Assembly: GCF_005860795.2 (NCBI RefSeq)
Contig: NZ_CP058350.1
Coordinates: 1,704,501-1,768,500 of the forward strand
Reading direction: 5' to 3'
Source: Peteryoungia desertarenae
Lineage (GTDB): Bacteria > Pseudomonadota > Alphaproteobacteria > Rhizobiales > Rhizobiaceae
Length of the DNA: 64,000 nt
Part shown: positions 1 to 64,000 of the stretch, one piece after another
Position numbering within the stretch: position 1 is the stretch's first letter
Layout: each line of letters begins with the position of its first letter
Notes under the pieces: model-generated
The model's input: the letters and a program-made list of their open reading frames with translations, nothing else
Told to the model about the DNA's origin: nothing
Databases searched by the model: none
Translations under genes and position numbers: made by a program

Positions 1-993
1 GAGATTGAAGCGGCCTTGGCCGAAAACGGCCAGTCCATGGCATTCGAGCCGCCAGATCATCGCGGAGTGATGGGCACAAGCGGTGAGCCTACGATTGGTG
101 GAGCTTGCGCGACCAATGCCTCAGGTCCGAGGCGCTTTACCGCTGGTGCATTGCGCGACCACCTTCTCGGCGTTCGCTTCGTCAACGGCCATGGCGAGGT
201 GGTCAAGGCGGGCGGCAAGGTGATGAAGAACGTCACCGGCCTCGATCTCGTCAAGCTGATGACCGGGTCGCTCGGGACGCTCGGCCTGCTGACTGAGGTG
301 ACCTTCAAGGTGCTGCCTGCGCCGAAAAATGCCGTCACCATCGTTTTGTCCGGGCTGGAAGATGAGATCGCCATGCGCGCCATGGCGGCGGCCATGGCTC
401 TTTCGGTCGAGGTGTCCGGCGCTGCCCATCTTCCAGAAAGTGTCAGAGGGCGCTTCATCGACGGCAGGCTCCCCCAAGGGGCTGCAACGGTTCTGCGACT
501 GGAAGGTCTGGAAGCTTCGGTCACAGTCCGCGGAGAGAAACTTTCAAAGGCCATGGGTGCCTTTGCTCCGGTTCAGGTGCTGGATGCAGCAGCGACAAGC
601 CGGCTCTGGCGTCAGATTGCGGATGTCCACCCTTATGCGGATGGAACCGAACGCCCCCTATGGCGCGTCTCGATGGCGCCATCTGAGGCCTGGAAATTGG
701 TCGCCGGTCTGCGTCTGAGTGCCGGTGTGGACGCTTTCTATGACTGGCAGGGCGGTCTGGTCTGGATGCGGATGGAGGATGATCCCGCGGCAGACACATT
801 ACGTCAGGGCATTCGGGCCCTTGGTGGTGGCCATGCCACTCTGTTGAGAGCACCAGAGGCGGTGCGGGCGACAATTCCGGCGATGGAGCCGCTGTCTGCG
901 GCCGTAACCTTGCTTTCCGAGCGTGTGCGGGCAAAGTTTGACCCGCGGGGGATTTTCAATCCCGGCTTGATGACGCAAGGAGCCCGAACATGA
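1..993 (+). CDS. glcE: Glycolate oxidase FAD-binding subunit GlcE (5' end outside window)
   Basis: The reading frame is open from base 1, so the start lies upstream; about 330 residues are visible. GlcE is the second FAD-type subunit of the membrane-associated glycolate oxidase (GlcDEF), which oxidises glycolate to glyoxylate. The visible N-terminal part has the PCMH-type FAD-binding look (GGACATNASGPRRF, then GKVMKNVTGLDLVKLMTGSLGTLG), and the protein ends with FDPRGIFNPGLM, the usual end of this flavoprotein family. glcF follows after one small gene, which fixes the assignment to GlcE rather than another FAD-linked oxidase. The TGA stop overlaps the next ATG by 4 nt (ATGA), so the two are translationally coupled. 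glcD is expected just upstream (inference). Confidence 0.93.
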   Translation, partial: EIEAALAENGQSMAFEPPDHRGVMGTSGEPTIGGACATNASGPRRFTAGALRDHLLGVRFVNGHGEVVKAGGKVMKNVTGLDLVKLMTGSLGTLGLLTEVTFKVLPAPKNAVTIVLSGLEDEIAMRAMAAAMALSVEVSGAAHLPESVRGRFIDGRLPQGAATVLRLEGLEASVTVRGEKLSKAMGAFAPVQVLDAAATSRLWRQIADVHPYADGTERPLWRVSMAPSEAWKLVAGLRLSAGVDAFYDWQGGLVWMRMEDDPAADTLRQGIRALGGGHATLLRAPEAVRATIPAMEPLSAAVTLLSERVRAKFDPRGIFNPGLMTQGART

Positions 994-1370
994 CCGACCC
1001 GAACGCCCACAATCCCAATCCCGTGCCCAATGAAGGCTGGTTTTCGCCAGGCCGGCAGAATGCACAGCTGGTGTATGGCCTTTATCTCCTGAGCTTCGTG
1101 GTGGGCATCACCAGCATTATCGGTGTGATCATGGCCTATCTGAACCGTGGCAAGGGGCCAGCCTGGGTCGATAGTCACTACACATACGCCATCAGGACTT
1201 TCTGGATCGGCATCCTCTATGCCGTGATTTCAGGGATCTTGATGGTCGTGCTGATCGGTGGGCTGCTGTTGATTGCCACCATTGTCTGGATCGTCGTGCG
1301 TTGCCTGATCGGCCTTCAAAAGGCCGGAGCCAATCAGCCAATCGAGCGACCTGAGAGCTGGTGGATCTGA
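990..1370 (+). CDS. Small DUF4870-like integral membrane protein
   Basis: This 126-residue protein has a hydrophilic, Asn/Pro-rich N-terminus (about 25 residues), a first membrane segment near residues 27-50 and a long hydrophobic stretch near 68-103 that probably makes two more. The pattern (short N-tail, YGLYLLSFV..., then VDSHYTYAIRTFWIGILY) matches the DUF4870 family of small bacterial membrane proteins, whose function is not known. It starts inside the glcE stop codon and precedes glcF by about 50 nt, so it sits in the middle of the glycolate oxidase operon. A role in anchoring or assembling the oxidase at the membrane is possible but only inferred from position. Confidence 0.8.
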   Translation: MTDPNAHNPNPVPNEGWFSPGRQNAQLVYGLYLLSFVVGITSIIGVIMAYLNRGKGPAWVDSHYTYAIRTFWIGILYAVISGILMVVLIGGLLLIATIVWIVVRCLIGLQKAGANQPIERPESWWI

Positions 1371-1419
1371 GTTTACAAGCTAGGTGCGGGACAGCTTCGG
1401 CGTCTCCTGGAGGATCAAG

Positions 1420-2724
1420 GTGCAAACGAATTTCACTGCCGAACAGCTCGCCGATCCCCGTGTCGCCGAAGCCGAGCAGATCCTGCGCAAATGTGTGCAT
1501 TGCGGCTTCTGTACCGCAACCTGTCCCACCTATGTCACGCTCGGCAATGAGCTGGATAGTCCCCGTGGCCGTATCTATCTGATCAAGGACATGCTGGAGA
1601 ACGGCCGACCGGCGGACGAGCAGATTGTTACCCATATCGACCGCTGTCTGTCCTGTCTGGCCTGCACCACGACCTGTCCGTCCGGGGTCGACTACATGCA
1701 TCTGGTCGATCACGCCCGAACCCATATCGAAAAGACCTATCGCCGACCGCTGATGAACCGGTTGACGCGCAATCTTCTTGCGCTGGTGCTGCCTTATCCC
1801 GCTCGCTTTCGCGCGGCTTTGACCCTCGCCAAGCTTGGACGGCCCTTCGCCGGTCTTCTGGAGCGCGTCGCGCCGCTCAAGCCGATGGCGGCCATGCTGC
1901 GACTTGCGCCGATCTCTATTCCTGCGGCCTCACCCTTCACGAGACCGGCCACACATAGTCCTGCAAAAGAAAGGCGTGGCCGTGTCGCCATCCTCACCGG
2001 CTGTGCCCAGCCAGTGCTTGACCCCGGCATCAACGAGGCGACGATCCGGCTTCTGAACCGCTTCGGCATAGAGGTCGTGCTGCCGCAAGGCGAAGGTTGC
2101 TGCGGCGCTCTGGTGCATCACATGGGTCGCGAGGAGCAGGCGCTCGACAGTGCCCGGCGCAATGTCGATGTCTGGACCCGCGAGATTGAACAGGGTGGGC
2201 TGGATGCGATCGTGATCACCACGTCCGGCTGCGGCACGACGATCAAGGATTACGGGCATATGCTGCGGCTCGATCCCGACTACGCAGCCAAGGCCGCCCG
2301 TGTTTCGGCCCTGGCCAAGGATGTCACCGAATATCTTTCAACACTTGACCTGCCGGCAGGACCACCCCAGGGGCTGACGGTCACCTATCATTCAGCCTGC
2401 TCCTTGCAGCATGGCCAGAAAGTCACCATGGCCCCCAAGCAATTGTTGAAGAAGGCCGGTTTTGCCGTCAAGGATCCTGCGGAGGGACATCTCTGTTGCG
2501 GCTCAGCAGGAACATACAACATCATGCAGCCTGAGATTTCAGCCAAGCTCAAGGCTCGCAAGATCAAGAACCTCGAAGCGACCCGCCCGGACCTGATCGC
2601 CGCCGGCAATATCGGCTGCCTGACACAGATTGCCTCTGGTACCGGGATACCCGTGGTCCATACCATAGAATTGCTGGACTGGGCCTGGGGCGGCCCCAAG
2701 CCGGAAAAAATCAGAAAATCCTAA
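1420..2724 (+). CDS. glcF: Glycolate oxidase iron-sulfur subunit GlcF
   Basis: GlcF carries electrons from the flavin subunits of glycolate oxidase to the respiratory chain. Two 4Fe-4S motifs are visible, CVHCGFCTATCPTY starting near residue 25 and CLSCLACTTTCPSG near residue 76, followed by two cysteine-rich CCG domains (GCCGALVHH near 226 and CCGSAGTYN near 358), the exact layout of the family. I chose the GTG at 1420 because a TGGAGG ribosome binding site lies 7-8 nt upstream and the protein then begins MQTNFTAEQLADP, a normal start for this family; an upstream in-frame GTG at 1384 would add 12 residues without support. Length 434 residues, slightly above the approximately 407 of E. coli GlcF. 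Confidence 0.94.
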   Translation: MQTNFTAEQLADPRVAEAEQILRKCVHCGFCTATCPTYVTLGNELDSPRGRIYLIKDMLENGRPADEQIVTHIDRCLSCLACTTTCPSGVDYMHLVDHARTHIEKTYRRPLMNRLTRNLLALVLPYPARFRAALTLAKLGRPFAGLLERVAPLKPMAAMLRLAPISIPAASPFTRPATHSPAKERRGRVAILTGCAQPVLDPGINEATIRLLNRFGIEVVLPQGEGCCGALVHHMGREEQALDSARRNVDVWTREIEQGGLDAIVITTSGCGTTIKDYGHMLRLDPDYAAKAARVSALAKDVTEYLSTLDLPAGPPQGLTVTYHSACSLQHGQKVTMAPKQLLKKAGFAVKDPAEGHLCCGSAGTYNIMQPEISAKLKARKIKNLEATRPDLIAAGNIGCLTQIASGTGIPVVHTIELLDWAWGGPKPEKIRKS

Positions 2725-2742
2725 ATTTGCCGTCGGCAATTT
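2723..2742 (+). terminator. Weak hairpin after glcF
   Basis: An AT/GC hairpin (AAATT-bulge-GCC / GGC-AATTT, loop GTC) begins in the glcF stop codon. It has only a short T run after it, so it may be a weak terminator or processing site at the end of the glc operon. Confidence 0.3.
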
Positions 2743-2797
2743 GTTAAGCCGTTTTTGATAGGCTTGCCTCGAAACGGTACGCCGAAGGGAACGAACC

Positions 2798-3274
2798 ATG
2801 ACGAGGGCACCTCTTTTGGCAGGGCTTGTTCTTGGCACAATGCTGGGGCTTGCGCCTGCCCAAGCCACCGAACGCTTTTTCTGCGCTGCCTCCGATGCCG
2901 TCGCGGATATGTCGATCGACATCGTCTTCGATGAAAAGCAGGCACTGAAGCTGTCACATTTCCGCGGTGTCGTCAGGATGAAGGGCGAAGCTGCGCCGCG
3001 TGAAACCCGCAAGATCGAAATCGATTCGAACGTACTCACGCAGTATTGGATGGACGGCGACGAACTCAAATTCCGCCTTCGCGTCATGGCACCGTCAAAG
3101 CGGCCGACTTCGATTGTCGATATAGCGTTTGATACGGAGCGCAGAGAGGGTTCCAGCGACCGTCTTACCGGCGCCTATGAACTCGTTCTCACCAAAATCG
3201 GCTCCGATGGCGCCAGTGCTGCGGGCAAGGCCATCAGACACGAAGCGGCGGCCTTCTGTACGATCAAGAGATAA
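2798..3274 (+). CDS. Conserved-looking periplasmic protein of unknown function
   Basis: 158 residues. A clear Sec signal peptide occupies residues 1-23 (MTRAPLLAGLVLG... ending AQA), after which the mature protein of about 135 residues is soluble, mixed alpha/beta in composition, with two cysteines (FFCAAS near the new N-terminus and AAFCTIKR at the C-terminus) that could form a disulfide closing the fold. No catalytic motif is recognised. Start ATG is preceded by GAAGGGA at a good distance. It is transcribed alone toward the convergent L,D-transpeptidase gene. I do not recognise the family. Confidence 0.75.
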   Translation: MTRAPLLAGLVLGTMLGLAPAQATERFFCAASDAVADMSIDIVFDEKQALKLSHFRGVVRMKGEAAPRETRKIEIDSNVLTQYWMDGDELKFRLRVMAPSKRPTSIVDIAFDTERREGSSDRLTGAYELVLTKIGSDGASAAGKAIRHEAAAFCTIKR

Positions 3275-3301
3275 CGCTCGCCAAATCGGATTTGACGAGC
3301 G
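3275..3301. terminator. Bidirectional hairpin between convergent genes
   Basis: CGCTCG-C-CAAATC pairs with GATTTG-A-CGAGCG (12 of 13 positions) directly after the TAA of the upstream gene and 11 nt before the stop of the convergent gene. No T tract, so termination would be less efficient or the structure protects the 3' ends. Confidence 0.45.
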
Positions 3302-3312
3302 CCAACAGATGT

Positions 3313-3999
3313 TCAGCCGCCGAAAACGGTGCGCAGGATATCAGTTCCCTGATCCTCGAAACTGACCTTGCCGTGGCGATTGCCCGGGCCGACGACGATG
3401 ACCTTTGCACCGATATCGGCGCGCTCATAAAGATGTTCCACATCCTTGTTCATCATTCGGATACAGCCGGATGACATATTGAGGCCGATCGTCCAGGGCT
3501 GGTTGGTCCCATGAATGCGGAAGATCGTGTCACGGCCACCCTTGTATAGATACATCGCGCGCGCGCCGAGTGGGTTATCGGGGCCGCCTTTCTGGACGAT
3601 CGGCAGAATGTGGCCCTTGGCGGCTTCGCGACGGCGCATCTCTGCTGGCGGACGCCAATCCGGCCATTCCGCCTTGCGCCCGATCTTTACGACGCCCGAC
3701 CAGCCGAAGCCTTCACGTCCGACGCCCACGCCATAACGGATTGCGCGGTTGTTACCCTCGACCAGATAGAGGAACTTGTTATGGGTATCGATGATGATCG
3801 TGCCCGGTTTCTCGTCGGTCACGAAACGCACCATCCGTCGCTTGTATTTCTCGGCGACCTGCTTCTTGTTTTGCGACACGAGTGTCACGTCGGATGATGT
3901 CTCGATCCGATTGATAGAAATTGCCTGTGCTGGAAGTGGTAAGGCGAAGCTGGTCGCAAGTATTGCGACAGCTGCTCGAAGTCGAAAGCTGCGTTTCAT
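3313..3999 (-). CDS. L,D-transpeptidase (YkuD domain), periplasmic
   Basis: YkuD-type L,D-transpeptidases make 3-3 cross-links in peptidoglycan or attach proteins to it. The protein (228 aa) starts at MKRSFRLR with a Sec signal peptide ending near LPAQA; an in-frame upstream extension of 25 residues lacks a ribosome binding site, while GAGGGGA precedes this ATG. The YkuD domain spans about residues 60-200, with IHGTN carrying the conserved His and SSGCIRMMNKD carrying the catalytic Cys (about residue 179). The neighbouring gene upstream encodes a paralogue with the same core, so this is a tandem pair. Rhizobiales rely heavily on L,D-cross-links for polar growth (established knowledge), which fits. 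Confidence 0.92.
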   Translation of the reverse strand: MKRSFRLRAAVAILATSFALPLPAQAISINRIETSSDVTLVSQNKKQVAEKYKRRMVRFVTDEKPGTIIIDTHNKFLYLVEGNNRAIRYGVGVGREGFGWSGVVKIGRKAEWPDWRPPAEMRRREAAKGHILPIVQKGGPDNPLGARAMYLYKGGRDTIFRIHGTNQPWTIGLNMSSGCIRMMNKDVEHLYERADIGAKVIVVGPGNRHGKVSFEDQGTDILRTVFGG

Positions 4000-4099
4000 G
4001 CTAGTCCCCTCTTGATCCCTCGCAAGGAGACTAGCCAAGTTCGGACCCAAATCAAGCGCAAATCGCCCGACCAAAGTTCATTTGCGCCAGGGTTGCGCG

Positions 4100-4894
4100 T
4101 TACATCACGATGACCTTGGTTCCGACTTTGACGCGGTCGTAAAGATCAATGACATCTTCATTGCGCATGCGAATGCAACCGGATGAGACCGCGCTGCCGA
4201 TGCTCCAGGGCGCATTGGTTCCGTGGATACGGTAGAGGGTAGACCCGAGATAAAGTGCGCGAGCGCCAAGTGGATTTTCAGGCCCTCCGGCCATGTGAAC
4301 CGGTAGGAAGTGCCCCTTGGCTGCTTCGCGCTTGATCATGGAGGCCGGTGGTCTCCAGTCGGGCCATTCCCGCTTGGCCGTGACCTTGTGGGTTCCAGCC
4401 CATTCAAAGCCGGGTTTGCCAACGCCAACGCCATAGCGCCGAGCCTGGCCATTGCCCATCACCAGATAGAGAAAGCGGCTGTTCGTATCGATGACGATCG
4501 TGCCGGGTTTTTGTGTCGTCTCGTAAGCGACCACCTGAGGCAGGAAGATCGGATCGATCTGAGGTTTTGTCGGTCGAGCCGGTCGAGCTGCGGCTGGCTG
4601 GAACAGTCCCGGCTGGCGAACAACCTGCCGCTGTTGTGTGACGGTCGAGCGCGGAGCCTGCCTCTGCTGGACCTGCCGCTGCTGAATGCGCCGGTCGAAC
4701 AAGCCCTGACGCGCAGGCTGGGTCGCATGAACGCGCGCCCGCTGCGGCGTCCCGCCGAGCTGCATGACCCAGGGGGCGGAAAGGTCGGGGCTTATCATCA
4801 CCGGCGGGCGGGACTGATAGCGTTCCGAGGCAAGGCCAGGTGAGGCAAGGGGGAAGCTGGCAGTGATGGCCAGGATCAGAAATCGTTTGAACAT
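4100..4894 (-). CDS. L,D-transpeptidase (YkuD domain) with Gln/Arg-rich linker
   Basis: Second YkuD enzyme of the tandem pair, 264 aa. Start chosen at MFKRFLILAITASF, which gives a proper signal peptide; a GTG 14 codons upstream is less likely. Between signal peptide and catalytic domain lies a low-complexity segment of about 50 residues dominated by Gln, Arg, Ala and Pro (RRIQQRQVQQRQAP, TQQRQVVRQPG). The catalytic domain has YRIHGTNAPWSIG and SSGCIRMRNEDV, Cys near residue 240. Core sequence closely parallels the downstream paralogue (WPDWRPPAxMxxREAAKGH in both), so the pair probably arose by duplication, with the linker acquired or lost afterwards. Confidence 0.92.
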   Translation of the reverse strand: MFKRFLILAITASFPLASPGLASERYQSRPPVMISPDLSAPWVMQLGGTPQRARVHATQPARQGLFDRRIQQRQVQQRQAPRSTVTQQRQVVRQPGLFQPAAARPARPTKPQIDPIFLPQVVAYETTQKPGTIVIDTNSRFLYLVMGNGQARRYGVGVGKPGFEWAGTHKVTAKREWPDWRPPASMIKREAAKGHFLPVHMAGGPENPLGARALYLGSTLYRIHGTNAPWSIGSAVSSGCIRMRNEDVIDLYDRVKVGTKVIVM

Positions 4895-5115
4895 CGGGCT
4901 ACTCGCTACTTGGAACCGATCATCAGGTTTGAACACGTCTGCAAGGATGCAGCAGGCTTTTCAACTTCGGATCGTGCATGCCCAATCGCGCCAATTGGTA
5001 AAGACGTGTTCATGAAAATGCGATCAATGCCGTAAACCTCAAGTCAGGGTTACCGGCCCGTTTGGAAAAATCGTGAACAAATGGTAAACGAAAGGCCGCA
5101 GTGGAGGAATCAGGC

Positions 5116-5751
5116 ATGGACATTGTCGCGGATGGTCTTATCCGGGGAGAGGACGGCCTCGACCGCTGCTTCTGGCATGGTGGCCTCAAGGACTATCAAC
5201 ATTATCATGACGAAGAATGGGGCCGTCCCGTTGCCGATGATAATCGGTTGTTCGAGAAGATCTGCCTGGAAGGGTTTCAGTCCGGTCTCTCCTGGCTGAC
5301 GATTTTACGCAAGCGGGAGAATTTCCGCGCTGCCTTTGCCGGCTTCGACTTCCACGCGGTGGCGAGATTTGATGACGCAGATGTCGCCCGCTGCTTGTCC
5401 GATACCGGCATCATCCGCCATCGCGGCAAGATCGTTTCGACCATCAACAATGCGCGGCGCGCTATTGAGCTGGAGAGTGAGTTCGGTTCACTCGCCCGCT
5501 ATTTCTGGAGCTTTGAGCCTGATCAGTCAGAGCGTCCGCCGCGTATGGATTATGCAACGCTCAAGGCCAATCCGACCTCGCCCACTTCCATCCGCCTGTC
5601 GAAGGATCTGAAAAAGCGCGGTTGGACCTTTGTCGGCCCCACCACCGTCTATGCCTTCATGCAGGCCATGGGTCTCGTCAATGATCATATCGAGGGTTGT
5701 TGCTGCCGCCAGCCGACCGAAGACGCGCGTGCCGAGTTCGTTCGGCCCTGA
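5116..5751 (+). CDS. tag: DNA-3-methyladenine glycosylase I
   Basis: Tag removes 3-methyladenine from alkylated DNA as the first step of base excision repair. The 211-residue protein follows E. coli Tag throughout: RCFWHGG with the zinc-binding Cys, YHDEEWG with the zinc His and catalytic-pocket residues, EGFQSGLSWLTIL with the conserved Glu and Trp, the helix-hairpin region GIIRHRGKI, and FMQAMGLVNDHIEGCC with the C-terminal His/Cys zinc ligands. ATG at 5116 has GGAGG 8 nt upstream; the GTG at 5101 overlaps that site and is rejected as start. It is convergent with the next gene; the two stop codons are 2 nt apart. Confidence 0.96.
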   Translation: MDIVADGLIRGEDGLDRCFWHGGLKDYQHYHDEEWGRPVADDNRLFEKICLEGFQSGLSWLTILRKRENFRAAFAGFDFHAVARFDDADVARCLSDTGIIRHRGKIVSTINNARRAIELESEFGSLARYFWSFEPDQSERPPRMDYATLKANPTSPTSIRLSKDLKKRGWTFVGPTTVYAFMQAMGLVNDHIEGCCCRQPTEDARAEFVRP

Positions 5752-5753
5752 CG

Positions 5754-6458
5754 CTATTGCAGGTTTTCGACCAGCTTGGGCACATGGCCGAGGTCAGGGA
5801 TTTCCCGGAAGCGTGGCGCTTCAACGGGCTTGTCCACATGCTCCAGCACCCAGGTTAGCGCGTGCGGCACGAACACGCCCCAGGACCCGGCGGCGATTGC
5901 CGGCACGATATCCGACTTCAGCGAGTTGCCGATCATCATCGCCCGTTCCGGTCCCTCGCCATGTTTGCCGAAGATCCGTCGATAGGTCGTGGCTGTCTTG
6001 TCAGAGACGATCTCCACCGCATCGAAATAGTCGCCAAGCCCGGATTGAGCGAGCTTGCGTTCCTGGTCAAACAGGTCGCCCTTGGTGATCATCACAAGGA
6101 AATACCGACCGGCAAGCGCCTCCAGTGCGTCGCGCGCATGAGGCATGCATTCCACCGGATGGCTGAGCAGATCCCGACCGATCGCCAGGATTTCGCCGAT
6201 AACTGTGGCTGGGACACGCCCCTCGGTGATCTCCAGTGCCGTCTCGATCATCGATAGGGTGAAGCCCTTGATGCCATATCCGTAATGGGCAAGATTGCGC
6301 TTTTCCGCTTCCAGCAAGCGCTCTGACACATGGTTGCCCTCGGCAAACTCCGCGAGCAATCCCTGAAAATGGGCTTCTGTCAGTTTGTAATATTGCTCAT
6401 TCTGCCAGAGGGTGTCGTCGGCGTCGAAACCGATCACGGTCACTGCGCGATTGGACAT
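5754..6458 (-). CDS. HAD-superfamily hydrolase
   Basis: 234 residues starting at MSNRAVTVIGFDADDTLWQNE after an AAAGGAG ribosome binding site. Motif I (FDADDTLW) contains the nucleophile Asp and general acid Asp; motif II Thr/Ser lies in FLVMITKGD, motif III Lys near KLAQSGLGDYF, and motif IV is MIGNSLKSD. The helical cap between motifs I and II suggests a small phosphatase (C1 cap). Substrate unknown; the combination resembles haloacid-dehalogenase-like phosphatases annotated as putative phosphoglycolate phosphatase/YjjG-type. Start at an upstream ATG would add 18 residues without a ribosome binding site. Confidence 0.88.
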   Translation of the reverse strand: MSNRAVTVIGFDADDTLWQNEQYYKLTEAHFQGLLAEFAEGNHVSERLLEAEKRNLAHYGYGIKGFTLSMIETALEITEGRVPATVIGEILAIGRDLLSHPVECMPHARDALEALAGRYFLVMITKGDLFDQERKLAQSGLGDYFDAVEIVSDKTATTYRRIFGKHGEGPERAMMIGNSLKSDIVPAIAAGSWGVFVPHALTWVLEHVDKPVEAPRFREIPDLGHVPKLVENLQ

Positions 6459-6508
6459 GGCTGCTCCTTTCATTTGAGGAGCATAGGCTAGTCCGCTGGT
6501 GTGATAAA

Positions 6509-6535
6509 GCAATGGCGCCGACGAAGCGCCATTGC
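6509..6535 (-). terminator. Terminator after the DUF305 gene
   Basis: Perfect 10-bp stem GCAATGGCGC / GCGCCATTGC with a 7-nt loop, located between the stop of the DUF305 gene (6555) and the start of the HAD gene (6458). On the minus strand it runs into TTTAT. Confidence 0.6.
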
Positions 6536-6554
6536 CTTTTACAGCCTCAGGCCA

Positions 6555-6923
6555 TCACTGGCCGTTTTTGGCCAGCCACTCCCGCATCATCGCGATCTCG
6601 CCTTCCTGGGCGGCAATCACCTCTTCCGCCAGCTTACGGATTTCCGGATCCTTCCCGTATTGAAGGACGATCCGCGCCATATCTATGGCGCCCTGGTGAT
6701 GCGGGATCATGCCTTGAACGAAATCGACATCGGCATTGCCGGTCAGCGGCACGGCCATGTCGGTATGCATCTTGGCGTTTGCCTCGGCAAAGGCCTTGGA
6801 GGATGGGCTGTCTTCGCTGTTAGACATCATGTGCCCCTGATGGGCGCCGTGATCCTGTGCGAAAGCCAGGTTGGTGGAAAGAGCAAGCGCCAACGACGCT
6901 GCAACAACAGTCATTTTCATCAT
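6555..6923 (-). CDS. DUF305 family periplasmic protein
   Basis: 122 residues: signal peptide (MMKMTVVAASLALALSTNLAFA) then a His/Met-rich start (DHGAHQGHMMSNSED) and the DUF305 four-helix core with the typical VDFVQGMIPHHQGAIDMARIVL and a Met/Glu helix near the C-terminus (EGEIAMMREWL). DUF305 proteins are secreted, often copper-related (CopM in cyanobacteria is the characterised case); the His-His and Met pairs seen here would fit metal binding. The next gene upstream encodes another small secreted protein rich in His, Met and Cys, so the two may act together in copper handling (inference). Confidence 0.88.
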   Translation of the reverse strand: MMKMTVVAASLALALSTNLAFAQDHGAHQGHMMSNSEDSPSSKAFAEANAKMHTDMAVPLTGNADVDFVQGMIPHHQGAIDMARIVLQYGKDPEIRKLAEEVIAAQEGEIAMMREWLAKNGQ

Positions 6924-6986
6924 GATAGGTCCCGTTTCTTCTGGGATGAAAGGAATGGATGATACGACGCCAAGGTCGTCATTCTT

Positions 6987-7376
6987 TCATGCCCGAAGAC
7001 GGGGCGGTCGCTCGGGCGGAGAGGCGGGCGTTGACACAAGCGAGCGCGAAATACCCGGCGCCTCGGCCGCTCGCGCCGCCGGCCCGGCATCTGTGAGATA
7101 GCGAGCAGACAGGATTGTCAGGCAGGCGCTGCAATGATCGTCCGACATCATCGGATGATGTGGCAACTCCTGTGGTCCCGCTGCAAATCCATGCGGGCAG
7201 CCTATGGTGATCGCCATGGTCCCGCCATGCTGATGACCGGAATGTCCAGAATCGGTCTGGCCGATAGGTTGAGCAGCAGGCGTTACCACCATCGCCATGG
7301 CGCCATGCATGGGCATGACAGCATAGGCGAGGGCCGCGATCACAAGCAAGCTGCGCAGGAGCATCATCATCTTCAT
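6987..7376 (-). CDS. Small secreted His/Met/Cys-rich protein (DUF2946-like)
   Basis: About 129 residues starting at MKMMMLLRSLLVIAALAYAVMPMHGAMA, a signal peptide or membrane anchor. The mature part contains a His-rich stretch (SGHSGHQHGG), a CPHG motif, and DDHCSACLTILSARYL, an arrangement similar to the DUF2946 family of small secreted proteins with conserved His and CxxC. An upstream TTG/ATG extension of 20 residues has no hydrophobic or ribosome-binding support and overlaps the preceding gene. It lies 63 nt upstream of the DUF305 gene on the same strand. Metal binding is suggested by composition only. Confidence 0.65.
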   Translation of the reverse strand: MKMMMLLRSLLVIAALAYAVMPMHGAMAMVVTPAAQPIGQTDSGHSGHQHGGTMAITIGCPHGFAAGPQELPHHPMMSDDHCSACLTILSARYLTDAGPAARAAEAPGISRSLVSTPASPPERPPRLRA

Positions 7377-7425
7377 CAGCCTAGTCGCGATTGGGTCAAA
7401 AGCAAGGCCTTCGCCACGTGAGTGA

Positions 7426-8181
7426 TCACATTGCAATCACCCGATGCACCACCCGATAGTCAAGGCTCTCTTCACCAAAGGGGATAACCGGCCAGTCCCA
7501 TTCTTCCCTGCTGTCAGGCAGCGCGACACCATGCATGAGATCAACCGTCTCATGCTCTTGGTCGTGCCGGTCCAGCACACGATAGGAAACATCCGTAACG
7601 AGGCATGTTTGGGCGGCAAGCTGCGTCAGCCCGTCGAGATGTGCTTGGACCATGCGCGGCAAAAGCTCCGCCGCACGCGGTTCATCCGTCGTGCCGGCCA
7701 GCCTTCGCTCGACGCCGATGCCGATCTGCGACAGCAGGTTCGTCGAGGCAACGAAATCGAGATAAGGCACCTGCCTAAGGAAGGAGAGAGGTTCGGCCTC
7801 CCGGCCAGCCAGAAGATCATCAAGGCCCGACAGATCCCGCTCGATAAGACGCAGGTTCGTCAATCGCTTCGCCGAAATCCAGCCGCGAACGCTGGCCAGA
7901 TGCACGAGATCGACCAGCACCACCGTATCGAAGAGCCGCGACAGCTCCACGACCGGCACATCGCGCAGCAAGCCGGAGCCCAGGATCACGGCAGCCCGCT
8001 TCTGCCGACAGCCTTCTGCTGCAGTCAGGATCGCCGCCTTCGTCCGTCGCTCATGCTCCGCCCAATCCCGACGGCAGCGATTGGCCCGCGCCCAGAGATT
8101 GACGGAGGAGCGGATGAACGGACGCTGGCCAGCCGAGGTCAGCGGCCATGTTGCGGCATAATTCAGGGCTTCGAGGATCAT
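7426..8181 (-). CDS. Uncharacterised 251-aa protein with Rossmann-like motif
   Basis: I do not recognise a named family. Residues about 60-95 read RAAVILGSGLLRDVP then FDTVVLVDLVHL, which resembles motif I and the acidic end of strand 2 in class I SAM-dependent methyltransferases; YLDFVASTNLLSQIG further on is like the motif IV strand (D-x-x-x-x-x-N-L-L). The C-terminus has no signal or membrane segment. The ATG lies only 3 nt after the stop of the toxin gene upstream, so the antitoxin, toxin and this gene can be one transcript. It may be an old chromosomal gene next to hisS that was captured by the toxin-antitoxin insertion, or a third component. Confidence 0.7.
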   Translation of the reverse strand: MILEALNYAATWPLTSAGQRPFIRSSVNLWARANRCRRDWAEHERRTKAAILTAAEGCRQKRAAVILGSGLLRDVPVVELSRLFDTVVLVDLVHLASVRGWISAKRLTNLRLIERDLSGLDDLLAGREAEPLSFLRQVPYLDFVASTNLLSQIGIGVERRLAGTTDEPRAAELLPRMVQAHLDGLTQLAAQTCLVTDVSYRVLDRHDQEHETVDLMHGVALPDSREEWDWPVIPFGEESLDYRVVHRVIAM

Positions 8182-8184
8182 GGA

Positions 8185-8454
8185 CTACCGATAGACGGAG
8201 CTGCGATGGCCGATCTCGACCACGAGCACGATGAGTTTGCCGTCCTGGATATCGCAGATGATGCGGTAATCGCCAACTGTGTAGCGCCAATAGGCACCAA
8301 GCTCGCTGCCGTGAAGCGGATCGCCGAGGCTTCGGGGGTTGCCGTGGATAGCAAGGCGTTCCTCAAGAAACTGCTTGATGCGGCGCTGAGTGACGGGGTC
8401 GAGTTTCTTGATCGTTTTCTGAACGGGTTGACGATACTCAATCGTCCAGGCCAC
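8185..8454 (-). CDS. RelE/ParE-family toxin
   Basis: 89 residues from a GTG start (MAWTIEYRQPVQKTIKKLD). The ending GAYWRYTVGDYRIICDIQDG ... VVEIGHRSSVY is the classic RelE/ParE superfamily signature (R-x-x-x-GDYRI and a GHRxxVY tail). RelE members cleave ribosome-bound mRNA, ParE members poison gyrase; with Arg in YRI and His-Arg in GHR the RelE type is favoured, though this is not certain. The start overlaps the end of the antitoxin gene by 17 nt, the usual coupling for these modules. A longer frame reading (13 more residues) is possible but would sit deep inside the antitoxin gene. Confidence 0.88.
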   Translation of the reverse strand: MAWTIEYRQPVQKTIKKLDPVTQRRIKQFLEERLAIHGNPRSLGDPLHGSELGAYWRYTVGDYRIICDIQDGKLIVLVVEIGHRSSVYR

Positions 8455-8665
8455 GCCAGAACTCCTCGGAGCTGATGACCTTGTCCTCGCCACTCTTGAT
8501 ACGCTTCATTGCTTCATCTGCGGCAGCCAAATCTTGAAGGTTTTCAAGCTCGCGCTGGATCATCTGACGCAGATAATCATCTGGCTCCGCGCCGGCTTCC
8601 GAGGCGTATTCAACGATCAACTTGTGCATTTCTTCCGGCATCTCGAGCGTGACGCGCTTGTTCAT
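8438..8665 (-). CDS. RelB-like antitoxin (ribbon-helix-helix type N-terminus)
   Basis: 75 residues beginning MNKRVTLEMPEEMHKLIVEYA, the short beta strand plus two helices of a ribbon-helix-helix DNA-binding fold. The C-terminal part (AADEAMKRIKSGEDKVISSEEFWRGLDD) is the acidic toxin-binding tail common to RelB/DUF6290-type antitoxins. GAGGTTGG precedes the ATG; an upstream in-frame start at 8761 is rejected for lack of such a site. Autorepression by antitoxin and toxin-antitoxin complex at the region upstream of 8665 is expected from the family; a TATATT box lies around 8690 on this strand. Confidence 0.87.
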   Translation of the reverse strand: MNKRVTLEMPEEMHKLIVEYASEAGAEPDDYLRQMIQRELENLQDLAAADEAMKRIKSGEDKVISSEEFWRGLDD

Positions 8666-8818
8666 CGATCCAACCTCTAGTTTCGCGCGGGAATATACCA
8701 CCTCGCACACCCGTTTTCCAGCATCGGGCATCGTCCCGTCCGCCTTCGCCCTTGCCGCCAAATCCTTGATCCTCTAAGACACCGGCACCTTTTTCAAACG
8801 AGAATTCCGGTTGTCATC

Positions 8819-10375
8819 ATGAGCGAGAAGAACAAGAAGCCCCAGAAGCTGAAGGCCCGCCTGCCGCGCGGCTTCGTCGATCGCGAGGCTGCCGACATTC
8901 GCGCCGCCAACCAGATGATGGAGACCATCCGCGAGGTCTATGAGCGCTACGGCTTCGACCCGATCGAGACCCCGCTCTTCGAATATACCGACGCACTCGG
9001 CAAATTCCTGCCCGACTCGGACCGCCCGAACGAAGGCGTCTTCTCGCTGCAGGACGATGACGAGCAGTGGATGTCGCTGCGCTATGACCTGACCGCCCCG
9101 ATGGCCCGTCATGTCGCGGAGAACTTTCAGGAAATCCAGCTGCCCTACCGCACCTATCGCGCTGGCTACGTCTTCCGCAACGAAAAGCCGGGTCCTGGCC
9201 GTTTCCGCCAGTTCATGCAGTTCGATGCCGACACCGTCGGCGCGCCGGGGGTCCAGGCCGATGCCGAAATGTGCATGATGATGGCCGACACGCTGGAAGC
9301 GCTTGGTATCAAGCGCGGCGACTATGTGATCCGGGTGAATAACCGCAAGGTTTTGGATGCAATCTTGAGTGCTGCAAAAGTCAGCTCCGAAGACGGTGGC
9401 AAGCAGAAGCTCTCGGTGCTGAGAGCGTTGGACAAGTATGACAAATTTGGTGTCGAGGGCGTCATCCAACTTCTTAGCGTCAAAGGCAGAACAGACGAAA
9501 GCGGTGACCACACAAAGGGTGCGGGTTTAAGTGATGAGCAGATCACGTTTATTATAAACGCGACGGGTTGGAATGAACCCACGAGTGGGCCAAAGAGCGG
9601 GGTTTCTGATGGCTTGACGCTTGGCAATCTAAGAGATGGGCTCGCAGCTGAGGGTGGCTCCACAGAAGGCGTAGATGAACTCGAATTGATGCGCAGTCTC
9701 GTGCGTTCAGCCGGCTATGAGGAAGACAGGATTAAGTTCGACCCCTCCGTCGTCCGCGGCCTCGAATACTATACCGGCCCCGTCTACGAAGCCGAACTCA
9801 CATTCGATGTGACCAACGAAAAGGGCGAAAAGGTCGTCTTCGGCTCGGTCGGCGGCGGTGGTCGCTACGATGGCCTCGTCTCGCGCTTCATGGGTCAGCC
9901 GGTCCCGGCCACAGGCTTCTCCATCGGCGTCTCGCGCCTGATGACGGCCTTGAAGAATCTTGGCAAGCTTGGCCAGGACGAGGTGGTGGGTCCCGTCATT
10001 GTTACCGTTATGGATGGGCAAGATATTGATGCCATGGGCCGCTACCAGCACTTCACGCAGGACCTGCGGAACGCCGGCATTCGCGCCGAAATGTACCAGG
10101 GCAACTGGAAGAAGTTCGGCAACCAGCTGAAATATGCCGACCGCCGTGGCGCCCCCATCGCCATCATCCAGGGTGGTGACGAGCGCGCGCAAGGCGTCGT
10201 GCAGATCAAGGACCTGATCGAGGGCAAGCGCCTCTCCGGCGAGATCACCGACAATGCCGAATGGCGCGAGGCCCGCGTTGCCCAGGAAGTCGTGGCCGAG
10301 GCGGATCTGGTCGCCAAGGTCAAGGAGATCCTTGAGCATCAGGCGGAAGATCGTCGTCGGGCGAAAGGTGTCTGA
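8819..10375 (+). CDS. hisS: Histidyl-tRNA synthetase
   Basis: Class II aminoacyl-tRNA synthetase charging tRNA-His. 518 residues. Visible motifs: motif 2 ([18 protein letters not shown]), the HisA motif ([17 protein letters not shown]), motif 3 ([13 protein letters not shown] ... GFSIGVSRL) and a C-terminal anticodon-binding domain from about residue 400. Between motif 2 and the HisA motif lies a lineage-specific insertion (about residues 180-300). The codons of that insertion (9330-9740) use TTA, ATA, AGA and TTG freely, in contrast to the strongly biased flanks. The gene starts at ATG 8819 and is followed by a repeat cluster before hisZ. Confidence 0.97.
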
Positions 10376-10727
10376 TGTCTGAGCGGGTGGCTTTTCCCCT
10401 CCCCAACCCTCCCCACAAGGGGGAGGGGGCAACTTGGCGCATGTCGCCGATGTCACGACCTCCGTTTGCTGCGACTGATCTCAGTGCGTGGGGTCACCCC
10501 CCTCTGTCACTGCGTGACATCTCCCCCACAAGGGTGGAGAGTGGGTGTAGCGCGAGACGTTGGCCCCAACCCGCTCTCCCCCCTTGTGGGGGAGATGCCC
10601 GGCAGGGCAGAGGGGGTTGCAGCATTCGCGGAGAATTGAGCGCCAGCCCCAAGTCTTCTCCCCTCTTGTGGGGGAGATGGGCGGCAGCCCAGAGGGGGAC
10701 TTATCCCCCAATCGCAGGACGTATCCC
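10376..10727. repeat. Cluster of four structured palindromic repeat units between hisS and hisZ
   Basis: This 350-nt gap holds no credible gene. It contains three full units and one partial unit of a GC-rich repeat. A full unit has hairpin 1 (CTCCCCC, loop, GGGGGAG), then hairpin 2, then GAGGGGG. Unit b at about 10496-10541 is inverted (hairpin 2 at 10505-10519, hairpin 1 at 10521-10539). Unit c at 10564-10617 has hairpin 1 at 10576-10594 and hairpin 2 at 10596-10609. Unit d at 10648-10708 has hairpin 1 at 10658-10676 and hairpin 2 at 10678-10691. A partial unit a (hairpin 1 only) is at 10407-10427. Hairpin 2 arms differ between units (TGTCA/TGACA, TGCCC/GGGCA, TGGGC/GCCCA) but pair perfectly each time. 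Units c and d remain open in the hisZ frame, which can mislead start calling. Confidence 0.85.
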
Positions 10728-11909
10728 ATGCCCCTGACCGACATGCCGGATTTCGCCGGCACCATCCTGCAGGAATTCACATCACGCGGCACGACCCGCG
10801 TCGACACGCCCGTGATTCAGCCGGCTGCGCCGTTCCTCGACATGGCGGGTGAGGACCTGCGTCGCCGCATCTTCCTCACCGAAAACGAGCGCGGCGAAAG
10901 CCTCTGCCTGCGTCCGGAATTCACCATCCCCGTCTGCCTGCGCCACATCGAAACCGCGACCGGCACGCCGAAGCGTTATGCCTATCTCGGCGAAGTCTTC
11001 CGCCAGCGTCGTGAAGGCCCGCAGGAATTCTACCAGGCCGGCATCGAGGATCTCGGCGACATCGCGACCGCCGCAGCCGATGCCCGCGCGATCTCAGACA
11101 GCGTCGCCATCCTCACCCGCCTGCTGCCGACCAAGCCGCTGACCGTGACCCTCGGCGACCAGTCCGTGTTCGAAGCCGTGGTCAAGGCATTGGGACTTCC
11201 GGCCGGCTGGCAAAAGCGCCTGATCCAGGCCTTCGGCAACCCGGTCCAGATCGACCAGCTCCTGCGCACCCTCGCAACGCCGACACCGGTGCCGGGTCTG
11301 GCGCCGGAGGTTTCTGCCCTGCTGGCAAAGGGTGATCAGGAGGCCTTGATCGCCCATATCGATCAGACCATGCAGGAAACTGGCTATCTCACCAATGCGA
11401 GCCGCACCCCTGCCGAGATCGCCCGCCGCCTGAAGGAGAAGCTGGAACTCTCCGAGACCCGCCTCGATGGCGCGGCTCTTCTTCTGCTGCGCGAATTCCT
11501 CTCGCTCGAACTGCCGCTCGCCGATGCCTCGGCAGCCCTTGCCGGCTTTGCCGATGCTGCCGGTCTGAAGCTTGGTTCAGCGCTGAGCCGCTTCGACGAA
11601 CGCGTGGCAGCGCTGGCGAATATTGGCACGGATCTGACCCGCATCACCTACCGCGCCGCCTTTGGCCGCCCGCTGGATTATTACACCGGCCTCGTCTTCG
11701 AAGTCGCCGTTGAAGGCAAACCCGCCGTGCTCGCCGGTGGCGGTCGTTTCGACCGGCTGCTGACCCTTCTCGGGGCCGAGACGCATATCCCCGCCGTCGG
11801 CTTCTCGCTCTGGCTCGACCGCATAGAAACCGAGAGGACGGACGCGGCGATCCGAAAAGTGGATGCCGGTTTTCGGACGGAATCGCCGCGCAGGGAGGAG
11901 AGCCAATGA
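10728..11909 (+). CDS. hisZ: ATP phosphoribosyltransferase regulatory subunit HisZ
   Basis: HisZ is a histidyl-tRNA-synthetase-like protein that binds short-form HisG and is needed for the first step of histidine synthesis. The 393-residue product keeps the class II fold ([25 protein letters not shown] equivalent to motif 2; [10 protein letters not shown] and [13 protein letters not shown] further on) but is shorter than HisS and lacks the anticodon-binding domain. I start at ATG 10728 ([11 protein letters not shown]), preceded by GCAGGA; the frame stays open 56 codons upstream only because repeat units c and d lack stops. It overlaps hisG by 4 nt (ATGA), in keeping with the HisZ-HisG complex. 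Confidence 0.95.
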
Positions 11910-12601
11910 CCATCACCATCGGTCTGCCCTCCAAGGGCCGCATGAAGGAAGACGCCTCCGCCATCTTTGAAAAGGCCGGAATGAAGATCGTCGCTGTCGG
12001 CAATGACCGCTCGTATCGCGGCCGTGTCGAAGGTTTCGACGATGTCGAGATCGCCTATCTCTCGGCCTCCGAAATCTCGCGCGAGATCGGCAATGGCACG
12101 GTCGATTTCGGCGTGACGGGCGAAGACCTCATCCGCGAAGGATTGGCGGAAGCAGACGCCTGCGTCGAGATCACGGCCCGCCTCGGCTTCGGCCATGCCG
12201 ATGTTGTCGTCGCCGTGCCGGAGGTCTGGTACGATGTTGATAGCATGGCCGATCTCGGCGATGTCGCCGCTGAATTTCGCGCCCGTCATGGCCGGCGTCT
12301 CGCCATCGCCACCAAATACTGGCGCCTGACGCAGCAGCATTTCTCCGGAAGCCACGGCATCCAGCTCTATCGCATTGTCGAAAGCCTGGGCGCCACCGAA
12401 GGCGCCCCCGCCGCCGGGCAGGCGGATATCATCGTCGACATCACCTCGACGGGCTCAACGCTTCGCGCCAATCACCTGAAGGTCCTCTCGGACGGCGTCA
12501 TCCTGCGCTCCGAGGCCTGCCTTGTCAGGGCGAGGAAGCCGGAGCATGAAGGTAATGCGATGATCGGTCGGATCGTAGAGGCCGTGCGCGGGGTGCTTTG
12601 A
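11906..12601 (+). CDS. hisG: ATP phosphoribosyltransferase catalytic subunit HisG (short form)
   Basis: Catalyses condensation of ATP and PRPP, the committed step of histidine biosynthesis. 231 residues, the short form that lacks the C-terminal regulatory domain and therefore needs HisZ. Recognised by GLPSKGRM at the start, [13 protein letters not shown], and the PRPP-binding loop [22 protein letters not shown] overlap with hisZ shows coupling. The broken methyltransferase gene begins 7 nt after the stop and may be on the same transcript. Confidence 0.96.
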
Positions 12602-12608
12602 GGTCTTG

Positions 12609-13208
12609 ATGTCACACGCGGATGCCATTCCCGGATTGTATGCGCGTCATGCAGATGCATTTGATCGCCTGCGCGGGAAGAACGGCTTCGAGCGACCTTG
12701 GCTGGACCTGCTTCTCGCGCCATTGTCTCCCGGTGTCCCAGTGCTCGACATCGGATGCGGTTCCGGCGAGCCGATCGCGGCCGACTTGATTGATCGAGGC
12801 TTTGTCGTCACCGGGCTCGACGTCTCGGAGCCGCTGATCCGCCTGTGCCGACAGAGGTTTCCGGCGCATGACTGACATGTCGGCGATATGCGGGATTTGT
12901 CCCTTGGACGGATTTTTCAGGCGATCGTCGCCTGGCACAGCTTTTTCCATCTCACGCCTGAGGCGCAGCGGGCGATGTTTCCGCGATTTGCGTCCCATGC
13001 GGCAAGCGGTGCTACCCTGATGTTCACATCGGGTCCAGCAGCTGGGGTGTCGGTTGGGGATTTCGAGGGCGAGCCACTCTATCACGCGAGCCTCGATCCT
13101 GATGAGTACCGCTCCTTGCTGGCTGAGAACGGGTTCGTGGTGCTGCAGCACGTGGTCGAAGATCCGACATGCGGTGGCGCGACAGTCTGGCTGGCGCAAA
13201 AGTCTTGA
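12609..13208 (+). pseudogene. Class I SAM-dependent methyltransferase gene interrupted by one in-frame TGA
   Basis: Two segments in the same frame, 12609-12875 and 12876-13208, together encode a typical small methyltransferase of about 199 residues. The first has motif I (VPVLDIGCGSGEPIA) and the acidic motif II (VVTGLDVSEPLI); the second has AIVAWHSFFHLTPEAQ and the C-terminal strands. They are separated only by a TGA at 12873-12875, in a context (RFPAHD-stop-HVGDMRD) where a Trp codon TGG would be expected. No frameshift or deletion is visible, so one base change explains it. Either a recent pseudogene, a readthrough site, or a sequencing error; separate functional expression of the halves is unlikely because motif I and the catalytic region are divided. 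Confidence 0.8.
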
Positions 13209-13226
13209 GAGGAAATCACAGACACG

Positions 13227-13257
13227 AAAAAAACCGCCGGATCGCTCCAGCGGGTTT
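13227..13257 (-). terminator. Terminator after doxX
   Basis: On the minus strand an imperfect stem (AAACC-GC-x-GGA type, one bulge) is followed by seven T residues, 25 nt after the doxX stop. Confidence 0.6.
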
Positions 13258-13281
13258 CTCTTTGCCTCGGGGGCAGGGATA

Positions 13282-13731
13282 TCAGGCAGCGACGGCGGCA
13301 GCCGAACCGCGACGGGCGTCGAGCGAGTACGCACCGGCGCCGGTGATGGCGAGAGCGATGTAGCCGCCGGCCAGTGTGATGTTCTTCATGACCATGATCT
13401 GGTTCAGCGTGTTGATCCAGCCAAGCGCACCCTCCGGCCAGCCTTCGATGGCAACGGTGCCAGTGTGGAAGACGAGACCGGTAAACACGCAGAAGAGAGC
13501 GACGGTCCATGCCGTCATCTTGGTCTGGAAACCGACGAGGATGAAGAGGCCGGCAACCAGCTCATAGAGGCCGGCCGCATAGGCCAACAGGTCGGCGGCA
13601 GGTAGGCCGGCGCCGGCGATCATGCCGGCAGTGCCGGCCGGATCGGTCAGCTTGCCGAAGCCGGACATGATGAACATGAAGGAAAGAAGGAGACGAACGA
13701 GAACGAGGAGGCCGTTATTGGTGGCAGACAT
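13282..13731 (-). CDS. DoxX family membrane protein
   Basis: 149 residues with four predicted membrane helices (about 8-28, 48-68, 73-95, 108-130) and the DoxX-type sequence LVRLLLSFMFIMSGFGKLTDP at the start. DoxX/YphA proteins are small inner-membrane proteins linked to thiol and oxidative stress in some bacteria; their biochemical activity is unclear. ATG at 13731 was preferred over an upstream start that adds 23 residues without membrane character. It is divergent from a glutathione transferase gene, with an inverted repeat in the shared promoter region. Confidence 0.9.
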   Translation of the reverse strand: MSATNNGLLVLVRLLLSFMFIMSGFGKLTDPAGTAGMIAGAGLPAADLLAYAAGLYELVAGLFILVGFQTKMTAWTVALFCVFTGLVFHTGTVAIEGWPEGALGWINTLNQIMVMKNITLAGGYIALAITGAGAYSLDARRGSAAAVAA

Positions 13732-13829
13732 GGGGGAACTCCGTTGAGCGTTGACGCTGAAACCCCCAGCGATGGCGGTCTCAGCAAGTGCCGCCTTCAT
13801 GCATGCTTTGTTGTCGCAGGCATAGATTG

Positions 13830-13848
13830 ACGATCTTTGACTGATCGT
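13830..13848. promoter_or_regulatory. Inverted repeat in the doxX/GST divergent promoter region
   Basis: ACGATC-N7-GATCGT, a perfect 6-bp inverted repeat with 7-nt spacer, in the 222-nt gap between divergent genes. Size and position fit an operator for a dimeric repressor or activator (LysR, MarR or HxlR class); none is encoded next to it. Confidence 0.4.
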
Positions 13849-13953
13849 TCACAAAAATGAAACGACGAAAGCGCGCTTCCGCCTGGTCGTCGCCTTTAAT
13901 CGGCGTATTGGCATCCTACCTAGGGTTCGGAACACTCAGTCTCAGGAGCCCTT

Positions 13954-14655
13954 ATGTCCGATCTTTCAGCTTTTCCGATCACCAGCAAATGGCCAGCACA
14001 GAACCCGGAGATCATTCAGGTCTATTCACTGCCGACACCGAATGGCGTGAAAGTGACGATAGCGCTTGAAGAGCTTGGTCTGCCTTACGAGGCGCACATG
14101 GTGTCCTTCGGCACCAATGAGCAGAAATCACCCGAATTCGTTTCGCTCAATCCGAATGGCCGCATTCCGGCTATCATCGATCCAAATGGTCCGGATGGTC
14201 AGCCCATCGGCATCTTCGAATCCGGTGCCGTCCTGGTCTACCTCGCTGAAAAGACGGGAAAGCTGATGGCGCGCGAAGGTGCGGCCCGCTACGCCACCCT
14301 GCAATGGTTGATGTTCCAGATGGGTGGTGTTGGCCCGATGTTCGGTCAGTTCGGTCATTTCTACAAATTCGCCGCTGACAAGGTGGCCAACAATTCCTAT
14401 CCGACAGACCGCTACCGCGATGAAACCAAACGCCTGCTCGGAGTTCTTGAGGGGCAGTTAAGCAAGCATCAATGGCTTGCGGGCAACGACTATTCCATTG
14501 CCGACATCGCAACATTTCCGTGGGTGCGCGGATTGTCGATTTTTTACAAGGCAGACGAGGTACTTGAACTGAAAAACTATCCTGCCGTCATGGCCTGGCT
14601 CGAGCGCGCGTTGGCCCGTCCGGCAGTCCAGAAAGGTTGGCCAGCCCCGGCCTGA
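13954..14655 (+). CDS. Glutathione S-transferase family protein, YfcG/YghU-like (nu class)
   Basis: 233 residues. The N-terminal thioredoxin fold starts IIQVYSLPTPNGVKVTIALEE, with Thr-Pro-Asn as in the disulfide-bond oxidoreductase YfcG/YghU, and continues LNPNGRIPAIID and FESGAVLVYLAEKTG (glutathione gamma-Glu site). The C-terminal all-helical domain has QWLMFQMGGVGPMFGQ and YSIADIATFPWV, also as in E. coli YfcG. These enzymes reduce disulfides with glutathione and lack a classical Cys/Ser active site. CAGGAG lies at a normal distance before ATG 13954. Divergent from doxX, suggesting shared response to redox or electrophile stress (inference). Confidence 0.92.
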   Translation: MSDLSAFPITSKWPAQNPEIIQVYSLPTPNGVKVTIALEELGLPYEAHMVSFGTNEQKSPEFVSLNPNGRIPAIIDPNGPDGQPIGIFESGAVLVYLAEKTGKLMAREGAARYATLQWLMFQMGGVGPMFGQFGHFYKFAADKVANNSYPTDRYRDETKRLLGVLEGQLSKHQWLAGNDYSIADIATFPWVRGLSIFYKADEVLELKNYPAVMAWLERALARPAVQKGWPAPA

Positions 14656-14678
14656 CCAGGCGAGATCGGCGCCAGCCC

Positions 14679-15134
14679 TCAACTGGTCATCGACGAGCCG
14701 AAAGTGGTTCCGTTCGTGTTGCACTGGAAATTCGGGAAGATGAAGACGCCATGCATCTTCCCGCCTTCATTCTGGTCGAACCCATTCGATTGGCCGATGC
14801 AGAACACGGGGCGACGAAGGTTGCTGTCTCCAATGATCGTGGTCGAATAGCAGAAATGAGAAGGGCGCGTCGCGGCCTGCTCGAATAGCTTGAGGATGCT
14901 GCCCCTATCACCGGCATCGTAACTGCGCATCATGCTCAACAAGCCGCATTCCGAAGTATCCAGTCCGTGCATGATGCGCGCACGCTCTCCCAGACACAGC
15001 AATCCATTGGAGAGGTCACCGGTCCAGGCCTCTGACATGCACATACTGTCTGAAGGCGATCCGTGACCAATGTCATCCTGGCGCATGACTGCATCAAAAC
15101 TTGCAGCAAGAGTCGCATCTGCAATCTTAAACAA
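14679..15134 (-). CDS. Unknown 151-aa protein, weakly PAS-like
   Basis: Starts at TTG 15134, with GGGGA a few bases upstream. The pattern DDIGHGSPSD..., SEAWTGDLSNGLLCLGERA, then SYDAGDRGSILKLFEQAAT and HGVFIFPNFQCN is reminiscent of a PAS_3-type fold (W-x-x-D-x-x-x-G near the start, G-x-x-x-P near the end), but no output domain follows. No signal peptide or membrane segment. Codon use is less biased than the neighbours. It stands alone between the GST gene and a gene-free stretch. Function unknown; it could be a stand-alone sensor or a decayed signalling gene. Confidence 0.5.
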   Translation of the reverse strand: MFKIADATLAASFDAVMRQDDIGHGSPSDSMCMSEAWTGDLSNGLLCLGERARIMHGLDTSECGLLSMMRSYDAGDRGSILKLFEQAATRPSHFCYSTTIIGDSNLRRPVFCIGQSNGFDQNEGGKMHGVFIFPNFQCNTNGTTFGSSMTS

Positions 15135-15798
15135 GTCTAGTCCCCAAATTTCCGAATAAGCTCGACTATGTCTTGCCGCTGCCCCTAGTGGTTACCAAGG
15201 CTCCAAGCCCTGTTCACTTTAAGAGCGACAGACTTGATCGGCAGGCGGATCTCTGGCGACATCCACCCGCAACACACGTGCCAGCCCCATGCGTTCATGC
15301 ACCTTATCGAAAGGAGAGCCCCTAACTCACCTCGTGACAGATTTCCCGCCAGCTTTGCCGTTACAAGACTGGCGAGACTGTGTCACCCTGATACAGTCTT
15401 CCCGTACATTTCCTCTCGAAAGCAACTTCAAACATGTAAAATTTGTCCGCGCAAGCGCTTTTCTCGCAGAACTGCAATCGCATCTCTTTTTTGTAGAAAC
15501 TTTGCCATGGCAGTCTACCATAGACGTCTCGAAGTCTGCGCACGTGATTTCAGCTTGTTCAAAACGTCAGATCGGCCCTCGATGACGACGTCTATTTGCT
15601 CAGATCTCCAGCTTGATGAACTTCTACTGGATCAGACCGCACGCGGCGAATCATTTCATTGTTTACGAATAGAGTTTTATTCTCATTCAAGCAGAGGCGA
15701 GGCAGCGGCAACTAAAACTCGCCGAGCGGTCGTCCTTGGAATTCTGATGGACGCACGACCGGGATCTTTGATCAGCAGGCCGGAGCCCATGCGAAAAT
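15135..15798. other. Gene-free stretch of about 660 nt with lower GC
   Basis: I see no convincing gene. Several short frames exist on both strands, the best a 73-codon plus-strand frame starting near 15582 and ending in the groEL terminator, but none has a good ribosome binding site or a recognisable protein. The stretch is AT-richer than its surroundings and may hold the promoter of the 151-aa gene plus sequence debris. Confidence 0.5.
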
Positions 15799-15822
15799 GG
15801 GCGACCTGATGTCAGGCCGCCC
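15799..15822 (-). terminator. Terminator of the groESL operon
   Basis: On the minus strand GGGCGGCCTGA pairs with TCAGGTCGCCC (one mismatch, 11-bp stem) and is followed by ATTTTC, 55 nt after the groEL stop codon. Confidence 0.7.
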
Positions 15823-15877
15823 ATCTCTTGACGTTTGGCGATCCGATACAGTGGCTGTACCGGGCCTCGGCGCATGA

Positions 15878-17533
<1,656 letters not shown>

Positions 17534-17580
17534 CTAGGCCCCTTGGTGAATTGGTGTGATTGAGAAGGTGAGACCGGGTA

Positions 17581-17877
17581 TCAGCCGATAACGCCCATGA
17601 TGTCGGCTTCCTTCATGATCAGAAGGTCAACGCCATCGAGCTTGACTTCGGTGCCAGACCACTTCCCGAACAGAACGCGGTCGCCGACCTTGACGTCGAG
17701 CGCGACGAGTTCGCCGTTTTCCTTGCGGGCGCCGGGGCCAACAGCGATGACTTCGCCTTCAGCCGGCTTTTCCTTTGCGGTGTCGGGAATGATGATGCCG
17801 CCCTTGGTCTTTTCTTCAGATTCAACGCGCTTGACGACAACGCGATCATGAAGCGGACGGAAAGATGTGCTTGCCAT
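17581..17877 (-). CDS. groES: 10-kDa co-chaperonin GroES
   Basis: 98 residues; lid of the GroEL chamber. [35 protein letters not shown] contains the N-terminal strand and the mobile loop (GGIIIPD) that docks on GroEL, and [14 protein letters not shown] the rest of the barrel. First gene of the groESL operon, with a GAGGGATT ribosome-binding region before ATG and CIRCE further upstream. Confidence 0.98.
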
Positions 17878-17935
17878 TGTCTAATCCCTCGATCAAATGA
17901 CATTCGCAGACCGGTCAGGCCTGCATCGATTGTTG

Positions 17936-17962
17936 TTAGCACTCCCCTCAGGCGAGTGCTAG
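17936..17962. promoter_or_regulatory. CIRCE operator (HrcA binding site) of groESL
   Basis: TTAGCACTC-N9-GAGTGCTAG: 8 of 9 paired positions match the CIRCE consensus TTAGCACTC-N9-GAGTGCTAA. It lies 60 nt upstream of the groES start, just downstream of a -35/-10 promoter, so bound HrcA would block transcription. hrcA is not in the window. Confidence 0.95.
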
Positions 17963-17969
17963 CGGCATC

Positions 17970-17998
17970 GAGATAAGGAGCCGTTGCTGGTGAGTCAA
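17970..17998 (-). promoter_or_regulatory. groESL promoter
   Basis: On the minus strand CTTGAC(T) and TATCTC are separated by 17 nt, with CIRCE beginning 7 nt after the -10 box. The -35 could be read by the housekeeping factor or RpoH, which also prefers CTTG. Confidence 0.6.
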
Positions 17999-18205
17999 GC
18001 GCGAGCTTCAAAATTTCTGTCTCGATTGTATTTGAGTGACAAATTCTCTCAATAATTGCGGGTGGCGATCTTGGATTTCGTCTCGTGTCATGCTTCCCGC
18101 AGAGCGGCCCGTGTCCTTAGCCCGCACGGTTGGAAGAGATCGCGCCTGTCTTGAAGTTTTCATGATCGTCCGCCTAATGTGCCGCCCATTCATGAGGAAT
18201 TGCGC

Positions 18206-19543
18206 GTGATCCATTCTGCCCCTGCAACGCCACATCGGCCGAGTTTTCAGGAACTGACATTCACCTTTGCGAAGATCGGCCTGATGAGCTTCGGCGGGCC
18301 GGCAGCCCAGATCGGCCTGATGCATCGCATTTGCGTGGAGGAAAAGGGCTGGATACCCGAAGACCGTTACATGCATGCGCTGAACTACTGCATGCTCTTG
18401 CCGGGCCCCGAAGCGCAACAATTGGCGACCTATATCGGCTGGCTGTTGCACGGCGTGCGTGGTGGCATCGTGGCTGGCCTGCTTTTCGTCTTGCCCGGGC
18501 TCGTCGTCATTCTCGCGCTTTCGGGCCTCTATGCCGTCTATCAGGAGACGACACTGCTTGCCGGCCTGTTTTTCGGTTTGAAGGCGGCCGTTCTTGCCAT
18601 TGTGGTGGAGGCCGTGATCCGCATCGGCAAGCGCGCGTTGAAATCCGGCTTTCACCGGTTTCTGGCGGCTCTTGCCTTCATCGCGCATTTTTTCCTCGCG
18701 CTTCCCTTTCCGCTGGTCGTCTTGGTGGCGGGTTTAGCCGGATTGTTCTTTTCGCGTCCCGTAAGCGTCTCGGACCCCGTGCAGGGCAACGAGCCTTCGG
18801 ACCGGTCCTATCGCCCGGCTTTCCACCGCCAACTTGCGGTCCTGCTGTTCTGGATCATCCTTTGGCTCGCACCATTCCCGATTCTAGCGCTTGCGCTGGG
18901 TGAAGGCGCGCTGTCTGATGTGTTTGCCCTCTTCGCCAAGATGGCGCTGGTGACCTTCGGCGGGGCCTACGCGGTGCTCGCCTATGTCGCCCAGGTCGCG
19001 GTCGAGCAATATCAGTGGCTGAGGCCAGGTGAAATGCTGGACGGGCTGGCGCTAGCCGAAACCACGCCGGGGCCGCTGGTGCTTGTCCTTTCCTATGTCG
19101 GCTTCCTTGCCGGCTTTCGCGATCCCGGCATTATGCACCCCTTGATGGCGGGGCTTGCAGGCGGTCTAATCACGGCCTGGGCGACCTTTGTTCCAAGCTT
19201 CATCTGGATCTTTGCCGGAGCGCCCTACATGGAGCGCCTGCGCGGCAACAGGCGGCTGAATGCCGCTCTTTCGGCAATCACGGCAGCCGTAGTCGGCGTC
19301 ATTCTGAACCTGGCTGTCTGGTTTGCTTTGCATGTGGTCTTCACCCGGATCGAGGATGTCACCCTGTTGCAGGTGGCTGGTCTCAGTGTTTCGATGCCGC
19401 GCCCCGACTTTGCGTCCATGGATCTGGCAGCGCTCGTCATCGCGGTCATTTCGGCCCTGATGATCTTCCGTTTTCATCAGGGCATCGGACGAACCCTGAT
19501 TGTCTCGGCTCTTCTCGGCCTTGTCGCAAGGCTGGTGCTTTGA
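18206..19543 (+). CDS. chrA: Chromate transporter (long-chain CHR family, ChrA)
   Basis: CHR-family proteins export chromate through the inner membrane. About 445 residues with two homologous halves: the first begins FTFAKIGLMSFGGPAAQIGLMH, the second FAKMALVTFGGAYAVLAYVAQ; the duplicated FGG motif is diagnostic of long-chain ChrA. About ten hydrophobic segments. GTG 18206 has GAGGAA 7 nt upstream; another GTG at 18179 would add nine residues. No chrB regulator or chrE/F genes are nearby, so the physiological substrate (chromate, sulfate or another anion) is not settled. A terminator hairpin follows the stop. Confidence 0.92.
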   Translation: MIHSAPATPHRPSFQELTFTFAKIGLMSFGGPAAQIGLMHRICVEEKGWIPEDRYMHALNYCMLLPGPEAQQLATYIGWLLHGVRGGIVAGLLFVLPGLVVILALSGLYAVYQETTLLAGLFFGLKAAVLAIVVEAVIRIGKRALKSGFHRFLAALAFIAHFFLALPFPLVVLVAGLAGLFFSRPVSVSDPVQGNEPSDRSYRPAFHRQLAVLLFWIILWLAPFPILALALGEGALSDVFALFAKMALVTFGGAYAVLAYVAQVAVEQYQWLRPGEMLDGLALAETTPGPLVLVLSYVGFLAGFRDPGIMHPLMAGLAGGLITAWATFVPSFIWIFAGAPYMERLRGNRRLNAALSAITAAVVGVILNLAVWFALHVVFTRIEDVTLLQVAGLSVSMPRPDFASMDLAALVIAVISALMIFRFHQGIGRTLIVSALLGLVARLVL

Positions 19544-19550
19544 TGCCCGT

Positions 19551-19571
19551 TTGGCGGGCCCAGCCCGCCAA
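19551..19571 (+). terminator. Terminator after chrA
   Basis: Perfect 9-bp stem TTGGCGGGC / GCCCGCCAA with a 3-nt loop, 8 nt after the chrA stop, followed by TTCTCCCTTT. Confidence 0.6.
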
Positions 19572-19646
19572 TTCTCCCTTTAGCCCTTGCCTTGGCGCTG
19601 TTCCTTTGCCATGTCACCCCACGACATTTGAACCTCAGGACTGACA

Positions 19647-20498
19647 ATGGCCCAGCGCATCTCCACCCTTGCCGACGTGAGCGGAAGCTACGACGTGATC
19701 CTCTCCGATGTCTGGGGTGTCCTGCATAACGGCATTGACGCCTTCCCGGCGGCGTCAGAGGCGTTGACGGCGGCGCGGGAAGCGGGGACGACCGTCGTTC
19801 TCATCACCAATTCCCCGCGTCCGGCACCCGGCGTCATCCTGCAGCTTCGCGCAATCGGAGTGGCCGACAGTGCCTATGACCGGATCGTCACTTCGGGCGA
19901 TGTCACACGCAACCTGATCGCGGTCGGGCCGAAGAAGGTGTTTCTTCTCGGCCCCGAGCGCGACATGCCACTCTTCGATGGCCTTGACGTGGACGTGACG
20001 GGCGAAGCGGACGCGGAAGCCATCGTCTGCACGGGCTTCTTTGATGATGAGACGGAAGTCCCCGAAGACTATCACGACATGCTGACGCGTTTCGTTGCGC
20101 GTGATGCGCCGTTCATCTGTGCCAATCCCGATCTGGTTGTTGAACGCGGTCATCGCATTATTCCATGCGCCGGTGCCGTCGCCGCCTATTACCAGACGCT
20201 TGGCGGCTCCACCCGCATTGCCGGCAAGCCGCATCGCCCCATTTACGAGGCCACGATGGCAGCCGCCAAGGAGGCGCGCGGCAAGGAAATCGATCTTTCC
20301 AAGGTGCTTGCCATTGGCGATGGCATGCCGACCGATGTGCGTGGCGCAATCGATGCCGGCTTTGACCTTCTTTATATTTCGGCAGGCATCCACGCTGCAG
20401 AATATAGCCCGAACGGCCAGACCGATGAGGCCGAACTGCACGCATTTCTCGCCCGGGAAAATGCCGCGCCGAAGTTCTGGATGCCGAGACTGGCCTGA
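19647..20498 (+). CDS. HAD-IIA family sugar-phosphatase-like hydrolase (TIGR01459 type)
   Basis: 283 residues. Motif I is ILSDVWGVLHNG (Asp nucleophile; the second Asp is replaced by Trp-Gly spacing as in the TIGR01459 group), motif II VVLITNSPRP, motif III Lys in RIAGKPHRPIYEA, motif IV VLAIGDGMPTDVRGA. A class IIA cap sits between motifs II and III. This alphaproteobacterial subgroup is related to NagD; its substrate is unknown. It precedes ribF by 14 nt, so it is probably cotranscribed with it; a role in flavin nucleotide metabolism would be a guess from position. Confidence 0.9.
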   Translation: MAQRISTLADVSGSYDVILSDVWGVLHNGIDAFPAASEALTAAREAGTTVVLITNSPRPAPGVILQLRAIGVADSAYDRIVTSGDVTRNLIAVGPKKVFLLGPERDMPLFDGLDVDVTGEADAEAIVCTGFFDDETEVPEDYHDMLTRFVARDAPFICANPDLVVERGHRIIPCAGAVAAYYQTLGGSTRIAGKPHRPIYEATMAAAKEARGKEIDLSKVLAIGDGMPTDVRGAIDAGFDLLYISAGIHAAEYSPNGQTDEAELHAFLARENAAPKFWMPRLA

Positions 20499-20512
20499 GG
20501 TTCTAGATCGAA

Positions 20513-21493
20513 ATGACCGTTTTCCATCGGAATGAGAAGAAGGATCCGCTGCCCGAAAAACTGAAGGGCGGCGTAATTGCAATCGGCAATTTCGATGGTG
20601 TCCACCGCGGGCATCAGGCCGTCCTCGGTCGTGCGCTGGCACTTGCAGAAGCCCGAGGCGTGCCGGCTCTGGTCCTGACCTTCGAACCCCATCCGCGCTC
20701 GGTCTTCAATCCGGATATGCCGGTTTTCCGCCTGACGCCTGCGCCTCTGAGAGCTCGCATCCTGGAGGTCATGGGCTTCCATTCGGTCATCGAATACCCG
20801 TTCGATCGGCCCTTCTCCCAGCGTTCGGCAGAAGATTTCATCCAGTCCATCCTGGTTGACTGGCTTGGCGCATCGGAAGTGGTCACCGGCTTTGACTTCC
20901 ATTTCGGCAAGGGCAGGGAGGGTGGCCCCGCCTATATGATGGAGGCCGGACGACGTCACGGCTTCGACGTGACACTGGTCGATGCTTTCCGAGATGAGGG
21001 CGCAGATGTTGTCTCCTCCAGCCGTATCCGCCTGTTGATCGGTGAAGGCAATGTGAGTGAAGCGGCCGGTCTTCTCGGCTACCGCTTCACGGTTGAGGCC
21101 GAAGTCATCAAGGGTCAGCAACTGGGGCGCACTCTCGGCTTTCCGACGGCCAATATGGCGCTCGCTCCTGAAACAAGCCTTCGCCCCGGTATCTATGCGG
21201 TGCGTTTCCGTAGAGCCAATGGTAGCCTTCATGATGGCGTGGCAAGCTTCGGCTATCGCCCGACCGTAACGGAGGAGGGTGCGCCGCTTCTCGAAACCTT
21301 CCTCTTCGATTTTTCTGGCGATCTGTATGGCGAGATCTGCTCCGTCTCCTTCTTCGGTCGTCTGCGCGACGAGTGGAAATTCGAAGGTCTGGACCCAATG
21401 GTCGCCCAGATCCACAAGGACGCAGAAGAATCCCGAGCACTGCTCTCTGGCGTTCAGCCGATCAGCGAGATCGACGCCAGGATCACTTTCTGA
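20513..21493 (+). CDS. ribF: Bifunctional riboflavin kinase / FAD synthetase
   Basis: Makes FMN from riboflavin and FAD from FMN. 326 residues. The N-terminal FAD synthetase (nucleotidyltransferase) domain has AIGNFDGVHRGHQAVL with the GxHxGH-type site, FEPHPRSVF and GFDFHFGKGREG; SSSRIRLLIGEGNV closes it. The C-terminal riboflavin kinase domain starts GQQLGRTLGFPTANM, the kinase signature (GxxxGxxxGxPTAN), and ends near residue 310. Start ATG 20513 is 14 nt after the HAD gene. Confidence 0.96.
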   Translation: MTVFHRNEKKDPLPEKLKGGVIAIGNFDGVHRGHQAVLGRALALAEARGVPALVLTFEPHPRSVFNPDMPVFRLTPAPLRARILEVMGFHSVIEYPFDRPFSQRSAEDFIQSILVDWLGASEVVTGFDFHFGKGREGGPAYMMEAGRRHGFDVTLVDAFRDEGADVVSSSRIRLLIGEGNVSEAAGLLGYRFTVEAEVIKGQQLGRTLGFPTANMALAPETSLRPGIYAVRFRRANGSLHDGVASFGYRPTVTEEGAPLLETFLFDFSGDLYGEICSVSFFGRLRDEWKFEGLDPMVAQIHKDAEESRALLSGVQPISEIDARITF

Positions 21494-21636
21494 CGAATGC
21501 AGGGACTGCTTGCACAATCCTTTCCGCTGTCGCGAATGTGAATTGAAGACAGTCGCATATATACATATTTATCCGTCTATGTGCTGGCCGAAGCGTGTTC
21601 TGCTGCGGTCGATTTCCATATTGCTGGAGCGTAGAA

Positions 21637-22053
21637 GTGACGGAATTCACGCCTTTGATGTCCTTTGCCGGTGGCCTCTTGATCGGCCTCTCGGCGGTTC
21701 TCCTGATGCTGAGCTGGGGCCGCATTGCCGGCATGACCGCTATTATCGGCGGGTTGTTGCCGCCTCTTGATCCGGACTGGAAGTGGAAGGCCGCATTTCT
21801 TGCAGGAGCCGTTCTGGCGCCGGCGCTTTTCGTGTTTGCTGGCGGGACTGTGGATTACGATGTGCCGGTGTCCGCGGCAGCCTTGATTATTGGCGGCATC
21901 ATCACCGGTATTGGCGTGACCTTCGGCTCGGGCTGCACCTCCGGTCACGGCATTTGCGGCATGGCGCGTTTTTCGCGGCGGTCCATCGTCGCCACGCTGA
22001 CCTTCATGGCCTTTGCCTTCCTGACCACCTTCCTCATCCGCCACGTATTCTAA
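21637..22053 (+). CDS. YeeE/YedE-type sulfur transporter subunit (PmpA-like)
   Basis: 138 residues, four or so membrane helices, with the YeeE/YedE signature TFGSGCTSGHGICGMARFS, whose Cys is thought to relay reduced sulfur species across the membrane. GTG 21637 has TGGAG 8 nt upstream. The next gene supplies the partner half, so the two small proteins together correspond to one full-length YeeE/YedE transporter, as in PmpAB of other proteobacteria. The upstream gap contains an AT-rich block (ATATATACATATTTAT at about 21554-21570) where a persulfide-responsive repressor could act, but no such regulator is encoded here. Confidence 0.88.
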   Translation: MTEFTPLMSFAGGLLIGLSAVLLMLSWGRIAGMTAIIGGLLPPLDPDWKWKAAFLAGAVLAPALFVFAGGTVDYDVPVSAAALIIGGIITGIGVTFGSGCTSGHGICGMARFSRRSIVATLTFMAFAFLTTFLIRHVF

Positions 22054-22063
22054 GGAGACCCCG

Positions 22064-22507
22064 ATGCGCTATCTTGTCGTCTTCCTCATCGGCTCCCTCT
22101 TTGGTCTCGGCATCGTCATTTCGGGTATGGCAAACCCCGCCAAGGTGCTGAACTTCTTTGATCTTGCAGGCACATTCGACCCGAGCCTGATCTTCGTCAT
22201 GGCTGGCGCTTTGCTGGTCGCGGTGCCCGGCTATGCCGTGATTTTCCGAAAGCGCAGCGCACCCGTCTTCGGCCCGGAATTCAAGCTGCCCAAGGCCCGC
22301 CAGATTGATGGCAAGCTGGTTGGCGGCTCGGCCACGTTCGGGATCGGCTGGGGGATCGCCGGCTTTTGTCCCGGTGCTGCCATTCCGGCGCTGGGTCTCG
22401 GCGACAGCTCGGCCTTCATCTTCATCGCCGCCCTGCTGACCGGCATCCTCATTGCCCGGCAAATCTCCAATGCCGATTTCTTTGCCGGGCGCAGCAAGGT
22501 GGCTTGA
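22064..22507 (+). CDS. YeeE/YedE-type sulfur transporter subunit (PmpB-like, DUF6691)
   Basis: 147 residues, partner half of the preceding gene, separated by 10 nt with AAGGAG just before the ATG. It has the second Cys signature WGIAGFCPGAAIPALGLG and three to four hydrophobic segments. In characterised systems such pairs move sulfur compounds or are linked to sulfide and persulfide detoxification, usually with a dioxygenase and an ArsR-type regulator; neither is present in this window. Confidence 0.87.
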   Translation: MRYLVVFLIGSLFGLGIVISGMANPAKVLNFFDLAGTFDPSLIFVMAGALLVAVPGYAVIFRKRSAPVFGPEFKLPKARQIDGKLVGGSATFGIGWGIAGFCPGAAIPALGLGDSSAFIFIAALLTGILIARQISNADFFAGRSKVA

Positions 22508-22570
22508 GCGGCTGGCGCCACATTCTTTGCGCGGAACCTCTTTCCATTTTGCGCAAAAACACATAGACAA

Positions 22571-22686
22571 CCGAGCCATGACCAAGGTTCGGCTGACCTT
22601 TTCCCGGCGAATTATTGGCCCGGCCTTCCGCGCGCTTTGAGAGCTGCCGGAAGGTCCGGGTTTTTGGCGCTTGTTCCCGCAAGCGC
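22571..22686 (+). promoter_or_regulatory. Possible structured leader upstream of ileS (three small hairpins)
   Basis: Three hairpins lie in the 244-nt gap before ileS. The first is CCGAGCC / GGTTCGG (one G-U pair) at 22571-22592. The second is CCGGA-AGG-TCCGG at 22647-22659, followed by G and five T residues like a small terminator. The third is GCGCTTG / CAAGCGC at 22667-22686. They could end the pmpAB transcript or form an ileS attenuator; there is no T-box. Confidence 0.35.
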
Positions 22687-22751
22687 GCTCCGTCACCGCT
22701 TAATCCCATTTCCATGCGCGGTCGAAGCGACCGCCCTTCAATGGCAAGATC

Positions 22752-25748
22752 ATGACCGATACCCCTGAAAAACTCGACTATTCCAAAACCCTCTATCTGC
22801 CCGAAACCGAATTCCCGATGCGCGCCGGCCTTCCCCAGAAGGAGCCGGAAATGGCGAAGAAGTGGAAGGAGATGGGCCTCTACAAGCGCTTGCGCGCGTC
22901 TGCCGCCGGCCGCGAAAAATTCGTCCTGCATGACGGCCCGCCCTATGCCAACGGCAATATCCATATCGGCCATGCGCTGAACAAGGTGCTGAAAGACGTC
23001 ATCACTCGCTCCTTCCAGATGCGCGGCTATGACTCGAACTATGTCCCTGGCTGGGACTGCCACGGCCTGCCGATCGAATGGAAGATCGAGGAAGCATACC
23101 GCGCCAAGGGCAAGGACAAGAACGAGGTCCCGATCAACGAGTTCCGCCAGGAATGCCGTGACTTCGCGCAAGGCTGGATCAATGTCCAGGCCGAAGAGTT
23201 CCGCCGCCTGGGCATCGAGGGCGACTTCGACAATCCCTACACGACCATGGCCTTCCATTCGGAAGCCCGCATCGCCGGCGAACTCCTGAAGATCGCCATG
23301 AGCGGCCAGCTCTATCGTGGTTCCAAGCCGATCATGTGGTCGGTTGTCGAGCGCACGGCGCTGGCTGAAGCTGAGGTGGAATATGCCGAGGTCGAGAGCG
23401 ATACGATCTGGGTGAAGTTTCCGGTTGTGGCCATTAGGCGTGAGGGTTTTGCCGACCAGACTGTCGCGATTGCCGAAATCCTCAAGAAGCAAGGTGAGGA
23501 TGTTGAGCCTGCAGACGTAGAAGCCGAGTTTGCTGAGTTGCTGACCGCTTCCGTTGTCATCTGGACGACCACCCCCTGGACCATTCCGGGAAACCGCGCG
23601 ATCTCCTACTCTTCGCGCGTCGAATACGGCCTTTACGAAGTGACGGCAGCCGCGAATGATTTTGGCCCGCAGCCGGGTGAAAAGCTTATATTTGCAGACA
23701 AGCTGGCGACCGATGCCTTTGCCAAGGCTAAGCTGGAATTTGAGCGTTTGCGTCAGGTCTCGGCGGATGAACTCGCCGCTATCACCTGCGCGCATCCTCT
23801 CAAGGATCTCGGCTACACCTTCGATGTGCCCCTGCTCGATGGCGACCATGTCACCGACGACGCCGGTACCGGTTTCGTCCACACGGCGCCCTCGCATGGT
23901 CGCGAAGACTTTGATGCCTGGATGGGCCATTCCAAGGCTCTCGAAGCCCGTGGCATCGACACGAAGATCCCGTTCCCGGTCGATGACGCCGGCTTCTACA
24001 CCGAAGACGCTCCCGGTTTCGGACCCTCCGCCGAAGGCGGGGCCGCGCGTGTGCTCGACGACAACGGCAAGAAGGGCGACGCCAACAAGCGCGTCATCGA
24101 AGCCCTGATCGCGGCCAACAACCTCTTTGCCCGCGGCCGCATCAAGCACGATTATCCGCATTCCTGGCGCTCCAAGAAGCCGGTCATCTTCCGCAACACG
24201 CCGCAGTGGTTTGTCTACATGGACAAGGAACTCGGCGACGGCACAACGCTGCGCACCCGCGCGCTCTCGGCCATCGATCAGACCCGCTTCGTCCCTGCCG
24301 GTGGCCAGAACCGCCTGCGTGCCATGATCGAGCAGCGCCCGGACTGGGTTCTTTCCCGTCAAAGAGCATGGGGCGTACCGATCTGCGTCTTCGCCGATGC
24401 CGAAGGCAATGTGCTGAAGGATGAGAAGGTCAACGCACGCATCCTCGAAGCCTTCGAGAAGGAAGGGGCCGACGCCTGGTTCGCCGAAGGCGCCAAGGAG
24501 CGTTTCCTCGCCGGCGAGCATGATGGTGACAAGTGGCAGATGGTCACCGACATCCTCGACGTCTGGTTTGACTCGGGCTCGACGCATACCTTCACGCTGG
24601 AAGATCGCCCGGATCTCAAGTGGCCGGCGGATGTCTATCTGGAAGGCTCCGATCAGCATCGCGGCTGGTTCCATTCCTCACTGCTCGAAAGCTGCGCCAC
24701 GCGTGGCCGTGCGCCCTATAACGCCGTCATCACCCACGGCTTCACGATGGCGGAAGACGGTCGCAAGATGTCGAAGTCGCTCGGCAACACGGTGACGCCG
24801 CAGGATGTGATGAAGGAATCCGGCGCCGATATTCTGCGCCTCTGGGTCATGTCGACCGACTATGCCGAAGACCAGCGCCTCGGCAAGACGATCATCCAGA
24901 CCAACATCGACGCCTACCGCAAGATCCGCAACACGGTCCGCTGGATGCTCGGCACGCTCGCCCATGACCATGGCGACGAGATTGCCTATGCCGATCTGCC
25001 GGAACTCGAAAAGCTGATGCTGCATCGCCTGGCGGAACTCGACCAGCTGGTCCGCAAGTCCTATGACGAATTCGACTTCAAGCGCATCGTCCGCGCCCTG
25101 TCGGATTTCGCCAATGTCGAACTCTCTGCCTTCTATTTCGACATCCGCAAGGACACGCTCTATTGCGAGGCTCCCTCCAGCCTGAAGCGCCGTGCTGCCT
25201 TGCAGGTTATTCGCAAGCTGTTCGACTGCCTGGTCCTGTGGTTTGCGCCGATGATGCCCTTCACCACGGAAGAGGCATGGCTGAGCCGTGATCCGTCCGC
25301 CGAGTCCGTGCATCTCGAACAGTTTCCGGTGATCCCGGCTGAATGGCAGAACGAGGCTGTCTCGGAAAAGTGGAAAAAGGTTCGCACTGTCCGCCGCGCT
25401 GTCACTGGCGCGCTCGAAATCGAGCGCAAGGAAAAGCGCATCGGCTCCTCGCTGGAAGCGGCGCCAGTCGTCCATGTCGGCGATGCCGAGCTTTTGAAGG
25501 CGCTCGACGGGCTTGATTTCGCCGAAATCTGCATCACCTCGGATATCGCCGTTGTCGCAGGCGAGGGGCCGGCAGAGGCCTTCCGTCTGGATGATGGCAC
25601 GAAGGTCACCGTCGAGCCGAAGCTGGCCGAAGGCACGCGTTGCGCCCGCTCCTGGCGGGTCACCAAAGATGTCGGCTCTGATCCCGACTACCCGGATGTT
25701 TCGGCGCGCGATGCCAAGGCCTTGCGTGAGCTTGCGGCGCTGAAATGA
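22752..25748 (+). CDS. ileS: Isoleucyl-tRNA synthetase
   Basis: Class I synthetase charging tRNA-Ile and editing valine. 998 residues. HIGH motif in [16 protein letters not shown] (about residues 64-79), the CP1 editing domain with [13 protein letters not shown] and [23 protein letters not shown] motif in [12 protein letters not shown], and a C-terminal anticodon-binding helical domain; the end lacks the Cys-rich zinc module seen in E. coli IleS. Two stretches of the editing domain (about 23405-23560 and 23640-23775) use relaxed codons compared with the highly biased rest, as in hisS. Confidence 0.97.
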
Positions 25749-25757
25749 GGAAAAGTG

Positions 25758-25791
25758 ACCGGATGATTTGCGCTTTCGCGGGTCATCCGGT
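25758..25791 (+). terminator. Stem-loop after ileS
   Basis: Perfect 9-bp stem ACCGGATGA / TCATCCGGT with a 16-nt loop, 10 nt after the ileS stop. No T tract follows on this strand, so it may stabilise the 3' end rather than terminate. Confidence 0.4.
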
Positions 25792-25884
25792 AAAACTGCC
25801 TGAAATTGGCCGAATTCGACTGACATGGCAAAGTCGTGTCAATGTATTTGGCGAGACGTTTTACGACGAGGCTGGAAGACATCC

Positions 25885-26511
25885 ATGAAATCGGCATATC
25901 TGTTGAGAGTTGGCGTGGGGATGACCGGGCTGTTCGGTATCATGCTTGGCCTGACCGGCTGCGTTGGTAGCCCAACCTACGGCACCGACAAGACGGCCAT
26001 GGAGCAGCTTGTTGAGGACGTGGGCTCCGCCGTATCCGTCACCGGCAAAGAGCCAGCCAACAAAAACACCAAGTACAATCCGCGCCCTGATCTGGTCCTT
26101 CCGCCCTCCACAGCGCGTGCCCAGCTTGTAACCCCGCAGCAGTCGCTTGCCAGCAAGGAAAATCCGGAATGGCTGGAGACACCGGAAGAAGCGCGTCAGC
26201 GTCTCGTTGCTGAAGCCGATGCCAATGCCGATGATCCGCGTTACCGTTCGCCGCTACTTGCCGGCTATGGCACGGCAGGAACGATGACGGAAACGCAGAA
26301 GTGGCAGGCTTTCCGTGATGCAAGGCGTATCCAGCAGGGCGCCTATCTCGATCAGCGCCGTTTCCTTTCCGATCCGCCGACCGAGTACCGGTTGACGAAT
26401 GAGGCAGCGTTAAGCGACCTTGGCGAGCCGGAGCAGAAGAAGGAAAAGCGCCGGATGAAGGAAGCCAAGGCCGCGCAACAGGGCCGCAACTGGTGGATGC
26501 CCTTCCAGTAA
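25885..26511 (+). CDS. Lipoprotein of unknown function
   Basis: 208 residues from MKSAYLLRVGVG; hydrophobic signal followed by the lipobox LTGC (LGLTGCVGSPTYGT), so it should be lipidated and anchored in the envelope. The mature protein is hydrophilic, rich in Pro, Ala, Glu and Lys, without a recognised fold; it ends in a charged helix and GRNWWMPFQ. An upstream start would place 20 residues before the signal and is rejected. It follows ileS and is closed by a strong terminator. Similar proteins occur beside ileS (and lspA) in related bacteria to my knowledge, but I cannot name a function. Confidence 0.85.
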   Translation: MKSAYLLRVGVGMTGLFGIMLGLTGCVGSPTYGTDKTAMEQLVEDVGSAVSVTGKEPANKNTKYNPRPDLVLPPSTARAQLVTPQQSLASKENPEWLETPEEARQRLVAEADANADDPRYRSPLLAGYGTAGTMTETQKWQAFRDARRIQQGAYLDQRRFLSDPPTEYRLTNEAALSDLGEPEQKKEKRRMKEAKAAQQGRNWWMPFQ

Positions 26512-26534
26512 CCCCATTCTGTCAAAGATATATC

Positions 26535-26562
26535 GGGCAGGACGGAAACGGCCTGCCCTTTT
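26535..26562 (+). terminator. Terminator after the lipoprotein gene
   Basis: Perfect 7-bp stem GGGCAGG / CCTGCCC with a 10-nt loop that has its own CG pairs, followed by four T residues. It forces the next gene's own promoter and start to lie after 26562 or to be read from residual readthrough. Confidence 0.8.
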
Positions 26563-26576
26563 CTATGGATATTCCC

Positions 26577-27092
26577 ATGCCATTCACCATCCGTCCTGCA
26601 GCACCCGATGATGCTGCCGTCATCCTGCGCTTCATCATGGAACTCGCCGTTTATGAAAAGGCTGGCCATGAGGTGGAGGCAACCGAGGATTCCATCCGGC
26701 AGTCGATCTTTGGTGAAGGCTCGGTCACAGAAGCGGCCATTCTCGAGGCTGATGGCGTGGCTGCCGGCTTCGCCGTCTGGTTCTATAACTATTCGACCTG
26801 GCAGGCGAGGAACGGTCTTTACCTGGAAGATCTATATGTGTCGCCCGACTATCGCGGCTCCGGCGCCGGCAAGCTGCTTTTGCAACATCTTGCGCGCATC
26901 GCTGTTGACAAGGGCTGCGGTCGCTTTGAATGGAGTGTGCTGGATTGGAACGAGCCCGCGATAAGGGTCTATGATGCCGTTGGGGCAGAACCGCAGACAG
27001 AATGGATCCGTTACCGGCTGTCCGGCGACAGACTTGCAGCCTTTGCCGCTGGAAAACACGATGCTTCACCATTCGACGCGGCGGCTGGCTGA
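26577..27092 (+). CDS. GNAT-family N-acetyltransferase, SSAT/thialysine-acetyltransferase-like
   Basis: 171 residues from MPFTIRPAAPDDAA. The GNAT fold is clear: YLEDLYVSPDYRGSGAGKLLLQHLA holds motif A (R/Q-x-x-G-x-G/A acetyl-CoA loop), and GRFEWSVLDWNEPAIRVYDAVGAEP is motif B with the Asp-Trp-Asn seen in spermidine/spermine and thialysine N-acetyltransferases. A polyamine or lysine-analogue substrate is therefore likely. A second ATG four codons upstream (26565) is possible; any earlier start would fall in the preceding terminator. Confidence 0.9.
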   Translation: MPFTIRPAAPDDAAVILRFIMELAVYEKAGHEVEATEDSIRQSIFGEGSVTEAAILEADGVAAGFAVWFYNYSTWQARNGLYLEDLYVSPDYRGSGAGKLLLQHLARIAVDKGCGRFEWSVLDWNEPAIRVYDAVGAEPQTEWIRYRLSGDRLAAFAAGKHDASPFDAAAG

Positions 27093-27114
27093 CATCAGCT
27101 GTTTGTGGGTTGAG

Positions 27115-27906
27115 ATGATCCCCTTTAGTACAACAACGATCAGGAAAGCTGCGCTTGCGACGGCGCGAGCCGTTGTTGCATCCGTCCTGATCATGTTGCT
27201 CCTCACTCCGGTGCTTGGTATCACGCCGGGCAGTCCAGGCTTCTGGTTGGGGGTGATTTGCCCACTTTTAATTGCTGCGCCGACAACGGTCTGGCAGTTT
27301 CATCAGCGCGAACTGCTGGCACGCGCACGTGACGAGCTCCAGTTGGCGCATTCTCAACTGCAAAAGAGCCATGAAGAGTTGCGTAGTCTTCATGCGGAAC
27401 TGGCAGTTCAGGCACGCACAGACGGGTTGACCGGTGGTTTGAACCGGGGAGCCCTTGTCAGCCTGATCGAAGAAGCATGTGCAACATCCGGCCAAGCCGT
27501 AGGGCTGATGATTGCCGACATGGACCATTTCAAGCAGGTCAATGACGGTTTTGGTCATGCTGTCGGCGATGAAGCCCTGCGTGCAATTGCGGCGGTTCTC
27601 AGCAAAGAAGTCGGCCGCAATGGTCAATGGGGCAGATTTGGCGGTGAGGAATTCGCTGTTCTCCTGAAGGATGTGAACGAAGCGCAGATGCTCAGGAAGG
27701 CGGAGGCGATCCGTGACGCCGTATCGCAGATTAATCTCATACACGAAGGGCGTTCCGTGACACTCAGCATCAGTATCGGGTGCTGCGTGGCTGATACCCC
27801 GTGTATCATGGACGAACTCTATCGTTCCGCTGACGCGAGCCTCTACCGGGCGAAGGCGCAGGGAAGAAACCGGGTCGTCCTTTATGAGGACTGGATGGCA
27901 GTCTGA
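27115..27906 (+). CDS. Membrane-anchored diguanylate cyclase (GGDEF domain)
   Basis: 263 residues. Two hydrophobic segments (about 15-37 and 41-60), a short coiled-coil-like linker (ARDELQLAHSQLQKSHEELRSLHAEL) and a GGDEF domain with RTDGLTGGLNRGAL, MIADMDHFKQVND and the active-site GRFGGEEF (residues 176-180), so the cyclase should be active. The inhibitory RxxD site is not seen at the usual place five residues before GGEEF. Starts 22 nt after the GNAT gene and its 3' end overlaps a small minus-strand gene by 25 nt. Confidence 0.92.
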   Translation: MIPFSTTTIRKAALATARAVVASVLIMLLLTPVLGITPGSPGFWLGVICPLLIAAPTTVWQFHQRELLARARDELQLAHSQLQKSHEELRSLHAELAVQARTDGLTGGLNRGALVSLIEEACATSGQAVGLMIADMDHFKQVNDGFGHAVGDEALRAIAAVLSKEVGRNGQWGRFGGEEFAVLLKDVNEAQMLRKAEAIRDAVSQINLIHEGRSVTLSISIGCCVADTPCIMDELYRSADASLYRAKAQGRNRVVLYEDWMAV

Positions 27907-28145
27907 ACTCCCCCGAAACCTACAGGTTTTTTGTCCGGTACCAGACCTGCGTGAGCCACAGCTGTAGGATCTGGCAAAGGGGCCCGAGACCTGACAGCAA
28001 GACCGAGCGGGGCTGACCAGCTGACCTTCCCCTTTAAGGTCCATTGCATCGGTAAAACGCGTTCACCGGGCGCTATCCGCCGATAGGCACAGGCCGCGAG
28101 CAGCACCATGATCGTCACCGAGACGATTGGAAGCCAAGTCGTCAT
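27882..28145 (-). CDS. Small membrane protein translationally coupled to tadA
   Basis: 87 residues. The N-terminus is one hydrophobic helix (WLPIVSVTIMVLLAACAYRRI), followed by PGERVLPMQWTLKGKVSWSAP, reminiscent of the LPMQW region of SdpI/DUF1648-type membrane proteins, but only one helix is present. The ATG overlaps the tadA TGA (ATGA), a sign of real coupling. Its end overlaps the convergent diguanylate cyclase gene by 25 nt. Possibly a truncated SdpI-like protein; function unknown. Confidence 0.55.
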   Translation of the reverse strand: MTTWLPIVSVTIMVLLAACAYRRIAPGERVLPMQWTLKGKVSWSAPLGLAVRSRAPLPDPTAVAHAGLVPDKKPVGFGGVQTAIQSS

Positions 28146-28597
28146 GCCTCTCTCCTGTCGTGGAAGAACGCCTTGAGCATCTCTGCCGCCTCACTCTCGC
28201 GGATGCCGGAATAGACCTCCGGGACATGGTGGCAAGTGGGTTGGGTATAAAACCGCGCCCCGTGTTCCACACCACCACCTTTCGGATCGCTGGCTGCGTA
28301 ATAGAGGCGACGGATGCGTGCGAAGGAAATCGCAGCCGCACACATTGTGCAGGGTTCCAGGGTTACATAGAGATCGGCATCCAACAGGCGTTCGTCACCG
28401 ACAGCGGCTGCCGCCCTGCGAATTGCAAGAATTTCGGCATGTGCGGTCACATCGTTCAGTGCGCGGGTTTCATTGCCTGCGCGCCCGATGATCATCCCGT
28501 CACGCACGACCACGGCCCCGATCGGCACCTCACCACGTGCGCCGGCTGCCGTGGCCTCTGCAAATGCGGCCTCCATGAAGCCGTTTGTCTTCATCAT
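28142..28597 (-). CDS. tadA: tRNA-specific adenosine deaminase TadA
   Basis: Converts A34 to inosine in tRNA-Arg(ACG). 151 residues from MMKTNGFMEAAF (a TTG two codons upstream is possible). Zinc and catalytic residues are in VTAHAEILAIRRA (His ligand and proton-shuttling Glu) and LEPCTMCAAAISFARI (two Cys ligands), the canonical TadA arrangement. Divergent from the pseudouridine synthase gene with a 50-nt shared promoter gap. Confidence 0.95.
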   Translation of the reverse strand: MMKTNGFMEAAFAEATAAGARGEVPIGAVVVRDGMIIGRAGNETRALNDVTAHAEILAIRRAAAAVGDERLLDADLYVTLEPCTMCAAAISFARIRRLYYAASDPKGGGVEHGARFYTQPTCHHVPEVYSGIRESEAAEMLKAFFHDRREA

Positions 28598-28648
28598 GCT
28601 CAAACTTTCCGCTTAACCCGGACCCCGGGACCTGATAGGACAGCCCAA

Positions 28649-30448
28649 ATGACAGGCAAACAGCAAATGACATTCAAAGACAAGTCCAGGCGTCCCGCAG
28701 GCAAACCTGCTGCACGCAGCGGCAAGCCGATATCGCGCAAGCCCAAATCATCCTCTGAGTCCAAGCCGGATCGAGCCTCGCGCCCCGCTGCAGTTGCTGC
28801 AGACGACGCGCAGAAGCCGGAACGCATTTCCAAGCTCCTTGCCCGTGCCGGCATTGCCTCGCGTCGCGATGTCGAGCGCATGATCATGGACGGTCGCGTC
28901 GCCCTGAACGGCAAGGTCCTTGATACGCCGGTCGTGAACGCGACGCTCAATGACAAGATCGAAGTCGACGGGCAGCCGATCCGCGGCATCGAGCGCACGC
29001 GTCTGTGGCTCTACCACAAGCCCGCAGGACTGGTGACGACCAATTCCGATCCGGAAGGTCGCCCCACCGTGTTCGAGAATCTCCCTGATGATCTTCCTCG
29101 CGTCATGTCGATCGGCCGCCTCGATATCAATACCGAGGGTCTGCTGCTGCTGACCAATGACGGCGGCCTTGCCCGCGTGCTGGAACTGCCGACGACAGGC
29201 TGGCTGCGCCGCTACCGGGTGCGCGCCCATGGCGAAGTGGAGCAGGCCGATCTCGACAAGCTGAAGGAAGGCATTGCCGTCGACGGCGTTCTCTACGGTT
29301 CAATAGACGCAACGCTCGACCGCAAGCAGGGCCACAATGTCTGGATCACCATGGGTCTGCGCGAAGGCAAGAACCGGGAGATCAAGAATGTGCTTGGCGC
29401 GCTTGGTCTTGAGGTCAATCGCCTGATCCGTATCTCTTACGGCCCGTTCCAGCTCGGTGATCTGCCGGAAGGCAAGGTCATGGAAGTGCGCGGTCGCATG
29501 CTGCGCGACCAGCTCGGTCCAAGACTGATCGAAGATGCCAAGGCCAATTTCGATGCCCCGATTTATGCCGGTGGTGGCGCAGTCGAGGAAGATGCAGACG
29601 AGCCGAAGGCCAAAGCCAAGCCTCAGAAGGCCGAGTGGGGACGTGAGGAAAAGCCCCGTGCTTCCCGTGCTCCACGCGGAGGTGGCAAGCGCGAGGACCA
29701 GCGCGAACGGGCGCTCGACCGCCTTGACACGCGTCGTGACAGTGGCGACAGGTTCGCTGACAAATCTGCAGACAAGTCGAAGCGAGCACCTGCAGGAGCC
29801 AAGAACCGGACCACCAATGTCTGGATGGCACCGGGCGCACGTCCGCTTGGCGAAAAGGCCGCTGCGGCCGCCGCAAGGCGCAAGCCTGATCTGCGCGCCG
29901 ACAAGCCAGTGGACCGGTTTGATGATCGTTCGACCTCGACCGTCAAGATCAGCCGCGCCCGCGATGATGAAGGCGAGTGGATCCGCGCCGAAGGTCCTGA
30001 CAAGAAGGCTGGTGGTCGAGACGACCGGCGGGGCGGCTTTGGCGATCGCGGACCTCGTCGCGACAGTGCTGAGCGTGGTGATCGGGGGGACCGTGGTGCC
30101 CGGCGCGACTTCGCTGAAAGGTCCGGGCGCGGCCCGCGTCGGGACGGAGAGGACCGAGGTCCGCGCAGGGACTTTGGCGACAGACCGACCAGAGGCGAAC
30201 GTTCCAGTGGCGAGCGGTCGTTCGGCGACAAGCCGCGCGGTGCAAAACCTTTTGGTGACAAGCCACGTGGCGGAAAACCTTTCGGAGACAAACCTGCCGG
30301 CAAGTCCTTTGGTGGCAAGCCGGGCGGCGGCAAGAGCTTTGGTGGAAAGCCGTCTGGCGGGAAAGGCTTTGGCGGTAAACCATCCGGCAAGCCAGGTGGT
30401 CGTCCGTCGTCTGGCGGTGGTCGTGGACCGGCCAAGGGCAAGAGGTAA
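28649..30448 (+). CDS. rluB: 23S rRNA pseudouridine synthase, RluB family, with long Arg/Gly/Lys-rich tail
   Basis: 599 residues. An S4 RNA-binding domain covers about residues 58-105 (ERISKLLARAGIASRRDVE), and the RsuA/RluB-type synthase domain about 120-290 with GRLDINTEGLLLLTNDG holding the catalytic Asp (about residue 159) and GLREGKNREIKNVL. RluB modifies the 2605 region of 23S rRNA in E. coli. Residues about 300-599 are a disordered, highly charged tail rich in Arg, Asp, Gly and Lys, ending in repeats. The N-terminal 50 residues are also basic. ATG 28649 chosen (TAGGAC upstream); a second ATG lies six codons later. rsmD follows 6 nt after the stop. Confidence 0.9.
   Translation: MTGKQQMTFKDKSRRPAGKPAARSGKPISRKPKSSSESKPDRASRPAAVAADDAQKPERISKLLARAGIASRRDVERMIMDGRVALNGKVLDTPVVNATLNDKIEVDGQPIRGIERTRLWLYHKPAGLVTTNSDPEGRPTVFENLPDDLPRVMSIGRLDINTEGLLLLTNDGGLARVLELPTTGWLRRYRVRAHGEVEQADLDKLKEGIAVDGVLYGSIDATLDRKQGHNVWITMGLREGKNREIKNVLGALGLEVNRLIRISYGPFQLGDLPEGKVMEVRGRMLRDQLGPRLIEDAKANFDAPIYAGGGAVEEDADEPKAKAKPQKAEWGREEKPRASRAPRGGGKREDQRERALDRLDTRRDSGDRFADKSADKSKRAPAGAKNRTTNVWMAPGARPLGEKAAAAAARRKPDLRADKPVDRFDDRSTSTVKISRARDDEGEWIRAEGPDKKAGGRDDRRGGFGDRGPRRDSAERGDRGDRGARRDFAERSGRGPRRDGEDRGPRRDFGDRPTRGERSSGERSFGDKPRGAKPFGDKPRGGKPFGDKPAGKSFGGKPGGGKSFGGKPSGGKGFGGKPSGKPGGRPSSGGGRGPAKGKR
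30218..30412 (+). repeat. Coding tandem repeat in the RluB tail
   Basis: Six imperfect copies of a 9-10 residue unit with core (S/P/G)FG(D/G)KP(R/A/S/G)G, from about residue 524. The DNA copies differ at third positions, so the array is not a very recent expansion, but length variation between strains is likely. Confidence 0.85.
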
Positions 30449-30454
30449 TCGGGA

Positions 30455-31015
30455 ATGCGGATTGTCGGCGGCGAGTTCAGGGGTCGCGCTTTGGCGACCC
30501 CGAAATCAAACGCTATCCGGCCGACAACCGATCGGACGCGTGAAAGCCTTTTCAATATTCTTGCCCACGCCCATGCAGGAGCCCTTGACGGCACCCGTAT
30601 TCTTGATGTCTTCGCAGGAACCGGAGCCGTCGGTCTCGAAGCCATATCGAGGGGCTGCAAGTCCGCCCTTTTCGTGGAAAACAGTGTCGAGGGACGCAGC
30701 CTGCTGTGGGAAAACATCGAAGCTCTCGGCCTGCATGGCCGGGCCCGGATATTGAGGCGCGATGCCACAAGTCTTGGCCCTGCCAACAACATCGACCCAT
30801 TTGACATCCTTTTTGCAGATCCGCCCTATGGCAAAGGGCTTGGCGAAAAAGCCTTTCTGGCGGCTCATGAAGGTGGTTGGCTGCTGCCGGGAGCGCTGGC
30901 CATCCTGGAAGAGCGTGCCGATGTGATGATTTCCGTAGACCCCGTCTTCTCCTTCATCGAGGAGCGCGGGTTCGGTGACACGAAAATGTACTTCTTTTCC
31001 TATAAACCGGCCTGA
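30455..31015 (+). CDS. rsmD: 16S rRNA (guanine(966)-N2)-methyltransferase RsmD
   Basis: 186 residues. MRIVGGEFRGRALATP and IRPTTDRTRESLFNIL are the RsmD N-terminal signature; motif I is ILDVFAGTGAVGLEAISRG, and motif IV is FADPPYGKG (N-x-PPY type as DPPY). Starts 6 nt after rluB, so both rRNA modification enzymes are made from one message. Confidence 0.95.
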   Translation: MRIVGGEFRGRALATPKSNAIRPTTDRTRESLFNILAHAHAGALDGTRILDVFAGTGAVGLEAISRGCKSALFVENSVEGRSLLWENIEALGLHGRARILRRDATSLGPANNIDPFDILFADPPYGKGLGEKAFLAAHEGGWLLPGALAILEERADVMISVDPVFSFIEERGFGDTKMYFFSYKPA

Positions 31016-31040
31016 TACTCAACTTTTCAGGAGCAGCCTG

Positions 31041-31919
31041 ATGCAGCATGTCGCAACCACATCAGAAGCTCCTGAGGTCAAGTCCGCCGATCCAACCATA
31101 GGTCTTGCTCTTGGGGCAGGCGGCGCGCGCGGCCTATCCCATATCATTGTCCTTGAAGCGCTGGATGAACTCGGCGTCAGACCGTCGATCATCGCGGGCT
31201 CATCCATGGGGGCGATCATCGGATCCGGCTATGCCGCTGGGATGAGTGGCAAGGAGATCAGGGACTACAGCCTGAACCTCGCTGACAATCGCAACCTGGT
31301 GCTCAACCGCCTCTGGGGGCTGCGGCCCGCCAGCATGCGCGATGCGCTTGGGGGATTTCGTCTCGGACAGTTCAATCTGGAGCGAATTCTCGCAGCCTTT
31401 CTGCCGGAACAGATCCCCGAAAAATTCGAGCAGCTCAGCGTGCCATTGCTGACGGTTTCGACTGACTATTATGGGCAGGCGGAACTGGTTTCACGCTCCG
31501 GAGATCTGCGTCTTGCCGTGTCTGCGTCAGCCGCAATCCCGGCGCTGTTCAGGCCGGTGACGATCAACGGACGGCTGATGATTGATGGCGGCATCTTCAA
31601 TCCGGTTCCCTATGACCATATTCAGCAAGATGCTGATATCATCATCGGGGTCGATGTCGTCGGTGGCCCTGTCGGCCATGTTTCCCAGATGCCGAACAGA
31701 ATTGACAGCCTGTTCGGTGCGTCGCAGCTGATGATGCAATCCAACATCGCTTTGAAGCTGAAGCTTGGAGCACCAGACATTTTTCTACGGCCAAACGTCA
31801 ACGAGTTTCGGGTTCTCGATTTCCTGAAGGCCCGTCAGATCCTTGAGGCTGCTGAAAGCCTGCGCGACCCCTTCAAGCGCGAGCTGGATGCAAAGATCAC
31901 CGCTCGCGCACGGCATTGA
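31041..31919 (+). CDS. Patatin-like phospholipase (RssA/YchK type)
   Basis: 292 residues from MQHVATTSEAPEV, with CAGGAG 6 nt upstream of the ATG. Patatin features: oxyanion loop LALGAGGARGLSH, nucleophile elbow AGSSMGAIIGSGY (Ser of GxSxG), and the catalytic Asp in MIDGGIFNPVP. Short bacterial patatins act on phospholipids or lysophospholipids; substrate here unknown. No signal peptide. Convergent with the antiporter gene, ends 18 nt before it. Confidence 0.93.
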   Translation: MQHVATTSEAPEVKSADPTIGLALGAGGARGLSHIIVLEALDELGVRPSIIAGSSMGAIIGSGYAAGMSGKEIRDYSLNLADNRNLVLNRLWGLRPASMRDALGGFRLGQFNLERILAAFLPEQIPEKFEQLSVPLLTVSTDYYGQAELVSRSGDLRLAVSASAAIPALFRPVTINGRLMIDGGIFNPVPYDHIQQDADIIIGVDVVGGPVGHVSQMPNRIDSLFGASQLMMQSNIALKLKLGAPDIFLRPNVNEFRVLDFLKARQILEAAESLRDPFKRELDAKITARARH

Positions 31920-31937
31920 TCCGGCTGATCCGTGGGC

Positions 31938-33764
31938 TCAGCCGCGAGGGCCGAGCTCATCTTCATGGACGAGGGGACCATCCTCTCCCTCGGGCGCGTG
32001 AATACGCTTCGGCTTGATCAGCGGCTCCGGCTTGACCGGGCGATTATGCATCAGGTCCCGTCCCGCCAATATCCCTTCCTGTGCCTGGAGGCGAAGGCGC
32101 TGCTCATCGCGCCGGCGGATGTCCTCGCCGATCTCGTAAGACGTCTCTTCCGAGGCGCCAAGCCCCTCCAGAGCCTTGCGTCCGAACAGCAGGCCGGACT
32201 CGAATGTCTCCCGCAATTCATACTCTACATCCCGCGAACGAAGCGACAGTGAGTGAACCCGATCATAGGAGCGCACGAACAGTCGAACATCGGGATACTC
32301 CGCCCGGATAAGGTCCACGATACGATCGGTGATCTCCTTCTTATGCGTGCAAACGGCAACGATCTTGGCCTTTTCGATGCCAGCTGCACGCAGCACGTCG
32401 AGGCGCATTCCGTCACCGAAATAGATCCGGAAACCAAAGGCCGCTGCCTGACGGATGCGATCGGCTGAATCATCAATGATGGTCACGTCGCGCCCGCTGG
32501 CAAGCAGGATCTGCGCAGCGATCTGTCCGAAACGGGAAAAGCCGATCATCAGGACATCCGATCCCGCTCCGTCGAAGTCCTCCTCCAGTTCCTCCTTGTC
32601 GCTCTCGTTTGTCATCAACCGGCGAGAGAGCATTGTGGCAAAGGGTGTAAGTGCCATGGAGAGCGTCACGATCGATATGAGTAGCGAGGACGTAGCAACA
32701 CTCGCAACGCCCGCCGTTGTTGCCGTGGTGAAGAGAACGAAGCCGAACTCCCCACCTTGCGGCAGGAGCAGGGCGATCCGGATTGCGTCATTGTGGTCCG
32801 AGCCGGAAAAGCGACATAGCCCGTAAAGGACGAGGGCCTTCAATCCGAGAAGAAGCGGTACGGCTGCCACGATCAGCCAGACATTGTCCACGATGACCTG
32901 CAGGTCCATCGAAAGTCCGACGGCCATGAAGAATAGCGCAAGCAGGATGCCGCGGAAGGGCTCGATATCGGCCTCCAGTTCATGGCGATAGGAGGATTCG
33001 GCCAGCATGACCCCGGCGAGAAATGCGCCCATGGCCATGGAAAGACCGCTGATTTGCATCAGATAAGCGGACCCCAGAACCACGAAGAGGGCAGCTGCGA
33101 TCATCACCTCGCGCGCACCGGTTCGCGCGATGATCTGGAACATCGGTGTCAGCAGGTAGCGACCGGCAAGGATCATCGCAACCACGGCACCGACCGCGAT
33201 AGCAATCTCCACGATTGGTGAGGAGCCCCCGCCGCTACCCTGCGTGCCGATGATGCTGACCATGGCAAGCAGTGGAACGATGGCTATGTCCTGGAACAGA
33301 AGGATGGAGAACGACCTCTGCCCGTAGCGGCTGTTCATGTCGCCATTATCATTGAGCAGCTGTAGCGCGAAGGCTGTTGAAGACAGCGCGAGCCCGAAAC
33401 CCGCGACAAGCGCGGCACGCCAGTCAAGCAAGCCGGTCGCAAATGCGACGGAAGTCAGGAGCAGCCCGGTAAGAACCACCTGTGCGGTCCCCAGTCCGAA
33501 AATGTCACGTCGCATGTGCCACAGGCGGCTGGGCTTCAGTTCCAGTCCGATGATGAACAAGAGCAAGACCACACCCAGTTCAGCGACCGCCAGAATATCG
33601 CCCGTACCGCCGATCAGGTTTAGAACCGGGCCGATCACGACGCCCGCCGCGAGATAACCGAGAACGGTACCCAGCCCCAGCTTCCGGAAGATCGGTGCTG
33701 CAATCACGGCCCCCCCAAGCAACAGCAGTGGTTCGGTGAATAATGCTTCAGCTGCCGTGGCCAA
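31938..33764 (-). CDS. Kef-type monovalent cation:proton antiporter (CPA2) with TrkA-N domain
   Basis: About 608 residues. An N-terminal CPA2 exchanger domain of 12-13 membrane helices (LFTEPLLLLGGAVIAAPIFRKLG, VLGYLAAGVVIGP, GVVLLLFIIGLELKP) is followed by a TrkA-N/RCK nucleotide-binding domain (VLMIGFSRFGQIAAQILL; GxGxxG variant GFSRFG) at about 395-510 and a charged tail. Resembles KefB/KefC and the rhizobial RosB group. TTG 33764 is chosen because GGCAGGAGAGAC precedes it and the protein then starts ATAAEALF like its relatives; an ATG at 33818 would add 18 residues. Confidence 0.9.
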   Translation of the reverse strand: MATAAEALFTEPLLLLGGAVIAAPIFRKLGLGTVLGYLAAGVVIGPVLNLIGGTGDILAVAELGVVLLLFIIGLELKPSRLWHMRRDIFGLGTAQVVLTGLLLTSVAFATGLLDWRAALVAGFGLALSSTAFALQLLNDNGDMNSRYGQRSFSILLFQDIAIVPLLAMVSIIGTQGSGGGSSPIVEIAIAVGAVVAMILAGRYLLTPMFQIIARTGAREVMIAAALFVVLGSAYLMQISGLSMAMGAFLAGVMLAESSYRHELEADIEPFRGILLALFFMAVGLSMDLQVIVDNVWLIVAAVPLLLGLKALVLYGLCRFSGSDHNDAIRIALLLPQGGEFGFVLFTTATTAGVASVATSSLLISIVTLSMALTPFATMLSRRLMTNESDKEELEEDFDGAGSDVLMIGFSRFGQIAAQILLASGRDVTIIDDSADRIRQAAAFGFRIYFGDGMRLDVLRAAGIEKAKIVAVCTHKKEITDRIVDLIRAEYPDVRLFVRSYDRVHSLSLRSRDVEYELRETFESGLLFGRKALEGLGASEETSYEIGEDIRRRDEQRLRLQAQEGILAGRDLMHNRPVKPEPLIKPKRIHAPEGEDGPLVHEDELGPRG

Positions 33765-33872
33765 TTGTCTCTCCTGCCGGATCGTGTCGGGCTCGTGAAC
33801 GGGAAATGCACGTGCCACCCTTGATGCTCATGGCATTGCACAATAAATGGAGCTCTAGCGAAAGGCCACTTC

Positions 33873-35219
33873 ATGACCAGCGAAATACAGTCTGAAAATC
33901 TGCTTGATCGAGCCGAACAACTGGTCGATCTGGCGAGGAAGGCCGGTGCCAATCGCGCCGATGCCGTCGTCGTGCGTTCTCGCTCCAAGGGCGTCAGTGT
34001 ACGGATGGGCAAGGTCGAATCGACTGAAGCTTCAGAAAGCGATGATTTTTCGCTCCGCGTCTTCGTCGGCAACAAGGTCGCCAGTGTCTCGGCCAATCCG
34101 GGCTTTGACCTCGCTGCCCTGGCAGAACGTGCAGTGGCCATGGCCAAGGTTTCACCTGAAGACCCCTTTGCCGGCCTGGCAGATGAGCAGGATCTGGCGC
34201 GCACCTATCCGGATCTCGAGCTTTTTGACCCCACTCAGGTGTCCAGCGATGCTTTGCGTGAAAGCGCGCTTGCCATGGAGGAGGCCGCACGCGCCGTCGA
34301 TGGCGTGACCAACTCTTTGGGAGCTGGTGCCTCGGCCGGAATGGGCGGCCTTGTTCTTGTTACCTCCCACGGCTTTTCAGGCAGCTATATGGGCTCCCGT
34401 TTTAGTCGCTCTGTCGGTGTGATCGCCGGTGAGGGCACGAAAATGGAGCGCGACCACGATTTCGACAGCCGCCTCTATTTTGCCGACCTCGACGACGCCG
34501 AAGTCATCGGACGACGTGCCGCAGAACGCACGATCAAGCGCCTCAATCCGCGTCAGGTCCCGACTCAATCGAATTTGACCGTTGTCTTCGATCCCCGTGT
34601 AGCCCGTGGTTTCGTCGGCCATATCGCAGGTGCCATCAATGGCGCATCGGTGGCGCGAAAGACCTCCTTCCTGCGCGACAAGATGGGACAACAGGTCCTG
34701 AAAAAAGGCCTGAACGTCACGGACAATCCGCTGAAGGTGCGGGGGTCGTCGTCGCGTCCCTTCGATGGCGAAGGGGTGAGCGGACAGCCGCTGACAATGA
34801 TCGAAGACGGCGTCCTGAAACATTGGTTCCTGTCTTCCGGCACGGCTCGTGAGCTGGGCCTGAAGACCAATGGACGCGGTGTGCGTGGCGGGACGAATGT
34901 GTCTCCCTCATCCACCAATCTGGCGCTGGAACCCGGCGATATGACGCCAGAGGAGCTGATCGGCCAGGTTGGCACTGGTCTTTATATCACCGACATGATT
35001 GGCCAGGGCGTCGACATGATCACGGGCGAATACAGTCGCGGCGCCAGCGGCTTCTGGATCGAGAATGGCGAACTGACCTATCCGGTCTCGGAAGTCACCA
35101 TCGCCTCGAACCTGAAGGACATGTTCATGCGCGTGACGCTGGCCAACGACATTGATCGCAAATTCGGCGTTGCGGCTCCCACCCTTGCCATTGAAGGCAT
35201 GACACTTGCTGGAACCTGA
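33873..35219 (+). CDS. pmbA: TldD/PmbA family protein, PmbA (TldE) type
   Basis: 448 residues. TldD/TldE form a metalloprotease that degrades or matures small proteins such as CcdA and microcin B17. This member lacks the HExxxH metal site of TldD and matches the PmbA/TldE half: GVSVRMGKVESTEASESDDFSLRVFVG at the start, and FDGEGVSGQPLTMIEDGVL and SRGASGFWIENGELTYPVSEVT toward the end. The active TldD partner is not in the window. The stop overlaps the next gene's TTG start region by 14 nt. Confidence 0.93.
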   Translation: MTSEIQSENLLDRAEQLVDLARKAGANRADAVVVRSRSKGVSVRMGKVESTEASESDDFSLRVFVGNKVASVSANPGFDLAALAERAVAMAKVSPEDPFAGLADEQDLARTYPDLELFDPTQVSSDALRESALAMEEAARAVDGVTNSLGAGASAGMGGLVLVTSHGFSGSYMGSRFSRSVGVIAGEGTKMERDHDFDSRLYFADLDDAEVIGRRAAERTIKRLNPRQVPTQSNLTVVFDPRVARGFVGHIAGAINGASVARKTSFLRDKMGQQVLKKGLNVTDNPLKVRGSSSRPFDGEGVSGQPLTMIEDGVLKHWFLSSGTARELGLKTNGRGVRGGTNVSPSSTNLALEPGDMTPEELIGQVGTGLYITDMIGQGVDMITGEYSRGASGFWIENGELTYPVSEVTIASNLKDMFMRVTLANDIDRKFGVAAPTLAIEGMTLAGT

Positions 35220-36033
35220 GAGCAAAGCCCCGGATGACAGCTTCAACTGGGCTGGCGATCTTGAACTGATCCGCAGCGCGGCGCGCGAAGCTGGACGTAT
35301 TGCTCTCGGCTTCTTCGGGCAGGAACCGGAAGTCTGGTGGAAGAATGAAGGTCGCTCACCCGTTAGCGCTGCCGATTACGCAGCCAACCAGGTTCTGGAA
35401 GCGCACCTTCGCCCGGCGCGTCCAAGCTATGGCTGGCTCTCCGAGGAAACCGATGACGATCCGGCGCGCCTGTCCTGTGAGACCTTGTTCGTCGTTGATC
35501 CGATCGACGGCACGCGCGCCTTCATTGCCGGCAAGCAGACCTGGTGCATCAGCGTAGCCGTTGTGCACAAGGGTGCCCCCGTGGCAGGCGTGCTGGTGGC
35601 ACCTGCGCTGAACGAAGAATTCACGGCCTGGATTGACGGACCTGCCATGCGCAATGGTGAGACCATCACGGTCTCTAATCCCGATGCTCGGCAACACCTG
35701 AAAGTCGCGTCCGCACAGGACATGGTGGCCCGTTTTTCCCCCGCGCTTCGACCGCGTATTGAACGCGTCGCCCATGTGCCGTCGCTGGCCTACCGGCTGG
35801 CGCTTGTTGCCGATGGTCGGCTCGATGCGACGCTGGTCTTGCCGAACTCCCATGATTGGGATCTCGCCGCCGCAGATCTGATCCTGACGCGGGCCGGAGG
35901 GCGATTGACCGATCTCGATGGCGAGGCGCTGATCTATAACCGGAAAAGCGTCACGCATGAAGAACTCTGCGCCGCCTCGGGTGCCGTCTGGCCCGAGCTT
36001 GTGAAAGGGCTTACACGAATTTCCCGGAGTTGA
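35206..36033 (+). CDS. Inositol monophosphatase family protein (CysQ-like)
   Basis: 275 residues; start TTG 35206 lies inside the end of pmbA, implying coupling. Lithium-sensitive phosphatase signature: SEETDDD (metal-binding Glu), VVDPIDGTRAFIAGK (the DPIDGT motif), and SHDWDLAAADLILTRAGG near the C-terminus. Likely substrates are 3'-phosphoadenosine 5'-phosphate, inositol phosphates or fructose-1,6-bisphosphate; CysQ-type is favoured by the RAFIAG extension but this is not decisive. Part of a run of genes leading into the Kdo/lipid A cluster. Confidence 0.9.
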   Translation: MLEPESKAPDDSFNWAGDLELIRSAAREAGRIALGFFGQEPEVWWKNEGRSPVSAADYAANQVLEAHLRPARPSYGWLSEETDDDPARLSCETLFVVDPIDGTRAFIAGKQTWCISVAVVHKGAPVAGVLVAPALNEEFTAWIDGPAMRNGETITVSNPDARQHLKVASAQDMVARFSPALRPRIERVAHVPSLAYRLALVADGRLDATLVLPNSHDWDLAAADLILTRAGGRLTDLDGEALIYNRKSVTHEELCAASGAVWPELVKGLTRISRS

Positions 36034-36093
36034 CCTTTTCGGGGAAATCGCGCAGAGGAAAGCCAAGCTGAAATTGAAGGGGATAGGACCGAA

Positions 36094-36336
36094 ATGACGG
36101 ATTCCAATGACAACAAGCAGCTGCTCCACCTCGTTTTTGGCGGTGAGCTCTCCAATCTGGAACAGGTCCAGTTCCGCGACCTCGACAGCCTCGATATCGT
36201 GGGCATTTTTCCCGATTACAACAGCGCTCTCGTAGCATGGAAGGCCAAGGCCCAGGCCACCGTGGACAACGCACACATGCGCTATTTCATTGTTCACATG
36301 CACCGTTTGCTTAATCCGAGCGACAAGGGGCAATAA
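36094..36336 (+). CDS. DUF4170 family small protein
   Basis: 80 residues, soluble: QLLHLVFGGELSNLEQVQFRDL, DIVGIFPDYNSALVAWKAKAQ, MRYFIVHMHRLL. This is DUF4170, a small alphaproteobacterial family consistently located just before waaA. The ATG follows GGGGAT. Function unknown. The constant position suggests a link to Kdo transfer or to lipid A synthesis; nothing in the sequence shows how. Confidence 0.88.
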   Translation: MTDSNDNKQLLHLVFGGELSNLEQVQFRDLDSLDIVGIFPDYNSALVAWKAKAQATVDNAHMRYFIVHMHRLLNPSDKGQ

Positions 36337-36490
36337 ATATTGGTTTGATCCGATTTGCCGGTTGGCGCGCCATGAAGTGCTGTGCCATGGTCATGCTTTG
36401 AACCAAGTTCTGTTGAATGGCTTTTCAAAGCATGTTCCGCCTCCTGAAAGGGCATGAAACCTTGTCGACCTTAGTAAGCAGAGTTCTACC

Positions 36491-37816
36491 ATGACGTTGA
36501 GCGACGGTCTGGCAAAGGTCGTGCTTGCGGCTTACGGGTGGGCCGGTCTGGCGGCCTATCCGCTTGCTGGATCAGTCCTGGCTTACAGAACATCAAAGGG
36601 GAAAGAGGATCGGGCGCGTCGCGACGAACGCTTCGGCCATCCCAGCGTACCGCGTCCTTTCGGTCCCCTGGTCTGGGTTCACGCCGCCAGTGTCGGTGAG
36701 ACGGTAGCTGTCATCCCGTTGATGCGTGAACTCCGTCGCCGTGACATCAATGTCCTGCTGACGACCGGTACGGTCACATCGGCGGAAGTCGCCAGCAAAA
36801 GGCTTGGCGATACCGTCATGCACCAATATGTGCCGCTGGATCTCAGGCCGGCCGTTCGTCGTTTCCTCGACTACTGGCAGCCTGACGCCGCCATTGCCGT
36901 CGAATCCGAAATCTGGCCGACAACGCTGCTTGAACTGCGTCGGCGACAAATCCCCCAGATCCTTGTGAACGCCCGCATGTCCGACCGGTCCTTTGCTCGC
37001 TGGCAGAAGCGCCAGGCAGTGGCCGAAGCCCTGTTCGGCAAGCTCGCTCTCGTAATTGCACAATCTGATGTTGACGCCGAGCGCTTTCGCGACCTTGGGT
37101 CCTGGCCGGTTTCCGTCTCCGGTAATATCAAGGTGGATGGCGATGCACCCCCTTGCGACGAGACTGTCCTCGAGCGCTATCGAAAACAGGTCGGCTCACG
37201 CAAGACCTGGGCAGCGATCTCCACCTTCGATGGCGAAGAGAAAAGCGCCGTCATGGTGCATCGGGCGCTGAAGGCCCATACCGGCCTGCTCACGATCATC
37301 GTTCCGCGCCATCCGGAACGGGCTGACGAGATCGAGGCCATGATGGTGGAGCGTGGCGTGAATGTCGCCCGCCGCTCCCGCAATGATCCGATCACCCCGG
37401 AAACGGATATCTTCCTCGGCGATACGATCGGCGAAATGGGGCTCTATCTGAGGCTCACGGAGATCGCTTTCGTCGGTCGTTCCCTGTCGGCAGAGGGTGG
37501 GCAGAACCCGCTTGAACCGGCCATGCTGGGTTGTGCAGTCCTTTCAGGTCCGCAGGTCAGCAACTTCCGTGAAAGCTACCAGAAGCTGTTGCGTGCCGGC
37601 TCCGCCCGCATTGTCAAGGACACCGAGATGCTGGCGAAAGCCGTCCATTTCCTGATGACCAATGATCTCGCCCGGATCAAGATGATGGATGCGGGTGTCG
37701 AGAGCATGCAGGAAATGCGGGGCGCCCTGATGGCGACGCTCAAGGGGCTTGAACCCTATATCAATCCGTTGACCGTCAAGGCGAGGCTTGCACCGCGCGC
37801 TGTCAGCGGAACCTAG
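36491..37816 (+). CDS. waaA: 3-deoxy-D-manno-octulosonic acid transferase WaaA (KdtA)
   Basis: Adds Kdo sugars from CMP-Kdo to the lipid A precursor at the inner membrane. 441 residues: N-terminal membrane-associated helix, then VWVHAASVGETVAVIPLMREL (with the conserved catalytic Glu), YVPLDLRPAVRRFLDYWQP and ESEIWPTTLLELRRR, and the C-terminal nucleotide-sugar domain with FVGRSLSAEGGQNPLEPAMLG. Typical family GT30. Followed by the HAD gene and lpxK. Confidence 0.96.
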   Translation: MTLSDGLAKVVLAAYGWAGLAAYPLAGSVLAYRTSKGKEDRARRDERFGHPSVPRPFGPLVWVHAASVGETVAVIPLMRELRRRDINVLLTTGTVTSAEVASKRLGDTVMHQYVPLDLRPAVRRFLDYWQPDAAIAVESEIWPTTLLELRRRQIPQILVNARMSDRSFARWQKRQAVAEALFGKLALVIAQSDVDAERFRDLGSWPVSVSGNIKVDGDAPPCDETVLERYRKQVGSRKTWAAISTFDGEEKSAVMVHRALKAHTGLLTIIVPRHPERADEIEAMMVERGVNVARRSRNDPITPETDIFLGDTIGEMGLYLRLTEIAFVGRSLSAEGGQNPLEPAMLGCAVLSGPQVSNFRESYQKLLRAGSARIVKDTEMLAKAVHFLMTNDLARIKMMDAGVESMQEMRGALMATLKGLEPYINPLTVKARLAPRAVSGT

Positions 37817-37842
37817 CACCAAGACCTTTGGGGAATTTCTTC

Positions 37843-38556
37843 ATGGCAGCAGTGCAGTCGATTGCCGGCATTGTGTTCGACAAGGACGGCACATTGCTCG
37901 ACTTCGACGCCAGTTGGGGGCCGGTCAACCGAGAAGTCGCGTTGATGGCGGCCGCTGGCGATCAGGATCTGGCCGATCGACTTCTCCTCGTCTGTGGCAT
38001 GGACCCCGTTACGGGTGACATTGCTGCCGACAGCCTCTTTGCTGCAGGCAATACCGTGGAGATTGCAGAGGGAATGGTCGCAGCTGGTGCCCTACTGCCG
38101 CTTGAAACGCTGATACCCCGAATTGATGACTGTTTTGCCAAAGCGGCGGAGTTCTCGGTTCCTGTCGCCGATCTTGCGCCATTGTTTTCTAGCCTTCATG
38201 CGAAGGGCCTGAAACTTGGCATAGCGTCAAGTGATAATGAACGCTCGATCCGTATTGCGGCAACGCGATTGGGGATCATTGAGTATGTTGATTTCATTGC
38301 CGGTTATGACAGCGGTCACGGATACAAGCCGGAAGCCGGCATGGTTCTCGGCTTTTGCTCTGCAACGGGCCTGCATCCGACCGAAGTTGCCGTGATAGGC
38401 GACAATAATCACGATCTGCAGATGGGTATCAACGCTGGTGCCGGGCTGAAGATAGGTGTCCTCTCGGGGACCGGATCGCGTGAGACATTGAGCGGTCTTG
38501 CAGATTGCATTCTTGAGGATGTCACCCAGCTTGAGGCTCTGCTTGCAGCCCCCTGA
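37843..38556 (+). CDS. HAD-superfamily phosphatase between waaA and lpxK
   Basis: 237 residues. Motif I GIVFDKDGTLLDFDASW, motif II GLKLGIASSDNERS, motif III KPEAG, motif IV VAVIGDNNHDLQMGINAG; a helical cap sits between motifs I and II, as in Gph-type phosphatases. It is much longer than KdsC (Kdo-8-phosphate phosphatase), so it is not that enzyme. ATG 37843 is used; an upstream TTG is possible. Located inside the Kdo/lipid A gene run, but its substrate is unknown. Confidence 0.88.
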   Translation: MAAVQSIAGIVFDKDGTLLDFDASWGPVNREVALMAAAGDQDLADRLLLVCGMDPVTGDIAADSLFAAGNTVEIAEGMVAAGALLPLETLIPRIDDCFAKAAEFSVPVADLAPLFSSLHAKGLKLGIASSDNERSIRIAATRLGIIEYVDFIAGYDSGHGYKPEAGMVLGFCSATGLHPTEVAVIGDNNHDLQMGINAGAGLKIGVLSGTGSRETLSGLADCILEDVTQLEALLAAP

Positions 38557-38660
38557 CTGTCCCATTTTGAACTGCTTGACTTGACGAAAGTCTCATATGC
38601 GGTGTTTTTGTCGCCTGGAAACAGCGATGATGCTGCATTTGACAGTGAGAGTGAGCCTGT

Positions 38661-39710
38661 ATGGTTTCTGAAGCACCACCCTTTTGGTGGACGGAAGCGG
38701 ATTGGCGAGCCTATGGGCTGGCGCCTTTTGCCCTGGTTTATGGTCAGGTGGCGGCAACGGTCATGCGCCGGAAGAACCGCCATTCGGTGCCTGTTCCTGT
38801 GATCTGTGTCGGGAACTTCACGGTCGGCGGCGCGGGCAAGACGCCCACAGCCATTGCCCTGGGACGGGCGGCAACAGCAAAGGGTTTGAAGCCGGGTTTC
38901 TTGAGCCGGGGTTATGGTGGCTCGCTTGATGTCACCACGATCGTGGACCCACGTCATCATCGCGCGTCCGCCGTTGGCGATGAACCTCTGCTCCTTGCAA
39001 AGGAGGGGTTGACGGTCATTTCCAGGCGACGGGTGGCCGGAGCTGAAAAACTGATCGCTGAAGGCGCCGACATCATCATCATGGATGACGGGTTCCAGAG
39101 CGCCAGATTGGTGGTCGACTATGCGCTTGTGGTCATTGATACCCATCGCGGCATCGGCAATGGTTTCGGTGTGCCCGCCGGACCTGTCCGGGCGCCGATC
39201 CGGACCCAGATGCAGTTTCTCGATGCCATTCTGAAGGTTGGTAATGGAAATGCTGCGGATATGTTGGTTCGTCAGGCCTCCAGAGCCGGCAAGGCCGTTA
39301 TGGTCGCGAACATCAGACCCTCTGCCTCGGAAGATTTGAACGGTCGCCGTGTGCTGGCCTTTGCCGGCATTGCCGATCCCGGCAAATTTTATCGGACCCT
39401 CACACAGATAGGTGTGGAGATTGTCGATCGGCAGGCCTTCCCCGACCATCACCATCTCGCCGAAGATGAGGTTGCCGATCTGCTCCGGCGAGCCGAACGG
39501 CAGGGACTGCAGCTTGTCACAACCGCTAAGGATCATGTCCGGCTGACCGGTGGACACGGAGAAACGGCAGAACTTGCCGAAAGAAGCCGGGTGGTTGAGG
39601 TGGAAATGGCCTTCGATGATCCCGCAGCGCCGAACTTGATCCTGGATCAGGCGATCAGGGCTTGCCGTCAGCGATTACTGTCCGGCACTTCCAAGAATGG
39701 CAGTCGATAG
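38661..39710 (+). CDS. lpxK: Tetraacyldisaccharide 4'-kinase LpxK
   Basis: Phosphorylates the lipid A disaccharide at the 4' position. 349 residues: N-terminal membrane-associated helices, P-loop [26 protein letters not shown], the catalytic Asp-rich [13 protein letters not shown], and [21 protein letters not shown] as in all LpxK. ATG 38661 follows a good ribosome binding context. Convergent with the DUF2093 gene. Confidence 0.96.
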
Positions 39711-39734
39711 CTCAGTCAGAAGCTGCAGAACGGC

Positions 39735-39965
39735 TTAGCGTGTCTGGTTGGGAAGGGCGCCAGCGCGCTTCTCGGCTTCCAGCGAAGCACTGGCGTCCGC
39801 ATAGGGCTCCTGGCGTAGGACACTCCAGTATTTCAGCTCGTCGACCAGAATAGGCTTCCCGGTAATGGCACAGACAACATGGTTGCCGGGGGCAAGGATC
39901 TGGAAATCTCCATCGAGGTAGCGGATTTTCGCCTCGCGATTGCCGCTGCTTTCGAAACGGTTCAT
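39735..39965 (-). CDS. DUF2093 family small protein
   Basis: 76 residues from MNRFESSGNREAKIRYLDGDFQIL; the core KIRYLDGDFQIL...VVCAITGKPILVDELKYWSV is DUF2093, a short alphaproteobacterial protein of unknown function. AGGAGATCAGGT precedes the ATG. It lies 65 nt downstream of mutL on the same strand and converges with lpxK; in relatives it also sits next to lpxK, so its function may concern either neighbour. Confidence 0.85.
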   Translation of the reverse strand: MNRFESSGNREAKIRYLDGDFQILAPGNHVVCAITGKPILVDELKYWSVLRQEPYADASASLEAEKRAGALPNQTR

Positions 39966-40029
39966 ACCTGATCTCCTGCGCCTGTCACGAAACTGCATTA
40001 CCGCGACCACCGGCATATTTCCAGCATTT

Positions 40030-41868
40030 TCAGCTTCGCCCGAACAGCCGCTCGATGTCGGAGAGCTTGAGTTCGACATAGGTCGGACGACCGTGGTTGC
40101 ATTGGCCGGAGCCTGGCGTCTGTTCCATCTGGCGCAAAAGCGCATTCATCTCCTCGACCCTCAGCCGGCGCCCGGAGCGCACCGAGCCATGGCAGGCCAT
40201 GGTTGCCGCCACATGGTCCAGCCGTGCAGAAAGACCATCGGCGGTATCCCATTCGGCAATCTCGTCTGCGAGGTCGCGGATCAGCCCCGCGACATCCATC
40301 TCGCCGAGCATCGCCGGCGTCTCCCGAACAGCAATCGCTCCAGGGCCAAATCGTTCGACCGAAAGGCCCAGCTGTTCCAGATCTACAGCGCGCGTCATAA
40401 GGCGGTCGCAGTCCTCTTCCGGCAGATCGACGATCTCGGGGATCAGCAATCCCTGCGAAGGCAAACGCCGCCCGGTCAAGGCCTTGCGCATCTGTTCAAA
40501 GACCAGCCTTTCGTGAGCGGCATGCTGGTCGACAATCACCAGACCGTCATGCGTCTGCGCCACGATGTAATTTTCATGCACCTGTGCTCTGGCAGCGCCG
40601 AGCGGGAAGGAGCTTTCAGACGCAGCCTCTGTCTCCGACGCTTTGACTTCCAATGCCTCAGCGCGCGCTGCCGGTTGAACCATGGTTGAAAAGGCGGTTT
40701 GCGGCGTTTCTCCAAACGAGAATGGAGAACTCGGAGGCTGCCGCCGTCCCGCATCCCTTTGCCATTCATCGGAAAACGGTCGTGATGGCGAAGTCGAGGC
40801 CTGCCAGTTGGCCCGAGGGGGCGGTGCATAGCCTGGCCGAAAGGCGCGCAGCATCCCACCGGCTGATGTTGTTGCAGCCCGGTCTCCTTCCCGCTGGAGG
40901 GCCTGTCGGATGGAGCCGACAATCAGTCCCCGCACCAGTCCCGGATCGCGAAACCGCACGTCGGATTTTGCCGGATGCACATTGACGTCCACCAGTTCAG
41001 GATCAAGGGACAGGGAAAGAACTGCAACCGGATAGCGACCCTGCGGAATGGTTTCGGCATAGGCGCCGCGGATGGCAGACAGGATCTGCTTGTCCTGTAC
41101 CGGGCGACCATTGACGAAGGCATATTGATGGCCGGAGTTCCCCCGGTTGAAGGTGGGCACTCCTGCGAAACCGGTCAGTGTTACGTCTTCACGCGCGGCA
41201 TCCAGTTCAATCGCATTGTCGCGAAAGTCAGCACCCAGAATCTGAGCAATCCGCGCCAGATGGTCATCCCCTGTGGAGGGAAGTTCCAGCGTCGATCGAT
41301 CCGTGCCCGACAGCACAAATCGGATGGATGGAAAGGCAATGGCCATTCGCTTCACCAGTTCGGTAATGGCCGCCGCTTCCGCCTTCTCGCTCTTCATGAA
41401 TTTGAGCCGCGCCGGCGTGGCAAAAAAGAGATCGCGAACCTCGACTGTCGTTCCGGGATTGGCGGCTGCCGGTCTGATCGGCATCACCTTGCCGCCAAGC
41501 ACACTGATTTCAGCGCCAGCCGTCGCTCCAGCCGGACGGCTGGTAATCGTGAGTTTGGCGACGGAGCCAATTGAAGGCAGGGCTTCTCCGCGAAAACCGA
41601 GAGATCGGATGTCGAACAAGGTTGTACTGATTTTCGACGTGCAGTGACGCCGGATCGAAAGTTCCAGGTCTTCCGGCGTCATGCCACATCCATTGTCGAT
41701 GACGCGCAACAGTGTCTTGCCGCCGCCGGCGGTGGCGATCTCGATGCGGGTGGCCCCGGCATCAATGGCGTTTTCGATCAGTTCCTTTGCCGCACTTGCA
41801 GGGCGTTCGATGACTTCGCCTGCGGCAATCTGGTTGATCAGGGTCTCGGAGAGCTGCTTGATGATCAT
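40030..41868 (-). CDS. mutL: DNA mismatch repair protein MutL
   Basis: 612 residues. N-terminal GHKL ATPase domain: [17 protein letters not shown] (motif I), [14 protein letters not shown] (motif II), [23 protein letters not shown] (motif III), then the second domain with [20 protein letters not shown] Pro/Ser-rich linker (about 330-410) leads to the C-terminal dimerisation domain. The C-terminal endonuclease motif [14 protein letters not shown] (DQHA(X)2E(X)4E) is present, so this MutL should nick DNA, as expected where MutH is absent. Confidence 0.96.
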
Positions 41869-41937
41869 GCGCCATTTTCGGGGATTCGGGGCGTCAGGAA
41901 AAGCGGAATCGGCAGTGCAAATTGAGTTGTTCCGCCA

Positions 41938-41952
41938 TTAAGTGGCCTTTAA
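41938..41952. promoter_or_regulatory. CtrA-like box TTAA-N7-TTAA(C)
   Basis: TTAA-GTGGCCT-TTAA followed by C, in the 289-nt gap between mutL and the PAS-receiver gene. It matches the full CtrA consensus TTAA-N7-TTAAC of alphaproteobacteria. Which of the two divergent genes it controls is not shown; by distance (about 70 nt) mutL is closer, by function the signalling gene is more likely. Confidence 0.45.
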
Positions 41953-42157
41953 CGCAAATGTTTTAGTTTGAACGATAACTTGAATGTCTCGGTGGTCGGC
42001 TGGTCCGCCAGTCAGGGGAGAACGGAGTGCCGTACCGTTCAACGCAACCCTTGTGCCACTCCCTCAAGTGTATGAACGGCATGCCCGCATCATCTTCTAT
42101 CCCAAGAGAACTGGGGGACTGAAGGCTTTTGACCTTTGAACCCCGCGAGGCGACAGT

Positions 42158-43843
42158 GTGAGCGAGTATTCGGCGGTCCCGCGCGTCACCATGGGACAAG
42201 ACGGTCTGATCGATCCAGCGGCTGACATGAACATTCAGGCGGCGTTGCTGGATGCAGTGTCCGAGGCGATCTCGGCCGCGATTCTCGTCTATGACCGGAA
42301 CGACCAGCTTCTGTTTGTCTCGCGCCTAGCCCATGCCTTCATTCCGATTTCTCCGGCATATCTGAAGCCCGGCCTTCGCTTGCGCGATCTGCTGAGTGCC
42401 CTTTATGACACCGGCTGGCGAGGTGTCAGCGCGGGACAGGAAGATCCGACCTGCCACAACAAGGATGAATGGCTGGCCCGACAGATTGCGGCGCATTGGA
42501 AAGAACGGCTCGACATCCAGATCGTTGACGAGAAACGCCGTTGGACCCGCTACAACAAGCGACGCTTGCCCTCCGGTTACGGCATCTGCGTGATGAGCGA
42601 CATCACCGAGCAGAAGAAGCGGGAGGAGCAATGGCGTGCTGATGTCGAGAGGGTTCAGCTCACCGAGGAGATCCTCGACAATCTAGCGCATCCTGTCTTC
42701 GTTCAGGATCGCGATCTGGCTGTCGTCGCCGTCAACAAGGCCCTGTGCGCTCTTCTCGACGTCAATGCGGAGGCGAGTCTCGGGCGCGGTCTGGCCGAGT
42801 TCTTTGATCGGCAGATTGCTGACCGGCTGACGACGGTCGCGCGGCATGTGCTGGAAAACGGGCAAGATGCCGAAGTGACCATTCCCGTAGGATCCGGTCC
42901 CGACGATGCGATTCCGATGCTCGTTCACATCCAGAGGGTCGGAAAGCCGGGACGCTATTTCGTTGTCTCAAGCTTCGTGTCAACGACTGCCTTGTCTGGC
43001 AAACGGGACCACGTCGTCGCTGATGCTCTGGCAGATCAACCCTTTGATGATCGTCAGGGCCTCTCGCCGAATGCTCGCCTTGCCGGTCGCAAGGCACTAT
43101 TGGTCACAGCCGATAGGGCTTTCGAGACAAATGCGCTGGAAGTTCTGGAGGAGCTTGGTCTCGACAGCTGCTGCGTTCGCAATGAGGCCGAGTTGGAGGC
43201 TGTCCTCAACATCGCTGGTTCCGTCGGCGTCAATGTCGATCTGGCAATCGTCGATGTGGAGATGGATGTCGGTTGCCTCGGCATCATCCAGTCCTTCGAG
43301 ATCGACTATATGACTCTCGAAAACTATCAGGTCGATACCGACCTCCGCTTTACCGTTATGGATCGTCTGACAGCGCTGCATACTGTTGCGCCAGTCGACG
43401 ACTGGGAAATCGACACGGGAGCGGAGGTCGCGACCCCCACGACAGGTCCCATACCATTGGTTCTTGTTGCGGAAGACAATCCGGTCAATCAGATCGTCTT
43501 TTCACAGATTCTGGAGGGTCTCGGTTTCGCCTATCGGATCGCGGCGAGCGGCACTGAAGTAATCAGGCTTGCAGGAGAGCTCCATCCCGCCGTCATCATG
43601 ATGGATATCACGCTGCCGGATATCAATGGATTCGAGGCCGCTCGCCGTATTCGCGACGCGAACCGTCATACCGGTTATGCGGTACCGATCGTTGGCGTTT
43701 TGCCCCAGCCCCTGGACCGGGATCGCGAGAATTGTTTTGCAGCGGGTATGGCAGATGTGATCCTCAAACCTCTCAGCCCCGACATGCTCGAGAGTGTTAT
43801 CCGACGGGTTTTGCCGGAGGTTGCGGCAGCCTTCAAACACTGA
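42158..43843 (+). CDS. PAS-PAS-receiver protein without kinase domain
   Basis: 561 residues, GTG start. N-terminal PAS-like domains at about 25-150 and 165-285 (LDNLAHPVFVQDRDLAVVAVNKA is the second), then a degenerate receiver-like segment (KALLVTADRAFETNALEVLEELG at about 310-400) and a complete C-terminal receiver (VLVAEDNPVNQIVFSQILEGLG ... MMDITLPDINGFEAARRI, phospho-acceptor Asp about residue 483). No HisKA or HATPase domain is visible between them, so it looks like a hybrid-kinase relative that lost its kinase core or acts as an input-receiver adaptor. The GGDEF-EAL gene follows by 125 nt; the pair may form one signalling pathway. Confidence 0.85.
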   Translation: MSEYSAVPRVTMGQDGLIDPAADMNIQAALLDAVSEAISAAILVYDRNDQLLFVSRLAHAFIPISPAYLKPGLRLRDLLSALYDTGWRGVSAGQEDPTCHNKDEWLARQIAAHWKERLDIQIVDEKRRWTRYNKRRLPSGYGICVMSDITEQKKREEQWRADVERVQLTEEILDNLAHPVFVQDRDLAVVAVNKALCALLDVNAEASLGRGLAEFFDRQIADRLTTVARHVLENGQDAEVTIPVGSGPDDAIPMLVHIQRVGKPGRYFVVSSFVSTTALSGKRDHVVADALADQPFDDRQGLSPNARLAGRKALLVTADRAFETNALEVLEELGLDSCCVRNEAELEAVLNIAGSVGVNVDLAIVDVEMDVGCLGIIQSFEIDYMTLENYQVDTDLRFTVMDRLTALHTVAPVDDWEIDTGAEVATPTTGPIPLVLVAEDNPVNQIVFSQILEGLGFAYRIAASGTEVIRLAGELHPAVIMMDITLPDINGFEAARRIRDANRHTGYAVPIVGVLPQPLDRDRENCFAAGMADVILKPLSPDMLESVIRRVLPEVAAAFKH

Positions 43844-43968
43844 AACAGTGTCAACACCCTAGATCATGGGCGAGGAACTGTGACCAACTTTGGGCCAGCG
43901 CTATGATTTTTTTAATTTTTCCGCCCCATCTTGAAACAATGTAAGGCGGACTGCATCAGGGAATTTTC

Positions 43969-45330
43969 ATGGGCCACGCTGGACCTGCCAAAGAGCAGCC
44001 TACCCAGAACGAGCTTCAGGCTATGGCCTATACCGATCATTTGACCGGTCTTGGCAATCGCTACCGGCTCCGCGACAAGGTGCGCCAGATCGCGATCGAG
44101 CGAGCTGCCGATCCTGCACCCTTTACCGTGGGCATCGTAAACCTCGATGGCTTCAAGCCGATCAACGACCTGTTCGGGCAGGCGGCCGGAGATGAAATCC
44201 TGTGCCAGGTTGCGCACCGGCTCAAAGCCTGCGTTCCGGACGGAGCGACAGTCACACGTCATGATGGCGATGAGTTTGCCATAATCCTGCCTCTGGTCTT
44301 CGAACGTCTTGGCGCCGAGCGTGCGGGTAATCTGATCAAGGACGTGCTGTCTGCGCCCTATGACCTCGGCGATCGCAATGTCCGACTTTCGGCATCGCTT
44401 GGTTTCGCGGTCTATCCCTTTGCCGGGGAAGAATTCGAGGAACTGATGAAGAGTGCAGAAACGGCGCTCTATCATTCAAAGCGTCGAGGCCGTGGCCAGA
44501 TTACCGTCTATTCGCGGGAAATTGCTCAGGAAATGCGACGGGCAACACAGCTCGAGCAAGCGCTGCGTAACGCCATCATCAACGATAATGTGGATGTGCA
44601 CTTCCAACCGATCGTTCGCCTCTCTGACAACCGGGTGCTTGGCTTTGAAGCACTGGCCCGCTGGAATGATCCCGATCTTGGCTTCGTGTCACCATCGGTC
44701 TTTGTGCCCCTCGCCGAAGAACGCGGGTTCATCGATACCCTCTCCGAGACGCTGCTTTACAAGGCTGCCGAAGCCACCCTGTCCTGGCCGCGCGATCTCT
44801 TCCTGTCCTTCAATCTCTCCTCCTGTCAGCTGATGGACACCCGCACGGCAACCAACACGCTGGCGATCTTGAACCGGATCGGTTTCGATCCGCAAAGGTT
44901 GGAGATGGAAATAACTGAAACGGCGGTCATGACCTCTGCCGAGACCGCACGCCGCATCATTCACGATCTGAAAAGCGCGGGCATCCGCATTTCGCTGGAT
45001 GATTTCGGAACCGGACAGTCGAGCCTAGGCCGTCTGCGCGATTTTCCATTCGACAAGGTGAAGATCGACAGAGCATTCGTCTCAGCGCTGACGACAGACC
45101 GGACGTCTGAACATATCATCAGGGCGATCGTGACAATGTGCGATGGCTTGGGCCTTGAGGTGGTCGCCGAAGGGATCGAAACTGCGACCGAAGCCCAGAA
45201 GCTCAGGGAATTTGGCTGCGCCATGGGGCAGGGTTACTATTTCGGCAAGCCAGCCGACGCAGCAACTACGATGCGTTATCTTAAAGAGCATCACCACGAG
45301 TTCGCATTGGTCGAACGAACTGTTGGGTGA
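43969..45330 (+). CDS. GGDEF-EAL protein with degenerate GGDEF motif
   Basis: 453 residues, no membrane segment or sensor domain (only about 20 residues before the GGDEF domain). The GGDEF domain is otherwise normal (YTDHLTGLGNRYRLRDK, VNLDGFKPINDLFG), but the active-site loop reads HDGDEF (residues 99-103) in place of GGDEF. The EAL domain is intact: GFEALARW (Glu about 227), EITETAV, DDFGTGQSSLGRL, KIDRAFV, EGIETATE. Most likely a c-di-GMP phosphodiesterase with a regulatory, GTP-binding or inactive cyclase half; the PAS-receiver protein upstream may supply input. Confidence 0.92.
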   Translation: MGHAGPAKEQPTQNELQAMAYTDHLTGLGNRYRLRDKVRQIAIERAADPAPFTVGIVNLDGFKPINDLFGQAAGDEILCQVAHRLKACVPDGATVTRHDGDEFAIILPLVFERLGAERAGNLIKDVLSAPYDLGDRNVRLSASLGFAVYPFAGEEFEELMKSAETALYHSKRRGRGQITVYSREIAQEMRRATQLEQALRNAIINDNVDVHFQPIVRLSDNRVLGFEALARWNDPDLGFVSPSVFVPLAEERGFIDTLSETLLYKAAEATLSWPRDLFLSFNLSSCQLMDTRTATNTLAILNRIGFDPQRLEMEITETAVMTSAETARRIIHDLKSAGIRISLDDFGTGQSSLGRLRDFPFDKVKIDRAFVSALTTDRTSEHIIRAIVTMCDGLGLEVVAEGIETATEAQKLREFGCAMGQGYYFGKPADAATTMRYLKEHHHEFALVERTVG

Positions 45331-45358
45331 TTCGCCCTCGCTGACTTTGCGTGCGAAA

Positions 45359-45383
45359 AAGGCGGCGCAATCGGCGCCGCCTT
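45359..45383 (-). terminator. Terminator after the PRC-barrel gene (possibly bidirectional)
   Basis: Perfect 10-bp stem AAGGCGGCGC / GCGCCGCCTT, loop AATCG, followed on the minus strand by TTT after the TT of the stem. It also ends 29 nt past the GGDEF-EAL stop on the plus strand. Confidence 0.8.
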
Positions 45384-45414
45384 ATGGACCCTGTGGCACA
45401 TGGCCCGTTCCAGG

Positions 45415-46125
45415 TTAGTTGTCCGTCGACGGGGTTGTTGTGCCCGTGGTGCCGGTGGTACCGGGAACAGCATCCGCTGCAGGCTCGCCCATCCGGTCGT
45501 TCATCACATCGTCCTGCTCGTCAAGGGGAACGAATTCCGGTGCATTGCGCAGGCTGTCCGCAGTTTCCGTGGTCATGAGGCGAACTTCGCCCTCGACGTC
45601 ACCCTCCGTGTTTTCCCGCGTCAGCGTGATCTTGCTCATCGGCAATGCGACGTCCTTTTCGCCAATGCCGAGGAAACCACCGACGCCGACGACTGCAGCA
45701 ACGATGCCGCCGTCACGCTGGACGAGCAGGTCGTTGATATCGCCGATGGTCTCGTTGTCTGCCGTATAAACGGCCTGGCCCATGAAATCGCTGACCCGCA
45801 TCTGACCTTCCGTCTGCGTCGTCACGTAGTCCTGGATTTCGCCTGCGGCATCGGCATTCATGGTCGCTGCCGCGTTGGGATCTGTAACGGCATTATTACC
45901 GGTACCCATTGTAGTATTGCCGGTCGCTGTTGAGGGGTCTGCGGTAGTCCCAGAGTTGCCTCCCTCGGGCATAGCCGGATCAACTGGTGCCATTGTATCT
46001 GTCGACGGGACAACGCCGGTCGTCCCGGAAGCGCCGCCGGTGGCATCCTGAGCAATGGCCAGCGGTGCAATTGCAGTGGAGCCAAGCAGAATAGCTGCTG
46101 CCAGAGTGTTAAACGACTTGTTCAT
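45415..46125 (-). CDS. Secreted PRC-barrel domain protein
   Basis: 236 residues. Signal peptide (MNKSFNTLAAAILLGSTAIAPLAIA) then a low-complexity Thr/Gly/Pro/Asn segment to about residue 95, a PRC-barrel domain (QMRVSDFMGQAVYTADNETIGDINDLLVQR at about 107-137, then VVGVGGFLGIGEKDVALPMSK), and a Thr/Gly/Pro tail (TTGTTGTTTPS). PRC-barrel proteins of this sort are frequent in rhizobia and envelope- or stress-associated; function unknown. Terminator hairpin follows. Confidence 0.88.
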   Translation of the reverse strand: MNKSFNTLAAAILLGSTAIAPLAIAQDATGGASGTTGVVPSTDTMAPVDPAMPEGGNSGTTADPSTATGNTTMGTGNNAVTDPNAAATMNADAAGEIQDYVTTQTEGQMRVSDFMGQAVYTADNETIGDINDLLVQRDGGIVAAVVGVGGFLGIGEKDVALPMSKITLTRENTEGDVEGEVRLMTTETADSLRNAPEFVPLDEQDDVMNDRMGEPAADAVPGTTGTTGTTTPSTDN

Positions 46126-46307
46126 GATAGCCTACCTTCTGTAAGAATTCTCTTGAACCTGTGCAAGCATGCCAAGTTTTGATGCAACTATAGTATGCGC
46201 CTTAAGCAAAACGATTTTGCTTTGCATCGGTTCGATGAGAGAATGCCTGCAGGAATACTTGGTTCCTTCGATGGCGAGGCAAATCTTTTGGTGTCGTCAG
46301 GGAACAA

Positions 46308-46336
46308 AAGGGTCGCAACATGGTTTCGCGACCCTT
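46308..46336 (-). terminator. Terminator after the SMP-30 gene
   Basis: On the minus strand AAGGGTCGC pairs perfectly with GCGACCCTT across an 11-nt loop and runs into TTTTG, 65 nt past the stop codon. Confidence 0.65.
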
Positions 46337-46401
46337 CTGAAAGCTCCACCCCGATGCATCCGCGGGATGGATGAAAGCCGATTTGGATGCTGCAACCCCG
46401 T

Positions 46402-47289
46402 TTAGAATTTGAACGATGGCTCAGGCTTGCCCCTGACGGCAACACCGAGTTCGAATGTGGCGCCGGCCAGCGGATCTGCATGACGCGCCTCTGTCGACAT
46501 TCCCTCCCAGGCTGAGGTGACGATCAGTCGATCATGGTTCTCGCCAACGAAGGCAGGGCAGGTGACCTGCTGAGCCGGGACGTCATAACGGGCCAGCAAA
46601 GTGCCATCGGCCTTGTATCGGTCCACCGAGCCCCCGCCCCAGCGCGCGTTCCAGATAGTGCCGTCCATATCCACGACAGACCCGTCAAACACGCCGTCAC
46701 GGTTGCGTCCGTCGACCAGTACGGACGGCGCGCCGATGGGAAGTCCGGTTCTGGGGTCGACATCCACACGCATCATCCGATTGTCTTTGGAATCGGTGAA
46801 GTAACCGACGCTCCCATCGGGCGAGAAGCAGATCGCGTTTGGAATGCTGATGGCGCTGAAGAGTTTGGTCACTTTCGTTCCTGCGACGTGATAGATGGCA
46901 CCGGCACCTGTTTCAGCCTTGCGTCCCATCGTGCCGATCCAAAGCGCGCCGGATGGATGCACCCGGCCATCATTTGACCGATTGCCGGGCTGGTCGCTTT
47001 CAAGAGCTACAAAAGGCGTTATCTGTCCGTCGGCACGCTGGCGAATGAAAAGACCCTGATCGGATGCAATCATCTGTCTTGCATCATCGACGCGCGCAAT
47101 CACCGTGCCATGGAAGGGCAGTGTGTGCTTTGACAGCCTGCGGTCTTTCAGATGGTAATCATAAAGGGTGCATCCGAGGATATCGAACCACCATAGAGTT
47201 CCCGTTTCCACCTCGAAACTAGGTCCTTCACCCAGTTTGAGCCTGTCATCGGCAATAACTTGACCCGAAAAGGGCTCTTTGGCATCCAT
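46402..47289 (-). CDS. SMP-30/gluconolactonase family lactonase
   Basis: 295 residues, six-bladed beta-propeller. Metal ligands are visible as GEGPSFEVET (Glu about 21), RSNDGRVHPSG (Asn about 104), IPNAICFSPDG (Asn about 154) and DGSVVDMDG (Asp about 203), the four expected in SMP-30 proteins. Likely hydrolyses a sugar lactone to the acid; the particular sugar (gluconate, arabinonate, xylonate) cannot be told because no sugar catabolic genes are adjacent. Cytoplasmic, no signal peptide. Confidence 0.92.
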   Translation of the reverse strand: MDAKEPFSGQVIADDRLKLGEGPSFEVETGTLWWFDILGCTLYDYHLKDRRLSKHTLPFHGTVIARVDDARQMIASDQGLFIRQRADGQITPFVALESDQPGNRSNDGRVHPSGALWIGTMGRKAETGAGAIYHVAGTKVTKLFSAISIPNAICFSPDGSVGYFTDSKDNRMMRVDVDPRTGLPIGAPSVLVDGRNRDGVFDGSVVDMDGTIWNARWGGGSVDRYKADGTLLARYDVPAQQVTCPAFVGENHDRLIVTSAWEGMSTEARHADPLAGATFELGVAVRGKPEPSFKF

Positions 47290-47662
47290 GGTGTGTCTCC
47301 CTGCGATTAAATTTGGGCCAGTCTCGATGTTTTTCTGTTTTTTGGCAGGGGTTTACCGTAAAATAAAGTGGGGTTATGGACGTTGAGGCCACTTAAAGTC
47401 TATGGTCCGCAGGTTCGTGGCGCTGGGGGGCGCTCAGGAACCTTGCTCGAAGGGGCAGATTTCGGGGATCAGAACAAGCCTGGCGCAATGATTGGCGCTG
47501 ATCTGGACCTTGGTCGACGTCCACAAGAGTTTCGTTTTTAGTATCGCGCAGATTAACACTGGACCCTTGCTGTCCCGAGCCAGCTATGCGGCTGTAGGAA
47601 GTTTTGGTTCTTAGAATGGGAAAGCCCCCTTGCAGGACGGACGCTCCAACAATGATCACGTC
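47290..47662. other. Intergenic region between SMP-30 and luxR genes
   Basis: 373 nt with no gene. It must hold both divergent promoters. An imperfect inverted repeat CTTGG...CACAAG around 47509-47528 could be an operator, but it is too weak to call a lux box. GC content dips at 47330-47400. Confidence 0.4.
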
Positions 47663-48421
47663 ATGGCGAATGTAGAACCTTCAGCTGCAGCGAGAGAGGC
47701 ACTGGGTGTCGAAGCTGTAACGGCCCTGGTCACCGAGATTGAGACCTTCAAGACGCAGTTCGATGTTTTTCGCTTCATGAAGCGGCTTGTGGAACGCTAT
47801 TTCTCGCGGACGTTCATGGTGGTGAACATGCCTTCTGTAACGTCGCGCGAATTGTCGCCGAATTCGATCATAACCAATTGGCCAGCTGATCTTTTGACAG
47901 AATATGACGGTGCCGCCATGCTGACGCGCAGCACCATTTTGGAGCGCTTGCGTCGGTCCTCGACGCCGCTTCAATATGACATGGACGATGCTGCGGCCAA
48001 GGAGCCCTCGGACAATACCTCTTCAGTTAAGGCGCTTTTCCACCGCTTCAACATGAACCGGGGCGCGTATTTCCCTGTACACGATGCGGGTGGTACGCGC
48101 GGTGCAGTGTCATTACATGGCAACCGAAGTGCCTTCTCGGCTGCTGAGATGATCGAGCTTTCCTACATCTCCATCCATGTCTACAACCGGCTTGCCCAGA
48201 TCCGCGACATGGATGTGCGCACTTCGGATGTGCTGACAGAGCGGGAAATCGATTGCCTGAACTGGACATCTGCCGGCAAGACGAGCGTTGAGATTGCCGA
48301 GATACTTGGCCTGTCGGAGCATACGATCAACCACTATCTCAACCGCGCCACCAAGAAACTCGATGCTGTGAATCGTACTCAGGCGGTTGCCAAGGCAATC
48401 CGCAGTGGATTGATTAAATAA
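47663..48421 (+). CDS. LuxR-type transcriptional regulator (autoinducer-domain-like N-terminus)
   Basis: 252 residues. The N-terminal half looks like the autoinducer-binding domain (FKTQFDVFRFMKRLVERYF, SRELSPNSIITNWPADLLTEYD), and the C-terminal HTH is LTEREIDCLNWTSAGKTSVEIAEILGLSEHTINHYLNRATKKL, a standard LuxR HTH. No luxI homologue is in the window, so this would be a LuxR solo or a regulator responding to another ligand. The start (ATG 47663) has no good ribosome binding site; a TTG at 47630 with GGGAAAG upstream is an alternative. Followed by its own small terminator. Confidence 0.88.
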   Translation: MANVEPSAAAREALGVEAVTALVTEIETFKTQFDVFRFMKRLVERYFSRTFMVVNMPSVTSRELSPNSIITNWPADLLTEYDGAAMLTRSTILERLRRSSTPLQYDMDDAAAKEPSDNTSSVKALFHRFNMNRGAYFPVHDAGGTRGAVSLHGNRSAFSAAEMIELSYISIHVYNRLAQIRDMDVRTSDVLTEREIDCLNWTSAGKTSVEIAEILGLSEHTINHYLNRATKKLDAVNRTQAVAKAIRSGLIK

Positions 48422-48431
48422 GTATTTTGGA

Positions 48432-48453
48432 CCGGTCGGCCTGACGGTTTTTT
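48432..48453 (+). terminator. Terminator of the luxR-type gene
   Basis: CCG(G)TC-GGCCT-GACGG, a 5-bp stem with one bulged G, followed by six T residues, 10 nt after the stop codon. Confidence 0.6.
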
Positions 48454-48550
48454 GTGCAGTGCAAGCAGGCATGCCGTCACTTTCACCAGTGCAGGGTGCC
48501 GCTTCCAATCAAAGAGGCCATTTCCGACGTCTGCATGAGCGTTTTGCAAC

Positions 48551-48566
48551 TGGCACGCTTTCTGCA
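48551..48566 (+). promoter_or_regulatory. Sigma-54 (RpoN) -24/-12 promoter
   Basis: TGGCACG-N4-CTGCA: GG at 48552-48553 and GC at 48564-48565 with exactly 10 nt between them, matching TGGCACG-N4-TTGCW at 11 of 12 defined positions. It points to a start at about 48577. An inverted repeat CACC-N7-GGTG at 48484-48498, about 65 nt upstream, might be the enhancer-protein site but does not match the NtrC spacing well. Confidence 0.7.
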
Positions 48567-48576
48567 TCTCTATCGT

Positions 48577-48667
48577 CAGTCCAGAGGGGACGTTGCATGG
48601 CGCCCAGCCAAGGGTGCCGCAAGAAAGCCGCCGGCAGGAGAAAACTCCGCAGGCGGCTTTTTCTTTT
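48577..48667 (+). ncRNA. Candidate sigma-54-dependent small RNA, about 90 nt
   Basis: Between the -12 box and a T-rich tail the sequence folds into three hairpins: GTCC-AGAGG-GGAC (48579-48591 region), TTGC-AT-GGCGCCC / GGGTGCC-GCAA (48593-48622, with a wobble and an AT bulge), and the terminator AAAGCCGCC ... GGCGGCTTT with inner GGAG-AAAA-CTCC (48624-48660). No open frame with a ribosome binding site fits. The luxR gene has its own terminator upstream and mrp begins about 110 nt later, so the transcript would be independent. Alternatively it is an attenuator in a long mrp leader. Confidence 0.55.
48624..48667 (+). terminator. Strong nested terminator between luxR-type gene and mrp
   Basis: AAAGCCGCC-ggca-GGAG-AAAA-CTCC-gca-GGCGGCTTT, a 9-bp outer stem with a 4-bp inner stem, followed by TTCTTTT. 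The T tract is on the plus strand only. Confidence 0.8.
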
Positions 48668-48776
48668 GCACCATGGAGAGAGCCGCAAGGGGCAGCCAAT
48701 TCCAGTTTGGCGGTTGGCGAATGCGCAAGCCTTCATTATCTAGTCCGGGACAGACATTCCAATTGATGAGGATCAC

Positions 48777-49931
48777 ATGAGCGACGTCACCCGTGAGCAG
48801 GTTCTGGAAGCACTATCCGGCGTGCGCGGACCCGATCTGGAGCGCAGCATCGTCGAACTCAAGATGGTGTCGGATATCTTCATCTCCGATGGGAAAGTCT
48901 ATTTTTCCATCAGCGTCCCGGCGGAACGTGCAAACGAGCTCGAGCCCATGCGTCAGGCCGCCGAAAGCACGGTTAAAGCCATCCCCGGGGTAAAGGGTGC
49001 GCTGGTCAGCATGACCGCTGAACGAAAGCAGGGCACTGGTGCCCCACCGCCGCGTCCGCAACCTGCACCGCAGGGACACAGCCACGGTCACTCTCATGGT
49101 GCCGGCCAACAGCCGGCGCCGCGAGGAAAGGCTGGCATACCGGGCATTGCCTCGATTGTTGCCGTGGCTTCGGGCAAGGGTGGGGTTGGAAAATCCACGA
49201 CGGCGGTCAACCTGGCGCTTGGCCTCCAGGCCAACGGATTGCGGGTCGGCATTCTGGATGCAGACGTCTATGGCCCTTCCATGCCCAAGCTCCTTGGTCT
49301 GACGGGGCGCCCCCAGCAGATTGACGGTCGCATCATAGTGCCGATGGAAAACTATGGACTGAAAGTCATGTCCATGGGCTTCCTGGTGGATGAAGGGACA
49401 GCGATGATCTGGCGTGGGCCGATGGTGCAGTCGGCGCTGATGCAGATGTTGCGCGAAGTTGCCTGGGGCGAACTCGATATTCTGATCGTCGATATGCCGC
49501 CGGGCACCGGTGACGCTCAGCTTACCATGGCGCAGCAGGTCCCCCTATCAGGTGCCGTCATTGTCTCCACGCCGCAGGATCTTGCCCTCATCGATGCGCG
49601 CAAGGGCTTGAACATGTTCAACAAGGTTGAAGTGCCGGTCCTCGGGATCGTCGAGAATATGAGCTATTTCATCGCCCCGGATACCGGCAATCGCTACGAC
49701 ATCTTTGGCCATGGCGGTGCGCGGGCGGAAGCCGAGAAAATTGGGGTTCCTTTCCTTGGCGAGGTCCCGCTGACGATCGCCATCCGCGAGAATTCGGATG
49801 CCGGAACGCCTGTTGTGGTCTCGGATCCCCAAGGCCCGCAGGCAGAGATCTATCGCGGGATTGCGAAGAAGGTCTGGGATCAGGTCGGCTTGCGATCGGG
49901 TCGTAAAGCTCCAGCGATCGTCTTTGAGTAA
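48777..49931 (+). CDS. mrp: Iron-sulfur cluster carrier Mrp/ApbC family P-loop ATPase
   Basis: 384 residues. N-terminal DUF59/MIP18-like domain (1-80: EQVLEALSGVRGPDLERSIVELKMV), a linker rich in His, Gly and Pro (GHSHGHSHGAGQ, about 100-115), then the ParA-like ATPase domain: VASGKGGVGKSTTAVNLALG (deviant Walker A), DILIVDMPPGTGDAQLT, and GIVENMSYFIAPDTGNRYDIF. At the last site E. coli Mrp and ApbC have a CxxC that binds the cluster; here the two Cys are replaced (APDT), so cluster handling must differ. ATG 48777. Confidence 0.93.
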   Translation: MSDVTREQVLEALSGVRGPDLERSIVELKMVSDIFISDGKVYFSISVPAERANELEPMRQAAESTVKAIPGVKGALVSMTAERKQGTGAPPPRPQPAPQGHSHGHSHGAGQQPAPRGKAGIPGIASIVAVASGKGGVGKSTTAVNLALGLQANGLRVGILDADVYGPSMPKLLGLTGRPQQIDGRIIVPMENYGLKVMSMGFLVDEGTAMIWRGPMVQSALMQMLREVAWGELDILIVDMPPGTGDAQLTMAQQVPLSGAVIVSTPQDLALIDARKGLNMFNKVEVPVLGIVENMSYFIAPDTGNRYDIFGHGGARAEAEKIGVPFLGEVPLTIAIRENSDAGTPVVVSDPQGPQAEIYRGIAKKVWDQVGLRSGRKAPAIVFE

Positions 49932-50111
49932 GGCGGATACCCGGAACGGCAGAATCCGTCTTTGGCTAACGTCGTATTCAAACGCAGAACAATGCGTCGT
50001 GCATTGAAGCCGTGTTGCATCGCAAAATCGCCCTTGTAATTGACGTGTGATAGGTGTTTGCTTTCGGTAGACTCTGTTCCGGAGGTCGTTCACCGTGAAG
50101 GCATCAAGATC

Positions 50112-51089
50112 GTGATCCGCGCGTATCGTGCAAATGGCAGTCTTGAGATCGTCGAGCTGTCAGAACGACCTACAGACCTCGATGCCGATATCATTTGGCT
50201 TGACCTCATCCATCCCACGCGTGACGAGGCGATATTGGTGGAAGAGCTCTTGTCGCTTGCGCTGCCGACACGGGATGAACTCAAGGATATAGAGCCCTCC
50301 AGTCGCCTTTATGTTGAAAATGAAGCCATCTTCATGACCGCCTCCCTGATCTACAAGGTGGAAGCGGATTTGCCCCATTTGGCCGATATTGCCTTTATCC
50401 TTTTCGGCAACCGCCTCATTACAATACGCTATGCCGAGCCCAAGGCATTTGCCGCTTTCAGTTCCAGTCTGCTGCGCCCCAATTTTCATTGCGCTTCGGC
50501 TGCATTGCTTCTTGGCCGTCTGCTCGAGGCCGTGGTGGATCGAACGGCCGAGGTTCTTGAGATGCTGGCGACAAGACTCGATGAGCTATCCGTCGCAGTC
50601 TTCATTGATCGCAAGGCAGCAAAGCGCAGACCACCCGGTTTTCTCGAAGACAAGCTTCTGGATATTGCGGCACACCACCAACTGGTCAGCAAGGCCAGCA
50701 GCAGCCTCGTTTCACTGGGGCGGATGGCGGCCTTCCTGCAGGCCCAGCCGAAGGTCAGGCTTGATCAGGATGCGCGGGAAATGTACGAGCTCGTCGGTCG
50801 CGATATCCAGTCGCTCGATGAGCATGCGGCATTTGTTGGCAACAACATCTCCTTCATGCTGGATGCCTCGCTTGGCCTGATCAGCGTCGAGCAAAATGCG
50901 ATCATCAAGATATTCTCCATCGCCTCTGTTGTTTTTCTTCCACCGACGCTGGTCGCCTCGATCTACGGGATGAACTTCAAGTTCATGCCGGAGCTGGAAT
51001 GGAGCACGGGCTATCCGCTGGCGCTTGTGGCCATGCTTCTTTCTGCAGTGATTCCCTTTCTGTTTTTCCGTTGGAAAGGCTGGCTTTGA
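50112..51089 (+). CDS. CorA-family magnesium/cobalt transporter
   Basis: About 325 residues. A soluble N-terminal funnel domain is followed by long helices (EVLEMLATRLDELSVAVF, SASSLVSLGRMAAFLQ), then two membrane helices; the first ends with the YGMNFKF signature (GMN motif) that forms the selectivity loop, and the second with FFRWKGWL. GTG 50112 gives MIRAYRANG, a usual CorA start; longer frames upstream have no support. Imports Mg2+ (also Co2+ or Ni2+) down the electrochemical gradient. Confidence 0.9.
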   Translation: MIRAYRANGSLEIVELSERPTDLDADIIWLDLIHPTRDEAILVEELLSLALPTRDELKDIEPSSRLYVENEAIFMTASLIYKVEADLPHLADIAFILFGNRLITIRYAEPKAFAAFSSSLLRPNFHCASAALLLGRLLEAVVDRTAEVLEMLATRLDELSVAVFIDRKAAKRRPPGFLEDKLLDIAAHHQLVSKASSSLVSLGRMAAFLQAQPKVRLDQDAREMYELVGRDIQSLDEHAAFVGNNISFMLDASLGLISVEQNAIIKIFSIASVVFLPPTLVASIYGMNFKFMPELEWSTGYPLALVAMLLSAVIPFLFFRWKGWL

Positions 51090-51330
51090 TTGGCCATGCC
51101 GCTAAAGATTGGCGGCTTACCGGTCCCGTTCGAACTTCATCTCCGTGACCGGGCGTCGCATGCTTGGACAGCAAGTGCGGTTCCGTGACAATCGTCAATC
51201 TGTCGAACGCTCTCCCTGCGTTTTGCGCAGAAGGGTGGCGCTCCGGCCCTTTGTCGACACCGGCTCTTAGTGCACGTCCAGCGAAAGTGCGTCAGCAGTT
51301 TTGCGTCCGGACTGCGTAGAAACAAATAGA

Positions 51331-51372
51331 TAGAGCATTTCAGGTGATCCCGTTTTCACCGGAAACGCTCTA
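51331..51372. repeat. 42-nt imperfect palindrome (rhizobial-type intergenic repeat)
   Basis: TAGAGCATTTCAGGTGA pairs with TCACCGGAAACGCTCTA at 15 of 17 positions, with an 8-nt loop TCCCGTTT. From memory the same palindrome recurs between genes in many rhizobial genomes; a count was not possible here, and only one copy is seen in this window. Confidence 0.7.
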
Positions 51373-51541
51373 GATGGGGCAGCGGTCACACCTGCTGCTG
51401 CTCATCCTCCGTAGCGCTTCAGTCTTCCGGCAAATCGCGTCGTTGAACTGTAGACACATGTCATGATCTGAGATGGATTTATCGGCTTGCCACAATAGAG
51501 CCGCCTCTCCATTGCTCTTTAGGGGCCGTCCATAGCGGGCG

Positions 51542-51562
51542 TTAACCTCGCATAAAGGTTAA
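51542..51562. promoter_or_regulatory. Inverted repeat TTAACCT-N7-AGGTTAA before sleB
   Basis: Perfect 7-bp inverted repeat, spacer 7 nt, 49 nt before the start codon. Each arm carries TTAACC, the half-site of CtrA-type boxes, in opposite orientation, so either CtrA or a dimeric regulator may bind. Confidence 0.5.
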
Positions 51563-51610
51563 TAAGCGATTGTTTATGAAGTAAAAGAGTCCCAGTGTTG
51601 GAGTCCGGTT

Positions 51611-52780
51611 TTGCGTCTTTCGATCCGTCCTTCGAAGAAGGTCCTGTCTCGTCTTGAGAACTGGACCTCGCCTCTGGTCTTTGGCTTTGCCGCCTGGTTG
51701 GCCTTTCCTACAATTGCTGCGCATGCCGATATGGCGGGTCTCCTGACCGGTCTCGACAAAGGCGCGAGCAACTGGCGCATGGTTTTGACGACCTCGCCAG
51801 CAGGCTCGATCCATGAGGCAAAACTTGCCTTCACCGACCAGAGCCAATCCTCCGCGATAAGCGGGAATGCGGGTCTGGCCCTGGCCGATGGCAGCCTGAT
51901 CGCCTTTGAAGGCGGCAAGGCAACCGCCGAGGCGCTACCGGATGAAATGCGGGTCACGCGTCAGCTCAAGAAGGGCAGGGTGGTTGCTGTCGAAAAGATG
52001 CAGCCGCCGCCGGCTTTCAGCGCAGGTTCTGTACTGAAGCGCACGACGTCTCTTCTGTTACCGAAAGAGTCCCGTGAAGACAGGGCCGCCTTCGTCAAGA
52101 CGGAAAAGCCTTCGGTTGAACTCGCAAGCTTTTACTTCCGGCGCGATGATCTGCCGAAGGATCCGGCGATCCCCGTCATGCTGGCCGATCTCGTGACCAA
52201 CCGCAATCCTGATGTGCTGGCAACCGCCTATGCGCCGCCGCCGCCCGATTTTGCGACCGAGTCGCCGTTCGAATCCATTCTGACTGACGAAAGGCGCGGT
52301 CGTTTCGTGCCGGATATCGACCCCAAGGATCATGCCTGGGCTGCCACGCCGCTTCCGGCGGCCGTATTCAGTGATCGTGAGCAGAAGTGCCTTGCAGAAG
52401 GCATTTACTTTGAGGCTCGTGGTGAATCTGTGAAGGGGCAGGCGGCCGTTGCGCAGGTCATCCTGAACCGCGTGCGCAACCCCTACTACCCGAATTCGAT
52501 TTGCGGCGTGGTCTATCAGAACCAGGACTGGCGCAACCGCTGCCAGTTCTCCTTCGCCTGCGATCGCATCCCGGATCGGATAGGCTCACCGCGCCATTGG
52601 CAGATTGCCAAGGATATCGCAATGGCCGTTACAGCGGGCAAGATCTGGTTCCCCGAAGTTGGCTCCGCCACGCATTACCACGCCACCTATGTCTGGCCCG
52701 CATGGGCGCCGACGATGAAGCGCGTGGACAAGATCGGCAAGCACATTTTCTATCGCACCTATGGTGGCGGGTGGAGCTGA
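51611..52780 (+). CDS. SleB/CwlJ-type cell wall hydrolase
   Basis: 389 residues, TTG start. N-terminal signal or anchor sequence (to about residue 38, WLAFPTIAAHA), a long unclassified middle part with conserved-looking segments, and a C-terminal hydrolase domain at about 258-385: SDREQKCLAEGIYFEARGESVKGQAAVAQVILNRV, with Glu of YFEARGE as catalytic acid, CQFSFACDR, and GSATHYHATYVWPAW. These enzymes cut the glycan strands of peptidoglycan (N-acetylmuramic acid lytic type). In alphaproteobacteria they work in growth and division; the CtrA half-sites upstream fit cell-cycle timing. Confidence 0.9.
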   Translation: MRLSIRPSKKVLSRLENWTSPLVFGFAAWLAFPTIAAHADMAGLLTGLDKGASNWRMVLTTSPAGSIHEAKLAFTDQSQSSAISGNAGLALADGSLIAFEGGKATAEALPDEMRVTRQLKKGRVVAVEKMQPPPAFSAGSVLKRTTSLLLPKESREDRAAFVKTEKPSVELASFYFRRDDLPKDPAIPVMLADLVTNRNPDVLATAYAPPPPDFATESPFESILTDERRGRFVPDIDPKDHAWAATPLPAAVFSDREQKCLAEGIYFEARGESVKGQAAVAQVILNRVRNPYYPNSICGVVYQNQDWRNRCQFSFACDRIPDRIGSPRHWQIAKDIAMAVTAGKIWFPEVGSATHYHATYVWPAWAPTMKRVDKIGKHIFYRTYGGGWS

Positions 52781-52793
52781 TGTTTCATGACCA

Positions 52794-52827
52794 AATGTCG
52801 ATCCTAAGGATCCCTATGATCGACATT
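52794..52827. terminator. Long hairpin between convergent genes
   Basis: Perfect 10-bp stem AATGTCGATC / GATCGACATT with a 14-nt loop, between the sleB stop and the small membrane protein stop. No T tract. Confidence 0.4.
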
Positions 52828-52832
52828 CCCTG

Positions 52833-53039
52833 TCATTCCCCGGAGCGGAGGTAGCGGTAAAGCGCCTTCGCCATAAGCGGCATGATAAGGAAGATCAACA
52901 GCGAGACGACGGCGATCCCGACTGGGATCGTGAACATCGGAAGAAGGTTGGACTGGCTGTCGATCCACATCGCCATCTCCACGCCGAGCCACCAGCCGAG
53001 CACGATTGCAAGTGCGATTCTCCCGAAAACTCTGCCCAC
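52833..53039 (-). CDS. Small two-helix membrane protein
   Basis: 68 residues: MGRVFGRIALAIVLGWWLGVEMAMWID forms the first membrane helix, then PMFTIPVGIAVVSLLIFLIMPLMAKALYRYLRS the second, ending in basic residues. No known family recognised. A GAGGGGG ribosome-binding sequence lies just upstream of the ATG. It is convergent with sleB and divergent from the ATP synthase operon. Confidence 0.65.
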   Translation of the reverse strand: MGRVFGRIALAIVLGWWLGVEMAMWIDSQSNLLPMFTIPVGIAVVSLLIFLIMPLMAKALYRYLRSGE

Positions 53040-53436
53040 GACGTCCCCCTCGGCAACTTAGGATGCGCAGAAATGTGACTTGTGATCGACATCCACAACG
53101 CTTGCCCCGCTCGCCTGCTTTGCTCCATTGCCGCTTCTGGTCAACTACGCGTGAGCAAAGCCTCATTCTGAACAGATTCTGCTGCAGTGCCGCGACGAAG
53201 TGGCCTCATTTGACGACACTTATCTGCTACCTTTTGCGCAGAATGCCGTAAGCCTATGAAATATAATGATTAATTTGTAGTGAAACTTGCTGCTCCTATA
53301 GCTTGACTATGGTGGTCCTCAAAATTATGGTGCGCCCGACTTCAAAGCGGGCCTAAAAGGTTTCTATCCCGCCGTTTCTGCATTCATATCGGGCGCAAAA
53401 CGGCCCGGAAAGCAAGCGTGACGGACGGAGGAAGCC
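53040..53436. other. Intergenic region upstream of the ATP synthase operon
   Basis: About 400 nt without a gene; contains the promoter for atpI (described separately) and presumably that of the small membrane protein. The stretch at 53255-53300 is AT-rich. No repeat or RNA gene seen. Confidence 0.5.
53303..53331 (+). promoter_or_regulatory. Promoter of the atp (F0) operon
   Basis: TTGACT (53303-53308) and TATGGT (53326-53331) with a 17-nt spacer, preceded by an AT-rich stretch and about 105 nt before atpI. Confidence 0.5.
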
Positions 53437-53799
53437 ATGACGGGTGATCGGGAAGAAAGTCTGGAAGAACGTCGGGCAAGGCTCAACGCTGAACTGTCAG
53501 CGCGCCATGCAGCGACGAAGGGTGAAGAAGAAGCTGAGAAGAAGGCCGAGGATAACCGCAAGGGTTATGCTCAGGCCATGAAGATCTCCAGTGAATTCAT
53601 CTCCGCAATCTTCGTAGGCGCTGTTCTCGGTTATCTCCTGGACCACTTTGCCGGTACGGCGCCCTGGGGGTTGATCATCTTCCTCCTGCTTGGTTTTTGT
53701 GCCGGAGTGCTGAATGTCTTGCGTGTTGTAGGGCTGGTGGCCTCGCCCCATCCATCCGACCGCGTGGCGCAGTTGAAAGAGAAGGGCGAGGATCGCTGA
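53437..53799 (+). CDS. atpI: ATP synthase protein I
   Basis: 120 residues. A charged helical N-terminus ([21 protein letters not shown]), then two membrane helices ([22 protein letters not shown] and [22 protein letters not shown]) as in AtpI of alphaproteobacteria. AtpI helps assemble the c-ring. First gene of the F0 operon; ATG has GGAGG upstream. Confidence 0.93.
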
Positions 53800-53858
53800 G
53801 GCGATCCAAGCAGGACGGAAAGAAAACCGCTCAGGCGGCAAAAGCGAAAGAGCAGAAC

Positions 53859-54608
53859 GTGGCAAACGATCCCACTTCCCAGTTTCTTGTCAAGACGATT
53901 GTTCCGATCGAGGTTGGCGGGCTTGACCTTTCGTTCACCAATTCATCCCTCTTCATGGTCGTGACTGTCGCTTGCGCGTCGGCCTTCCTGTATTTCTCGA
54001 CATCCAGCCGCGGTCTGATCCCGACACGTGCTCAGTCGGTTGCTGAAATGTCTTATGAATTCATTGCCTCCATGCTGCGCGAAGGCGCCGGCAGCCACGG
54101 CATGAAGTTCTTCCCGCTGGTGTTTTCGCTGTTCATGTTCGTGCTGACAGCAAACCTGCTCGGCATGTTCCCCTACTTCTTTACCGTGACGTCGCAGATT
54201 ATCGTGACCTTCGCCCTTGCGATGCTGGTGATCCTGACGGTGCTGATCTACGGCTTCTATAAGCACGGAATTCACTTCCTCAGCATCTTTGCGCCGTCGG
54301 GTGTTCCCGGCGCCCTTCTGCCGCTCGTGTCTGCGATCGAGGTTGTTTCCTTCCTCTCGCGTCCGATCAGCCTTTCGGTTCGTCTCTTCGCCAACATGCT
54401 GGCTGGCCACATCACGCTGAAGGTCTTCGCCGGCTTTGTAGCCTCCATGAGCGCGCTTGGTGCTCTCGGTGTCGGCGGAGCGATCCTGCCTCTTATCATG
54501 ACGGTCGCCATGACCGCCCTCGAGTTTCTCGTCGCCTTCCTGCAGGCCTATGTCTTCGCGGTACTGACTTGCATGTACCTGAATGACGCTGTGCATGGTG
54601 GTCACTGA
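53859..54608 (+). CDS. atpB: ATP synthase F0 subunit a
   Basis: 249 residues. GTG start at 53859 ([18 protein letters not shown]) with GAAAGAG upstream. Five or more membrane helices; [15 protein letters not shown] contains the essential Arg that faces the c-ring, followed by the final helices with [24 protein letters not shown]. An upstream in-frame reading is out of keeping with the family. Confidence 0.95.
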
Positions 54609-54678
54609 GAAATAAGTCGCTGGTCCCGGCTAACCGGGTCCTGAACAGCCGCAACAACCATTTCGAAGGAGTATCCAT

Positions 54679-54906
54679 ATGGAAGCGGAAGCAGCAAAGT
54701 ACATCGGCGCGGGTCTCGCATGCCTCGGCATGGCTGGTACGTCCCTCGCTCTCGGCCGTATCTTCGGTGACTACCTGACCGGCGCACTGCGCAACCCGTC
54801 GGCTGCTGACAGCCAGTTCGGCCGTCTGGTATTCGGCTTCGCCGTTACGGAAGCTCTGGGCATCTTCTCGCTGCTCATCGCTCTCCTTCTCCTGTTCGCC
54901 GTCTAA
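54679..54906 (+). CDS. atpE: ATP synthase F0 subunit c
   Basis: 75 residues: MEAEAAKYIGAGLACLGMAG, helix 1 with the Gly-rich pattern, a polar loop (RNPSAADSQFGR), helix 2 with the proton-binding acidic residue Glu in AVTEALGIFSLLIAL. AAGGAG precedes the ATG. Confidence 0.97.
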   Translation: MEAEAAKYIGAGLACLGMAGTSLALGRIFGDYLTGALRNPSAADSQFGRLVFGFAVTEALGIFSLLIALLLLFAV

Positions 54907-54987
54907 TAGCGGCTGGAGTTAGGGATCACAGTTTGCCCTGTGCGGCGGCTGTGATCCCTGCATTTGCGAATACACCTGGAGGTGAGC

Positions 54988-55575
54988 ATGTTTGTGACCC
55001 CCGCCTTTGCCCAGGAAAATCCGGCAGAAGGCCAGCTTCACACAGAAACCGGCGTTGCTCATGACGAGCCGGCGAGTGGTGTGTTTCCGCCGTTCGATAC
55101 GTCGACCTACGCTTCGCAATTGCTGTGGCTGGTCCTTACATTCGGCGTATTCTACATGCTCATGCAGAAGGTCATCGTGCCGCGTGTTGGCGGCATTCTC
55201 GAAGACCGTCATGACCGCATTGCCCAGGATCTTGATGAGGCGTCCCGCCTCAAGGCCGAGGCAGATGCTGCTATTGAAACTTACGAGCGCGAGTTGAGCG
55301 CTGCCAAGGCGAAGGCCGGGCAGATTGCTTCTGTGGCTCGGGACGAGGCAAAGGCGAAGGCCGATGCTGAGCGCGCGGCGATTGAAGCCGAACTGAACCA
55401 GAAGGTTGCCGCTGCCGAAGCGCGCATTGCCGACATCAAGGCCAAGGCGTTTGCCGAGGTGGACACGATTGCGGTCGACACGGTCGGAACGATCGTCGAG
55501 CAACTGATCGGCGCCAAGGCGACCGCTGCCGACATCAAGGCTGCTGTCAGCGGCACAACGAAACAGGGAGCTTGA
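54988..55575 (+). CDS. atpG: ATP synthase F0 subunit b' (AtpG)
   Basis: 195 residues from [12 protein letters not shown] after CTGGAGG. An N-terminal extension of about 45 residues precedes the single membrane helix ([19 protein letters not shown]), then a long Ala/Glu/Lys-rich coiled coil. This is the b' subunit, present with b in alphaproteobacteria; the two form a heterodimeric stator. The reading frame start upstream at 54964 is not used because the ribosome binding site fits only 54988. Confidence 0.93.
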
Positions 55576-55579
55576 GGTC

Positions 55580-56059
55580 ATGGATTCGTCATTCTTTGCC
55601 CTGCTTGGCCTGATCCTGTTTTTCGCTTTGCTCGCTTACCTGAAGGTGCCGGGCATGATCGGCAGGGCGCTTGATGAACGCGCCAAGAAGATCGGTGACG
55701 AACTGGCGGAAGCCAAGCGTCTTCGCGAGGAGGCTCAGCATGTTCTGGCTGAGTATCAGCGCAAGCGTAAGGAAGCAGAAGCCGAGGCAGCGGGTATCAT
55801 TGCCGCCGCCGAGCGCGAAGCTGCTGCCCTGACGGCTGAAGCCAAGCAGAAGACCGAGGAATTCGTTGCCCGCCGCAACGCGCTTTCGGAGCAAAAGATC
55901 AAGCAGGCTGAAACGGAGGCGGTGAATGCCGTTCGTGCCGCCGCTGTCGATCTGGCAGTGGCCGCTGCTGAGAAGGTTCTGGCCAAGAAGGCTGACGACG
56001 CTGTTCAGCAGAAGCTCTTTTCGTCCTCCGTTGGCGAGGTGAAGGCGCGTCTGAACTGA
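55580..56059 (+). CDS. atpF: ATP synthase F0 subunit b
   Basis: 159 residues: N-terminal membrane helix (DSSFFALLGLILFFALLAYL), then a charged coiled coil (RALDERAKKIGDELAEAKRLREEAQ and so on). Begins 4 nt after the b' stop. The F1 genes are not in the window, the usual split of F0 and F1 in this group. Confidence 0.95.
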   Translation: MDSSFFALLGLILFFALLAYLKVPGMIGRALDERAKKIGDELAEAKRLREEAQHVLAEYQRKRKEAEAEAAGIIAAAEREAAALTAEAKQKTEEFVARRNALSEQKIKQAETEAVNAVRAAAVDLAVAAAEKVLAKKADDAVQQKLFSSSVGEVKARLN

Positions 56060-56082
56060 ATTCGTGCCGATCTTGTCTTTTG

Positions 56083-56109
56083 AGGCCCCGGTGAGAACCG
56101 GGGCCTTTT
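56083..56109 (+). terminator. Terminator of the atp F0 operon
   Basis: Perfect 10-bp stem AGGCCCCGGT / ACCGGGGCCT with loop GAGA, followed by four T residues. Confidence 0.92.
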
Positions 56110-56138
56110 GCATTCTGGCATGGCTGATGCAGTGAATG

Positions 56139-56804
56139 TTAATTTGGCCGCAACGGTCGAAAGCTCATGCGGTGGAGCGGGCAAGGACCTTCAATCGCAA
56201 TCGCTGCCCGATGCATGGCTGTTCCGTACCCCGCGTGCAATTCGAAGCCGTAGGACGGATAAAGTGCCGCCGTCCGTTCCATCATGCGGTCACGTATCAC
56301 TTTTGCAATGATCGAAGCTGCGGCAATCGAAACTGACCGCGCGTCCCCCTTGATCACGGCTGTACCCCTGCAGGGCAAAGCAGGTGGGACATCGCGGCCA
56401 TCGGTCAATACATGGCCGACGGACTGCCCGGCGGGCAGTGCAAGACCGGCGACTGCGCGCTGCATGGCATCAAGGCTCGCCTTGCGAATATCCGTGGCGT
56501 CAATCCGCCGGGGTGATGAAGACGCAATAGACACCGTCGCAACTTTCAGAATTTCCTCATAAAGTGCGTCCCGCTGCTTTGCCGAAAGTTTTTTAGAATC
56601 GTTGAGACCATCGGGAATATGATCTCGGTCCAGGATGACGGCTGCCGCTACGACTGGGCCTGCGAGCGGACCACGACCGGCTTCATCCGTCCCGGCCACC
56701 GGCCAGACCCCCTTACGCCGAAGGGCTTCTTCCAACGAGAAGTCCGGGCCGTTCGGCAGATCGTCAAAAAGCCTGGGAGAATCGGGTGGCGTGCGCGCTT
56801 TCAT
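56139..56804 (-). CDS. rnhB: Ribonuclease HII
   Basis: Removes RNA from RNA-DNA hybrids and single ribonucleotides. 221 residues from [15 protein letters not shown]. Active-site residues: [19 protein letters not shown] (Asp-Glu), [40 protein letters not shown] (Asp), and [11 protein letters not shown] with the family's fourth carboxylate region. An upstream start adding [12 protein letters not shown] is possible but does not look like RNase HII. Follows the radical SAM gene on the same strand; converges with the atp operon. Confidence 0.95.
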
Positions 56805-56987
56805 GCGGCAGAAGTCGCACGCACACCCGATCTCTTGCAAGCCCCCGGCATCACGACAGGCAGGGCACCTGAGGCGAGGCGGCCGCCGGGGGTATTCCGG
56901 GCGCGAGGCGGCGGATCCGCGACCGGAAATTCAAAGCGGCCAAAGGCCATTCTGTCTTAATCTGGATGCCTCTCCTCACGCTCACAT

Positions 56988-58145
56988 TCAGAGCAGGGAA
57001 AGCTGCACGCCACTGCCCAGCGGCGGCACAAACAGATCATCCCGCAACTGCGCGCTGCGACGGCCAAGACCTAGACGCTTGGCGGCCATCTCGAACCGGC
57101 GGCTGATCTGCCAGGCGTAAGGGCCGGTACCCCGCATCCGCTTCCCGAATTCGGCATCATAATCCTTGCCGTCCCGCATAGAACGCAGCAACGACATCAC
57201 ATGGCGATAGCGATCCGGGTAATGCTGCAGGAGCCAGTCCCGAAAGAGCGGGCTGACCTCAAGCGGCAGACGCAAAAGCACATAACTTGCTTCGCACGCT
57301 CCCGCCACCTTTGCCGAGTCAAGAATACGCTCCAACTCGTGATCATTGAGAGCCGGGATAAGGGGGGAAGCCAGCACACTGGTTGGAATGCCCGCATCAC
57401 TCAACTTGCGAATGGCTTCCAGACGTTTGGCCGGCGTCGAGGCGCGTGGTTCCATCAGTCGCGCAAGCTTCCTGTCCAGTGTTGTGACAGACAGACCGAC
57501 CTTGACCAGCCCTCGTTCAGCCATGGAGGCAAGAATATCGATGTCGCGCGTCACGAGCGCAGACTTGGTCACGATCATCACCGGATGATTGGCCTTGTCC
57601 AGGACTTCGAGAATCTGGCGCATGATCCGCCATTCCCGCTCAATCGGCTGATAAGGGTCCGTATTGGTGCCGATCGCGATCGTTTTGGGCTTATAGCCCG
57701 GCTTGCCCAGTTCGCGCTCAAGAAGGCGCGGAGCATCGGGCTTGGCAAAGAGCTTGGCCTCGAAGTCCAGGCCCGCCGAAAGGCCCATATAGGCGTGGCT
57801 TGGCCGGGCGAAACAATAGACGCAGCCATGCTCGCAGCCACGATAGGGATTGACTGAGCGGTCAAACGGCAGGTCAGGTGAATCATTCCGGGTGATAACC
57901 GAACGTGGACGCTCAACCTGCACTTCCGTCCGGAAGGGTGGCATGTCCTCCAGCGTCTGCCAGCCGTCATCGAAGGCCACGCGTTCCTGGCTCTCAAAGC
58001 GCCCGCTTGGATTAAGGGTCGCACCCCGACCACGACGTCGGTCTATTTCGATGCGCATGCCCGATGCCTTCACGATCGCATCGGCAATATCAGCCGTATT
58101 GGCAGGCTGAAATGCAGCCTGCCCGACAAGGGACAGCTCGGTCAT
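56988..58145 (-). CDS. PA0069-family radical SAM protein
   Basis: 385 residues. The radical SAM cluster is CEHGCVYCFARPSHAYMG (CxxxCxxC), near residue 105, then a TIM-barrel body with VMIVTKSALVTRDIDIL and LPLEVSPLFRDWLLQHYP. This is the PA0069 group, related to spore photoproduct lyase-like enzymes; in vivo reaction unknown. The N-terminal 80 residues are hydrophilic (RRRGRGATLNPSGRFE). rnhB lies 184 nt downstream; an operon with rnhB and possible role in DNA repair is a common arrangement in rhizobia. Confidence 0.9.
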   Translation of the reverse strand: MTELSLVGQAAFQPANTADIADAIVKASGMRIEIDRRRGRGATLNPSGRFESQERVAFDDGWQTLEDMPPFRTEVQVERPRSVITRNDSPDLPFDRSVNPYRGCEHGCVYCFARPSHAYMGLSAGLDFEAKLFAKPDAPRLLERELGKPGYKPKTIAIGTNTDPYQPIEREWRIMRQILEVLDKANHPVMIVTKSALVTRDIDILASMAERGLVKVGLSVTTLDRKLARLMEPRASTPAKRLEAIRKLSDAGIPTSVLASPLIPALNDHELERILDSAKVAGACEASYVLLRLPLEVSPLFRDWLLQHYPDRYRHVMSLLRSMRDGKDYDAEFGKRMRGTGPYAWQISRRFEMAAKRLGLGRRSAQLRDDLFVPPLGSGVQLSLL

Positions 58146-58276
58146 GTTTGGCTCCTTGCGAGTCTCACAGGCTCGCTGTGACGACTATATTCCTAGCTCA
58201 CAAAAGAGAACAATGCAAGAACAAACTTTGAAAATGTCTGCTGGCAAATTTTTGTGCATTGCGATATTCATGGGCA

Positions 58277-58798
58277 ATGTTGACAGTCATCATGGAATGC
58301 CGGGATCAGGAACCGGAACTCGCCCAGACCTTGTCGATCCTTGTACCCGCTGCGGTAGAAGGCCTTGTCTGTGATGTCATCATTCTGGATCATGGCTCAA
58401 AGGACGGATCTTCGGCAGTCGCAGATGCAGCCGGTTGCCGATTTTATCAGCAATGGGACATGAAGGAAGTGCTGTCCACGGTGCGCGGTGAATGGCTTCT
58501 CTTGGTGGAGCCAGGCGCGCGTTTGACACAGGGATGGATAGAGGAAGTCGCGGAATATGTGGCGCTTAACAAGCTTCCGGCCCATTTCACCCACTCGAGT
58601 CGCTACAGGCTACCCTTCTATCGCCGTCTCATGAGAGCGCGTCCGCCGCTTGAACAGGGTTTTCTGATCCCACGGCGTCAGGCGCTCGCGCGTGCCAGAG
58701 CCGATAGCGGCCTTGGGCATCTGGTAAACGGACATAAATCCCGCCGCCTGATGTCGGAGATCATCCCGTCATGGGTGGCCCGGGAAGCCAGAAGCTGA
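58277..58798 (+). CDS. Minimal glycosyltransferase-2-like protein
   Basis: 173 residues from MLTVIMECRDQEPELAQTL (an upstream GTG or ATG at 58259 is weaker). The fold-start matches GT-A: TVIMECRDQEPE, then DVIILDHGSKDGSSAVADAAG where HGSKDGS replaces the usual DGS-x-DG, and a short C-terminal part (GEWLLLVEPGARLTQGWIEEV, like the DxD region without a clear DxD). It is shorter than a full glycosyltransferase and may be inactive or have a special substrate. Convergent with moaB. Confidence 0.75.
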   Translation: MLTVIMECRDQEPELAQTLSILVPAAVEGLVCDVIILDHGSKDGSSAVADAAGCRFYQQWDMKEVLSTVRGEWLLLVEPGARLTQGWIEEVAEYVALNKLPAHFTHSSRYRLPFYRRLMRARPPLEQGFLIPRRQALARARADSGLGHLVNGHKSRRLMSEIIPSWVAREARS

Positions 58799-58825
58799 CG
58801 AGACCTGCAATCCCCTCTTGACCGA

Positions 58826-59374
58826 CTATTTGCCGCTGCGGCGCAGATGTTCATCCAGCCGTGGCATGATCTCGACGAAATTGCAGGGCATATGCCGGTA
58901 GTCGAGTTGCCATTTGAGGATACCGTCCCAGGCATCCTTGCAGGCGCCGGGAGAGCCCGGCAGGACAAAGATGAAGGTGGCGTTGGCAACGCCACCGGTC
59001 GCCCGTGACTGGATCGTCGAGGTTCCAATCTTGTCATAGGAGAGCCGATGAAACACCTCGGAGAAACCGTCCATTCGCTTCTCGAAAAGCGGCTCCAGGG
59101 CCTCCGGCGTCACGTCGCGTCCGGTAAATCCGGTTCCGCCCGTTGTAATCACAACATCGATTGCTTCTTGAAGCGTCCAGGCCTCCACCTGGTTGCGGAT
59201 GGCAACGCGATCATCGGGCACGATTGCCCGTGCTTCCAGCCGGTGGCCTGCCTCTTCGATGCGCCTCACCAGCGTATCGCCGGATTTGTCCTCTGCGAGG
59301 CTGCGTGTGTCCGACACTGTCAGTACGGCGATCCCAACGGGAAGGAAAGGGCGGCTTTCATCAATCCTGCTCAT
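58826..59374 (-). CDS. moaB: Molybdenum cofactor biosynthesis protein MoaB
   Basis: 182 residues. MPT-adenylyltransferase-type fold (MogA/MoaB): GIAVLTVSDTRSLAEDKSGDTL, VVITTGGTGFTGRDVTPEALEPL and LPGSPGACKDAWDGIL. MoaB adenylates molybdopterin or acts as a MogA paralogue. Lies 2 nt after ispE on the same strand, probably one transcript with ispE and the TPR gene. Confidence 0.95.
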   Translation of the reverse strand: MSRIDESRPFLPVGIAVLTVSDTRSLAEDKSGDTLVRRIEEAGHRLEARAIVPDDRVAIRNQVEAWTLQEAIDVVITTGGTGFTGRDVTPEALEPLFEKRMDGFSEVFHRLSYDKIGTSTIQSRATGGVANATFIFVLPGSPGACKDAWDGILKWQLDYRHMPCNFVEIMPRLDEHLRRSGK

Positions 59375-59376
59375 CT

Positions 59377-60285
59377 TCAGGCTCCCGCAACGCTGCGTGT
59401 CAGAAGTACATACCAGTTGGGTCTGAAGGCCGAAAGCGCAAGGGCAGCCTTGAGAGCCGCCGCTTCCGTCTTGTAGAGGCCGAAACAGGTGGCGCCTGAA
59501 CCAGACATCCGGAAAACCTCGGCCTCGCTCTGCCGTAGCAGATCGCAGGCCTCGGCGATCTCCGGCTCAAGCGCGGCGGCAGGACCCTGCAAATCATTGC
59601 GCAGGCCACGCATTGCCGCGAGCCATGCGGTTTCATCAGCCTCTGCCGGCAGCCCGTCGATCGCAGCATTGTCGCGCTTGTCCAGCCTGCGGAATATCTC
59701 CGGAGTGGAGACCGGCTTCAGCGGGTTGAGCAGGACCATCGGATAACCCGGCAGATCCACAGGTTGAAGCTCCTCCCCGATGCCGCGTGCGCGCAGCGGA
59801 ACCGAAGACAGGCACATCGGCACATCGGCTCCGAGCTTGAGCGCGATGTGCATCAGCGTCGCGGATGGAAGTTCGCTACCCCAAAGCCGCATCAGGCCAC
59901 GCAGAGTTGCGGCCGCGTCGGCAGATCCTCCGCCAATTCCGGAGGCAACAGGCAGGTTTTTTTCAAGCGTGATCGCCACCGGCCCATGATATTGGCCAGT
60001 GTCGTCAAGCGTAGCGCGTAGCAGATCGCGCGCCCGGATGATCAGATTGTCTGCTTCACCCGCGTTGTTACCGGACAGCAATGGCCCGAATCGGCCTGAA
60101 ATTGCCAGACTGTCGGCCGCGGCGGCTTCGAACGACAGCTCATCACCGTCCTCCGCAAATGTCACAAGCGTGTCGAGAAGATGATAGCCGTCTTCCCGTC
60201 GCCCTGTCACATGGAGTGCAAGATTGATCTTGGCTGACGCGGTTTCCTCCACACGCCCAGCCGATACAGCGGTTGAAGTCGTCAC
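59377..60285 (-). CDS. ispE: 4-diphosphocytidyl-2-C-methyl-D-erythritol kinase IspE
   Basis: Fourth step of the MEP isoprenoid pathway. 302 residues, GHMP kinase: ASAKINLALHVTGRREDGYHLLDTLV (motif 1), NLPVASGIGGGSADAAATLRGL (motif 2, P-loop) and FRMSGSGATCFGLYKT (motif 3). GTG start at 60285, 3 nt after the TPR gene; the first 13 residues have no strong ribosome binding site and a GTG 11 codons later is an alternative. Confidence 0.93.
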   Translation of the reverse strand: MTTSTAVSAGRVEETASAKINLALHVTGRREDGYHLLDTLVTFAEDGDELSFEAAAADSLAISGRFGPLLSGNNAGEADNLIIRARDLLRATLDDTGQYHGPVAITLEKNLPVASGIGGGSADAAATLRGLMRLWGSELPSATLMHIALKLGADVPMCLSSVPLRARGIGEELQPVDLPGYPMVLLNPLKPVSTPEIFRRLDKRDNAAIDGLPAEADETAWLAAMRGLRNDLQGPAAALEPEIAEACDLLRQSEAEVFRMSGSGATCFGLYKTEAAALKAALALSAFRPNWYVLLTRSVAGA

Positions 60286-60288
60286 GGA

Positions 60289-62109
60289 TCAGGATTTCCG
60301 ATCAGCGTCTTCGACCGGCTCCTCAACAGGCTTTGTCGTCGCATTCGCGGCATCAGCCTCAATCGGCGGCAGTCCGTTGTTGATCTTGTTCTGGATCTTC
60401 GGGACCTCGGCCTCTTCGGGCTCGGAGGCCAGTGCCCGCTTCCACTGATAGACAGCCTCAAGCTTCCTGCCGACCCGCCAATAGGCATCCCCCAGATGGT
60501 CGTTGATCGTCGGGTCGCCGGCGCGAAGCTCGATTGCCCGCTCCAGTTCTCTGACAGCATCGTCAAACCGGCCCAGACGGTAATAGGCCCAGCCCAGCGA
60601 GTCGACGATATAGCCGTCGTCAGGACGCAACTCCACGGCCTTCTTGATCATCTCCAGGCCTTCCTGGAGATTGCGGTTCATGTCGACCCAGGAATAGCCG
60701 AGATAGTTCAGCACCTGCGGCTGGTCCGGATTGAGCTCCAGAGCCTTATGGAAGTTGGGTTCGGCCTTCTCCCACTCCTTCAGCCGCTCATAGGCGATGC
60801 CACGCTGGAAGAAGACGGACCAGTGGCTCCTGTTCGGATTGGGCCCGATGATTTCGATCGCCCGATCATAGTTTTCCGCCATGGCACGATAGTCTTCGGC
60901 GGAAGACAGCACACTGCCATAGGCGAGATAGCTGCGAATATCGTTCGGATCAGCCGCGATCAGCCCCTGCAGGTGTTCGCGTGCTTCCTCCACCTTGCCA
61001 GTTTCCGCAAGGGTCAGGCCAAGCTGCAATTCCGAAATCCGCCGCATCGGCGAATCCACCGGTACCATGCTATAGAACTCGATGGCCTTTTCCAGTCGCT
61101 CGGTGCTTTCGGCAATACCGCCAAGCAGCACAAGCGTGTCGGCGCTTTGAGGGTCGAGAGCATGGGCCAGCTGGAGATAAAGCATGACCGTATCTTCGGC
61201 GCCTTCCCTGTTCAGCGCGCCGCCAATCGAGAACAGCACTCCGGCAGCCCCTTGTGCCGCCGTGGCAACCACCGGCTCCGGCTTCTCGCCCGCTTCGATC
61301 CGATCCCGCAGCGCCTTGAACGGCGCATAGTTGGAAATCAGCTCGTCCCCGGCTGAAATGGCATCGAGCGCCTTTTGCTTGTTGCCGACAGACGCTTCGA
61401 GGGTAGCCAGCGCAATCACCGCCCGCGCGAAGGTGTCGGGCGCGGTTGCACCACCGGGACGATCTGTAACCGTATCGGTAAGCCGCTTGCGCGCCGTGTC
61501 CACGTCACCGATCATCGCGGCCATCACGCCGGCATTGTAGTTCGTAAAGATCTTGTACCAGCTTGGACCGTCAAGCTCCTGAATGCTGGCAAGTGCCTCC
61601 TTGCCCTCACCCTTTCCCGCTCGCGTCCAGGCGATGAGAAGCTCATTCATCAAGCGGTCGAGATCGTTGGGGCCCTGGTACTTAAGGATCGTAAGGGCCT
61701 CGTCATACTGGCCATCGCGAATGGCCTTGAAGCCTCGTGCAATGGAGGTGACCCGCTCGACCGCCCGGTTGGACTTCAACTCCTCGGCAAGCGCTGCGCC
61801 TTCATTAAAATCACCGTTCATGAACAAGGCGATCATCAGGCGTTCCTGGATGGCAAGCTCATTGGGTGAGAAATCGAGGGCCTTTCGATAGAAGCGGACT
61901 GCGTTTTCGTAATCGCGGTCCGTATCGGCCGTACGTGCTGCCAGAAATGCACCTGCGAAAGTTTCGATCTGCGCGAGGTCAAACTCTTCCAAGCCAACCG
62001 TTTCGGTTTGAGCCGGTTCTGCCGCTCTTGTTGCTGTGGTCGATGTCAGGCCGAGCATCAGCACGATGGCCGTGCTGGTAAGGAGGCGAATGGCGGGGCT
62101 TTGCCGCAT
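60289..62109 (-). CDS. Secreted tetratricopeptide repeat protein
   Basis: 606 residues from MRQSPAIRLLTSTAIVLMLG, a Sec signal peptide (cleavage around TRAAEP); a 25-residue upstream reading is rejected. Most of the protein is TPR repeats of 34 residues (for example ENAVRFYRKALDFSPNELAIQERL, AIEFYSMVPVDSPMRRISELQLG, AEPNFHKALELNPDQPQVLNYLGYSWVD, ELERAIELRAGDPTINDHLGDAYWR), about ten in all. The family is widespread in alphaproteobacteria and is periplasmic or outer-membrane associated; partner unknown. A Pro/Glu-rich tail ends the protein. First of a run into ispE and moaB. Confidence 0.88.
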   Translation of the reverse strand: MRQSPAIRLLTSTAIVLMLGLTSTTATRAAEPAQTETVGLEEFDLAQIETFAGAFLAARTADTDRDYENAVRFYRKALDFSPNELAIQERLMIALFMNGDFNEGAALAEELKSNRAVERVTSIARGFKAIRDGQYDEALTILKYQGPNDLDRLMNELLIAWTRAGKGEGKEALASIQELDGPSWYKIFTNYNAGVMAAMIGDVDTARKRLTDTVTDRPGGATAPDTFARAVIALATLEASVGNKQKALDAISAGDELISNYAPFKALRDRIEAGEKPEPVVATAAQGAAGVLFSIGGALNREGAEDTVMLYLQLAHALDPQSADTLVLLGGIAESTERLEKAIEFYSMVPVDSPMRRISELQLGLTLAETGKVEEAREHLQGLIAADPNDIRSYLAYGSVLSSAEDYRAMAENYDRAIEIIGPNPNRSHWSVFFQRGIAYERLKEWEKAEPNFHKALELNPDQPQVLNYLGYSWVDMNRNLQEGLEMIKKAVELRPDDGYIVDSLGWAYYRLGRFDDAVRELERAIELRAGDPTINDHLGDAYWRVGRKLEAVYQWKRALASEPEEAEVPKIQNKINNGLPPIEADAANATTKPVEEPVEDADRKS

Positions 62110-62236
62110 GAAGAAGCCTTTCAAGAACCGATTGTGAGCGCCCGACTGCCTCATGGACAGGCCAGAATGGGCGACATGATTCATTCATAGAATGGCTTTT
62201 TTGAAGCAGACCCGCAAGACGATCGGTGGCCCAGCG

Positions 62237-63253
62237 TCAATTGACGCGGGAAATGCAGAAATCGATCACGTCCAGCAGGGCATTTTTCCATTCTGAATTG
62301 GGCAGCGGCGCCAGCGCATCCCGCGCAATGGTGCCATAATGCTTGGCACGAAGCGTCGTGTCGTTGAGCGCGCCATATTTGGCGATCAGCGAAAGCGCGA
62401 TCTCAAGCTGTTCGTCGCTGCTGTCACCCTTTTCGATCGCGCTGCGCCAGAACTCGCGTTCTTCCGCCGTACCGCGACGATAGGCCAGGATGACCGGCAG
62501 CGTGATCTTGCCCTCGCGGAAGTCATCACCGACATTCTTGCCAAGCTCGACCGCCTTGCCACCATAATCCAGAACGTCATCGACGAGCTGGAAAGCCAGG
62601 CCCAGGTTCATGCCATAGGATTTCAGCGCATTGCGGGTCGCTCGGTCCGTATTGGCAATGATCGGTCCGACTTCGGCAGCCGCTGCAAAGAGCGCTGCCG
62701 TCTTGGCACGAATGACCGACAGATAATCGTCTTCCGTCGTTTCCATGTTCTTGGCGACCGAAAGCTGCAGGACCTCGCCTTCGGCAATCACAGCGGCGGA
62801 CGTTGCCAGCACATCAAGAGCATCAAGCGATCCCACTTCAACCATCATCTTGAACGCCTGGCCAAGCAAAAAGTCGCCAACGAGCACGCTCGCCTGATTG
62901 CCCCAGATCATCCGTGCCGTAGACTTGCCGCGGCGAAGGTCGCTCTCGTCGACAACATCGTCATGCAGCAAGGTGGCTGTATGCATGAATTCCACCGACG
63001 TCGCGAGCTTGATATGTCCTTCGCCTTCGTAGCCGAACATGGACGCTGTCGCGAGCGTCAGCATGGGGCGCAGTCGCTTGCCACCGGAGGAAATGAGGTG
63101 ATTGGCAACTTCCGGGATCATCTGAACGTCTGAACCGGCCTTTGACAGGATCAACTGGTTCACCCGCTCCATTCCGCTCTTGGTCAGGTCCACCAGAGGT
63201 TTGACGGATGCCTGTTTGTTTTTGTTTTCCTCAAGCGGTATGACTACGCCCAA
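62237..63253 (-). CDS. Polyprenyl (octa/decaprenyl) diphosphate synthase
   Basis: 338 residues. Trans-prenyltransferase: first Asp-rich motif LLHDDVVDESDLRRGK (FARM), second QLVDDVLDYGG (SARM), plus SSGGKRLRPMLTLA and GKITLPVILAYRRG. It makes the long side chain of ubiquinone (decaprenyl in rhizobia) from IPP and FPP. Divergent from the DUF2007 gene; 127 nt upstream of the TPR gene. IspB-like; IspB (octaprenyl) or decaprenyl cannot be told from sequence alone. Confidence 0.93.
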   Translation of the reverse strand: MGVVIPLEENKNKQASVKPLVDLTKSGMERVNQLILSKAGSDVQMIPEVANHLISSGGKRLRPMLTLATASMFGYEGEGHIKLATSVEFMHTATLLHDDVVDESDLRRGKSTARMIWGNQASVLVGDFLLGQAFKMMVEVGSLDALDVLATSAAVIAEGEVLQLSVAKNMETTEDDYLSVIRAKTAALFAAAAEVGPIIANTDRATRNALKSYGMNLGLAFQLVDDVLDYGGKAVELGKNVGDDFREGKITLPVILAYRRGTAEEREFWRSAIEKGDSSDEQLEIALSLIAKYGALNDTTLRAKHYGTIARDALAPLPNSEWKNALLDVIDFCISRVN

Positions 63254-63362
63254 CGCACCGGACTCCTGTTAAGTTTTCAAGCGCGACAATAAAAAGCCGG
63301 GGAATGAACGGCAAGGGGCGAATTGTCCCGGCAATCCCCGAGCAGAGGGTTTTCACTGTAAA

Positions 63363-63593
63363 ATGCATGAGATTATCCGTACCAATGACGTAGTTCTTCT
63401 CTCATTTGCCGAAAGTCTCATGCGAGACGCCGGAATTCGATCCCTGATCGCCGATCAGGCGATGAGCATCATGGAAGGTTCGATTGGCATGCTACCGCGT
63501 CGACTTCTGGTCGAATCCGACCGCTCTGACGAGGCAAGGCAGATCCTGACGGATGCCGGTCTCGGCGCAGAACTGCGGGACCAGGAGGGCTGA
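63363..63593 (+). CDS. DUF2007 family small protein
   Basis: 76 residues: MHEIIRTNDVVLLSFAESLMRDAGI, SIMEGSIGMLPRRLLVESDRSDEARQIL. This is DUF2007, a short ferredoxin-fold-like domain of unknown function (sometimes called a putative signal-transducing protein). Just 4 nt separate it from the next gene, so the two are likely cotranscribed. Confidence 0.88.
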   Translation: MHEIIRTNDVVLLSFAESLMRDAGIRSLIADQAMSIMEGSIGMLPRRLLVESDRSDEARQILTDAGLGAELRDQEG

Positions 63594-63597
63594 TTTC

Positions 63598-64000
63598 ATG
63601 TCGCCCGGGTCCGACGAGACCATCGACGCCTTCCATCGCGGCCGTTTCCATCTGGTGCAGCCGAAGGGCAGGGGGCACCGCGCCGGCATGGACGCCATGC
63701 TGCTTGCGGCCCTTGTTGATGCGCCCGAGGTTGATCGCGGCGGCAGAGTTCGCGTTGCCGATCTTGGGGCTGGTGCTGGTGCGGCGGGTCTCGCCGTTGC
63801 TGTCCGGCTTCCGCATGCCGAGGTACTCCTGGTCGAACGCTCCCCCGCCATGGCAGACTTTGCGCGAAAGAGCCTGCAACTCGATCTGAACGCGTCATTT
63901 CGGGATCGGGTCAGCGTGCTGGAAGCTGATGTTACCCTGACGGGCAGGGCAAGACTCGCGGCCGGGCTGCCCGACGACCATTTTCACCATGTGATCATGA
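63598..64000 (+). CDS. TrmN6-like tRNA methyltransferase (3' end outside window)
   Basis: About 134 residues visible, continuing past the window. HRGRFHLVQPKGRGHRAGMDAMLLAALV is the start of the YfiC/TrmN6 family, followed by motif I VADLGAGAGAAGLAVAV and motif II LLVERSPAMAD; the window ends at VIM, where NPPF of motif IV would follow. TrmN6 makes N6-methyladenosine at position 37 of tRNA-Val. Preceded by the DUF2007 gene, an order conserved in Rhizobiales to my knowledge. Confidence 0.85.
   Translation, partial: MSPGSDETIDAFHRGRFHLVQPKGRGHRAGMDAMLLAALVDAPEVDRGGRVRVADLGAGAGAAGLAVAVRLPHAEVLLVERSPAMADFARKSLQLDLNASFRDRVSVLEADVTLTGRARLAAGLPDDHFHHVIM

Follow-up and report, generated by a model that had tools for sequence, protein, structure and literature searches.

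A predicted NtrC/sigma54-type small RNA gene of Rhizobiaceae related to the nas/nrt operon leader

The small RNAs GlmY, GlmZ, NrsZ and CrcZ depend on sigma54, and the RNA described here resembles them in having a -24/-12 promoter. EutX and Rli55 titrate EutV through an ANTAR site; our RNA is likewise a stand-alone relative of an ANTAR-controlled leader, but EutX and Rli55 keep that site and our RNA lacks it. The S. meliloti RNAs rnTrpL and RcsR1 are products of transcription attenuation that act, or may act, in trans, a likeness that ours would share; rnTrpL, however, is still the trp leader, and the RNA here is a separate gene.

According to the passages on NasT in PMC3795266, the Paracoccus protein is an ANTAR antiterminator that binds the nasA leader, and the section on ANTAR targets in PMC3369931 describes two hairpins whose hexaloops have A at position 1 and G at position 4. 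The nas/nrt operon leader, an antitermination target of NasT that is itself driven by NtrC and sigma54, appears to be a relative of our RNA. The two share a sigma54 promoter with NtrC-type sites, a 5' hairpin, hairpin 2, a terminator, matches to the same RNA model and, in part of both, the motif CCCGGATGNACGG. Unlike the leader, the stand-alone RNA has no nas genes downstream and no A1/G4 hexaloops, so no antitermination is expected of it and its termination should be unconditional.

The RNA family is probably that of S. meliloti SmelC165, which has been catalogued with a predicted RpoN motif. Table 1 of PMC7143759 places SmelC165 on the S. meliloti 1021 chromosome at 910182-910297, + strand, 116 nt, with RpoN as the only promoter motif listed, and the SmelC165 entry of Reinkensmeier 2011 (PMC3927594) gives it as present in Sinorhizobium and Rhizobium, absent from A. 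tumefaciens/A. radiobacter, and in complete microsynteny. Like the SmelC165 of these passages, our RNA is a Rhizobiaceae sRNA with an RpoN-type motif, and the 17 Sinorhizobium-type loci collected here predict a length of 118-122 nt against 116 nt. The luxR-mrp neighborhood and the box are conserved in our Rhizobium and Sinorhizobium loci, which we liken to SmelC165 by description only. Unlike SmelC165 as reported there, copies occur here in A. tumefaciens records (L047, L066), without luxR or mrp alongside. The initial annotation took the RNA to be new or poorly known; "new" probably has to be given up, and the SmelC165 passages themselves give no NtrC site, no relation to the nas leader and no function.

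The window, by which we mean the whole 64-kb stretch of DNA analyzed, appears from sequence comparison to hold a real and conserved sRNA gene of the NtrC/sigma54 type. We consider it likely that this is an independently transcribed, NtrC/sigma54-driven sRNA related to the nas/nrt leader, that its termination is unconditional, and that its working part is probably the conserved 5' hairpin GUCCAGAGGGGAC. When nitrogen is limiting, NtrC in its phosphorylated form would bind near 48442-48458 and activate sigma54-polymerase at 48551-48566. The RNA would then start near 48577 and stop at a terminator near 48667, ahead of mrp's own promoter, and we infer a trans action of hairpin 1 on either an mRNA or a protein. 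The features are as follows.

47630..48421, + strand: LuxR-type regulator gene (autoinducer-binding domain and GerE, by Pfam), the upstream neighbor
48442..48458, + strand: putative degenerate NtrC-type enhancer site TGACGGTTTTTTGTGCA (position weight matrix from other clades, score 10.4, p=0.017)
48455-48471, + strand: weaker NtrC-type candidate TGCAGTGCAAGCAGGCA, overlapping the TGACGGTTTTTTGTGCA site
48551..48566, + strand: sigma54 -24/-12 promoter TGGCACGCTTTCTGCA (TGGCACG-N4-CTGCA), from pattern and conservation
48577..48667, + strand: small RNA of about 91 nt, from fold, covariation and conservation; 5' end predicted from promoter geometry
48579..48591, + strand: hairpin 1, GUCC-AGAGG-GGAC, 13 nt, nearly invariant, from fold and conservation
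48599..48618, + strand: hairpin 2, loop AGCCAA at 48606-48611, no G at loop position 4; helix 2 covaries
48624..48667, + strand: intrinsic terminator, stem 48624-48632 / 48652-48660 and T-rich tail, from fold and helix 3 covariation
48714..48742, + strand: mrp's own sigma70-like promoter, TTGGCG-N17-TATCTA, from the motif class in relatives and alignment
48777..49931, + strand: mrp (NUBPL-type Fe-S P-loop NTPase, by Pfam), the downstream neighbor

The predicted start near 48577 lies 12 nt past the C of the -12 element, and the terminator ends in TTTTTCTTTT at 48667. By Pfam, the context in the window is luxR and mrp, with no nitrate or nitrite assimilation genes 3' of the RNA.

We searched for relatives by DNA, by pattern and by structure. 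With 48500-48776 as the query, a DNA search found matches in 26 of 60 genomes. These are this genome and 25 of the 35 further members of its genus; the 24 genomes from other families of the order gave none. Twenty-four of the 25 same-genus matches span the box and at least the RNA start (L024 and L025 only the first part); the match in G007 is limited to the mrp promoter region, and one of the 24, in G035, turned out to be a nas leader. Twenty-three of the 24 start at query position 47-52 and one at 40, the T of the box being position 52, and an alignment of 24 upstream regions shows the box and the 13-mer as conspicuous blocks. Scanning public genome contigs with TGGCA-N14..36-GTCCAGAGGGGAC gave at least 119 stretches. 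Among the matches listed, 100 of 119 have GC at the right spacing, a feature outside the pattern, and all 100 are Rhizobiales records by title except one MAG titled Arenimonas; the other 19 of the 119 listed lack the GC spacing and are titled outside Rhizobiales or unplaced (one an unplaced Alphaproteobacterium). The exception, L041 (JAIBEK010000009.1, Arenimonas sp. MAG by title), bears a Rhizobiaceae locus and is probably mislabelled. For box spacing, 20 of 145 loci were dropped (L026, which has the mrp promoter only, and 19 pattern matches), and L027 was dropped as a second match in the record of L012.

A covariance model built without the promoter found the RNA in 183 of 394 genomes of the family and 54 of 109 genera (E <= 0.01), including 32 of 33 genomes of the Sinorhizobium-like genus g70. 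For inspection we used 72 sources, comprising the best 30 loci, 40 stretches with about one match per further genus, and two older loci. These gave 83 matches, of which 71 were used; L026 gave none, and 12 weaker matches (E 6e-6 to 0.0099) on the opposite strand at the same places were left out. The combined set of 227 loci is not dereplicated and contains some places twice (L193/L290, L023/L300, L221/L301); near-identical loci were removed before the upstream dyad scan (153 loci) and the hexaloop counts. The 227 divide into 148 loci followed by mrp, 44 nas leaders, and 35 loci with neither mrp nor nas genes in the stretch covered, which for some of the 35 (L094, L096) extends less than 500 nt downstream. 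The 148 are 138 plus 10 relabelled from nas, which have a NasS/NasT-like match upstream and mrp downstream. A NasS- or NasT-like match lies within 1.5 kb upstream of an mrp-adjoining RNA in L015, L016, L018, L019, L035, L040, L087, L109, L127 and L222.

The initial annotation described a -24/-12 element with exactly 10 nt between GG and GC, and this is what 48551-48566 contains. The pattern TGGCACGNNNNYTGCW matches the window once (shuffle mean 0.08, with a match in 7 of 100 shuffles), and genome-wide a box of this type occurs at 9 sites against 5 for the reversed control. It is therefore common enough that a box by itself is weak proof, and the argument depends on its conservation. The window box departs once from the consensus TGGCACG-N4-TTGCW, with C for the first T of TTGC, and we class it as a sigma54 element. 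It is kept in relatives, as the initial annotation had proposed to check: a box (TGG[CT]A-N8-GC) lies upstream in 70 of the 71 matches of the promoter-free RNA model, the sole miss being L205, a figure that partly depends on the seed because some loci are of the same species as seeds (L157 and L054 with the same RNA), the model itself having no promoter column. The distance from box to hairpin 1 is 28-31 nt in 68 of 70, with 35 in L222 and 23 in L191. In all 227 loci, duplicates included, GC is preceded by T and followed by A or T; no pattern forces the T, and the A/T is forced in only 17 of the 227. The genome encodes both RpoN and NtrC. These comparative tests support the original proposal of a sigma54-type, independent RNA gene with its own promoter and terminator.

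Next to the box, the upstream regions of the family carry an NtrC-type signal. In a scan for gapped pairs of 3-mers over 220 nt upstream of the 153 dereplicated loci, TGC-N11-GCA ranked first among palindromic pairs (65 against 19.9); many non-palindromic pairs outscored the palindromes because luxR coding sequence lay within the scanned regions. Within 140 nt upstream, 58 of 153 loci have TGC-N11-GCA, where shuffles give 4.6 (at most 9) and the downstream control 9 of 153. Spacings 10 and 12 give 12 and 15 of 153; spacings 6, 14, 15 and 16 are also raised, to a lesser degree (25, 24, 24 and 32 of 153). With an A/T-rich center the count is 31 against 0.9, and 1 to 6 for spacings 9, 10, 12 and 13. 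Shuffles preserved dinucleotides for the 3-mer pair scan and were mononucleotide for the site, matrix, hexaloop, mrp-promoter and apex-motif counts. Two scoring boxes are present in 106 of 153 loci and lie 28-32 bp apart in 38 of them (shuffled: 0 of 3). The NtrC-related passages of PMC10746234 report that NtrC bound a TGC-N11-GCA motif with an A/T-rich center in EMSA at the S. meliloti nfeR1 promoter.

The window's own site, at 48442-48458, is not a strict TGC-N11-GCA. With a matrix made without the window's genus it scores 10.4 (p=0.017 against shuffles), a score equaled or beaten by 1.8% of 400 random window stretches, and the same matrix gives p<0.05 in 14 of 25 same-genus loci, the window being one of the 25. 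NtrC would bind here. The gene glnK is an NtrC target, and the matrix finds sites upstream of 7 of 14 P-II (glnK-type) genes that have a sigma54 box; it misses the other 7, including that of this genome (L246, p=0.29). The 14 scored genes have the box near -75; L241, whose box is at -206, and P-II loci lacking a box were left out. The initial annotation had suggested a response to nitrogen or carbon source as a possibility; the RNA is probably nitrogen responsive.

An overlapping stretch, 48432-48453, had been read as a terminator of the luxR-type gene, a reading that we find weak. Its fold is unremarkable (z -1.26), and relatives keep a T-run followed by GTGC near there with, by eye, no obvious hairpin ahead of the T-run. 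A terminator scan of the window gave nothing at 48432-48453, which is no evidence because the scan missed the clear terminator of this RNA too. From the comparison, the T-run seems better read as part of the window's NtrC-type site.

A sigma54-dependent RNA could also answer to an enhancer-binding protein other than NtrC, such as NtrX, DctD or an orphan. The genome encodes several NtrC-like proteins (six matches above 300 bits, one of them over the NtrC cut-off), and the window's own NtrC-type site is weak. However, the motif found upstream across the family is the NtrC motif, and among the nas/nrt leaders fetched by context, 13 of 17 have strict TGC-N11-GCA sites. We therefore regard a different activator as unlikely, and activation by NtrC as the better reading.

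The initial annotation's RNA of about 90 nt with three hairpins and a terminator is borne out by the fold of 48575-48670, which has an energy of -49.5 kcal/mol (z -4.37), equaled by none of 200 shuffles. In alignment A1, made of 38 diverse sequences, 90.5% of cells pair and 16 of 22 pairs are changed on both sides (82 cells); since the structure was named by hand on A1 itself, these pairing counts lean towards it. Controls with the structure slid along A1 pair at 39-53%. The covariation score is 0.329 against 0.167 +- 0.010, and none of 500 shuffles reaches it. Hairpin 2 was missed by RNAalifold when run on the first MAFFT alignment. As to the covariation that the initial annotation proposed to look for in the three hairpins, it is seen in A1 for hairpins 2 and 3, with changes on both sides in 11 of 12 pairs of helix 3, and hairpin 1 is constant there by construction, because all 38 loci were taken through the exact 13-mer.

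The near-invariance of hairpin 1 is better judged elsewhere. The 24 same-genus loci from the DNA search (L002-L025), which were not selected for it, all carry the exact 13-mer GTCCAGAGGGGAC. The exact hairpin is present in 147 of 148 mrp-flanked, 34 of 35 other stand-alone and 11 of 44 nas-leader loci, counts to be read knowing that most loci were found with a pattern or model demanding or favoring the 13-mer. One variant, AUCC-AGAGG-GGAU in L196, is compensatory and leaves the loop unchanged. A 10-nt core of the hairpin, CCAGAGGGGA, occurs at 7 places in the genome including the RNA itself, against 5 for the reversed control, and none of the 6 other places, on either strand of the genome, resembles a gene-start site by eye. 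Pairing of the AGAGGGGA loop with the CCUCCUCCC loops of ar14/ar8 RNAs, as in an anti-Shine-Dalgarno sponge, gives about 4 contiguous pairs by hand, and we set this candidate aside. A small protein is not a better reading: an ORF of at least 10 aa lies wholly within the RNA in 17 of 71 loci, with no conserved gene, and an ATG or GTG at Shine-Dalgarno spacing behind AGAGGGG is found in 9 of 71.

Could the 13-mer instead be a DNA operator over the start site, bound by a repressor, so that the RNA is no more than a by-product or serves as an early terminator? Roughly +3 to +15 forms an inverted repeat, GTCC-N5-GGAC, and its sequence hardly varies. Against this, the compensatory variant in L196 keeps the same loop, other nas leaders retain a 5' hairpin of different sequence, and hairpins 2 and 3 covary, for which an operator gives no explanation. 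We hold the operator to be a rather improbable alternative to hairpin 1 as a functional part of an RNA.

The relation to the nas/nrt leader came from the gene context of model matches. In three Mesorhizobium-like loci (L193, L207, L211; the label is a guess from gene content), the RNA follows NasT- and NasS-like genes, and in L193 it precedes an NrtA-like gene. In genus g70, six of ten weaker second matches were read, and all six (L279-L284) have a sigma54 box and are flanked by a NasS-like and an NrtA-like gene. By their context, loci placed between NasS- and NrtA-like genes are taken as nas/nrt leaders, matched by the same RNA model. The nas label rests on tblastn with one NasT/NasS/NrtA set from L193, named by the Pfam domains of two NMT1_2 genes, on gene order, and on ANTAR matches at the same places in G000, G031 and G035; NCBIfam gave no equivalog above cut-off for the L193 set.

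The loops separate the classes. Of 32 dereplicated nas leaders, 31 have a hairpin with an A1/G4 hexaloop (stem >=5; 0.8 in shuffles) and 28 have two (0.1), the two being hairpins 1 and 2 in 4 of these 28 (L189, L202, L207, L215). Among mrp-flanked copies, 3 of 71 have one (shuffles 1.8) and none of 71 has two; among the other stand-alone copies, none of 25 has either. In the window RNA, no hairpin with a stem of at least 3 has an A1/G4 hexaloop. The RNA does not fit a NasT target leader, having neither these hexaloops nor nitrate/nitrite assimilation genes downstream. Hairpin 2 is the counterpart of the NasT-type hexaloop hairpin of nas leaders. With duplicates counted, 12 of the 44 nas leaders and 56 of the 148 mrp-flanked copies carry the terminator-apex motif CCCGGATGNACGG, as does 1 of the 35 other copies, against 0.0 in shuffles; its being common to nas leaders and mrp-flanked copies supports common descent. 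The motif is absent from the window RNA, and the nas leader of the same genome, L299, is not matched by the RNA model, which has one match in G000; the link to the nas leader therefore runs through relatives. An RNA tree (108 RNAs, 149 columns) does not resolve the deep forks, so that one or several origins, and either direction, are compatible with it.

The genome's own nas/nrt operon leader is L299 (G000:C2:594000-606000, box at 4771, - strand), with a sigma54 box, a strict TGC-N11-GCA site and the hexaloop hairpin CGGGUC[AACGAC]GACCCG, the hexaloop read by eye. Of the same-genus nas leaders read (L299, L302-L305), most are strongly unlike their counterparts in other genera. Mesorhizobium-like nas leaders (L193, L203, L206, L207 and others) have, in place of GUCCAGAGGGGAC, a 5' hairpin of unrelated sequence, and L189, L202, L207 and L215 have an extra A1/G4 hexaloop at the 5' hairpin position.

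Homology to NasT-target leaders raises the idea that the RNA is a decoy for NasT, as EutX and Rli55 are for EutV, and ANTAR proteins are encoded in 42 of the 60 genomes searched, this one included. The recognition loops are missing, however: dual A1/G4 hairpins, present in 28 of 32 nas leaders, are found in none of the 71 mrp-flanked and none of the 25 other stand-alone copies. We reject a NasT sponge at the level of motifs, and give it little probability. Least probable is a leader or attenuator of mrp that shares a transcript with it from the sigma54 promoter, akin to the attenuator in a long mrp leader that the initial annotation named as its alternative: mrp is on the same strand, begins about 110 nt after the RNA tail and lies downstream in 148 of 227 loci, but a separate promoter motif (TTGRCR-N16-19-TATYK) stands between terminator and mrp in 48 of 71 dereplicated mrp-flanked loci (shuffles 0.1), 35 of 227 loci have neither mrp nor nas genes in the stretch covered (less than 500 nt downstream for some), and an Agrobacterium copy (L033) sits between TerC-family and MarR-family genes, so that the RNA is not always 5' of mrp, nor is its box the sole promoter motif ahead of mrp. 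A generic promoter scan of the window does not list the mrp promoter at 48714-48742.

Returning to the stand-alone sRNA, hairpin 1 seems to follow a one-copy rule. In 38 genomes with a known nas leader, a set chosen for that leader and not at random, an exact hairpin 1 behind a box is found a single time in 19 genomes and is missing from the other 19. In 6 of the 38 (G031, G035, G349, G070, G414, G241) it is in the nas leader, and in 13, this genome included, it is on a stand-alone gene and the nas leader lacks it. The nas leaders L198 and L204 have one-base variants of hairpin 1, and their genomes lack an exact copy; so does G113, where the model matches a second time (G113:C5). As a tentative proposal, to which we give somewhat less than even weight, GUCCAGAGGGGAC would be a trans-acting module kept at no more than one copy per genome. 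In some species a prematurely ended nas leader would supply it, serving as attenuator and sRNA; elsewhere a duplicated copy of the leader would have lost its NasT loops and become a dedicated NtrC-driven sRNA gene, and the nas leader would have dropped the hairpin. A riboregulator would thus have been born from an attenuator by division of labor, with the direction from leader to sRNA.

Nowhere in the 64-kb window does an Rfam family attain its gathering score, and the GlmY/GlmZ models have no match in the window at gathering score or in 48400-48800 at E up to 5. The best subthreshold match, ctRNA_p42d (RF00489; 28.9 bits against 50), covers 48622-48669, the terminator only, and was rejected; the part of PMC2873474 that concerns this model lists it also for S. 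meliloti incA RNAs. The anti-Shine-Dalgarno sRNAs of Alphaproteobacteria (ar14, ar8) carry unpaired CCUCCUCCC-type motifs, according to the relevant passages of PMC10746234. Such motifs are absent from 48577-48667 on inspection and no Rfam model matches at gathering score, so that membership of this group was also rejected. Titles and abstract openings in the largely open-access literature yielded nothing tying the RNA to NtrC or to the nas leader; within the literature searched, the nas-leader relation and the hand-over of hairpin 1 appear to be new.

For a large uncharacterized RNA family of Rhizobiaceae, these results point to nitrogen stress, acting through NtrC and sigma54, as the likely signal, to a NasT-controlled nitrate leader as the likely origin, and to hairpin 1 as a candidate working part. 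If the one-copy rule holds, the family would offer a rare comparative record of an mRNA attenuator becoming an independent small-RNA gene. It would also add a further NtrC-linked RNA layer, in bacteria relevant to nitrogen fixation, beside NfeR1 and MmgR, both described as NtrC controlled in the passages on them in PMC10746234 and PMC7143759. The copy in L033 (Agrobacterium sp. AGB01) has a TerC-family gene of the DUF475 type and a MarR-type gene as neighbors, and the ORFs around the RNA copy in L099 are similar in size to those of L033.
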